Positions 1 through 64,000 of a stretch of DNA of 64,000 nucleotides are shown one piece after another. Position numbers and translations under genes: made by a program. The notes beneath the pieces were generated by a model. It worked only from the letters and a program-made list of their open reading frames with translations, was not told where the DNA came from and searched no databases. Within the stretch, counting starts at the first letter, position 1, and every line of letters begins with the position of its first letter. Origin of the DNA: Vitis vinifera (Eukaryota; Streptophyta; Magnoliopsida; Vitales; Vitaceae); assembly GCF_030704535.1 (NCBI RefSeq), contig NC_081822.1:10471001-10535000 (forward strand), read 5' to 3'.

Positions 1-510
1 TTAGTCATATTATTGGGATCTGTAGCTGAAGCCTCTAGAAGGTTTCATGTTATCGATCCATGGATGAACTGCCTGAAGCTAGAGAATTTGATTATTTCCT
101 CTACAACCGAGTTTAGGGGATGAAGTGGATGTGTGTTTAATTGCTGCTTCGGAAATGAGGTGGAATTGTGTTCTAGCGAGGAGCTTGTGGAAGGAAGGTT
201 CTAAGTGTAAAAGGGGGTACCTAAAAGAAATATGGACTGAAGTGAAAAATCTTTGTTAGCAAGCAAATTATAGAGTTAATAGGCATATAGTCTTTGCAGT
301 TGATGTTATATAGAGCTTAGGTAATGATGGCTATAATTGATGATATCAATGTCATGTTTGGGTGATTTTGTTAAGGAAAATTAGAAGAACAATGGAATTG
401 CAAATACTTCAGTTAAAGTGATTTTTTCTGCTTGACTTCTACAAGAGAATACCCTAATAATTAGGATACCTTTTAACCTGCTTTGTAACAAAATCTATAA
501 AGAAAGACAA
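1..510. other. Spacer, no gene seen
   Basis: AT-rich sequence at the left edge with no open frame of note and no family I recognise. It could belong to a gene or element lying outside the window. Confidence 0.4.
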
Positions 511-535
511 TTATTTATTTATTTATTTATTTTTT
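511..535. repeat. (TTTA)n microsatellite
   Basis: About six copies of a four-base TTTA unit running into a short T tract. It directly precedes the degenerate minisatellite region. Confidence 0.7.
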
Positions 536-639
536 ATAGTCTCATTTAGGAATAAGAAAATAAGGTTGGTCTGTAACATTAAACACTCAAGATTAGGATT
601 TTCTGATGGAGACCGGTTGGTAAATATTTTGTGTATTGT

Positions 640-1100
640 AGGGTTAACTTTTGAGGGGCTATGCAGTAAAAGTGAATCAAAGTATAGGAGTATTTTTAAA
701 AATGAATAGGGAGGTAGAGTATTAGTAAAAGCAAATTGATTAAAACTTTTAAATAGAGGTACAAGTGTCAACAAAAGTGAATTGAGGGATATGAGTATTT
801 GTAAAAGTAATATGAGGAGTATGAGTACTTGTAAAAGTGTTAGTTAAAGTGAACTAAAAGGGTGAGAATTATGAGTGTTTATAAACCTATACCAAGAGGT
901 ATAGGTGTTTGTAAAAGTTAATCAAAGGATATCAATGTTTGTAAAAATGAATTAAGGATACGAGTCTTTGTAAAAACGTGGATTGATAGGTGTGAGTGTT
1001 TTTAAACTGAATCAAAGAAATGTAGTAGTGAATTGATGAGTACAAGTGTATGTAAAAGTGAATAAATAGATATACAATCACGGAGAATAGGTGTTTGTAA
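640..1100. repeat. Degenerate minisatellite
   Basis: A loose tandem array of roughly 25-35 bp units of the form GATATGAGTRTTTGTAAAAG followed by TGAATTGA-like spacers. The core GAGT(A/G)TTTGTAAAAG recurs with substitutions and length changes at about 790, 825, 870, 905, 935, 965, 990, 1045 and 1090. Units are strongly diverged, so the array is old. It ends about 80 bp before the TATA-like box of the next gene. Confidence 0.6.
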
Positions 1101-1171
1101 ATGTTGCAACAAAACACACATTTAAAATTTGGGCTTCCCCTATCTTCACATGGGTGGGCTGGCCCTTTAGC

Positions 1172-1180
1172 TATAAAAAA
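1172..1180 (+). promoter_or_regulatory. TATA-like box of the 1406-5947 gene
   Basis: TATAAAAAA lies 226 bp before the chosen start codon. It would place transcription start near 1205 and leave a roughly 200-base leader, possibly with an intron ending at the AG before 1336. Confidence 0.4.
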
Positions 1181-1356
1181 TTTAGTTTCCTTCTCATGCT
1201 CAATTTATTTGTGTTGGTTTCCCGCTGGAAAGTTAAAACCCTACAACTTTCTGTTTAAATTTGTGGATCCAAGATCGATGCTAATTTCAAAACTGCTGCT
1301 ATGTTACATATAAGTGAAGTCATTCTTTGCGGCAGGAAAACATTTTCGACATTGTG

Positions 1357-1389
1357 ATGAATGTGCATACAATAGCAAAAGGAATATAA
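1357..1389 (+). promoter_or_regulatory. Upstream ORF in the leader
   Basis: A ten-codon ATG...TAA frame ends 16 bases before the main ATG at 1406. If it is within the mature leader it could lower translation of the main frame. It would be removed if the leader intron ends at the AG near 1373-1375. Confidence 0.3.
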
Positions 1390-1405
1390 ATTTCTTATTC
1401 ATCCA

Positions 1406-4400
1406 ATGGAGCTCCGAAGTTGCAGTCATCTGCACTTTATCCAGGCTATCAGGGGAGGCATAGTGACAAAGTTTCTGAATGTAAATTCTTGTGGAAAGCC
1501 AGCACTTGTGTTCAAGCAGATCAAAGATATTTATGTCAGTGAAGATGCCAAAACTAATTCAGTTTCAATGCTTAAGCCAACAGCTGAGAATGACGGTATT
1601 AGGGTGAAGATTGACAGGACATGTTTGCCAATTACAAAGAGAGAACCGATTGGAAGTGATTCTGAAACATTTGGAAGTGATTCTGAAACTTATGGGTCTG
1701 ATAGCCATGGTAGTTGTGAAGAAGGAAACAGCGACTTAGATGATGATTTTAGCTTCAGCAGCATGACATTGAAACAACTGAAGGAGAGATGCAAAACAAA
1801 GAAAAGGAAACTTTCAAAATTTGTTGATTTGACTAAAGAAGACATTGAAACTTGCTCCCCTGTAAAGCAAGAATATTCTGACTTGTTGCTGGAGGATGAT
1901 GAATTTGATCTCAAGGAACCTCTGATTAGCTGGAAAGCAAGGCTTACTAAGAATTCGAAGGCTAAGAAGAGGTGCACCAGTGAGCATATTTCTACATCCT
2001 CCCAAAGTGCTGTCTCAGTTGTTAAATCTAAACTTACCCTAAGTGATCAGGGTTTCCAGCAATCTACCAGGGATCTACCAACACCTGTTAAAGTTAAAGT
2101 TGAGGTTCCTGAACCTGATTACTCAGATAGCCAAGGTGTTGCTGATGTTTGCTCTATGGTACAAGTCGAGGTTGGTGGACCTGATTACTCTGGTAGCCAA
2201 AATGTGACTTGTGTTGCTGAGGATGAGGTTCCTGCATCTGATTACTCAGATAGTCAAGGTGATGCTAATAATTGCTCTATGGGTTGTAATGAGCAAGTTA
2301 AGGTTCCTGTGCCGGATTACTCCGCAACGCAAAGCGTGACCTGCAATGCTGATGATTCCTCGGATTGTAATGAGCAAGCGGGTTCTTGTGAAGTAGTATC
2401 CAGTAAAATGCTTGAAAATGACAGTGAATCTGTTTTGGAGACTAGACACTCGATTACTTTCACAGAACAACCTCAAGAGTGTGATGTTAATGAAATCTCC
2501 TATGAATATAGAGAAAATGCCCAACCTAACTCTCTTCCTAATGTAGGTCCTACGATTGCAGAAACTTTAGAGTTGGATAATCCAGAAAGCAATAACCAAG
2601 CCTCAGTTTTGTCTGTATCAGAATTTAAGAATGAGGATTTCATTACTTATCCACTGCCCCAAGGCATCCCTCCACTAACAATTTCTCCCACCAAGAAGCA
2701 TAACTTTGCCTCAGCTTCTCCTGCATCAGAGATTAAGGATGAAGGGTACACTATACAGCTATTGACCCAAGACATCTCTCCTCAAGTACTTTCTCCCACC
2801 AAGGAACATAATTCTGCCTCATTTTTGCCTGGATCAGAATTTAGGAATGAAGAATATGTACATCTACTGGCCCAGGGCATCTCTCCACAAACACTTTCTC
2901 CCCAGGACATCTCTCCAGAACATAGTTCTGACACATGCAATAGTTCCGAAAGTTATTCTTTAAACAGTAGTAATGGGGTTCAAGTGCCTGATACTGCCAT
3001 TGATAATAGCCTTCATTGCATGGAACCTAGTTATGGAGGTGTTGCTTCTGTGTTCGAGGACGATCATACAGGGGATTTGCCTTCTACTCTTCAAGCCAGT
3101 TCTGCAACCATCCCTGGTGGCAAGTGCAGCTCATCTTGGAATTCCAATCTATGCCATGGTCCAACTAGCTGTTTGGTTCCTGAGGGTGATGATTTGCCTG
3201 CAACAGAGGTGAAGCAACTCCTAATGTTTGCTGGTTCTGATGCAGCAGGAAACTGCTCATGGAGTCATTCTTGTGACACTACTGATGAGGAACTCACATC
3301 AGTTGTAATGGAAAATTATCAACATTCAGAGCTTCAGCATGGTCCTGAAAGGCTCTTTTCTACCAGAAAGGTGTGTTATTCTCCTGTTGGATGTTGATTA
3401 GGCTTGTTTGGTGCTATGCAAATTTTTGGATATCATATGTGAAAGATGATATACTAACAATATGGTTTCACTTTTCAGGCAATTTCTCCAACTTCTCAGG
3501 AAAGGCTATGTCGGGCTATGAATTCCATCGACTTGTGTGATAACCTGGAACCATATGGTAAGTCATGAAGTAATGGATTTAAAGTTATGGGTCTCTTATG
3601 TTGTGCAAAATGCATGTTTTACCTATGAAGTGGTTGTTAAAAACGTTGGTACCCAGGTTCTGCCAAAGATTAGAAAACATACTAAAAGACTACCAGAGTA
3701 CAAGTTGCAAAAATAATATGGACTAACATGGAATACGTTCATCTGTACAAGGGAAATCAATTGAGTGATGGATAACAATTTTATTTGGTTTTCACAGCAG
3801 CAATGTCAGGCAACTGTTTTGAATATAACTACAGGCAACTCTTCTGGGCTAATGAATTCAAAACACGTGGATGGGGGTTTGAAAATTGCTCTAAATGAAT
3901 TTTTCCTATTTGATATACATACATCTGAAAAGTGTGTTTGGCATTTTCATGTGGATTTTGAAATTAGTCTATTTGTTTCTTTTAACCCGTTTAAGATAAT
4001 GTCATAAGGGCCTATAATTTGCTTTCCATTTTGCAAGGCCCCCATTTATCCACTGAAAAATTTAAGAAATCAGAATTGAATCATTTCATCTTTGTTCAAT
4101 ATCCATACACCCAAATTTTCTCTTTGTTACATTCTCTATGATTGATTTTTGTGTTTTTTCTTTTCCCAGAATGTAAAATTAAGCTACGCTTTGCAAAACG
4201 GACAGAGGGCAGGACTTCATCAGCAGAACCAGATTTTGTGGGAGATGAAGTAGATATTGGTCCGGGAGGGCCTGAACAAAGCAGTAGAAATGAAGTCACT
4301 GTTATTTCCAAGCAGAGCATTAGGAGAAGAAAGAATGATATGAAAGGTTCCCATCCTAAAGGCATTCTCAAGGTTCCCCAGCTTTCTCGTGGGCTACCAC

Positions 4401-5947
4401 ATCTTAGCAATACGTGCACCTCCAGCCAAAGTTATTCACAGAGTGCCATTTCATTCTCACAGAGACAGATGCATGACATTGAATGTCTTGCAGCAAAGCT
4501 CACGAGAGAGTTGAAATCCATGAAGGACATTGTGGAAGAAACGATGCACTCTGAAGTGTGCCCATCATCATCGAGATATGGCACTGATGAGGTATGTGAA
4601 AAATGCTGCTTCCAAAACTGTAATGCAATACATAAGATTTTAACCTTCTTCTCTGAATTGACTTTTGTGAGGTCCATATATATTTTTTTATTGCTTTAAG
4701 TTTTAATCAATACCTTGCATGCATTAGGTGAATAGGTCTAATAGATCAACTTGGGAGATTGAAGTCATTGTTTTTTGGTTTCCTCTAATGACAATTTCTA
4801 AAAAATAAGTCCAAGCTATAGATCTAAACATGTGGGCATACCACAAGCTTTTACAGGAGTGACGCAGAGTTGCAAATTAGTTTCATTTCCTTGTCCACTA
4901 GCACGTATATTTGATGGTTGGACTGAAAACATGGATTCCCATCTGTACAAAGTTAGTTGCCTTTACCTTCTCCAAATAGCATTCTTATTTTCAAATCTGT
5001 GCCATGTTACCCTTTTTCTAGTTAAAATTGGACATTGTACTGTTCTTGCTTGTTTGGAAGATTGTTCTGTTAGGTTTTTCATGGGTTTTTGGTTTAGCTG
5101 TATATCACAACTAGGGAAACCTAGTGGCTTATCCCCTGTCGGAGCCTCAGCAGTAAAATTTGATTTGTCTCCTGTTAACTTAGAGTGGTTATCAGACAGC
5201 CCAAGCTCAAGCTCACATGAGCTGGGATAAGTAAAAAATGGAGGATTTTGGTAACCTATAATCTTAATGGTCCTATGCAATTTACAGATGCCCTTCATAT
5301 TTGTCCCCTCATGTTTTTTTGCATTCCCTAAGCAGCGAATAGGCTTCCAGGAACATCTCAGAATTACACTTTTATGTCGAGAAGTGAAAACTAAACTTTT
5401 CATTCTTGAAGTTGTACATAACCTTGTAAGAAGTTCTTGTGTACATATACAGTTTCCACTTGAACAGATCTTGACTTTGCATATATGCAAGCATATGTTC
5501 ATAAATGCAAGCATGTAGGAATGATATGATGCTTTTGTTCTAAATTATTTTTATTTTTATATAGGTAAGAACAGCCATTGAGAATGCAAATAAAGTTGAA
5601 GAAACTACAAAAAGGTGGCTTTCCATGATGGCAAGGGACTGCAACCGATTCTGTAAAATCATGGTTTGTTTCCTATACTATTGAAAGAAAAGAAGAAAAC
5701 ATGAGTCATCACTTGTGGGTATGTGATGTTTAATTGTTCTGATTTTATTCCCACATGCCTTGATCAATTGCAGAGACTGACTGAGAATGAGTCTGTTGCT
5801 TCTGGAAATACAATCCACAAGGAGAGGAAAAAGATTACTTTTGCGGATGAAGCTGGTGGAGTGCTGTGCCATGTCAAGCTTTTTTATGATGGCATGGCTT
5901 CTCCATTGGAGCCAAATGGCGAGAAACAGGAACTGATGGCTAAATAA
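1406..5947 (+). CDS. Plant protein of unknown function, internal repeats, 912 aa
   Basis: Five exons: 1406-3370, 3479-3557, 4170-4591, 5565-5663 and 5774-5947. Their lengths sum to 2739 nt (912 residues), and all borders are GT/AG and in phase. I do not recognise a named family. Visible features are an acidic Ser/Asp run with repeated GSDSET units near residues 82-98, a basic stretch KERCKTKKRK near 125-135, and four imperfect repeats around a DYSxSQ core (about 232-312). Three further repeats of about 36 residues carry SEFKNE...LSPTK motifs (about 405-510). A predicted helical, probably coiled-coil part is encoded by exons 3-4, and the C-terminus is conserved-looking (KKITFADEAGGVL). Composition suggests a nuclear, largely disordered protein; that is inference. 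An in-frame TAG upstream of 1406 supports this start unless a splice acceptor at 1373-1375 adds a few residues. Confidence 0.75.
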
Positions 5948-7240
5948 TCTGAGAAGCGTTTGCTTGTTGTGCTGTACATTATACTCTTCTTGATATTTAG
6001 ATGCTATGCTAATTAAACGCTCCCACCTAAGGATAATTTCAATGAAGAGCTGTAGATGCTTGTCTTGCATTCGCTGCATTCAAGATTTGAAGGTAAACCC
6101 AAAAGCTGTGATCTTCTATATTTGAATATGTCTGCTAGTTATACTGCAATGTTCTCTTTTTTATTTTTTGTTGGGGGTTCCTTTTTCCTTTTTGCTTACA
6201 TCTCCAATTATGTTGCATTGTATAGTAGTATGGATGATTGCCGAGCATGAAATAGGTGGAATTTCTCCGGATAGTAGTTATCTGAAAGCCCATATTCTTT
6301 TTACATCGCTTTTTGGAGCCTGTGTAGTCATATCATGTGTTAGAAAATTTTGAGACATCGGTTATTAATTCGGGGGACAAGGTCATCATAACCAGTATCA
6401 TGCTGGTATTATTACTGACCATGTCCCGAAACATGGTTTACTTTTGACATATGATTGGCGCACTAACTTTCAACCTCTTTCGGTTCGATGATTTGCATTT
6501 TCTATATTGTTTTTGTGCTGGAGGAGCGGACAAGCACAAGTAAGAGGGAAGTAAATTTGCCCAGTCGCTTTAAAACTTAAACGTTAAATGGTTACTATTG
6601 TTTTTGGTTTATTGGTTTGATTTTACTGACTAATAATTGGGTGAAAAGGGTGATCTTGAATTTGTTGAGTTCCCACCAAGATGAAGGATTTTATCAAGGC
6701 ATGTCGAAATAAAAAATAAAAAAAAAATCAGGTGAGAGAGCTTGTGTTTTCCTAACCTTTCTCTTTTCATCTTTAATTAAAATGTTCTTGTGTTTAATTC
6801 TCATTTTTAATAATTTCTCATTTCTTTACGTAACAATTGTCGGTACCGAGATTCAGTGGATTTAGGATTTCAGAAAAAAGAATTGATGCCAAATCAATTT
6901 TCAACTATCAATTGTCATTATCAAAGGCTCTCAATTTTCGTTAATTTTAAGGTCCTAAAGAAATTAAATCAAAACTTTTTCTTTTTAAAACTTGAAAAAA
7001 GAGATTTGGAATTGAATTGAATCGAAATGTGCTGGAGAGAGGGGTCTGAAGTCTGAACTGAACACAACTGGCAAAGGGAAAACTTAATTATCAGAGCAGA
7101 AGGTAGTCAGACACGTACAGCATGCCTTTTTGGCAACAGAATAATGCCAATTCATTGCCCAGCGTTTGGTCTTTTCATTTCTGTCCACTTCCGGTAATCT
7201 TTCCATATTTTGCGGTACAAATTCTTCTTTTCAAAATTTG
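5948..7240. other. Spacer, 3' flank of preceding gene
   Basis: Contains the likely 3' untranslated region of the preceding gene (about 5948-6360) and then AT-rich sequence. No further gene, RNA or repeat could be supported. Confidence 0.4.
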
Positions 7241-8154
7241 TTGGAAACTTGTGTTTTGATGGATGATTTCGGAAATATATGATTTTTGGAATCCAATTTT
7301 ATAAAATATGAGAATCAGATTTTGATTTTAATATGGAAAGTAATATTGTTTTTCATGCACTCTGAGCTGATTTCATTTTTTTATGCCAAGATTATCCTTT
7401 CAGGTCTCCCTTTTTGGGTCTCCATTATCGATAAAAAAATAGGTAGGAAGTTGGGTTTAGCTATAGTGGTGGCGACGACGATGGACCGATGCGGAGCTAT
7501 GGCGACAATGACCTTGGCACCTCTGGATTTTTTTTTCCTTCCGCTACTACAACTATTGTTAAGATGGAGGTGGATCAGCGATGAATAGGTGTTGAAGGAT
7601 TGAAATTTGGTGTAGTGAAGACGGAGATGGTTTTAGAGTTGGAAGTTGTCGGAACTGGAGATGTGAAAAAACTGTAACGGTGATGGTGGGTTTTGGCCGC
7701 GATTGAGGGTGATTAATGGCGACAATGGCTGACACTTACCTCATGCGACGATCGTATAGTGACTCTACTTTAACTCTCTCTTTTTCAGTGGAAAAACCCA
7801 AAAAACAAAGAAGATGATAAATCGAAAAGATGACCCAGGAAACCTGTTCAAATTTCAATCGGTGCTAACATGGAGGCTTGGATGCTATTGTGGAAGAAAA
7901 ATCCGGAGGTGCCAAGGCTACCATAACTCCACATCAGTCCATCACCCCTGCCACCATTGTAGTTAAACCCAATTTCTACCTTTTTTTTTTTTGGATCGGT
8001 AATAGAGACCCGAAGGGCAATTTTGGCACAAAAAATAGAGTCGGCTCAGAGTGCATGAAAACAATATTACTTTCCATTTTAAAATTTGGTTCTCATATTT
8101 ATAAAGTTGGGTTTCAAAAATTATATATTTCCCGAATTGCCCCACAAGTTACCC
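7241..8154. mobile_element. Non-autonomous DNA transposon with long TIRs (MULE-like)
   Basis: Sequence 7241-7545 matches the reverse complement of 7891-8154 over most of its length. Shared blocks include GGAAAGTAATATTGTTTT, CATGCACTCTGAGC and CCTTGGCACCTC. The ends read roughly GGAAACTTGTG...CACAAGTTACC. Inverted ends of nearly 300 bp around a short non-coding core are typical of non-autonomous Mutator-like elements. The two arms differ by many substitutions and small gaps, so the insertion is not recent. The core (7546-7890) encodes no transposase. I could not settle a target-site duplication, so the outer borders are approximate. Confidence 0.65.
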
Positions 8155-8203
8155 AAAAAAATTTCTTCCATTTTTTTTTGGGAAAAATAAATAAAAAGTA
8201 CAA

Positions 8204-8279
8204 CCAAATAGCAGTTAGACTTCTAAGGAAGCGTGTAACGACCAAATAGCAGTTAGACTTCTGAGGAAGCGTGTATATA
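8204..8279. repeat. 38-bp tandem duplication
   Basis: Two adjacent copies starting at 8204 and 8242 share CCAAATAGCAGTTAGACTTC followed by T(A/G)AGGAAGCGTGTA, with one mismatch over about 35 bases. It lies just outside the inverted-repeat element. Confidence 0.8.
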
Positions 8280-9053
8280 TGTACATATGATTTAAAATGA
8301 AGTATTTATTTTCCGTTCTATTAGCATTTTCCATTTCCATTTTAAAAATGTCGTTGACATTTCTAAACGAAGAGTAGAAAGTACCTCATTATAAGAAAGA
8401 AGAATGTAATGAGACAACAATGACAATATACCAAAATATCTAGTACGAAATGAGATGACTTGTCAAATGGATGATGTGCCCTCAATTGAAGATAAGGGGT
8501 AGAATTTTGAACTATGCTAAAGACATAACAAAAAAAAAAAAAGAGGCTAAGAAAAATGTGGCTAAAATATATACAAGCAACATAATTATAAATCTGGTTA
8601 TAGGTAAAACCAGATTGCAAAAATAATTATGTAATTAGAAGTGAAAACATGTGGAATGCCTTTTGCCTCACCCTCTCCCCCTTTCCATTTGAGTGGTGTC
8701 TTTTTTACCTTTCCTATAGCATAGATTTTCAGTCTACTTGCTCGAGTGTTTTGACAAATTTTTAAAAATTTGGAAAGGATATTGTGAATATATTATAAAT
8801 TTGCAAAAATAATATATAGACATTTATGCTATACTTCAATGCTTCGGATAATATTGAAGTAATCAATATTAACTAATATGATATCTCATACCTAAGTTTT
8901 AACAAAGATACAAGAATTTGTAAAATAATAATTAAATAAGAAGATTTCATCGAATAGAAGGTGTTGAAAGTGGAAGATTAGAATGGTTTGAAGTTGCTGC
9001 TCTCATATATTATTGAGTATGACATAATAAAATCGAATTGGTGATCCTCTTCT
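8280..9053. other. Spacer, 3' flank of OVATE gene
   Basis: AT-rich sequence with no supported gene. The part next to 9053 is the probable 3' untranslated region of the minus-strand OVATE gene. Confidence 0.4.
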
Positions 9054-10151
9054 TCAGAGACACCTCGAAACACGTCGAGCCATTGGTGGTGATTTACAGA
9101 ACAAACCCTCCCAAACCACGGAGAAGGCCTCCACGATGATTCCGTGATGCTGCGGCGAATTCAGGGATAGAAAACATTGCAGCAGCTGCTCCAAATCCTT
9201 TGTTTCGAACATCTGTTTCTCCATTATCATCTCCACCATCGACTTCTTGAAGTCTTCGTACGGATCCTTGGATTTCTTCACCACCGCGAAGCTCTCTCTC
9301 ACCTTCCCATCTAATCTACACGGTATCCTGCCTTGGTACACCGACACTCTCGCTGGCGACTCAGCTTCTGGCGACGATGTCGTTTTTGGATTTCCGCTGC
9401 CTGATGATGATGAGGATGATGATCCTGTTCTGCAGTTCTTCGAAATGTGGCGTTTCAGTCGTCGAGCCTTCTTTGAATTGTTCATCCTATCGCGCTTGCC
9501 TACGACGCTCTTTGATTCTTCGCTTATGGTCTCTAGTGGATGATTGAATTCGAAAGAAGAGTCGTTCGAGAAGCTTCTGGAAGAGGAGAGTAGGGTTTCG
9601 GTCTCCTCGTCATAGTCACCACCTTCGCTGCTGAACCAGCCACTATCTCCCGAAGACGTGCTTGTGCGGACACTCGGGACCGTCCCTTTCTTCTTTTTCT
9701 TTCTCACTTTCTTCTCCTTGGCCATCTTCTGCGGTTGATTCGGCGACAAGTCGCCATCGGATTCGCCAGGAAAAGGGGAGTAGCAAATTTTCCGGCGAGG
9801 GCCGTCCTCGTAGACTCTGGAGATTACGTGCCACTTTCCATCCTTCTTCCACGAGTATTCCACCGATTCGGTGTCGCAGTCGTAGGAGGTTTCAGACCTT
9901 ACACCCGATCCTCGCCGGCAACCGCATCCCATTGGTACAGTCTTCACACGACGTCTGCGAAAAGGGTGCCACGGTGTGGAGGGTGGAGGATCGGGGACGC
10001 TTGGAAAAGCAATGTCCAACCCCTTACGGTTGACCGTCGAGAGCCTATGAGACGCCGGCACAGGACTTTCCGGTAGAGCAGAACGGTTTCTGGAACGGCA
10101 GAATTGGAGGGAATGAATCAGAGAGAATCGGAGCTTGAAACCCTTACCCAT
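9054..10151 (-). CDS. OVATE family protein (OFP7/OFP8-like repressor), 365 aa
   Basis: A single-exon gene, as is usual for the family. The OVATE domain lies at about residues 287-351 (SFAVVKKSKDPYEDF...EQLLQCFLSLN...VWEGLF). The N-terminus MGKGFKLRFS and the middle motif WKKDGKWHVI (101-110) resemble the Arabidopsis OFP7/OFP8 group from memory. A strongly basic run, KEKKVRKKKKK (145-155), is a likely nuclear signal, and low-complexity Ser/Gly stretches link the parts. OFPs are plant-only transcriptional co-repressors that bind TALE homeodomain and TRM proteins and shape organ growth. The frame is open upstream to 10262, but I chose the ATG at 10151 because family members start at M-x-K-x-FKL and because of the TATA box at 10202. 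Confidence 0.88.
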   Translation of the reverse strand: MGKGFKLRFSLIHSLQFCRSRNRSALPESPVPASHRLSTVNRKGLDIAFPSVPDPPPSTPWHPFRRRRVKTVPMGCGCRRGSGVRSETSYDCDTESVEYSWKKDGKWHVISRVYEDGPRRKICYSPFPGESDGDLSPNQPQKMAKEKKVRKKKKKGTVPSVRTSTSSGDSGWFSSEGGDYDEETETLLSSSRSFSNDSSFEFNHPLETISEESKSVVGKRDRMNNSKKARRLKRHISKNCRTGSSSSSSSGSGNPKTTSSPEAESPARVSVYQGRIPCRLDGKVRESFAVVKKSKDPYEDFKKSMVEMIMEKQMFETKDLEQLLQCFLSLNSPQHHGIIVEAFSVVWEGLFCKSPPMARRVSRCL

Positions 10152-10201
10152 CTCTAAAATCCTTAATCCTCCTGAGAAAAAAAAGGTCACTCCAAGGCTG
10201 C

Positions 10202-10211
10202 AATATATAAG
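10202..10211 (-). promoter_or_regulatory. TATA box of the OVATE gene
   Basis: On the minus strand CTTATATATTGC lies about 52 bases before the chosen ATG. This predicts a very short leader of about 20-25 bases and argues against the longer in-frame start at 10262. Confidence 0.5.
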
Positions 10212-10412
10212 CAGGAGGCCGGCTTCAATATTGCAAAGATTAGAGATATGATCCACACGCATTAGAGTAGGACCCCCCAGCTTTGTATTTTCATGAATGA
10301 CTCAATCCAAGTGATAATGCCAGAATCCTCACTAAATTGAATTCCCTTTGTCTCTATGTACTATTTCAAAAATGCCTACAAAGCGAAATGACAATATATA
10401 AAATGGACGTAC

Positions 10413-10505
10413 CTCCTTTAGGTTCACTGCCAGAGGCCTCTTTGGAATAAACCTACTACCACGTAGTACATAGCCATTGAAGTGACCACCATACTCTACT
10501 GTTTC
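10413..10505 (-). other. Orphan exon-like segment
   Basis: On the minus strand an open 93-nt stretch (31 codons) is bordered by AG on one side and GTACGT on the other. It encodes ETVEYGGHFNGYVLRGSRF followed by IPKRPLAVNLKE. I do not recognise the protein and see no partner exons on either side. It may be a relic of a lost gene, a captured exon or chance. Confidence 0.3.
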
Positions 10506-10837
10506 CTCAAAAGCAAATGAGGCAATTAATTACCAAATCAAATGCTTTTGGAAATAATATAATTATAAAAGGAAATGTCTCTGTGTTCTACCTTGAACAC
10601 AAATCAATCTTCCTATAGAAGTTGGCTTTAAAATCTTTTCCTGTGCAGCTATTTAATGAGCTATTTAAATTCAGAGTAAAAAGTAATTGAAAAAAAAAAA
10701 CAAGTTGAAGAAGCACCCTCACATTTGGTCAGCATTTATGACTCATGAAAATTAATGCAGTGAGAAATTGTAAATTAATTTATTTTTAGGAAAATAGTAT
10801 TTGCGGAATGATTCCGATTCAAGTGAGAGCGGCTTCA

Positions 10838-11211
10838 ATGGCGAAAAAGAAAGCTTCAAATACAGGCGAGAGGAACGAGGTGCATCCAGCCACACTGACG
10901 ACGGATTCAACGCTACAGCCCGGCTATGAAAACACTACACATTACAGTACGTCTCCCACATTAATTTCTCTGTGTTTTTGTTACATATTTTATTTTATAG
11001 CATCTATTATTTTATTTTGATTCTGACAAAACTCGTGTCGAGAGCTGGCTGGCAAAGAGATCCAATCATGCAACACCTGGACAAAACAATAACCACTCTG
11101 GACAAGATGGAAAATTCTCTTCCTCTTGGCTCATACGGTAATCCACGAATAGGATTTAAGTTGTGCCACCTCGGCTGCGATCAATTGTTTGATGTGCCAT
11201 ATAAATTATAA
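10838..11211 (+). CDS. Possible small two-exon gene or gene fragment, 91 aa
   Basis: Candidate exons 10838-10946 and 11045-11211 join in phase across a GT..AG intron to give 276 nt (91 residues) starting MAKKKASNTGERNEV. The second exon encodes a helical-looking stretch (MQHLDKTITTLDKMENS). The exons are richer in G+C than their flanks, which favours coding. An in-frame ATG at 10808 would add ten residues. No family is recognised and the tail after SYG may be intron read-through, so this may be the 5' part of a broken gene. Confidence 0.3.
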
Positions 11212-11966
11212 ATTCAGCTAAAGAGTAAAGAACTAATGACTTTGTCAGGAGATTTTTAGATTTCCCTTTTTTTTTTCCGGTTCTTTTCCACAAATACATC
11301 AATTTATTATGTGTATTTTAAAAAAAAAAAAATTAAATGTAGATTATGTTATGCCAAAGAATTTGTTAGGAAAACTATAAAGTTTCTTATAGCAGATTAA
11401 TTTGTCCCGGGGCCCAAGACCAAGCCCAGGCCCATTTAATCGCTTACCCACTGGATCAAACGTGGTATTACATTGTTTTGGGCTTGAAAGCAGTTGGAGA
11501 TGGTCGCCAAAACATAAGAGAGGGAGAATACAATGATGTTTGAGCCACTACTCCAACTTCCAGATGGGCAAGTCAACCCTCACGGCTTCATCTGCCACGC
11601 CCCAATACCTAAAACATACCTTTGAAACACTCAGAAATTTGACGTGTCGTGCTGTCATTGGCAACAGTATAAGTGGAAATAACCTTTCATGTCCGGTCTG
11701 TATTGGATTATGAGGCACGGGGTCCTAAAATAAACATACTAGTTTGCCCTAAAATCGTGCCCACACGACAGCTACGAGCAAGGAGCACCTTAGGCCAAGG
11801 GGCCTTCTCAATCTGCAATGCCCATTGCCCGCCCATTCAAAAAAGCATCCGCTCCATTGAAACAAAGCCAGAAGGAGGAAGGAGTCCATTCGGGACCCCT
11901 ATCCTTCTTCCTCTTTCCGATTCATTCATTCTGTTCTATTTCACATATATATTTGTGAATTGAACC
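11212..11966. other. Upstream region of the DUF620 gene
   Basis: No gene supported. GGCCCATTT at 11429-11437 matches the plant UP1/site II type motif found in promoters of growth-related genes. A TATATATAT run lies at about 11944-11952, only 15-20 bases before the ATG, so it is unlikely to be the working TATA box. Confidence 0.35.
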
Positions 11967-13299
11967 ATGAGGAAGCTGTGTCCGAATTTTGACAAAGAAA
12001 ATGGGCTGGAGACAGTGCTGGAGGTGCCCATTCCAGAGGAGATGTTCAAGAGCATGGGCAGCAATGTGGCCCTGAGATGGCAGAACATGCGTGCTTTCAT
12101 GAAGGGGCAATGTATAGATAAGGCTTCCCGCCTGTCGGATGGATGTGGCCCTGAGTTTCGGTTATTGCTTAAACTTGTTGGCTCTCCTCTTATCCCCGTT
12201 CAGGTTCCCTTGGAGTATGGAGCTACTTTCCCTATCAAAGATTGTTCTATTGTGAGCTATATTATTCTTTCATAAATCATCTCTCTGTTTTTTCTCAACA
12301 CAATTAGAGATTTGATAGTAAAAGCTATTTTGTAATTACGAATGGAACGCACGTACAGGAAGCTTCGACGGCAAAGTATATAGTGCAACAATACATAGCG
12401 GCAACGGGAGGGTGGGCAGCATTAAATGCAGTGCACAGCATGTACGCGGTGGGGCAGGTCAGGATGATATCATCGGATATGAGCGAGGGCGAGGAAAGAG
12501 TCGACCCCAAAGGCAACGGTGAAGTTGGTGGGTTCGTCCTCTGGCAAAAGAATCCCGACTTGTGGTACCTTGAACTCGTTGTTTCCGGTTGCAAGGTCAG
12601 CGCCGGTAGTGACGGAAAAGTAGCCTGGGGTCAGACCTCCTCTCAAGCGTCTCACGCTAACAGAGGCCCTCCAAGGCCTTTGCGCCGCTTCTTTCAGGTA
12701 CGTACGTACATAAATGTATCTTCTCTCAAACCCAACGAAAAATATAAAATAGGAAATTAAAAAGAAAGGCCTGATTTCATTGTGTGATGTATGTATCTCA
12801 TTAGGGGTTGGACCCCAGGTTTACAGCCAACCTATTCCTAGACGCAGTGTGCATTGGAGAGAAGACCATCAACAATGAAGACTGTTTCATTCTGAAGATG
12901 GAGACGAGCGCCAGCGTCCTCAAGGGGCAGAGCACGCCCAAAACGGAAATCGTTCACCATACCGTGTGGGGATACTTCAGCATGCGAACTGGGCTGCTCA
13001 TACAGTTCGAGGACACAAAGCTAGTAAGAATGAAGGCTGTCAAGGGAGAAGAGAGCGTGTTCTGGGAAACGAGTCTGGAATCCGTGATCGAGGACTACAG
13101 ATACGTGGACGGCATCAATATAGCCCACGGCGGTAAGACCACTGCGACTCTGTACAGATACGGAGAGGCGTCAAACCACAAGAGAAGGATTGAGGAGACG
13201 TGGGGCATTGAAGAGATTGATTTCAATATATGCGGTTTGACGATGGAGTCCTTTCTGCCCCCTGCTGATCTCAAGATATATCAGGACGGTGGGAAGTAA
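11967..13299 (+). CDS. DUF620 family protein, 372 aa
   Basis: Three exons (11967-12251, 12359-12697, 12805-13299) of 285, 339 and 495 nt, all phase 0 with GT/AG borders, give 372 residues. Family hallmarks are the start MRKLCPNFDKENGLETVLEV, the segment KYIVQQYIAATGGWAALN at the start of exon 2, LWQKNPDLWYLELVVSGCKV, and the exon 3 block GLDPRFTANLFLDAVCIGEK through YRYVDGINIAHGGKT. DUF620 proteins are plant-specific and without an established biochemical role as far as I know. No signal peptide or membrane segment is seen, so a soluble protein is expected. The length is typical for the shorter family members and nothing looks broken. Confidence 0.92.
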
Positions 13300-13507
13300 A
13301 AGCAATTAGCTACGATGGGAGATCTAGTTTTTGTGTACATACAGGTTTTAATTCAAAATATTAATTTTACAAAAAAGTTTAAAAGTGCCATTAATAGTTA
13401 TATTAGTAAGTATTTATAACTTTTCTACCTTTTAAAAATTTTTCATATCTTTCAAACATTAAAAAAAATTAAAAATATTTTCTAAATTTATTATCAAATA
13501 CATTCTA

Positions 13508-13618
13508 AAAGTGGGTTTGATAATAATTTTATAAAGTATTTTTATCATTTCTAATATTTGAAAATTTCTATTTTATAAGTATTATAAATATTAAAAATAT
13601 TTTTTAAAATCACTATCA
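13508..13618. mobile_element. Small hairpin element (MITE-like relic)
   Basis: GTTTGATAATAATTTTATAAA at the left faces an inverted, diverged partner (ATTTTAAAATCACTATCAAAC-like) at the right, about 110 bp apart, in very AT-rich sequence. No target-site duplication could be fixed. Confidence 0.35.
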
Positions 13619-13629
13619 AACATATTGTA

Positions 13630-13909
13630 AAGTGGTGTTTATTTTTTTACTTAACTTTAAATAGAACCTTAATGCTTAATACTGTTAAATATTAGGTTAT
13701 TTGTTTTTATAGTATTTTATTTTTATTAAATATTAAAAAATAAAGAAAAATTGTCATAATATTTTTTCTATTTAAAAAAAATTATATATATTTATTTTTA
13801 TTATTTAATAAAAAATTTATAATAAATCATTAAAAAGTAAAAAAATAAATAATTTAAAATTTAAAAATAAATTACTTTCAATAAAAAACCAAAAAAACAA
13901 ACATCACTT
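13630..13909. mobile_element. MITE, about 280 bp
   Basis: The left end AAGTGGTGTTTATTTTTTTA is inverted at the right end as AAAAACAAACATCACTT, giving terminal inverted repeats of about 25 bp around an AT-rich, non-coding core. It lies 330 bp after the DUF620 stop codon. Confidence 0.5.
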
Positions 13910-14446
13910 AAGTTCCTTTTGGCCATCCCGTGATTAAAAGTTTTAAGTAGATAACACGACTTGACTAGTCACGTTTTTTATGTCGAGCCTTCTTTGATGG
14001 AACTGCCTAGTTGGGTCATAATTTTGGCCCAAGCCTCCTTTACTGGTCCACGGGCTGGGCTTGGCCCACTGCTGATAATTCCTAGTAGGGAGTGGACATT
14101 GAAAGAAGAATAATTTTCACGGTAGCCTCTGCAATTATCTTCCAAAAAATCAGATAATATTTCGAAATTAAGAGCATACAAAATATTTATAAAATAATAA
14201 ATAAAAATAAATGAAATCCATTTAATATTTATAAAATTTTAACCCAAAAATCGTTAAATTTAGCCCGAAGTTATATTCAATTTACTGCTGACGTTTATTA
14301 AATTCAAATAATATGATTAAAATATTTCAGGCAAATGACTACTTTTATCCCAAAAACCCCAGGCGCCGTTTTTCACACTTATCCATCGAAACGCGTCGTT
14401 TTATCTCAGAACGCGGAACCCCCCACAAGAGTCGGTCTATGAAGTA
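13910..14446. other. Upstream region of the snoRNA locus
   Basis: No gene is supported here. TGGGCTTGGCCCA at about 14056-14068 is a palindromic pair of TGGGCC/T (site II) elements of the kind bound by TCP factors in promoters of ribosome-related genes. It lies about 400 bp before the snoRNA TATA box. Confidence 0.35.
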
Positions 14447-14483
14447 AAACCCTAATGGTGCCAACCCCTATTTAAAACCCTAG
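14447..14483 (+). promoter_or_regulatory. snoRNA cluster promoter: telo boxes and TATA
   Basis: AAACCCTAA (14447-14455), TATTTAAA (14469-14476) and AAACCCTAG (14475-14483) lie close together. Telo boxes next to a TATA box are typical of plant ribosomal-protein and polycistronic snoRNA genes. Transcription would start near 14500 and run through the four snoRNAs ending at 16015. No protein-coding frame is seen in the transcript, so it looks like a dedicated non-coding precursor made by RNA polymerase II. Confidence 0.65.
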
Positions 14484-14993
14484 CACGTTAGTTCTCTTCA
14501 CTTGCCGCCTCTGGTTTGGGGTTTCGATTTCATCTCTCTGTTCCTTTCCTATTCTCTCCTTGGTGGGTTTTCAGCCTCGATTTTCTTTCGTTTCCTCTCT
14601 AGATCCGTGTGTGAATGCATAGTTAGTTTTACATGAAATGCGTGATTTCAAATCCATGGGGATTTGGAAGAATTTCGTTATAATGTTTGATTTCAAATCG
14701 AAGGATTTGAAGAATTTGATTATCTGTGTGTTTCATATGAAATGCTTGATTCCACTTCCATAGATTCGAAGAAATTGATCCTATGTCTTGCATTTGTTTA
14801 CCCTCTCCTGATGCAGCTACTTTAATGGCTAAGGAGATATAATGGATGCAGAAAGCAAGAGGTTGGCTTACCAGCCCATTGCGCACTCTGTATTGCATTG
14901 AGGTCAAATGGACCTACCGAAATTCTCTCCTTTCGGTGATTTTACTTTATTAATTTTCATTTGCTTGATCTTTATGATATTGTTGTTCCGAAT

Positions 14994-15074
14994 GGCAAAT
15001 GATGAGTATGAAATCTTATCCTACACACTGATCTTGAACTGTGTTGACTACTACTCCGCTTATTATCTGATGCC
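14994..15074 (+). ncRNA. Box C/D snoRNA, double guide for 25S rRNA (copy 1)
   Basis: C box ATGATGA at 14999-15005, D' box CTGA at 15028-15031, and D box CTGA at 15067-15070, closed by a terminal stem GGCA/TGCC (14994-14997 with 15071-15074). The guide before D (CTCCGCTTATT) is complementary to AATAAGCGGAG near the 5' end of 25S rRNA. The fifth base before D points to the U of AAUAAG (U48 in Arabidopsis numbering, from memory). The guide before D' (CTTATCCTACACA) is complementary to TGTGTAGGATAAG, which I recall as 25S sequence in the region of yeast Um2417/Um2421. It should direct 2'-O-methylation by the fibrillarin complex in the nucleolus. Confidence 0.85.
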
Positions 15075-15392
15075 TTGAAATTTTCTTCTTCCTAATGTTC
15101 TTGTTTCTCTTTTTTGGCCGAACTTCTTCTGGAATCATCAATCATCTATCTATCTATCTTTTTTTATTCCTTTGATGGTTTTTTTATATTCGTTTTGGTT
15201 TTTCAATCAGAGAGATTGTCCTCTGATTGAATCTTCTCAACTGATTCTTGCACAACCGTGGCAATTTGGATGTTTTCATTTATTTTCAATAGCATTTATT
15301 GGTGGAAAAAAAATACATTGTATCAAGTTTGTTGATATAGCAAGCCTGCTATAAACAGCAAGCTATAGATCAGAGACATTTGATTTGGAGAA

Positions 15393-15467
15393 GGCAAATG
15401 ATGAAAATAGTCTTATCCTACACTCTGAAGTTAATGTAGACTATAACTCCGCTTATTATCTGATGCC
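15393..15467 (+). ncRNA. Box C/D snoRNA, double guide for 25S rRNA (copy 2)
   Basis: A paralogue of the snoRNA 400 bp upstream. C box ATGATGA at 15398-15404, D' box CTGA at 15425-15428, D box CTGA at 15460-15463, and the same terminal stem GGCA/TGCC. Both guide stretches (CTTATCCTACAC before D' and CTCCGCTTATTAT before D) are kept, while the spacer between them has diverged and lost about six bases. That pattern is expected if both guides are under selection. The D' guide differs from copy 1 only at the base next to the box. Confidence 0.85.
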
Positions 15468-15736
15468 TTCTATCTCCTGGTTAAGAATCCAAGTATTTTC
15501 CTTTATTCTTTTTTCTTTTCTGTTTTTTTCTCTGAAAATAAATTTCATCGTTATTAGCTGTTTTTCCTTTTTGTTATTGAAACACCATGATTGCTGTGAT
15601 ATGTGTCATTATTAATTGCTATAATCCTCCTGTATGAATGAGATCACCTGAATGCTGTGAGCTCTCATGAGCTGTAGTGGAGGAATTTGACCACAAGTAT
15701 AGCCCATTTAGGTTTTTACATTTTTGCTTAAAAGAA

Positions 15737-15826
15737 CTCGATGATGAGAAAAAGCAGACGGGCGGTCTGAATCTGATGCCGTGTTGATTGTCTGCAAAGT
15801 TCCACTTGTGGAATTTCTCTGAGAGG
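15737..15826 (+). ncRNA. Box C/D snoRNA with 18S guide (U43/snR70 class)
   Basis: C box ATGATGA at 15741-15747, D' box CTGA at 15767-15770, D box CTGA at 15819-15822, with a short CTC/GAG closing stem. The guide before D' (GACGGGCGGT) is complementary to ACCGCCCGTC near the 3' end of 18S rRNA. The fifth base selects the C after ACCG, which I recall as the site methylated by human U43 and yeast snR70. TTCCACTTGTGGAA before the D box can fold into a small hairpin, and no second target is evident. Limits are approximate by a few bases. Confidence 0.75.
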
Positions 15827-15939
15827 GCATCCAGTGTTTTTTTCTTTCTTTCCGCATTTCCCTTTGTTGATTGATTTTAATTTAAAACTGAATTGAATTG
15901 ATAGTCAAATAGAGAGGCAGCAGCACTTGTTTGATAGAA

Positions 15940-16015
15940 CTGCTATGATGAGGTGCTTTATTTATGTCTGGACATATGAAGTTTGTCTATGATTTGTTAT
16001 GCATCTTCTGAGCAG
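15940..16015 (+). ncRNA. Box C/D snoRNA, guide target not recognised
   Basis: C box ATGATGA at 15945-15951 and D box CTGA at 16008-16011, closed by the stem CTGC/GCAG (15940-15943 with 16012-16015). A weak D'-like TCTGGA lies at about 15967. The stretch before D (TTTGTTATGCATCTT) does not match rRNA I can recall, so it may be an orphan or target another RNA. Size (76 nt), box spacing and position at the end of the cluster all fit a true snoRNA. Confidence 0.7.
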
Positions 16016-16471
16016 AAAGCATGTCTGGTTTCTAATTTGGACATTTTTTAATTCTTTCCATCCTCTCATTTCACTCGCATGTTCTCTATTCTAGTTTTTC
16101 TTCTGTCGGCCGTTTGGCTTCATAATCTCCTCAAAAAGCAACCTTCGGAATGCTGGAAAATGGTTTCTACTCCGATTTCATGTTAATAAAAAAAATAAAT
16201 AAATCAGATTACCTTTAGAGATGCCAAGAATTCCAATTAGATTATTTTATCAGTAAGATTTTTGTCCTTCATGAATGGAACTATGAATATATTAACTACT
16301 CAAAAATTTTACAACACAAGTCTCTAGACCTCGAAGAGAGAGGACAACTCTCTTTTGTTGTTCAAAAAATAAGCAAAAAAAAAAAAAAAATCTCTTAGAA
16401 ATTGCCGCCTCCACTTTTAAAAAATGGGTGGGGTTGGATCGGTTCACTTGGACACTCAAATCCATTTCAAT

Positions 16472-16612
16472 TCATGTGACGTAAATAGTGATATTATTAT
16501 GATGGACTCACGGTTTCCTCCTATTTCATCTTTTTGAGTTGGACTCATTTGACATAATTAGTAATATTCATCTTTTTAGGATGGACTTACGGTTTCTTCC
16601 TATTTCATTGAA
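16472..16612. repeat. 73-bp diverged tandem duplication
   Basis: Two copies starting at about 16472 and 16545 share a TCAT(G/T)TGAC(G/A)TAA start, then ATGGACT(C/T)ACGGTTTC and TCCTATTTCAT. Several substitutions separate them. Confidence 0.65.
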
Positions 16613-17586
16613 ACATGTGAACCAAAACAGGATTTTTGGAATGAGAAATGGACTTTGGATTTGAAGCGATAGTCACTTGTCTTCGTCTCTTTTCAGAAAA
16701 TTCCAGGAAATATAACCCCGTCTTGCCTGAGGGGCCGCTGACAATGGATTATTTATGTATTAATAAGAAAGAATTTTGGATTATCTGCTTGGAGCTATTA
16801 TAAATTCTCGCGTGGTTGTGCGGTCAGATTTAGGATGTGATTCCCGGCCCCTTGTTTGTGTCCATGGTTGTGCAGTCAATATTCCCACCACCTTCGGATT
16901 CTTCTGGTCGGCTATTTCCAGCCATGGAGAGAATAGTTCACTTTCTTGGACTCAAAATTCAAAAACACTCAACCCACAGAACTGGTAATCGAGATTAAGA
17001 ATACTGGTGTTTCACATGCGATTTATTAGATGAATAAACCAGAGAAACGAGGAAGCTAAAGTTTAGCACCGTTTTAAAATAGGTCATATTTTTCTAAATG
17101 AACTAGAAACACAAAGAGTCATGAGCAATTGTTTCAAATAGAATTTAGCACCGTTTTCGAAAGCTGGGATTGAAGTTTTTTCATTTTGATTTGTTTTAGG
17201 CCGCGTGCTTCTTCTAAGTGTTGTATCTTGTCTTTCGAGTGGTCTTAAATTGAATCATGTTTGGTTATATGATTAGTTATCATTTTGTAAAATTTTAGAC
17301 TTCGAATGCTTTTCTTGGAAAATTAATTTAAGATTGTAACAGGAGTTGTGGCGTGTGTCCAATGATAGAATTGTACCAATTTAAGGTGTTCTATCCTCAT
17401 TCCGTGATGTAGATTGAGGATCCTCCCTATCATTTAATGCAAAGTAAGCAACCAAGAAATATGTACGAAATATATAATATATTTTGTTTTATGTTTATTT
17501 CTGCATGTCCTAATAAAATAATTTGATATTAATTTATGTCTTCCTTTTCTAATTGTTTTTAAAGATCGTTTAAGGTATGTTTTAGG

Positions 17587-17912
17587 AATTGTTTGATAAT
17601 AGTTTTCAAAAATAGTTTTTTATTTTCTTTATAAAAAAGTAGAAAAATACATTTAATAATTTAAAAACATTTTTCCATTTTGTACTTTTAAAACAAAAAA
17701 CCAAGATATTTTTAGACAAATTTTTTTTGTTGTGTTCAATTATTTTTACTTATTTTTTAATAATTATTTTAAAAAATTAATTATATAAATATGTAGAATA
17801 AAAAATAAATAAAACTCTAAATATAACATATTTTAAAATATTAAAAACATTTCAAGATTTTTATTTTATAAAATAAAATAGAATTATTTTTTATAATAGT
17901 TACCAAATAGTA
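17587..17912. mobile_element. MITE-like element, about 330 bp
   Basis: TTGTTTGATAATAGTTTTCA at the left is matched, inverted and diverged, by TAATAGTTACCAAATAG at the right. The core is AT-rich and non-coding. The end motif (G)TTTGGTAAC...GTTACCAAA is a common plant MITE type from memory. No clear target-site duplication. Confidence 0.4.
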
Positions 17913-18717
17913 AGAGAAAGGATAGTCGGTTGAAAATAGAATTTAAAATTTTGAGAGCGAAAACATTAATTGAATGGTTACGGGCATTGGCATGGGGTTA
18001 TTGGGTGAGAGACTATTCACTTTTAAGTGGGTTTCATAAAATTTAATATTTAATGATTTAAAGTGATTTCAAATCAAATTATGATTTTTTATTTTAACTT
18101 TTAAATTAATTTATGGAATTTATTTTTAATTCTAAGTTTTAATAACTTTACCCAAGATATTTAATAGCTTAGATAAAGTTATCCCTTTTATCAAATCAAT
18201 AAATTGATTCATTAAATACCTGTTACCTCAAAAGTGTATAATTTGTTTTCCTTTTTTATTTATTTTATTTATACATTAGCGCAGGCAATAGATGCTTTGA
18301 AAAAACAAAATGATTTATAAATTCTTTACTAATTCAAAGTGGCTGGTAATTACTGCAAATCAATCATTAATTGTCATCTAAAAATAATTAAAAAGATAGT
18401 AAAATTTTTGAGAAAAATACTATTTTCTTCTTCTAATCATTACCTTATCTCGTTAAAATCAATGAAGAAAAATAAGGTGATTTAATAAGACTTAGGAAAA
18501 TATTTTTGAAGAATTGAAAAATCAATTGTAATATTTCTTTGAATAACCATTTGATAGATAATTTCTTAAAAATATTTTAAATAAAAACACTAGGCATTTG
18601 TGATGTCCATCAGCCAAATGGTTGGAAAGTGGAAGCAGCGGTGAAAGAGAATGAAAGGTGAAGTTGGAGGGAATTATAGGGCAAAGAAGAAGGTTGATGT
18701 GAAACCCCGGTGAGGGA

Positions 18718-18737
18718 TGGGCCGTGGGCCGTGGGCC
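18718..18737 (+). promoter_or_regulatory. Triple TGGGCC (site II) array
   Basis: Three TGGGCC hexamers at 7-bp spacing (18718, 18725, 18732), about 320 bp before the DUF1195 start codon. Site II elements are bound by TCP factors and are common in housekeeping plant promoters. This would suit a broadly expressed gene. Confidence 0.45.
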
Positions 18738-19054
18738 GCTGGACGGGGGGTTGAGGTGTCCCCACTCGCCACTAGGTCGGTAGTTGGAAACTTGGAATGG
18801 GTTGAATGCGGTTGGTGTGGGGAGACAGAGAGATAGAATTATAGAAAGTCTTTTAGTGACCAACTACCCCTCCACCGTCAGTGTAGTACAAGACGCCAAT
18901 AATCCCGTCCCAACCATTCGACACTCATGTACACTCACGCTCATCTCTCTGTTTCTCACTCTCTCTCCCCAAAGGAATAAGGATAAGGGCAAAGGGGTTT
19001 GGAAATTTAGAATTTAGAATTAGATTGTAAGAGCAGGAAAAGCAGAGAGTGGAA

Positions 19055-20884
19055 ATGGAGGGGAATCCTGCGACCACAAGCAGTATGAAGATGCATAGCT
19101 CAGAGAGCGGTAACTCATTTGGGGGAAAAGGCGGGTACAAGTTCTGGGCTCTGGCGGCCATTCTCCTACTGGCCTTTTGGTCCATGTTCACTGGCTCCGT
19201 CACCCTTAAATGGTCCGCCTCTAACCTCTCCCGTTTCCCCGACGACATCGACTCTCCCACCCACGATGATCTCGACGTCCTGGTTGGCCTTTCTCTTCTT
19301 CTCTTTCTTTCTCCTCTTTTTATCTTTTGATGGTTGATGACTGATGGTTGTGGGCGACACTTGGCAGGAAGTGGAGGAGAGAGAGAAACTGGTGAGGTAT
19401 ATGTGGGATTTGTACACTCATACCACCACTTCCCGATTGCCACGTTTCTGGGAGGAGGCTTTTGAAGCTGCTTACATGGAATTGGCCAGCGATGTTCCCT
19501 CCGTCCGAAACGCCGCCGTCCTCGAGATTGCCAAGATGTCCTTGCGCTCCATTCATCTCCACCCACTTCCTCTCCATTCCACTGTTTGTCCCTCCCTTCC
19601 CTTTCTTCTTGTTCTCCTTCATTTTTAGGGTTTTTATTTATTTATTTTTTATTATCGTCTTTTATCCATTTTCTTGAATGGTTTGGGGGATTTTGGCAAA
19701 CTGTTACTGTCTAAGCTTGAGCATGATTCTCGATTACAAATAGTTTTGCAATGGGAACTAGGAGGGTTGGTTTCCTCTGCCCCCTGTTTGAATATCTATT
19801 TGCATTTGTGGGTAATTGGCCATATATTGAAATTTGAAACCAATATTTGTGTTTTAGGTTTGAATATTTCAAATTATTTTTTTTGTTTTACACCAAGATT
19901 AAGACAAAGGAATTTTAATGATAGCCCTTTCTTTCTTGTCACAATTTCATAATTTTGGTTACTTTTATCTAATTGTAAATCCAGGAATGTGTTTTCTTTT
20001 GTGTTCCTTATGAAATTGTAACTGCTCTTCTGTTCCTTACTTTCCTTTTCTTCTTTTATTTCTCCTTTTTGTTAGAAGACCCAAAAAAAAGTAAAGAGGA
20101 TGAATTGACATTCGATCATTCTTTTGTTGTTAACTGCCATTCAAAATCTGGTTTGAGTATGATCATATCTAATTTTTGTTGATTTTTCCTTATTTTGCCC
20201 AACTCTTTCTAGAATTATGGTATTGTTTTAGGAGTGTCATAAGAAAGCATGTCCTCAAGAAGTAAGTTTTCCTTTCTCCTTTAGGTTGATACTCCCCCTT
20301 CAGATTATTCAGGAACATTATAATATTACATAAAATTCCTGGTGCACTGTAGACAGCACTCACAACTTGGGATATCAGTGAGAGGCTCTATGGCCAGACC
20401 CATGAAAATTCCATCCCATGTGGATCTGAGTCCATGTACCCTGTTATTTCCCCAAGAATACCTCCTTCAAGTGTGATATTGTCATTTTGGGAGAGGTTAT
20501 AAGGACATGGGTTAGGCTTTGGGTAAGAGGAATTTCGGGCTTCTAACAGTTTAGATGAAGGAAAAGGTGTGGAGAAAGTAGTTTCATTCATTTATTTTCA
20601 CAGCAATCAAGTAATAAATGTCTCATGTGACATTTGAAATCCCAAATAAGTTTTTTTTTTTTTTTTTTTTAAATGGTGTTGGGCAGGCATGAGGTTTATT
20701 GTGTACTATTAATGCTTTGCTTTATGACAGAAAGATGAAATTTCAGGTAATGAGATTCTCCAAGAATACAATGTTGATTTGCAGTCTTATTCTTATGCTT
20801 TTCCAGGGTAGAAGAGAAACAAGAAAGAATGTGAAGCAAGCAGAACTAGGGAAGGAGGTATCTGGTGTTAATAGTAGTCAATAA
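19055..20884 (+). CDS. DUF1195 family single-pass membrane protein, 173 aa
   Basis: Three exons: 19055-19282, 19368-19583 and 20807-20884 (228, 216 and 78 nt, all phase 0). The N-terminal 30 residues are hydrophilic. A single membrane segment follows at about 31-50 (FWALAAILLLAFWSMFTGSV), then TLKWSASNLSR and the acidic stretch DDIDSPTHDDLDVL. Exon 2 encodes EVEEREKLVRYMWDLY and LPRFWEEAFEAAYMEL...DVPSVRNAAVLEIAKMS. These are features I associate with plant DUF1195 proteins of about 175 residues; no function is established that I know of. The last exon (GRRETRKNVKQAELGKEVSG) was chosen by phase and a good acceptor and is the least certain part. The first intron is only 85 bp. Confidence 0.8.
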
Positions 20885-22103
20885 GTGGGAAAGAATGTGG
20901 ACCACTACTCAGCTATCAAATTTTATCCTTGTGCTTATGTGCTTTTGTCTTCCTGCTTAGAACTGAACAGAGGATGAAGACTGTGATTGGGAAAGCTTTT
21001 ACAGTTTGTTTTACTTGCAATGTCATAGCAAAGATAATTCTGCTTTCAAAGAAAAGCCAAATGTTCGTGATGAGGGAACCAAGAATGTAAAACTAAGTAA
21101 ATGACTCCATATGAATCTCATTCAACAATTGTATGATATGATTATCGGAATTGGTGAGGAAAATAGCACTCGAATATTTGGATTTGGCAGTGCAACAGAA
21201 TTCTGTTCGTTGATGTCGTCATTCTATCATACTCCAGTGATAATTTTTGTGACGCATCCAACAATTTGGAAACTTTCCTACGCTTAGATATGGTTACGAC
21301 TTTGAAGGCTTTATGGTTGAAAGCAGATGTCTTCGTTCAGAATGTGACAACACTAGAATGGGCCCAGGATGATCACCACACGACGACTCAAAAACATTAT
21401 CACGAGAAAGTTGCTTCATCTCCAAACAGGGGTAGTTGAGCAGCGCCCTATCCCGGCACCCTTGTTGGGCTTGGGCCCCGCTTCAACTTAAAGAGCCGAA
21501 ATGCATCCCCAAATTTCAAAGCCAAAATGACTGAAATATATAATAATAAAATTCTCCCAACTGTGGCAGCAGCTGGTAAGTGGTAGGCAATCAGTCAATT
21601 CTAACAAGATCAGTCCGCACTAAATTAAAGACATATAATAATAAAAATGCCACCCCCGAATGGATAACAAGTCTTAAACAATCCCACCACTTCCATGACA
21701 ACTCCGCATTCCTTCCTTGAGGGGCGGACAAATCGAATTTAAACAACCCAAAGTTAAATAAAGAACAGAGATTAACACTCGCAGCATTGCATTGCAATGG
21801 CTAAATATCCAAAGGCTTACAAGTGTTACAACTAACCTACACACATGACGGAACAAGGAAGCTAGTAAAACAAGGTTGCCTTTCAAGCAAAGAGATAAAA
21901 CCTTGATAAAAGAGTCCTGTATTAACTAGAATCAAAGGGCCTCTACTGTTTAAATATTACTTTCACAAAATCGCATGAGCAGATTAAATAAGTGCTGCTG
22001 CAGTTGCTCTATAAAAAGGTGGGAACAAAAATCCTACACGAAAATCATTTACAAACAGTTGAGTGAAATGTATTTACATCTAACCTTCCACCTCCTTTCT
22101 AAT
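20885..22103. other. Convergent intergenic region
   Basis: Contains the 3' flanks of the DUF1195 gene (+) and the EXA1-type gene (-). No gene or repeat supported. Confidence 0.4.
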
Positions 22104-25100
22104 CTAATCCTCCACACTCTGAATCTCTCCCATCATGATACGGTTGCTGACCACATTGAACCCCAGAACCGCAGGACTCACTTTCTTCCCTTTCTTTCCC
22201 CTTTTCTTACCTCCCCCTTTCATGGATCCATCAGCACCAGCTGAGTAATCTCGTTCAAAGTCCCCAAAACCTAAATTGTCAGAATTCATGTCCCCGGCAC
22301 TGAATCCAGTGGCCTTTGAATCGTTCCGACTTTGAAAGGCAATTTCAAGTACATCTGCTGATAACAACTCCTTGTAGTTAAGGAACTTGTCAATGAACTC
22401 GTGATTGGGGTCATTCAGGTTCTCTGTCAGAAGTATCTCAGCCTCTGATCTAGATTGCTTCAAACAAAATTCCAGGAAACTAGTATCTAATAACAAGAAA
22501 GAAATTATCACTGCATTAGAAGAATTTTAGCTGCTTTATATACCAAGAATTTGAGCATCCTAATTCTATGGCTAACACCTAAGCCATCAAAAATCAAATC
22601 ACTGAGGAAAATTGAACATGTTGGAGAAAAGTGCAGTGATATGATACCCTTTGTCCCAGTGAGCCTAACAGACTCACTCTCGCACCAATTCCTGAAATCC
22701 ATGGCTTCTGCAATGGAAGGGGGAAAAAACACAAAAAAGTTAATAAAAATTTCTAACATAAAAACCTCACTCAGGTCATGATTTACCTGAATGCTTGCTC
22801 ATGGCATCCCTTTTTCCCTTTAGGGATGATTGAGCTGATGCAGGTGAAGATGAAAGAGAATGCTCTGTTGCTCTCCCACCCATGGATTTCTGACGGCTCA
22901 ATGATCCTCCTGGACTTCCTTTTACTGGAGTATTTTTGGTTCCCCAACTGCCCTGGCTTGCAAGATGAGGGAAATCCACCCTGCTCACAGAAAATAAAAA
23001 TGAAAATAAGAGCTGATCAAAAGCATGTTTTAGAATACACATGATACAAAAGTCTCTTACAGGTAAAGCACAAGGCGCAACACAAGGTACACACTTGAGT
23101 GAAGTTAAACATAATCTCAGATGCATATCAATTTTATAAAATATGATCCAAAATCTAATTCAATCAATAAAAAGTTTAAGATTCCAAACATTTAAAAGAA
23201 AAATTCAAGAAAAAGTAATGAAATTATATAAATTTCAATGTTTAGTTAGAAATCTCAAGAATAAGATTTGTTTAAAAAGGAAAGGTGAAGTAGATGGAGC
23301 GAACCTCTTCAACAAGGTGCACACCTTGGCATGCAAGGTACTATAACTAGGGAGTGGGTCTAGGCATGCTTAGCATGCCCCTATAAACTATGGTCAAAAG
23401 AGAGACAATAAACATCCAAATAAGTTAGGATTATCCAGACATCAATTCATATGGCACTGTCCTTCAAACATAACACACACTGTTCCATTTCTGCACCATT
23501 CAACGAATGCAGGAATCAAAGGTTGAAAGTTGCAGACAGAGTAGTGGCTCAGTCCACCCATATAGTTCTTCAAAACATCACTCATACTTGATGACTAGTA
23601 CTCTATGAGATTCTTTGGATAGGTTGATATTGGAGGGGGTTTCAGAAACCACTCCAACCATGTAATTATGGTGGAGCGAACAAAGCAGCAATTTTCACTC
23701 TTCTAATCATTCTCCATATAATTGCTGCAGATGATCAAAGTGTGAGCATGGAGAGCCTTAATTAAACGGATTATTGTTGAGAGAGGTACTTAATACTAAC
23801 AGAATACTGTCACTCCTATTTTTTGCAGTTTCTGTATCAAGGCTCAGGATCAGTACCCAGCATTGTTAAAGGCAAAAGGTGATGTCCAGGTTATAAGACC
23901 CTACGTTGCCTTAGGTGGCAAAAAGTGAGAACAAGGCGTTGAGGGCAACCAGGCAAGAGCTTGAAAGGAAACAAAGCAAGATTCTAAAAGGAAAGAAGGA
24001 TAGAGCCTGAGGGAGACAAGGTGATAAAAATACATATATTGATCTAACTGCTGTAATGCTTAAACAATACAAATATCATGGTCACAACTATTTATAATCT
24101 AATTCAACAATCAACCCAATTAAATTTTCACACCCTAAGTATCTTGGGATTAGCAAAATGATAATAATAATTAACAACATCAAATGTCATACTCCGCATA
24201 TCAGATAAAACATCAAAGTTATTCAAACTAAAAGTTCACTTTGTCCAGAATTCATTTTCTAGATTCAAAATAAGACATTGAAAGAGTGCACATCCTAAAG
24301 AAGCTTTACATATCATTATCATAGTCATCACTAAATTCAATTTATCGTCTTTGAATCCATGTTTTTTTAAAGGAACGTGTTGCCTTCTCTTAAAAAAAAT
24401 GCTAGCCTCCAATTGCTTCAAGGCCTTAGTTGAGGTTATGGCCTAGGCATCATATCCCTAGATATATCACGCCTGCATTTTCAAAAGGTAACAAGCCTTG
24501 TTTTATCCACACACTTGAATGGGGCAGGTTTTCTCAAGTACCCACCCCGCCCTTTATAGGACTGGTTTCCTCAACATCAGATGTCATACTCCACATTAGA
24601 TAAAGCATCAAAGTTATTCAAACTAAAAGCTCACTTTGTCCAGAATTCATTTTCTAGATTCAAAATAAGACATTGAAAGAGTGCACATCCTAAAGAAGCT
24701 TTACATATCATTATCATAGTCATCACTAAATTCAATTTATCATCTTTGAATCCATGTTTTTTTAAAGGAACACATTGGCTTCTCTTAAAAAAAACATTAG
24801 CCTCCAATTGCTTAAGGCCTTAGTTGAGATTATGGCCTCGGCATCATATCCCTAGATATATCATGCCTGCATTTTCAAAAGGTAACAAGCCTTGTCTATC
24901 CACACGCTTGAATGGGGCAGGTTTTCTCAAGTACCCACCCTGCCCTTTATAGGACTGGTTTGAGAATTTTTATTTTATTTTTTAAACCCAAATCAAGTTT
25001 GGGGCAAGTTCTAATATTGCCTTATCCCGCCCTGGCTTATATATATATAATTAAATTTAAATATTTAATTTTTTTTATTTTCCCCTATTTTAACACAACT

Positions 25101-28100
25101 TTTAATATATATCTCATAAGAATAAATTATAAATAATTATATTATTTCTTATTTATAAAATATATTTATTTTTATTGTAACTAATATTAAAAATTTTTAA
25201 ATTATATATTCGGGGCTGGGTAGGGCAAGTATGAAAAAATCTCATACTCCATCCCATTTTTTGTGTATGTGTTGAGAGGGGGGGTGCAAGTACCTTAGAA
25301 CAGTTATTGTCAAATAGAGAGTTGGGTTGGAAGGGACCTGTCTTGAACCCACCCAGCTGCCATTGCTACACTTGATAGTTTAAGTGACCCAAGTGATAGC
25401 CTTTGATAACCCTAAGTACCACAATGCCCATGGTCCAATAAGAAACTGATGCCCTAAAGAAAGGAACTTCTGCAACAATGACGGATTGTGGCTTTCTGGG
25501 ATAATAGGGTGTTGGAGTTATTAAAGATGGAGGTAGGTGCTCTCTCTATTTCTTGTTGTTTTAAAAACGGTTAGGATGGGTTTGTTTGGCCAATGCTAAG
25601 GGGTGAACGAGATGATTTTTGGGCAAAATTGGGGGACATTAGAGGCTTGTGGGGAGATCCATGGTGCATCAGAGAGGCTTCAACATGATCAAACTTCCAA
25701 AGGAAAGGAGGAATTGTTTCAAGTTGTTCGAAGCTATGCAGAGATTCCCAGAGAATATTGAGGAGTTGAAGTTGATCGATATCCCTTTGAATTGAGGAGC
25801 CTTTACTTCGTGTGGAGGTTTAAATGGTCAATCCATGTCTAGGTTGGATCAATTCCTGGTGTCAAAAGAGTGAGGGAATCATTTTGTGGGCTTCTGTAGT
25901 GTGTCTTGTTGAGTCTGGTCTTTGATCATTCCCTTCAAAGAATTAATTTATGGCTGGTGGATGAGTTACAGTTTGGGTTATTTGATTAAAAGGGTCATTG
26001 GAAACCCAATTTTGGAAATCTAACCTTTCATCCTTTTTTAGCCTTATTTTGACAAAAATGTTCTTCTTGTTTTCTTGTAAAAATAACCCTTTTTAAAAAA
26101 ATATATCGTAAGTACTTGATATAGTTAAGGGCATTTATGATAAAAATGGGTTATTCTTCAAACAAAAACATGGAAAGAGATAAATTCACAAATATGGGAA
26201 GTATTTCATCCCTTTTAACCAATAATTTCTCACAGTTTCAAGGGCAACAACAATTTTGTCTTAGCTTCCAAATTGAAAGCCCTGAAGGACTTGAAGATTT
26301 GGAATAGGAAGGTCTTTGGGTGTGTGGCTAATAGAAAGGCAAATGCTCTCAATCGGCTAGGTTTTTGGGAGGCCAGGGAGAGGGAAGCTCCGTTTGTGGG
26401 GATGAGATTATGGCTAAAAGATTGGCTACAAAGGATTTTAAGAAGTGGGCATTGTTTGAAGAGATTTATTGGAGACAAAAATCTAGAGAGTTATGGTTGA
26501 AAGAGGAAGATAAAAATACAAAATTCTTTCACAGAATGGCAAGTGCTCACTGTAGGAGGAATTTTATGGGTAGAGTAAGGGTGGCTAGGAGCTGGTTATC
26601 TGGAGAGGATGAGATTAAGGCAGGGGTGACCAATGCTTTTAGTTATCCCTTTATCAAAAACAAGACTCAGCATTAATGGGTTGTCTCTTGAGTCTTTGAC
26701 TCAAGAGGAGTTTGGAGCATCCTTTCTCTGAGGAGTAAGTCTTTTTCAGCTCTATCAGCTTTGAACAAGGATAAAGCTTCAGGTCTTGATAGGTTTACTA
26801 TGGCTTTCCGACATCTTTGTTAGGACTTTGACAAAGGTGAGGTGTTGGACTTCTTTAAGGAATTCTTTGACGTAAGGCAGTTTGAAGGAAGTTTGAATGC
26901 TACCTTTTTGGTCTTAATCCCAAAGAAGGGTGGTGCATATGATCTATAGGGTTTTATGCCTATTAGCTTGGTTGGGAGCTTGTACAAACTATTGGTCAAG
27001 GTTCTAGCAAATAAACTTTAAAAAGTAGCGGGAAAGGTAATCTCTTCTTCTCAAAATGCTTTTGTTAAAGGGAGACAAATTCTTAATGCAGTTTTTGTTG
27101 CCAATTGGCCATTGATTTGAGGTTAAAGAGTGGTTCTAATGGCATTTTAGGTAAAAGTTAGATATAGAAAAGGCCTACAATCATGCAAATTGGAATTTCT
27201 TATTAGTGGTTGTGGATAAGATGGGTTTTGGTCATAAGTGGATTGGGTGGATTAATTGGTGTATTTCTACAACCAAATTTTCAGTTTTGATCAATGGGAC
27301 CCCTATTGAATTTTTTCATAGCTCAAGAGGGTTGAGGCAAGGAGATCTTTTGTCTCCTTATTTGTTTTGGCTATGGAGGCATTTAGCTTTCTCCTTGAGA
27401 AAGCTAGGGAAGGGGCTTTTATTTCAGGATTTAAGGTGGAAGGTAGAGGTGGCAAAGGAGTGGAGGTGCCTCATCTTTTGTTTGCGGATGACACATTGAT
27501 TTTTTGTGAGGCTTCTAAGAATCAACTATTGCATCTTCATTGGGTCTTCATGTGGTTTGAAGCAATTTTTGGGCTTAAGATCAACCACGAAAAAAGTGAG
27601 TTGATCTCAATTAGAAGGGTTCCAAGGCGCACAGTGGGGTCATACCTTCCAAGTATCCTGGGTTTCCTTTGGGTGCTACCTTTAAATCGACAACACTATA
27701 GGACTTGATAGAAGAGAAGTTGTAAAGAAAGCTCGCAAGGTGAAAGAGACAATACTTGTCAAAGGGGAGGCAATCAACTCTTATCAAAAGTACCTTGTCT
27801 AGCCTATCCATTTATTTCATGGCCATTTTTGTTATTCCAAGAAGGGTGTGTTGTAGATTGGAAAAACTTCAAAGGGGCTTTCTTTAAGGAGGGTGGTCTC
27901 TTGAAAATAAGCCTCAATGAGTTGGCACAAAGTTTGTAAGCAAAGAGCGAAGAGAGGGCTAGGCATTCAGAATCTTTCTATTTTGAACAAGGCTCTCTTA
28001 GGAAAATCGAGTTGGGGAATCATGTCAAAAGGGGAGCCCTTTTGGAAAAAAGTAATTATTGGTAAGTATGGAGTAGAAGAAGGGGGTTGGTGGTCTTTGG

Positions 28101-31100
28101 AGGTGAGGGAGGGTTATGGCGTAGGATTGTGGAAGGCTATTAGGAAAGGATGGGATGCTTTCAAAAGCAAGATTTCCTATGATTTAGGCAATGGAAAAAG
28201 GGTAAGATTTTGGAAGGACATTAGGTGTGAGGACATTTGGTGTGGGGACACGCGTTTGAGTACCTCTTTCCCCTCTTTGTTCACTATAGTCACTTCAAAG
28301 GAAGCCTGGGTATGTGATGTTTGGGAGCATACTAATTTTGGGGGATGTTGGAACCCTTGTTTTGTAAAGAATTTCCAAGATTGGGAGTTAGATTGTGTTG
28401 AAGCACTCCTTTTGCGTTTACATAGTAAATCAATGAGTAGGGAGGTGGATGACAAGGTAGTGTGAATGGCTACTAAGGGAGGCTGATTTTTAGTTAAATC
28501 TTTCTATGATTTAGGCAATGGAAGAAGGGTAAGATTTTGGAAGGATATTAGGTGTGAGGACATTTGGTGTGGGGACACCCGTTTGAGTACCTCTTTCCCC
28601 TCTTTGTTCACTATAGTCACTTCAAAGGGAGCCTGGGTATGTGATGTTTGGGAGCATACTAATTTTAGGGGGTGTTAGAACCCCTATTTTGTAAAGAATT
28701 TCCAAGATTGGGAGTTAGGTTGTGTTGAAGCACTCCTTTTGTGTTTACATAGTAAATCAATGAGTAGGGAGGTGGATGACAAGGCAGTGTGGATGGCTAC
28801 TAAGGGAGGCTGGTTTTTAGTTAAATCTTTCTATGATGGGATGGTTCAGAGAGGTTCAGATTCTTTCCCTACAAGGATTATTTGGAATTCTTGGGCCTCA
28901 ATAAAAGTGAGTTTTTGTGTTTGAGAAGCAACTTGGAAGGGGATTTTAACTATGGACAACTTGAAGAAGAGAGGTTGGACTTTGGTGAACACTTGCTTTC
29001 TTTGCAAAGGCGAGGAGGAATCTTGGGATCACATCCTTCTTATTGTTCTAAGGCTAGTTTGTTATGGCAATTGGTCTTCTCCTTTTTGGAGTGGTTAGGG
29101 TGTTGCATACCTTAGTCCAAGCAACGCTTCTTAGTTGGCATAGCCGATCTGTTAGGAAGAGGAAAAAGAAGGCATGGAATATTGTTCCTCTTTGTTTGTT
29201 TTGGATTATTTGGAAAGAGAGGTAGAGAAGGGCTTTTCATAATGTTGAGCTTTCAAATAAAGAGCTAAAATTCTCTTTTGTTTGTAACTTTTTAGAATGG
29301 ACCAAAGAAGATCCAGGGCAAGAGTCCTTCTCTATGATTGATTTTATCGATTAGTTAGGTTGCCAGTAAGAAGAGGGTTTTTGTGTTTTTTCGTTGGTGC
29401 ACACATGTATACTTCCTATGTACCTAGTGTAGCCTTTTTGTAGCTCTTTAATATATCTTCTGCTCTTTTTCCTATCAAAAAAAAAAAAAAAAAACAATGA
29501 CTGATTTTAGGCCATGAATCAGCAGCATTTTATTATTTTTTTATCAGAACAGCATGCTATTTTAGCATCTTTCATTTTGCAAACTCAAGTATAAAATGCC
29601 TGAACCCTTTCCTAATTATTTCACCACTTTTTTGTTATTATTTTCTTATCTTTGGCCATAATCTTAATCCTCTACACTTGTGAGACTTCTTTCTTACTGG
29701 ACTAACTTAATTTAGGCTTACTGAAGAAATATTGAAGAAAATCTGGATAAGGGTCAAGTATGAAAAATAGGCACACAGATTTCTTTTCAAATTTAAATAA
29801 GCAAAGTTCATAGAAACACATCATGGGAATGCAACTCAAGTGAATAAACCATAAAGAGAAAATTACTAACGGACTGGATTTGCAAGTGTACAAACCATTT
29901 GGTAACTAAAGTTTAGGCACAAGTCATAAGTGTCCTTTGATCATCTACCAAAACCATCCTTTAAAATCTAATTGAATTGAAATGAATTTTAATTTCATGT
30001 AATTCCGTACTGAAGTAATTTCATGGTTAGTGGAAACATCTCTGGTCATTACTGATTCAGACCTTAGAAATGGTCTTAAGTCCTAATGTCTATAGCATGT
30101 GTTCCAACATGAACAAGTATCATTTATCTGCCTCTTTATAAATAATTAGTATTATAAATTTTATAACGATTTTCCACTATATGTTTATAGAAGGAAACCC
30201 AGCATGGCATGTGACAGGTATTCTATAGTTATAGAACTTATCAAATTTGCATCCCACATGATTTTTTCGATAGACTTTCTAACTTTTATTTGGAGTCTTT
30301 CGTTTAGGCTCCTTGGGGGAGCCTTAAGATATCTTATTTGAATACTGAAAAGATATTCCTGATTTCTAAATCACCAAAATAACCTAGAATAAAAGAAGTA
30401 CAAACAAGAGCCTAATTGATGGGGGGAAGTCTTTTAAAGTTTATTCAAGAAAGAAAAGGAAAGATATAAACAAACTTTAAGTAGGATTAATATTAGTTGG
30501 AATTAAATTAGAATTAGTATTAGTTGGAATTAAAGTATGATTAACATTTATTGGAATTAAATTAGGATTAATTACTTAGGTTATAAGATGATTAGAATTA
30601 GAGTCATAATATGTTATTAGAATCCTCAGACTCTAGATTTCTTAAAGAAACCTATAAATAATGCTAATCGAAGTAAATCAAAGGAATGAATTGATTGATA
30701 TTAATAATATTATGTTTTTTTATTGTAAGTATTACAATCCTCAATTGTGAGACCCCATTGATTTTCTTCTAGGTAAGACTCCTACAAGACCTTAGTGAGA
30801 CTCTAAGGTTTCTATCTTTTCTTCATTGTATCTTCTTCCGATCTATTTTTTTTATTTTATTTTTCTCTACCATAAACTTTATTCCTTGTTCCTCTCCTTA
30901 CACCGTAAAAATAAAAACCCTAACCCACCTATTTGAGCAGAGACAACCATCATAGGGTTGTCCTACATCACTAATTGACAAGAACTACCATTGTGGTCAA
31001 TAGTCAATTCAGAGGGGAAGGACTGCAATACCTAATAATGAATCTTAATGAGGTTTATTAGCAGTGGTGAGTACCAATGTTTTAATGGGCTTTCTAATTC

Positions 31101-34100
31101 TAAAACTAACAATTTGTCACCTCCCCAATGCCCTTGAATAGTTATTGTCAAACATTGTTACACCCCTAGAGGTGCAACCCTATGATATAACAAAGTAAAG
31201 TTATAAAGCAACTCAAACCATCAAGCAGTCATAATATAAATATGGAAGTTCAAAGAAAGGAGGCATACTGCTTAGAATCAGGCTTGGATTGATCAATAGG
31301 GCCCCAGAATAGATCATCCTCTCCTTTAATCTGGATAGGAGATGCTTTGGCAGGAGATGATGCAGAAATGGACCATGAAGGACCACTCCCACGGGTGACC
31401 TGAGTTGGCTGGGATTTCTGAGGAGTTGGTATCTGGACATGGTTTTGGACTAAAGAAGCCTTTTTTCCTTGCTCCTTTTGGATGTCCCTCAAAGATGTGG
31501 GTTTAGGAAGCTTTCCAGAGTCTGAGGACCATGCTGGAGCAGGGGAAGGGTTCACATGCTCCCCTTTCCATGGAACAAAATCTCCTAAAGAAGGACCTGA
31601 TGGGGGTGCAGGCAACACCTCCTTTTCTTGCTGCACAAGACGAGAAATTTTTCCTTTCTCAACTGGACTTGATCCCACAGATATGTCAACAGAGGCACTG
31701 GGAGCTGAGACCTTTGCCCCAACACCCTTAGCCTTTGCAGACTTTTTGCGACTCTTTTTAGTGTCTTTAGCCTCAATAAAGTTGTCATCATCAATAGCAT
31801 CTAAACTGGTGGACACAACGGGTAACGAAGGCAGACTAGAAACAATATCCAGAATCTTCATGTCTCGTTCACTAGACTTTGCCAAAACTTCTTCTGCTAA
31901 CAGATCATGTAGCTGGCTCTTTTTGGCTTTTGTATTATGAAAGCTTTCAGATTTCCCCAAATTTAACTCGGTGCTAGCAGCTTCTTGATGAATTTCTCTA
32001 GAAGTTTTAGAATCTGAATTGGAAATGACTCCAGCCCAAGGAGTTGGCAAATTCACAGCATTAACAGACAAGGGGATCTCAGAAACCACCATTTCTGCCT
32101 TAGCCTTCCTCTGTTCTTCCTCTTGAATTTCTAATAATGACTTAGCCTTGAAACCAGGAGCATGTTTCCAAGCCCGTTGTCCAGAATGTACTTGTGCATT
32201 CTGCACTGGGACAGACCCAACTAGCTGTGGCTCACTCTTTCCTTCTGCAGTTTTTGAATCATCTCTAGGAATTCCCAAAGGAGATGGGCCATTAACTTGT
32301 TGAGAATCCACAGTTTCAGTACTAACAATACCAAATTTTTTATCTGCTGTTTTTTGAGGAGATGTTCCAGAGGTTGTTTCTCCTGGGCTAATATGTGTCT
32401 CAGGTTTTGTGTTACCAACAATTGTTCCTTCAGTTTCATATTGTTTTGGTTGCTGCAAAGAAACTGTCTTAGATACTCCCTTTGCCTGGTCCGATGAAGA
32501 CTGCGATTTTGAGGACTTCTGCTTTCTTGTCCTCTTTTCAGAAGCTTTTCTTACCTCACGTACTTCAACACTTTTTGATTCTGTCTCCAAAGATGGCTCA
32601 TCATTGCATCGCTCTTTTTCAATCTGCAGTTCCTCAGGAGTAACATCCAATTGAACCTCCATGTCATTGAACATTTTGTTCTCAGAAATTCCTTCAGATG
32701 ACCTATCAATAGATTTTCCAGAAGACTTCAGAGGCACAGAATTTGCACCACCCACAGAGTTTGCAACAGTGACAGGTTCATTGATTATCAGGGTGTCCTG
32801 TAAATTCTTCTCCAGGTTTTCAGCAGCCTGGCCATCAGAAGTAAGGGTGGAATTCTGCAAAGCAGAAGGCTCCTCAGTAGATAGGTTGGTTGACAGCAAC
32901 AAGGCTGAGCTATCAATCACTGCAGATGCTGGCAATGGTTCCTTTTGTTGAATTTCGTCAATCTGTTCTGGCAGCATAGTACCATAGCTCTTTTGGTGGG
33001 TAGTATTCCCAAACATTTGATGTGGCAGATGTAGAAAAGAGCCTTCTGAACTAACATTGTAATTCGCATCCTGGGAGATTGGCGGAGGACCACTTGCAAG
33101 GTTAGTAGCCCGTTCATCCTGCATAGCGGGAACTGGCATCTGAAACAACTCTTGAGGTGGTTGAAGCCGAGAATGATCCACAGAAGCATTTCCTACTGCC
33201 ATTGCAGCAGCCTGACCAAAAATCTGGTTAGAATGATGCTCAGACAGAACCTGAGAAAGCAATTGTTGTTGTTGGCGCAACAACTGTTGCTGCTCCTCCT
33301 GTTTCTTAAGGAGCAACAGTTTATCCAACAACAAGAGCTGTTGTGCAGGAACAGTTGCCTGGGAATGTAACTGCATCAAGTACTGCTGTTGCAACATACT
33401 TAATAATTGCGGATCTTGAGGGAGACTAGAAGAGAGTAGCTTCTCTGGGGCCAAAATACCAGAGGGATTATCCATAGCTTGAGCAAGTAAATTTGTTAGA
33501 GAGGGTTGGTTCTGCGGTTGCAGCCTCTGCTGTTGGATTCCAAATGCAGCTTGGGGAGGGAAATTCTGACCATGTTGCAAGTCCATCTTATCTTGGAGTG
33601 GGTCCAAGCCACCTTGTACAGGAAAATTTGACCATCCAGTAACTCCATTACTTACACCAGAAGAAGACCGATCAGATATGCCTTGAAGGATTGACATCAA
33701 GTCTGCATTAGAATTAGAAGATTGACGAGAATTGTCAGTCATTGAAGATAGGAGTTTTGGATGTGGGGCCGCAGAGTCTGGGACCATCTCAGACTTTGGA
33801 GCCATGGAAGTTGCATCTCTCCCAGGCCAATATGGATAAGGATTTGGTAAAGACCTCTGCCTTTCAAGATTCATTCGCTTAGCCAAGAGGTATAGGTTAT
33901 TTCCACTTTCTACTCCCATTGGGGGTGCACCACCAGCGTTATTCCCAATATATCCTTGCAAACCTACAATCAAATATACACATGCAAGTCATATTAAGGT
34001 TGAAGCTCAAGATCTAAAGATAATAAAAATGAAAAAGCGTGCATAGACTAAAACACACAATAATTTTGCATCCAAATTCTGCACAAAAGAAAAGAAAAAA

Positions 34101-37100
34101 AAAAAAAAAATAGAGGAAACCAACCTTCAGAGAAAGCAAACTTCTCAACAGGGGGACTGCCCATATTACCAGACATCAGTGACTCCAAAAATCTATTCTC
34201 AGCTTCTGTTGCTGAACCATGTTTATGCCTTGGTTCATTCTTTATTACATCAATCTCACTTGAACCTGCATGAAGATTTCCAAAGCTACTATAGTTTGGC
34301 CTACTTGAAGCATCAGTAATTTCATTCTGTTTTGGAACACCAAAACCAGGCGGTGGCCTGGCTTTTGCTCGTAAATGGGGCATAACATCACCAAGCACAA
34401 AAAAAGGGGAATCATTTGGTGCACTTGCTAAGCGAACTTGTAAATCTATGCCAAAATATCCAGCCTCAAACCATCCAATGATATCACTTCCAGAAAATGG
34501 ACCTTGAATTTCACCCTGGGGATCTTTATAATACAAGACCATGTCCTCTGGGGAAGGCTGTGAAAGTTTTCTGGCTTCCGGCTCCCTGTCCAAAACCAGT
34601 GATGCCTGCCTTTTAATAATGGGATCCTCGCTGATTTGCCATTTCAATTCATCTTTAGAGTAAGGTGGGTTAGCCAAACCACTTGTCCATTCACTATTCA
34701 TTTCCTTCTTTGGCTGTGCCCACCCCATGTCAGATGGTACTGACCTGACATCAGTTGGAATATCTCTCCGATCATGAGTGACTGTATGTGACCGTTCTCC
34801 CAATGATGGAGCTCGCCACGTGTTCCCAGGATGAATAGAGGAATTGCCATGCATGCTCAAGTCTCTATTAATAGGCACCTCATCAGACTTTCTATAAGGC
34901 GTGCCATCTTCTCTCAAAGCTGCACATAGAGAGGGGGAATAAAAAATTAAAAATAAATAAATAAATGAATAAATAAAAGAAGGAACTGCAATAACACATC
35001 CTCAAAATTAAGGCATGTGTCATACTAATGAAATATAAACAGCAAAAAGCACATTCCAACCAGGATCACTTCTTTATGGGCCCTCAAATAGCCGCCACAG
35101 ACCACCAACACAGCATAACAAGAAAAGATTTTCTAAGCAATTATATAATGAAATACCCTCAGCATGGAATTTGTTATCTGGATACATCTGATGGTCCACC
35201 ATGGCTTCCATTTTTGAGTTGGAACCATAATAATGCATCTGCTTTTCATAGGGCGAACCATCCGAGTAGCTTGAATAACCACCTTTTGAATTGTCATTGC
35301 TTTCATCTTTAGAATCATCAACTGCAAGGGGTAAATCTTCTCTACTACCTATTCATATAAGGTACAAAATGGTTAGCCTATAGCGAAGTATATTACATTT
35401 ACTCCAGAAATATATATTAAGCAGCAGCACTACCAGGCTTGGTTCGTCTTGATGGAAGAAACTCAGAGTTCCGTCCAATAGAACCCTCTTTAGAAATCTG
35501 AGGTGCACCACTGCTTACTATGTCCCCTTTATCAATTCCTTTCAAAATAACCTACTCAAGCAGTAAAGCATTGGGTTCAACTGGAAATCATTGAAAAATA
35601 AATAAATAAATCACCAAAATGCATTAAGATCACAAATTACCAATTCTTCAGAAGTAGGTGCACAGAGTGCAAGAGGCTCTAATGGTTCCTCCTGCGAAAG
35701 AGAAGGCACTTGCACAAAGCCATCTAATAGTTTTCCAGACGATCTAATGTCAGTCATCCTGTACACATCAAGCAATTTTGTCCTATTATACCGTAATGGA
35801 GAAGGCTCTCCATGACCACTTTCACATTTGTCTGATACAGTTCCTAAAGACTGAGAAATAGTAGAATAATTGTTCATCAGATTTCCACCAGAATTAACCC
35901 TGCCACGACCAAGTGCAAAGGTTGGAGGAGGATTCTCCCCACGTCCACGAGCATAAGAAAATGTATGAACTTGTTTATTAGGTGTAAGAGATTGATGATG
36001 AGAAGGCTCTGCCCTGCCCCGACTTTGCAAAGAGTTAGGTCTCCATGGTCGATAAAGATCCCCGTCCCTCTCATCCTTCCCATGATTAGTAGACAATCCT
36101 TTATCAAGAGGCATCTCACCATCTCTGCTAGAGTCCATCCACTTCTCACGCAAACCTTCGGTATCCTTATCATCAGGGCCCCAGCGTGTGTTCCACTTGC
36201 TCTCCCGCCGCTGATCATAATTAGTCTCCCTGTTACTCGAATCATTCCAACGTTCAGATGGACCACGACGGGCTTCTCCAAAGTGCCTTGTGGATGAGTT
36301 CTCCGTCCAACGATCCATCTTGCGAGTATCACTAAGCTCTTTATCTCCCTCCCTCCAACGATCTCTGCGAATAGAGGAATTAGTGTCTCTTTCTTCATCG
36401 CGCCAGCGATCACGACGCCCAGTTTCCATATCAGGCAGGGTTGGCCTAAAAACATCTTTTTTCTTCAGAGAATCAAGCATTCCATCACCATTTCCAGAGG
36501 ATTTCATCGTATCTGCACGATTGGCATAACCAGGGTATGGGCCGAAGTGATTTTCCTGTATAGAAAAAAAAAATGAAAGCAGAACAGTTGAAGCACTACG
36601 ATGAATAAATCCTGGAAAGTAGATGTAAAAATGTACACTTACAAGAAAGTACTTTATGCATAAAGCATCATAAGTTTGATGAACATAAGCAGGCCATATA
36701 CAGGCTGACTAAACAAGAAAATATTTTAAAAGCAAAAGTAGATGACAACACACCCCAGTCACCATTCCATGCTTATTCTCTCCTGGCTTTGGGAGAAGCC
36801 ACTGTGGTGAAAGTGGAATAGGATTGTCAGATCCTTGCACATCTGCACCATCAAACAGAAGAATCAATTAAAAAAAATTTGACAAATTATCCAGTGCAGG
36901 AATTTGGAAACAACAAGTTTAGCTATTGCTTCAACGGATTTTACATAACTAGCACTGAATTTAGTAACTATTCTAACCATCAATCACATGCTTTTGACTA
37001 TTCCACCCATCAATCAACCTGTACTTTGTGCATGGAGAAATAGGCCAGCTTTTTTTATGCAACTATCATGTTTGGAGAATAAATCATTGACATATCACCT

Positions 37101-39629
37101 TCATTTCAACAGACAACAAAATTAAGAAATGGAGGATGATGAACAATGGAAGATAGCTGTATTGTGGACCATTAAAATTGTAATGCTGGTTTACTCTATT
37201 TTGATGAATGGTGAAGAAATCTGAGAAATGGGAAGAATAAACCCACTGATGTCATTTTTGTTGAGGAAAAAAGCTAATAGAGTGTTTCAATGGAAAACAA
37301 AATTAAGAAATGGAGAATAGTGGATATTAGAAGATGAAACATGGATCATTCTAATAATAATGTCAGTTTTTACTATATTAAAATATCTGCCCAACAAGTG
37401 ATATAGATGCATGATATTCGGCTTCTTATATGCCACCATAAAATTATGGAACCAACTTTCTGATTTTAGAGCATTAAAACTTTTGTTCTAGTCAAGTATC
37501 ATTCTCCCTGTGATGCAAAAGTGATGACAGTAGTGCAAATCATGGCTTTAGCTTCGGTTTCTAGCAAAAAAGCTACCCCAAACAAGGCATAATAGTGGAG
37601 GAGCTTGCAGGCACAATAAAAGAACTGACGATGAATACAAAAGAAAAGCAAAGAGAGGGAGAGAAGAAATAAGAGAAGAGGGAAAAAAAACGATTTAAGA
37701 TACAATCCAAACTATGGAACAATCAAATTTGGTGAAAATTCATTAAAAGAAAGGGAAAAGGAATTTGGCAACTGAACTTCTTAATTGAAGAATTTTAATA
37801 TGAATGGTCACTTCAAATTTTTAGGAAATCAAACCAAAAGGTCGGCTTCCTTGCAAAAAGACCATCTCAATGCTAATGAGATGAAGAGCTACTAGGACTA
37901 AATAAAATTATTACTAAACATTGCATGTATGAAATTGTTATTATGAATCCTAGGAGACATGAGTACATTTTGGTCAGGAAAACCTTCAAAGCAATGAGGA
38001 AAAGTAAATGTAAAGTACATTTGACAAGACAGTGATTGCCATGTGGCAATTGCAATGAAGGGTCAACTAACATGTGCTAGAATTACACTCATAGGGAAAC
38101 ATACTACATCAGTGCCACTGGTATGAGGCCATTTCAAATCTGCTGATGAATAGTTTATGCTCATTTTACCAACAGTTGCAATTCAAAGTAGTGAGAAAGA
38201 CACCCTCAACCAGTGGACATTCAGACAGCAAGCTGCTTGTCACCTGTAAATTCACTTCATCCTTTCACTTTTAAAGCCCAGCTGACTATTTACATTCCCT
38301 GTTTCTAAAGAACAAATTAATATTCCAAAAATACTGCCATAAACAATGGCCATTAATTTAATTTTACTCAGTTACTTGGTACACAATACCATCAAATCAT
38401 TAAATGATTTTTCTACTGCAGAAGCCACTTCAATTCCTAAAATTGTCTAAAATCATAAAAATTTAGGCACCTCTCTCTTAACAGAAAATGCTACAATGTT
38501 GATCTGTTTGAAAGTCCTAGCTGTAGATACTCCTAAAGGCTAAACCCTAGGTATATGTTATTTATATAGCATTTACATTTAACAAATCAATAGAAAATAA
38601 ATAAACAAATAAAGCAGAAGCATTTTGAGCTAAAAAAAAAATGAGATAATGCAAGAGTTGAAAAATAAAGGATTTTGGAGAATATGGCAAAGGTGAAATT
38701 AGACTCCACAGGTTCATCATATGTGTCACAGAAAGTTTGGGACAAACCTCTCCGGCTTGCAATGCAAGTAAAATTTTATCACAAAGAGGATGTGGCAAAA
38801 TTCAAGATTACAGCTTCCAGTCAAACCCACAACATGATATTGTAATAGAAAATAAAGCAAACATGAACACTTGGGTGCACAATAAGAGGGAAATTTACTT
38901 CATTTCTTGACTCTAGCCTGGAAACCGTTATGTACATATTTTAGTGGCATATTATCAATGAATCGCCTTGTTATAGATACCAAACTGCTAATACCCAGCA
39001 ACTGATTCAAAAGAAACAACATGCAAAGAAGATAATGATAAAAGTCTATTTCCCGTGTAGCGAAACATAGGAGTTTATAATAACATAAACCACAACACGG
39101 ATATTCACACCAATGTGTGCGACAAAATTGACTGTCTGTTTACACTTACTCCCAGTTTGCTTTTTGAGGATCAAAAAATTTAGACCTAAAAGAAGAGTCC
39201 TGACAACGAAACACGTTCCTAGCCCCATTTTAATCATTTTTCTTTCCTTTTTCTACCATTTTTCCGAGAACCAAACGAGTTAACCAAAAGTGACGTGACT
39301 TCAAAAAGAAACAAAACCCTAAATACATGCATTCCACCAAAATCAAAAAGAGACACGCTTAATCAACCAAAAGCACAACAAAATCTACAGTGTCAGTGTC
39401 GTGGAGAAGAAACCGAGAAGGACGACAGTTCAAATCTCGGCGATAGATTAGGGTTTTGTGCAAGAGTACAAGGGTAGAGCAGGAAATCAAGTTGTGAGGA
39501 CAGATGTTCGAGAATCAAAGAATAGATTAAAGGTGAGAAATTTAAGAATGCAAAACTACCTTTGGAGATCTGGTGAGGAGTGGTGAGGGTAAGGTTATGA
39601 CGAGAATCGGAATCAGTGCGGTCAGCCAT
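22104..39629 (-). CDS. EXA1: GYF-domain, eIF4E-binding protein (EXA1-type), 1836 aa
   Basis: Ten exons on the minus strand, high to low: 39560-39629, 36754-36842, 35641-36555, 35434-35551, 35157-35348, 34125-34919, 31269-33963, 22787-22980, 22648-22707 and 22104-22486. They sum to 5511 nt with every phase consistent. Start is [20 protein letters not shown]; an in-frame ATG at 39671 would add 14 residues. YNRTKLL (309-315) fits the eIF4E-binding pattern YxxxxL-hydrophobic. The GYF domain (about 587-645: [15 protein letters not shown]...WFEAGYFG) binds proline-rich ligands. The Gln/Leu-rich middle and the C-terminal block ([17 protein letters not shown]...[13 protein letters not shown]) match plant EXA1/PSIG1 from memory. 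Those proteins act in the cytoplasm in translational repression, immunity and potexvirus susceptibility. Intron 7 is 8.3 kb and swollen by insertions; the coding sequence looks whole. Confidence 0.92.
24178..24961. repeat. 397-bp tandem duplication in EXA1 intron 7
   Basis: The segment starting at 24178 is repeated starting at 24575 with only scattered substitutions and small gaps (for example CATACTCCGCATAT versus CATACTCCACATTAG). Both copies end with TTTATAGGACTGGTTT. High similarity makes this a fairly recent tandem duplication. Confidence 0.85.
25488..29492 (+). mobile_element. 5'-truncated, decayed L1-type LINE in EXA1 intron 7
   Basis: Plus-strand LINE, antisense to its host gene. It starts inside the endonuclease domain ([17 protein letters not shown]-like), continues through reverse transcriptase ([13 protein letters not shown] near 27325; [11 protein letters not shown] near 27483) and the zf-RVT region (about 28790-29350), and ends in a poly(A) tail at 29478-29492. 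It is flanked by AACAATGACGGATT (25474-25487) and AACAATGACTGATT (29493-29506), a 14-bp target-site duplication with one mismatch. Frames are broken by many stops and frameshifts. It is related to, but far older than, the LINE at 52472-58845. Confidence 0.9.
28176..28829 (+). repeat. 327-bp tandem duplication inside the LINE
   Basis: TATGATTTAGGCAATGGAA recurs at about 28179 and 28506, and the following 320 bp, including GGTGTGGGGACAC and GAGTACCTCTTTCCCC, is repeated with few differences. The duplicated part lies between the RT and zf-RVT coding regions and is not a known LINE feature, so it probably arose after insertion or in the source copy. Confidence 0.85.
30420..30970. mobile_element. 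Small insertion with TG..CA ends, possible solo LTR
   Basis: A 551-bp segment beginning TGGGGGGAAG and ending CCTACATCA is exactly flanked by CTAATTGA at 30412-30419 and 30971-30978. It holds a TATA-like box (CTATAAATAA near 30652) and three degenerate units of about 28 bp with core TTAGTTGGAATTAAA (30482-30570). TG..CA ends suggest a solo LTR, but an 8-bp flank duplication is long for that class and fits hAT elements better. Family unresolved; no coding content. Confidence 0.4.
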
Positions 39630-41251
39630 GGATGATCGGCGAGAGTTGATGAGAGAGATTGGAGACGCCAAACAAACCCTTTTGCTCTGATTTTGCTTCG
39701 CGAGTTGTGAGAGAGAAATGAGGAGTGGGGGAATATAGGTTAAGGGCTTGGGTTGGATAAAAGGGATGCGAGTAGGTTAAAACCCTATGCACCTGCGGCG
39801 TAACTTAGCCTCCCCCGTGAGTTTAATGTCTGACCCAATTTCCTCTTGGACGAGTTCCTATGATTCACGATGTATGACCTTCCACGCGCGATGACTGAGC
39901 GTGTAGCCGGCTCACGCGATGGAAAGACCTAATCAACCCGAGAGATTGACCGTGTCGGTGTGCCGATGATTATAGAAGTGCTTCACACGCGATGGAATGG
40001 TGCGATGATGCGTAATTGTACACTTTCCAACCTTTCTTTCTCCTATCGGTGGGTGCGCACTGCGCCACGGGCGGCGCAGCTTAAAGTGACGCTATGACTC
40101 GCACCGAGAAGCGTTTGATCAGTTGGTAGCGAGGGAGTGATCCGACGGCTACAACGACCGAGATAAACACGTGTCATGCTTGCGTAATCTTTCTGCATCA
40201 TTGGCTTTTTTGTGACGGTAACCCTAGCCTCCAATGGGCTTATTTTAGTTGTTATTTTATTTTATGTAATTTAAATTTTTTTATTTTAAATAAATTGAAA
40301 TACTGATATTTCGAAAATATTCTCACCATGTCCGTTCTAATATTTTGACGAGAAACGTGAGCTTTTAAACCGCCAATTTAACATCAATAAAATTACTATA
40401 AAATTAAATATAAAAATATTTCTGAATATAATTTCAAGCATATGACGACATAAAATCTAAAACAACCTATACACGTGTCAACATTGGATTATAATAACTT
40501 TAATATTTTGTATTATGTGCCGTATAAAAAAATAAAACAAAATATAAAATAAAATTATCGTAGAGTTTAAAAAGAAACCAACTATATAAATAAAAATAAT
40601 GTAGGAAAATTTTAGTTTAAATTTGAATTTAATATCAAAAATAAAGATAATATTAATTTTAATAAAGTTATTTTTTAATTTGTTCTACGAGTCACTCTAT
40701 ATTCATAAAACTTATATTTTGACGTTTTCATATAAATTTATAATCTTTTATCTTTTTGCTAAAACCAAAAAATAAAACTTATCGTTTTATCATTTTTCAT
40801 TAAGATTATCCTTATAAATTTACACTTTTTATATTCTCATTAAAACAAAAAATACATTGTTACACCATTGGTTAAACAGTTGCAAAAGTTATAACAATAT
40901 GAACTTGTTATTATCATTAATCATTGCAAAAGTTGTAACAAAACAAACTTGTTATTGATTGTAATGTGTAAAGTGAATAATAAAATATTTAATTTGAATT
41001 AACTTTTAAATATTATATATTTTATATATATTAAAATATGACAAAAATAATAGTAAATTTGGGATGATATGTAACAAAAATCAAAACAATTTTTTTTTTA
41101 AATATAACTAATTTTTTTACTTTTTAAATGTATTTTATTTGACATATATATATATAGAGACAGATATAAATTAAATTTTTTTTTTCTTAGAAGATAGGTT
41201 GTTTCTTAATAAATATAATTTATTTAGAAAAAAAAAACATGTCTTTGATAT

Positions 41252-41450
41252 CTTAAGAGACAATCATCTATGCTATAATTTATAAACATAATTTAGTACT
41301 TTATTTTTATTAAGTTTTTTATATTTAAGAAAGCATAAATTGTAAATCAATTATTTGTTTTTTATGACTTTGATGTTACTATGACGAGAAAGTAATAGTT
41401 ATATTTATATCTTAAGAGATAATCATCTATGCTATAAGTACTTTAGTTTT
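41252..41450. repeat. Direct repeat, about 160 bp apart
   Basis: ATCTTAAGAGACAATCATCT plus ATGCTATAA at about 41250 recurs at about 41410 with a single mismatch in that core. Both copies are followed by an AGTACTTTA motif, at a different distance in each. Confidence 0.6.
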
Positions 41451-43139
41451 GTATTAAAAACATAGAGTTAAACTTTAACATCAATCAATTCTAAAAACCC
41501 ATTAGATTAATAATTTAGAAACCTATCAGAGATTAATAGTCGATACAACAAACACAAAAATAAAATATAAAGTTATAAATCCTAGATTGTTAATAATAAT
41601 AAAATAAAAAAAGTATTATTACTTTTTATCCTTTGAAGCTGGATAAATTATTCAATTACTTGTATTTTGATCATAAAAAAATTAATAACTAATCATATAA
41701 AAAACAAATAAAATAAGTTACAATTTCAATCATGTAATAATAGCAACACTAGTTATATTTTTAAAAATTTATAACCATATATTTAGTTGTTATTTTAAAA
41801 ATGGTAATTGATAATTTTTATTAAGATATATATATATTTTTAATTGAAAAATGATAATGTCAATAAGACATATTCCCACCCAAACAAACCCCATACAATG
41901 GGATCGATAATTAAAAGGAACTTATATTTTTATAGTGTCAAAAACCTTTTTTTCTACTATTATATTTTAAAAAAATAATTTAATTTTACTATGCCTTATC
42001 CCAACTTTCTAACGAAACAATTAAATTTGGACACATAAATCCAACATAAAAGAGGCATGGGGCCAGCTTTTGGGCTAAGGAGATGCTGCTAAAAGTTTGG
42101 AATAAAACATAAATGCGGGTAGATAGATCAAACCCAACCCTAATTAATGTTCATATAATTTTGTCGTTACCACATTATTATTTAGGGAGTGACGCCTGGC
42201 TGGACCATGGCATAAGTATGTTGATGATGATTATTAGTCCATGTAATTTTAGTTATTACTCGTAGCATGTCTTTCCAGGTATCTCTTCTTGGTTTCAACC
42301 ATCCTTTTATTTACCCTTTCATCTGAATATTAACAATAGCAATCAGAATGTAAGGTTTTTTTTTTTTTTTTTAATATTTTATAAAATAAAAATCCATTTG
42401 AAATTTTGAAATATTATTAATTTATATCGTGTGTTTGTAAACGTGTTTCTAAAAATATATTTTATCATTTTATTTGCAATCATTTTTCATATTTGAAAAC
42501 TTAGTAAGATAGTTTCTAAAAAATAAATTAAAACGATCTTTTTAAAATAACAAAATCAAGTTGATAACCGTTGAATTATATTATCTATTTTATTTCTTTA
42601 TGGTGGGTTTGACTTGATATTTTATTATCTTTTAGTGGCGGATAAATTTAAATATTTTATCAAAAATAGTAAAATTATTTTGATAATTGTTCAAGTTATA
42701 TTGTTTATTTTATCCACCTTTCTTGAACATCCTCACCCAATATTAACGACATATTTTGATGAAATTTAAAAACGAGGGTTAGATATATTTAACTCAAACC
42801 CAAAGGTATATGAATTAAATAAAGTTTAACAAAATTGATTTACATATGAACACCAAATTACCAATGTGAATGCAAAATGAGAATTCATTTTGTTATTTAC
42901 TCATTTTTCTTTATGTAATTATATTAAATCACACTCAAATTTCAAATTCATTAATTAGTATTTTTATATATTTATCTCATTTATAAAATTTAATTTTTAG
43001 AGACATTATAGGTAAAATATTTTGGATACGAGTGTTTAACAAATTTTCTAAAATAAATTTTATTTTAAAATAAATAAAATCTATATACACATTATGATAT
43101 ACATCTATAGAAAGAGGTATTAGTCAAAAATTTGATACT

Positions 43140-43400
43140 TATGACAGTATGGAGTTCGTCTTAACATTGTAAACGTATTTTAAAACTGTGAGGATACCTT
43201 AAATTCAAAACAAACAATATTTATACAATTTGATACGAACCATTACAGATGGTATCAAAGTTGAATCTCAACCTATGTATTGGAATTTGTTTGATCATGT
43301 GAAAAGTGTATGGTATGATCCATACATACACAATTTTAAAGTAAGAACCTCACCCATTAAATTTAAAGAGGGACGATATTTACATGCAAATTAAATAATA
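43140..43400 (+). mobile_element. Relic of a widespread plant repeat (LARD-like)
   Basis: AACTGTGAGGATACC, AACAAACAATATTTATAC and TTACAGATGGTATCAAAG occur in the order of a repeat family seen in many eudicot genomes, which I recall ending in a primer-site-like TGGTATCAGAGC. The copy is old and short. Family assignment is from memory and tentative. Confidence 0.35.
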
Positions 43401-44029
43401 AAATATTTAAAATAAAAAATAAATTTTATAGCAAAGAAACCCTAATTGCACAAAGAATAATACTACCACACGGTAGACTACTATTTCTATAAAAGAATCC
43501 AATCACATGACAAAATAGAAAACCTACAATATTTTGAAGTAATTAAATACATAAAAAAACAAAAAAACAATTATCATTATATTTGATTTTTTAAAACATT
43601 ATTTATATTATCTTAAATCCATTCAAACCCCATCGGGTTTCAAATTTCATTGTAGTAAATATATTTATTAGATTTACATCTATTGAAAATCATTTTGATC
43701 AAAATCTATTAAAAAACAAATGTGGAACAACTAAATATATTTAAGATTAAACATCAAATATATAAATAAAATCATCCTTTCTATATTCAATAAATTTTGA
43801 ATAAAATTAAGGGTACTTGTGGAGTGGATTTCCAAAATTAGCATAACATTTGAATTTTAACTGCTTTCACCTAATTTTCTTTTGTCAACCACGAATAATG
43901 AGACTTGTATTTGTAAAGACCTGCCTTTGCTTCTATAGATGTGACACATATAAACACAAATTTGTTTTTTCCTTTTATGTCTTTTAACTTGGGATAAATT
44001 TGAATATTTATTGATCAATAGTCTTAATG

Positions 44030-44170
44030 CATTGATTTAAAAACTAGATCGGATCAACTAGTCACCGTTTTGATTCGATTTGATGATTTGAGTCGGAGAG
44101 GTTTTGGATCGATTACAAACCGGATGAACCAATAATCGAACTGATGAATCGATTAAACTAATCAACTTCC
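44030..44170. mobile_element. Relic of a common 'aaccgg' type plant repeat
   Basis: Sequence such as AACTAGATCGGATCAACTAG, GATTACAAACCGGATGAACC and TGAATCGATTAAACTAATCA resembles the abundant plant repeat rich in ACCGGTCGGTT-like words. It is heavily decayed and borders cannot be set. Confidence 0.3.
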
Positions 44171-45214
44171 CTCTGAATCGAACGATTCAAAGTTGTTTTT
44201 TTTTTTTTTCATCAAAACGAATATCTTCCCAATTCCCCTTACGACCCAACAAGCTTAACCTGTCGTTGCCTCCTCTTGCTCAATTTTCACACTCTCTTCC
44301 AATTACACCATTGTCATAGTACTATCGGATTCGCTATCGACAAAGAAATCGACAATCCTCCGAATCACTCAATGAAGTTGCAAAGTTGGAATATTGCATT
44401 TTATTTTTTATTTTAATATTCAATATTTTATTGCATATTGATTTAGTGAATATTCATTATTTATTATTTATCTTTATTAAATCAATTTAAATTTGAATCA
44501 TTTATACATTTTGTTCATATTTTATATTTTTGTTGACTTTATTTTTATTTATATTAATTTAAAAATTTTTAATTTTTTTTAATAATATATAAAATATATT
44601 TATAACATCACCTGTTTGACCATCTATCATATTCGTGAACTTATAATTTTTCCTGAGTTAATGAGCAATCCCGTTATAAAAACATTTTCATGATGTGTTG
44701 CAAATGGTTATCGATTCCTTTTTTCCATTTTTAAAGAGTATTGTGCTACACGCATCATCCCATTTAAATCATCAATGATAGACAAGTGATGATTGAAGGT
44801 TAATTTTTCTTTTATATTCATTAAATACAAAAGTTTATTGACACGTAATCACTATTGTATTTAAGGGTAATGATATGACGAATACTTTTTCATTTTTGAC
44901 AATTGAAATTATTTCGGAAAAATCCGGCTTTTATTTTCCAAATAGATCCACCCGAATCCCAAAACCCTAGAGCACAAACCCTAAATCCTCGTCGGGGCCG
45001 CTGGACTGCCCCGAGTTTGCAGGTTTCGAAACCATGGAAACGCTCGAGGCGTGGGCTCCGTCGTTGGAGGAACCGAATCGGACGATGATGTATTTGACCT
45101 TTTTCTGAATTGTCGCTTGTATCAGAGTTGGGTTCAGCCGCCGAAACGGTTCAGAAACGATTCCACTATGTTGGGCTGGGCATTTTTAGTCCGACCCATG
45201 AACCCATGTACTAT

Positions 45215-45246
45215 GGCGGGAATTCTCGGCGCCATTACCGCGAAAA
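45215..45246 (+). promoter_or_regulatory. Two E2F-like sites of the dUTPase promoter
   Basis: GGCGGGAAT (45215-45223; reverse ATTCCCGCC) and CCGCGAAAA (45238-45246; reverse TTTTCGCGG) both fit the plant E2F pattern WTTSSCSS. They lie 25-60 bp upstream of the TATA box. This suits S-phase expression of a nucleotide-pool enzyme. Confidence 0.6.
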
Positions 45247-45268
45247 CCCCATCCCACGCGGGTGTTGT

Positions 45269-45276
45269 TATATATA
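45269..45276 (+). promoter_or_regulatory. TATA box of the dUTPase gene
   Basis: TATATATA followed by GACCCGC. It sets transcription start near 45300, and no ATG occurs between there and 45366. This decides the start codon against the longer in-frame reading open to 45051. Confidence 0.65.
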
Positions 45277-45365
45277 GACCCGCTCTCCCCTTTTTCAAAA
45301 CCTCAATAGGTCAAATTTTCTGTAACTACTCATCTCGTAACCCTTCTCTCAATCGATTGCTAAGA

Positions 45366-46362
45366 ATGGCCCAGCATGATCCACAGTGCAGAAGCCCTGA
45401 AATCGAAGAGCCGGCACCGAAACTTCAGAAGCTTCACCAAAATGGCGTTTCTCAAGACTCCCAATGCCCCCTCTCTCTTCTGAGAGTGAAGAAGCTTTCA
45501 GAAAGGGCTGTTTTGCCTTCAAGGGCTTCTCCTCTTTCCGCTGGTTATGATCTCTCCAGGTAAATTTACTTGCTCTGTTTTGTTTTATTTGTTGTCTGAG
45601 ACCTTGTTAGAATATCGGAGAAGGAAGTCTGTTTCATAATTTTTTTTAAATGTTACGTGTAGTGCAACGGAGACCAAGGTACCGGCAAGAGGAAAAGCTC
45701 TGGTTCCAACAGATTTAAGCATTGGAATACCGGAGGGAACATATGCCCGCATTGGTATGTTTATTTTTCTGCTTTTGTTGTTGTTGTCTGTCGTTCTGTT
45801 TGGCTGGTGAGAAAATATAGGGGAAAAAGAGAGGGCGTGAGTCAGCTTTTTATACTTTTTCATCCATGTGTTTTCCAACATAAGAAACCAAAATAGAAAA
45901 GGAAAAAAACGCTATTTCCCTGTCTCTAAGGAAGCGCATGGTGAAAAAATGCATGACCTCTTTTTTTAATCCCTCACATTTTCATCATGATTATCGGCAA
46001 CAAATTAGAGCAATACGGAATTTGGTTTTAGTTCTTGATCGTATATCTCTCTATTTATACTCAGTAGTCAGTATTCTAAAAATAGGCGATATCCTTGTTT
46101 TGTTTTGTTTTTTGTAGCTCCGCGGTCGGGTCTAGCATGGAAATACTCCATTGATGTTGGGGCCGGTGTGATTGATGCTGACTACAGAGGACCTGTTGGG
46201 GTCATCTTATTCAATCACTCAGACGTTGATTTTGAAGTGAAAGTTGGTGATAGAATTGCTCAACTGATAATCGAGAAGATTATAACTCCCGAAGTTATGG
46301 AGGTCGAGGACTTGGATTCTACAGAGAGAGGTGTGGGAGGGTTCGGATCTACCGGTGTCTGA
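45366..46362 (+). CDS. DUT: dUTP diphosphatase (dUTPase), 176 aa
   Basis: Hydrolyses dUTP to dUMP and diphosphate, keeping uracil out of DNA and feeding dTMP synthesis. Three exons: 45366-45559, 45663-45754 and 46118-46362, summing to 531 nt. All five motifs of the trimeric dUTPase family are present: motif 1 AGYDLSSA across the first intron, motif 2 APRSGLAWK, motif 3 [14 protein letters not shown] with the catalytic Asp, motif 4 RIAQLI, and motif 5 [10 protein letters not shown] at the C-terminus. Start [11 protein letters not shown] was chosen because it is the first ATG after the TATA box. Length matches plant dUTPases. No transit peptide is seen from this start, so nucleus/cytosol is expected. 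E2F-like promoter sites point to S-phase control. Confidence 0.95.
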
Positions 46363-47610
46363 ACCTCCTACGCATATGGGTGGGCGTGTGTTGTAGTTTT
46401 CTTTATCCTTTTCTTGTGGGGTTGGGAGTAGGCTGGTCGGGCGTTGAGAGACGCGTGGGACAAGCTGGTTGAGTAATCGTGTAGAACAGATGGTGGGCTA
46501 GCCTTTTGCCCTGTATGGCACTGCAACTTTTGGATACTAGTAGTAAAGCACGAACATGGCGGGTTAGTCGCTAGACTGTTGCCATATGGGCTCTACTATT
46601 TTGGCAAAACTAATGGAAGTAGACAATTATTACTGTAGTTCAGTGGTTTATATTTTGCATGATTTGAACATAATGCAGGTGGTTTAAATTCTAACGTTGG
46701 TGGAGGGTGTGTCCGCGCTTACTGCTAACCATTTGATGGCATTTGCATCATTTCAATGGCACGCTGAACCCACATATTGGGCCTACCTTTTTTTCTTTTT
46801 GATACGAATTAATGCTGGATACTGGTCTAGCCTTGGCATTTGCTTTACCTATAATGTTTTTGATAAGGGCTATACCCTACTGGTTGAGTTTTTAAAGGGA
46901 TAATGGTGAATCGTGGATACTAGAATTTGATATCAAATATGTGAATCAGCGAATTATTTGGTAGTGATACAGAAGATCATTAGAAAAAATAGTTTTAATG
47001 CGTGCAATGCAAAAGTCTCGTATTTGAAAGTGAAATTTACACTACTGAAATAATAAGTAATTTGTTATTGGTAGTGACTAGTCTAACTGTCATTTTGATG
47101 TATGGTAAATGAACTTCCCCTTATTCAATGGGTTTGTTAAAGCTGAATGAGGGAGCAATGTGTGATCATTTGGGTTTTGCTATCCCTAATGGCAGATTTG
47201 TGGGCCTCTGAAGGTTCATAGCTAGCCTTAGTAACGAAGATGGGAGGTTATGATACGTCCATTGTCAACTATTCTTTGGAGTAGGCCACAGGTTGCGAGG
47301 TGGTAATACGGCCTCATTCTTTGCATCTCTTTTAGCCCATCAATATGGTTGTCATATTAACACGTCCTTGAGATGCTTACATCATCCAGATTCCAGACAG
47401 GCAGCCTCGTCAAAATATAACCAAAAGCAGGAAATTACCAAATTAGGAACATGGAAAATTGTGAGGATAATACAAGTCAAAATTATGCAGTGTGAAGAAT
47501 TCAAGGCAAATGAACTTCAGAATGGTCAAAAAACTCGGTTGCGGATTATGGATTAGCAGCATCCATAGATAAACTTGAGTTGAGAGAACAACAACCAAAA
47601 CACAAAACAG
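46363..47610. other. Convergent intergenic region
   Basis: Holds the 3' flanks of dUTPase (+) and glucose-6-phosphate isomerase (-). No additional gene, RNA or repeat supported. Confidence 0.4.
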
Positions 47611-62394
<14,784 letters not shown>

Positions 62395-62922
62395 CTGAAA
62401 TTATCTGAAAGCAAACAAAAATGTCACCAACTGATCGGTTATTAACCCTAAAAAGGCAAACCGATTAAAAAGATCCGTGTTTTACTCAAAAGACTGAGAC
62501 TCCGTCCTGTTTGGTTAAGTAGAAAACCGTGGAAAAGAATTGTTCCTTTACCTTCCCCTTGGTTTCTCAGAAATCAAGTGGAAAGAAAGCTCCAGCAATT
62601 GAAATTCAGAGATGATCGAATGATTTGTTATAAACGGAAACAAAAGGATCCAAGAGAGGAAGTGAACATTGATTACTGGTTTTGAAAAAAAGAGAAAGGA
62701 GAAAATGAAACCGCGATTGATGGTCATAAATCTTATGAACAGATAATAATAATAAATAAAAAAAGTAGAAAATTGAGAAACACACCTGAAGAGAGTGAGA
62801 GAAATGGGATGTTTGACGGAGACGAGACGAGAGAGAGATGAGACTGGGCAAATGCGAGAAGCACCGAAAGAAAACAAGAAGGTTGAAAAAAGTGCAGATT
62901 ATAGAGAGAGATGTCACGTCGT

Positions 62923-62949
62923 CACGTGAAGGAGGAGGTATGGCACGTG
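62923..62949 (-). promoter_or_regulatory. Paired G-boxes upstream of PGIC
   Basis: CACGTG at 62923-62928 and at 62944-62949, 21 bp apart (two helical turns), with a further CACGTC at 62915-62920. G-boxes bind bZIP and bHLH factors in light, sugar and stress responses. They lie about 530 bp before the ATG, near the start of a likely non-coding first exon whose donor may be at about 62785. Confidence 0.5.
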
Positions 62950-63529
62950 TGAGAGACTAGCTGATAAGACGGCATCTCATTTGCGATGCGGATCGGGTGC
63001 CCCTCCTTGCAAAAGAAAAGCATAAAAAAAAGCTACGGTGCAAGCGAAGAAAAAAAAAACGGTTTAAGCAAAATGAGGTTCAAACCTTTTAACCAGTAAT
63101 AATAATAAATATTTGGTAAAATTTAATACTCAATTTAATTTAAATAAAATTTGATACTAATTTGGCTTTAATAAAATTACCCTTAAATTAATTATCTAAC
63201 ATTTATTACTTAATAAAAATTTATTTTAAAAGTATTTAATAAAGTCAATAATTATTAAATAAATTAAATGTGTTTGATAAAATGATAATTTAATATTACA
63301 ATTTAAATTTGTTTTTAACTTTAAGTGTCAGTTATTTTATGTATTTACATCATTTTAAATAAATATTAATTGTCCAAAATAGAGGGTGACCCTTGTAAAG
63401 ATAGCCTAAGCTTAGGGGTGGTGAGTGTATTTCTTCTTACTAGAAATTATATGTATGGTACAAGCAAAATAAAAATGTAATTAATTATCAGTAAACAGTG
63501 GCAACTGCCAAGAAGGTTTAAAAAAGTGG
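62950..63529. other. Spacer between PGIC and tRNA-Glu
   Basis: PGIC upstream region grading into AT-rich sequence. No gene or repeat supported. Confidence 0.4.
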
Positions 63530-63535
63530 AAAAAA
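63530..63535 (-). terminator. RNA polymerase III terminator
   Basis: On the minus strand TTTTTT begins one base after the tRNA 3' end, followed by a second T run, as expected for polymerase III termination. Confidence 0.8.
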
Positions 63536-63536
63536 G

Positions 63537-64000: not shown

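Follow-up and report, generated by a model that had tools for sequence, protein, structure and literature searches.

Clusters in which snoR16 and U43 stand together have been described from Arabidopsis (snoR16.1-U43.1) and from rice (cluster 66, U43a-snoR16), and in the same sections of that source U43a is called restricted to the BOP clade (PMC5122169). The promoters of plant polycistronic snoRNA genes comprise telo-box, TATA and Site II elements, according to the passages of PMC4660826 that describe them. As for the targets, the entries of the Arabidopsis RiboMeth-seq study quoted here assign 25S U48 to SnoR16, 25S U2456 to SnoR16.1 and 18S C1219 to SnoR166, and list 18S C1645 for U43 (PMC8053127).

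A locus of this kind was identified in grapevine (Vitis vinifera), in the stretch of 64,000 nucleotides that was analysed as a whole and is referred to as the window, and with a probability of roughly 0.85 it is a plant polycistronic box C/D snoRNA gene containing two snoR16 copies, a U43-type snoRNA and a SnoR166-type snoRNA (Table 1). The snoRNAs share a strand and follow a telo-box/TATA promoter, and the reading is supported by two snoR16 matches in Rfam, by guides in the other two elements with the +5 base at mapped Arabidopsis 18S sites and by the presence of plant snoRNA promoter parts. The gene type had already been recognised in the original prediction, from which the names of the snoRNAs and the duplication of snoR16 were absent. 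The locus resembles the Arabidopsis and rice clusters in having snoR16 and a U43-type guide together but differs from them in that snoR16 is present twice and that a fourth C/D RNA follows, with a guide for 18S C1219; neither the duplication nor a C1219 guide behind U43 was found in the descriptions of snoR16-U43 clusters given in the cited sections of PMC5122169. With the TeloSII polycistronic snoRNA genes of plants, as characterised in the passages of PMC4660826 mentioned above, it shares a telo-box, a TATA-like box and Site II motifs within 1 kb and snoRNAs downstream, the differences being that Site II is situated ~400 bp above the telo-boxes and that one telo-box overlaps the TATA-like box. 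The locus is real but ordinary, one more example of the polycistronic snoRNA clusters known from plants. The understanding of plant snoRNA genes is unchanged by it, and what it adds is a further cluster whose snoRNAs can be named and whose guide assignments can be tested, among them a probable guide for 18S C1219 in the company of snoR16 and a U43-type RNA.

Table 1. Features of the grapevine snoRNA locus, in positions of the window
Feature	Position	Strand	Basis or remark
Site II motif (TGGGCY)	14026-14031	-	possible upstream promoter part
Site II motif (TGGGCY)	14056-14061	+	possible upstream promoter part
Site II motif (TGGGCY)	14063-14068	-	possible upstream promoter part
Telo-box AAACCCTAA	14447-14455	+	sequence, motif count
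TATA-like box TATTTAAA	14469-14476	+	sequence
Second telo-box AAACCCTAG	14475-14483	+	overlaps TATA-like box
Leader stretch, four successive predicted hairpins	14800-14945	+	-48.8 kcal/mol, z -3.84
snoR16 copy 1 (element 1), box C/D snoRNA	14991-15077	+	Rfam RF00296, 79.1 bits
Two predicted spacer hairpins directly before snoR16 copy 2	15320-15392	+	z -4.21
snoR16 copy 2 (element 2), box C/D snoRNA, 8-bp closing stem	15390-15470	+	Rfam RF00296, 84.6 bits
U43-type box C/D snoRNA (element 3), named by guide only	15735-15829	+	C/D scan, guide pairing
Box C/D snoRNA (element 4), probable SnoR166-type by guide	15937-16018	+	C/D scan, guide pairing
C/D elements 1 to 4, C-D scan spans	14999-15070, 15398-15463, 15741-15822, 15945-16011	+	Watson-Crick stem scan

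When scanning both strands of the whole window for RTGATGA and CTGA boxes joined by a closing stem of at least three Watson-Crick pairs (offset at most 1), four matches appeared, all on the plus strand within 14991-16018, in agreement with the four snoRNAs originally placed in 1.0 kb of one strand. Dinucleotide shuffles of the window (n = 60) contained on average 0.52 such matches and at most two, as against the four observed, and none of 2000 shuffles of the locus reached three. Admitting G-U pairs in the stem gave the identical four elements, the window shuffles then having a mean of 1.2 and a maximum of 4. An initial, looser scan (stem of at least four pairs including G-U, offset at most 2, longer spacing) returned five matches, namely three of the four locus elements (the third was missed) and two outside the locus, at 1354-1478 and 42224-42326. 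RUGAUGA and CUGA joined by a terminal stem are present in all four elements, with closing stems of 4, 8, 3 and 4 pairs in elements 1-4; the earlier description as canonical is accurate for the boxes in every case and generous for the stem of the third element, which is just 3 bp long. At the Rfam gathering cutoffs the window has three matches, two of them snoR16 and one a tRNA, so the proposed check against snoRNA covariance models came out positive for two of the four elements, the third and the fourth lying below every Rfam cutoff. A tRNA-Glu (anticodon TTC) is located at 63536-63608 on the minus strand.

Elements 1 and 2 are, judged by the covariance model, members of the snoR16 family, since they surpass the curated cutoff of RF00296 (45 bits) by 34 bits (copy 1) and 40 bits (copy 2). 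Both align over the full length of the model, from which they differ by small indels in either copy and by one non-standard stem pair in copy 1. Over 87 columns copy 1 and copy 2 share 81.6% identity, and BLAST at E 0.01 found no similarity between them outside the snoRNA. In both, the D guide can pair with the Rfam LSU consensus over 12 bp, with 25S U48 as its predicted target, a site that is altered in the rDNA locus L002; in a fragment that we take to represent the Arabidopsis 25S sequence, the D guide pairs over 11 bp and nucleotide 48 is at the +5 position. With a predicted target at 25S U2456, the D' guides of the two copies match GGUGUAGNAUAAG of L005 and L006 apart from one internal mismatch, which in both copies falls at a base that was left open in the pattern used for retrieving L005 and L006; in these two sequences the base 38 beyond the U2456 site is U, as the listed U2494 demands. 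L002 (1-3398), a contig assigned to the genome of a Pseudomonadales bacterium, consists of eukaryotic rDNA (SSU end, 5.8S, LSU), i.e. contamination. A 21-mer of the snoR16 in the window was not found in the viral contigs searched. One viral-labelled contig (L001, 1-300) starts with eukaryotic LSU rRNA (Rfam match 3-188), apparently continuing into unrelated sequence, perhaps an rDNA-inserted element.

In the third element the D' guide (15757-15766) can form 10 Watson-Crick pairs near the 3' end of the 18S in L002 and has its +5 position on the C of ACCGC, and this site (CCGCCCGUC in the 18S) is taken as the U43 site corresponding to C1645 in Arabidopsis. Rfam gave no U43/SNORD43 covariance match for the element up to E 10, the best snoRNA family scoring 14.4 bits, and it is therefore called U43-type by its guide only. 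The likeness to the U43 guide of 18S C1645 lies in the D' guide and the +5 position, while the element differs in having no Rfam match to the U43 family and in a small predicted hairpin just 5' of box D, its overall fold being ordinary (z -0.73).

Taken alone, complementarity to rRNA is weak evidence for guide function; 57% of random 14-nt guides had a run of at least 10 (G-U counted) in the rRNA searched, and of 4000 shuffled guide sets per core, 209, 803 or 848 gave at least as many matches as were observed, according to the core used. The assignment of guides relies on the +5 base at mapped methylation sites, and by this criterion all four elements have, upstream of D or D', a putative guide with the +5 base at a known 2'-O-methylated rRNA position, complementarity per se being not significant. 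The numbering of U48, U2456 and C1219 is based on fragments taken to represent Arabidopsis rRNA or on spacing. The guide matches in L003-L006 are partly by construction, because the patterns with which these sequences were retrieved contained most of the target sites; L003 and L004 were confirmed by Rfam as SSU, and L005 and L006 are presumed LSU sequences.

The telo-boxes and the TATA-like box proposed upstream of the snoRNAs are indeed present, beginning at 14447, 14475 and 14469, and given the TATA-like box, transcription would be expected to start near 14500. The telo-box motif AAACCCTA is enriched in the whole window (14 occurrences against 3.1 expected), two of the 14 being those at the snoRNA locus. 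The motif is also grouped at 39314-39787 and at 44962-44983, where it may point to additional growth-type promoters. Site II is only mildly enriched, with 65 motifs in the window against 50.6 expected, and its assignment to the promoter is weak since 4 of 100 shuffles reach the count of 65. Promoter motifs prove little, because 24 of 26 promoter-predicted snoRNA genes were not expressed according to the relevant part of PMC8053127. The absence of a coding frame was borne out: the longest ATG open reading frame in 14485-16100 is 59 aa, which is chance level (shuffled mean 60), and neither the four stop-to-stop frames of at least 60 aa nor a 35-aa frame of the locus gave a Pfam match at E 0.1. 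Outside the locus, matches to DUF620 are found upstream (12308-13299) and to DUF1195 downstream (19031-19628), both on the plus strand and each split over two open reading frames as if by an intron.

The identity of the fourth element is where a different interpretation has most to be weighed. Its guide at 15963-15973, located 5' of a degenerate D' box (ATGA, 15976), forms 11 consecutive Watson-Crick pairs with the 18S in L003 and L004, and the same 11-bp pairing is seen in a fragment that we take to be Arabidopsis 18S; when the +5 base is set as C1219, each of the six Nm positions listed from C1219 through G1275 falls on the correct base in this fragment. The element is probably a SnoR166-type guide of 18S C1219, which it resembles in the predicted target, the comparison being one of targets. 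It could also be an orphan or a diverged snoR24, and for this speak the degenerate D' box (AUGA in the RNA), the D-box guide, which has no convincing target in the rRNA pieces searched, and the best of its Rfam matches, to snoR24 (20.4 bits, E 0.1, cutoff 38). That match is non-significant, for which reason a snoR24 identity was rejected, and the guide of snoR24 is lost in the Rfam alignment of the element, whereas the uninterrupted pairing with 18S puts the +5 position on a mapped methylated C; an orphan or diverged snoR24 is accordingly unlikely, though it retains a small share of the probability. A pairing of the D-box guide with LSU GGAGUGUGUAACAA was rejected as well, having one mismatch and several G-U pairs.

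Two further interpretations concern the locus as a whole. The snoRNAs could be intronic in a spliced host gene, non-coding or encoding a short peptide, and be released by splicing and debranching, and a fair acceptor (TCTCCTGATGCAG, 14816) does precede a more G+C-rich island at ~14800-14949. The best donor in the locus, however, scores 6.7 of a possible 12.0, a level that is reached on average 2.3 times in every 1.6 kb of a single strand of the window, and a candidate donor of the DUF620 gene scores 10.5; the test and its matrix are crude, and the best site near the end of the DUF1195 exon scores merely 5.9. As no strong donor was found in the locus the intronic arrangement is less likely, and we regard it as highly improbable. 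The functional cluster might instead reside at another site in the genome, with the present locus as its decayed or unexpressed copy, as could be suspected from the low Rfam scores of the third and fourth elements, from the frequent lack of expression of promoter-predicted genes noted above (PMC8053127) and from the several paralogues that are usual for plant snoRNA families in the portion of PMC5122169 concerned with them. Against decay stand the C box, D box and stem, kept in all four elements, the two guides that both snoR16 copies retain despite 18% divergence, and the promoter motifs, and a duplicate of this sort also seems very unlikely.

For the polycistronic snoRNA gene, RNA polymerase II would transcribe the plus strand from the telo-box/TATA promoter near 14450-14500, and from the common strand, the spacing and the promoter we infer a single precursor, starting near 14500 and carrying the two snoR16 copies, the U43-type and the SnoR166-type snoRNA. 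Each snoRNA would be cut out of the precursor and then trimmed. In Vitis vinifera the resulting fibrillarin snoRNPs would be expected to guide 2'-O-methylation at 25S U48 and U2456 with snoR16, at 18S C1645 with the third snoRNA and at 18S C1219 with the fourth.

Such a precursor would also contain predicted structure outside the snoRNAs. None of 200 shuffles of the leader stretch (Table 1) folds as well as the stretch itself; z is just -1.86 for a longer cut (14780-14929), and the leader and spacer cuts in the table were both selected after scanning 63 windows. For 14790-14950 Rfam gave no match up to E 5, for the wider interval 13800-16800 it gave, with E limited to 1, C/D families only, and no trusted hairpin-H-hairpin-ACA arrangement of an H/ACA snoRNA was seen in the spacer folds inspected by eye. 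The leader hairpins may be processing signals or an extra RNA, and there is a slim chance that, besides the four snoRNAs, the precursor contains an undescribed structured ncRNA as its fifth RNA, predicted from folding, which would correspond to the leader and be co-transcribed with the snoRNAs. An analogy is offered by the HID1 ncRNA, co-transcribed with a snoRNA cluster in Arabidopsis according to the part of PMC8053127 that mentions it. HID1 itself was rejected as an identity for the leader, the fit being limited to the idea of co-transcription. The structured leader is the sole part of the locus that could lead to something new. The two spacer hairpins, for which a longer cut (15241-15390) gives z -1.02, may be processing signals.
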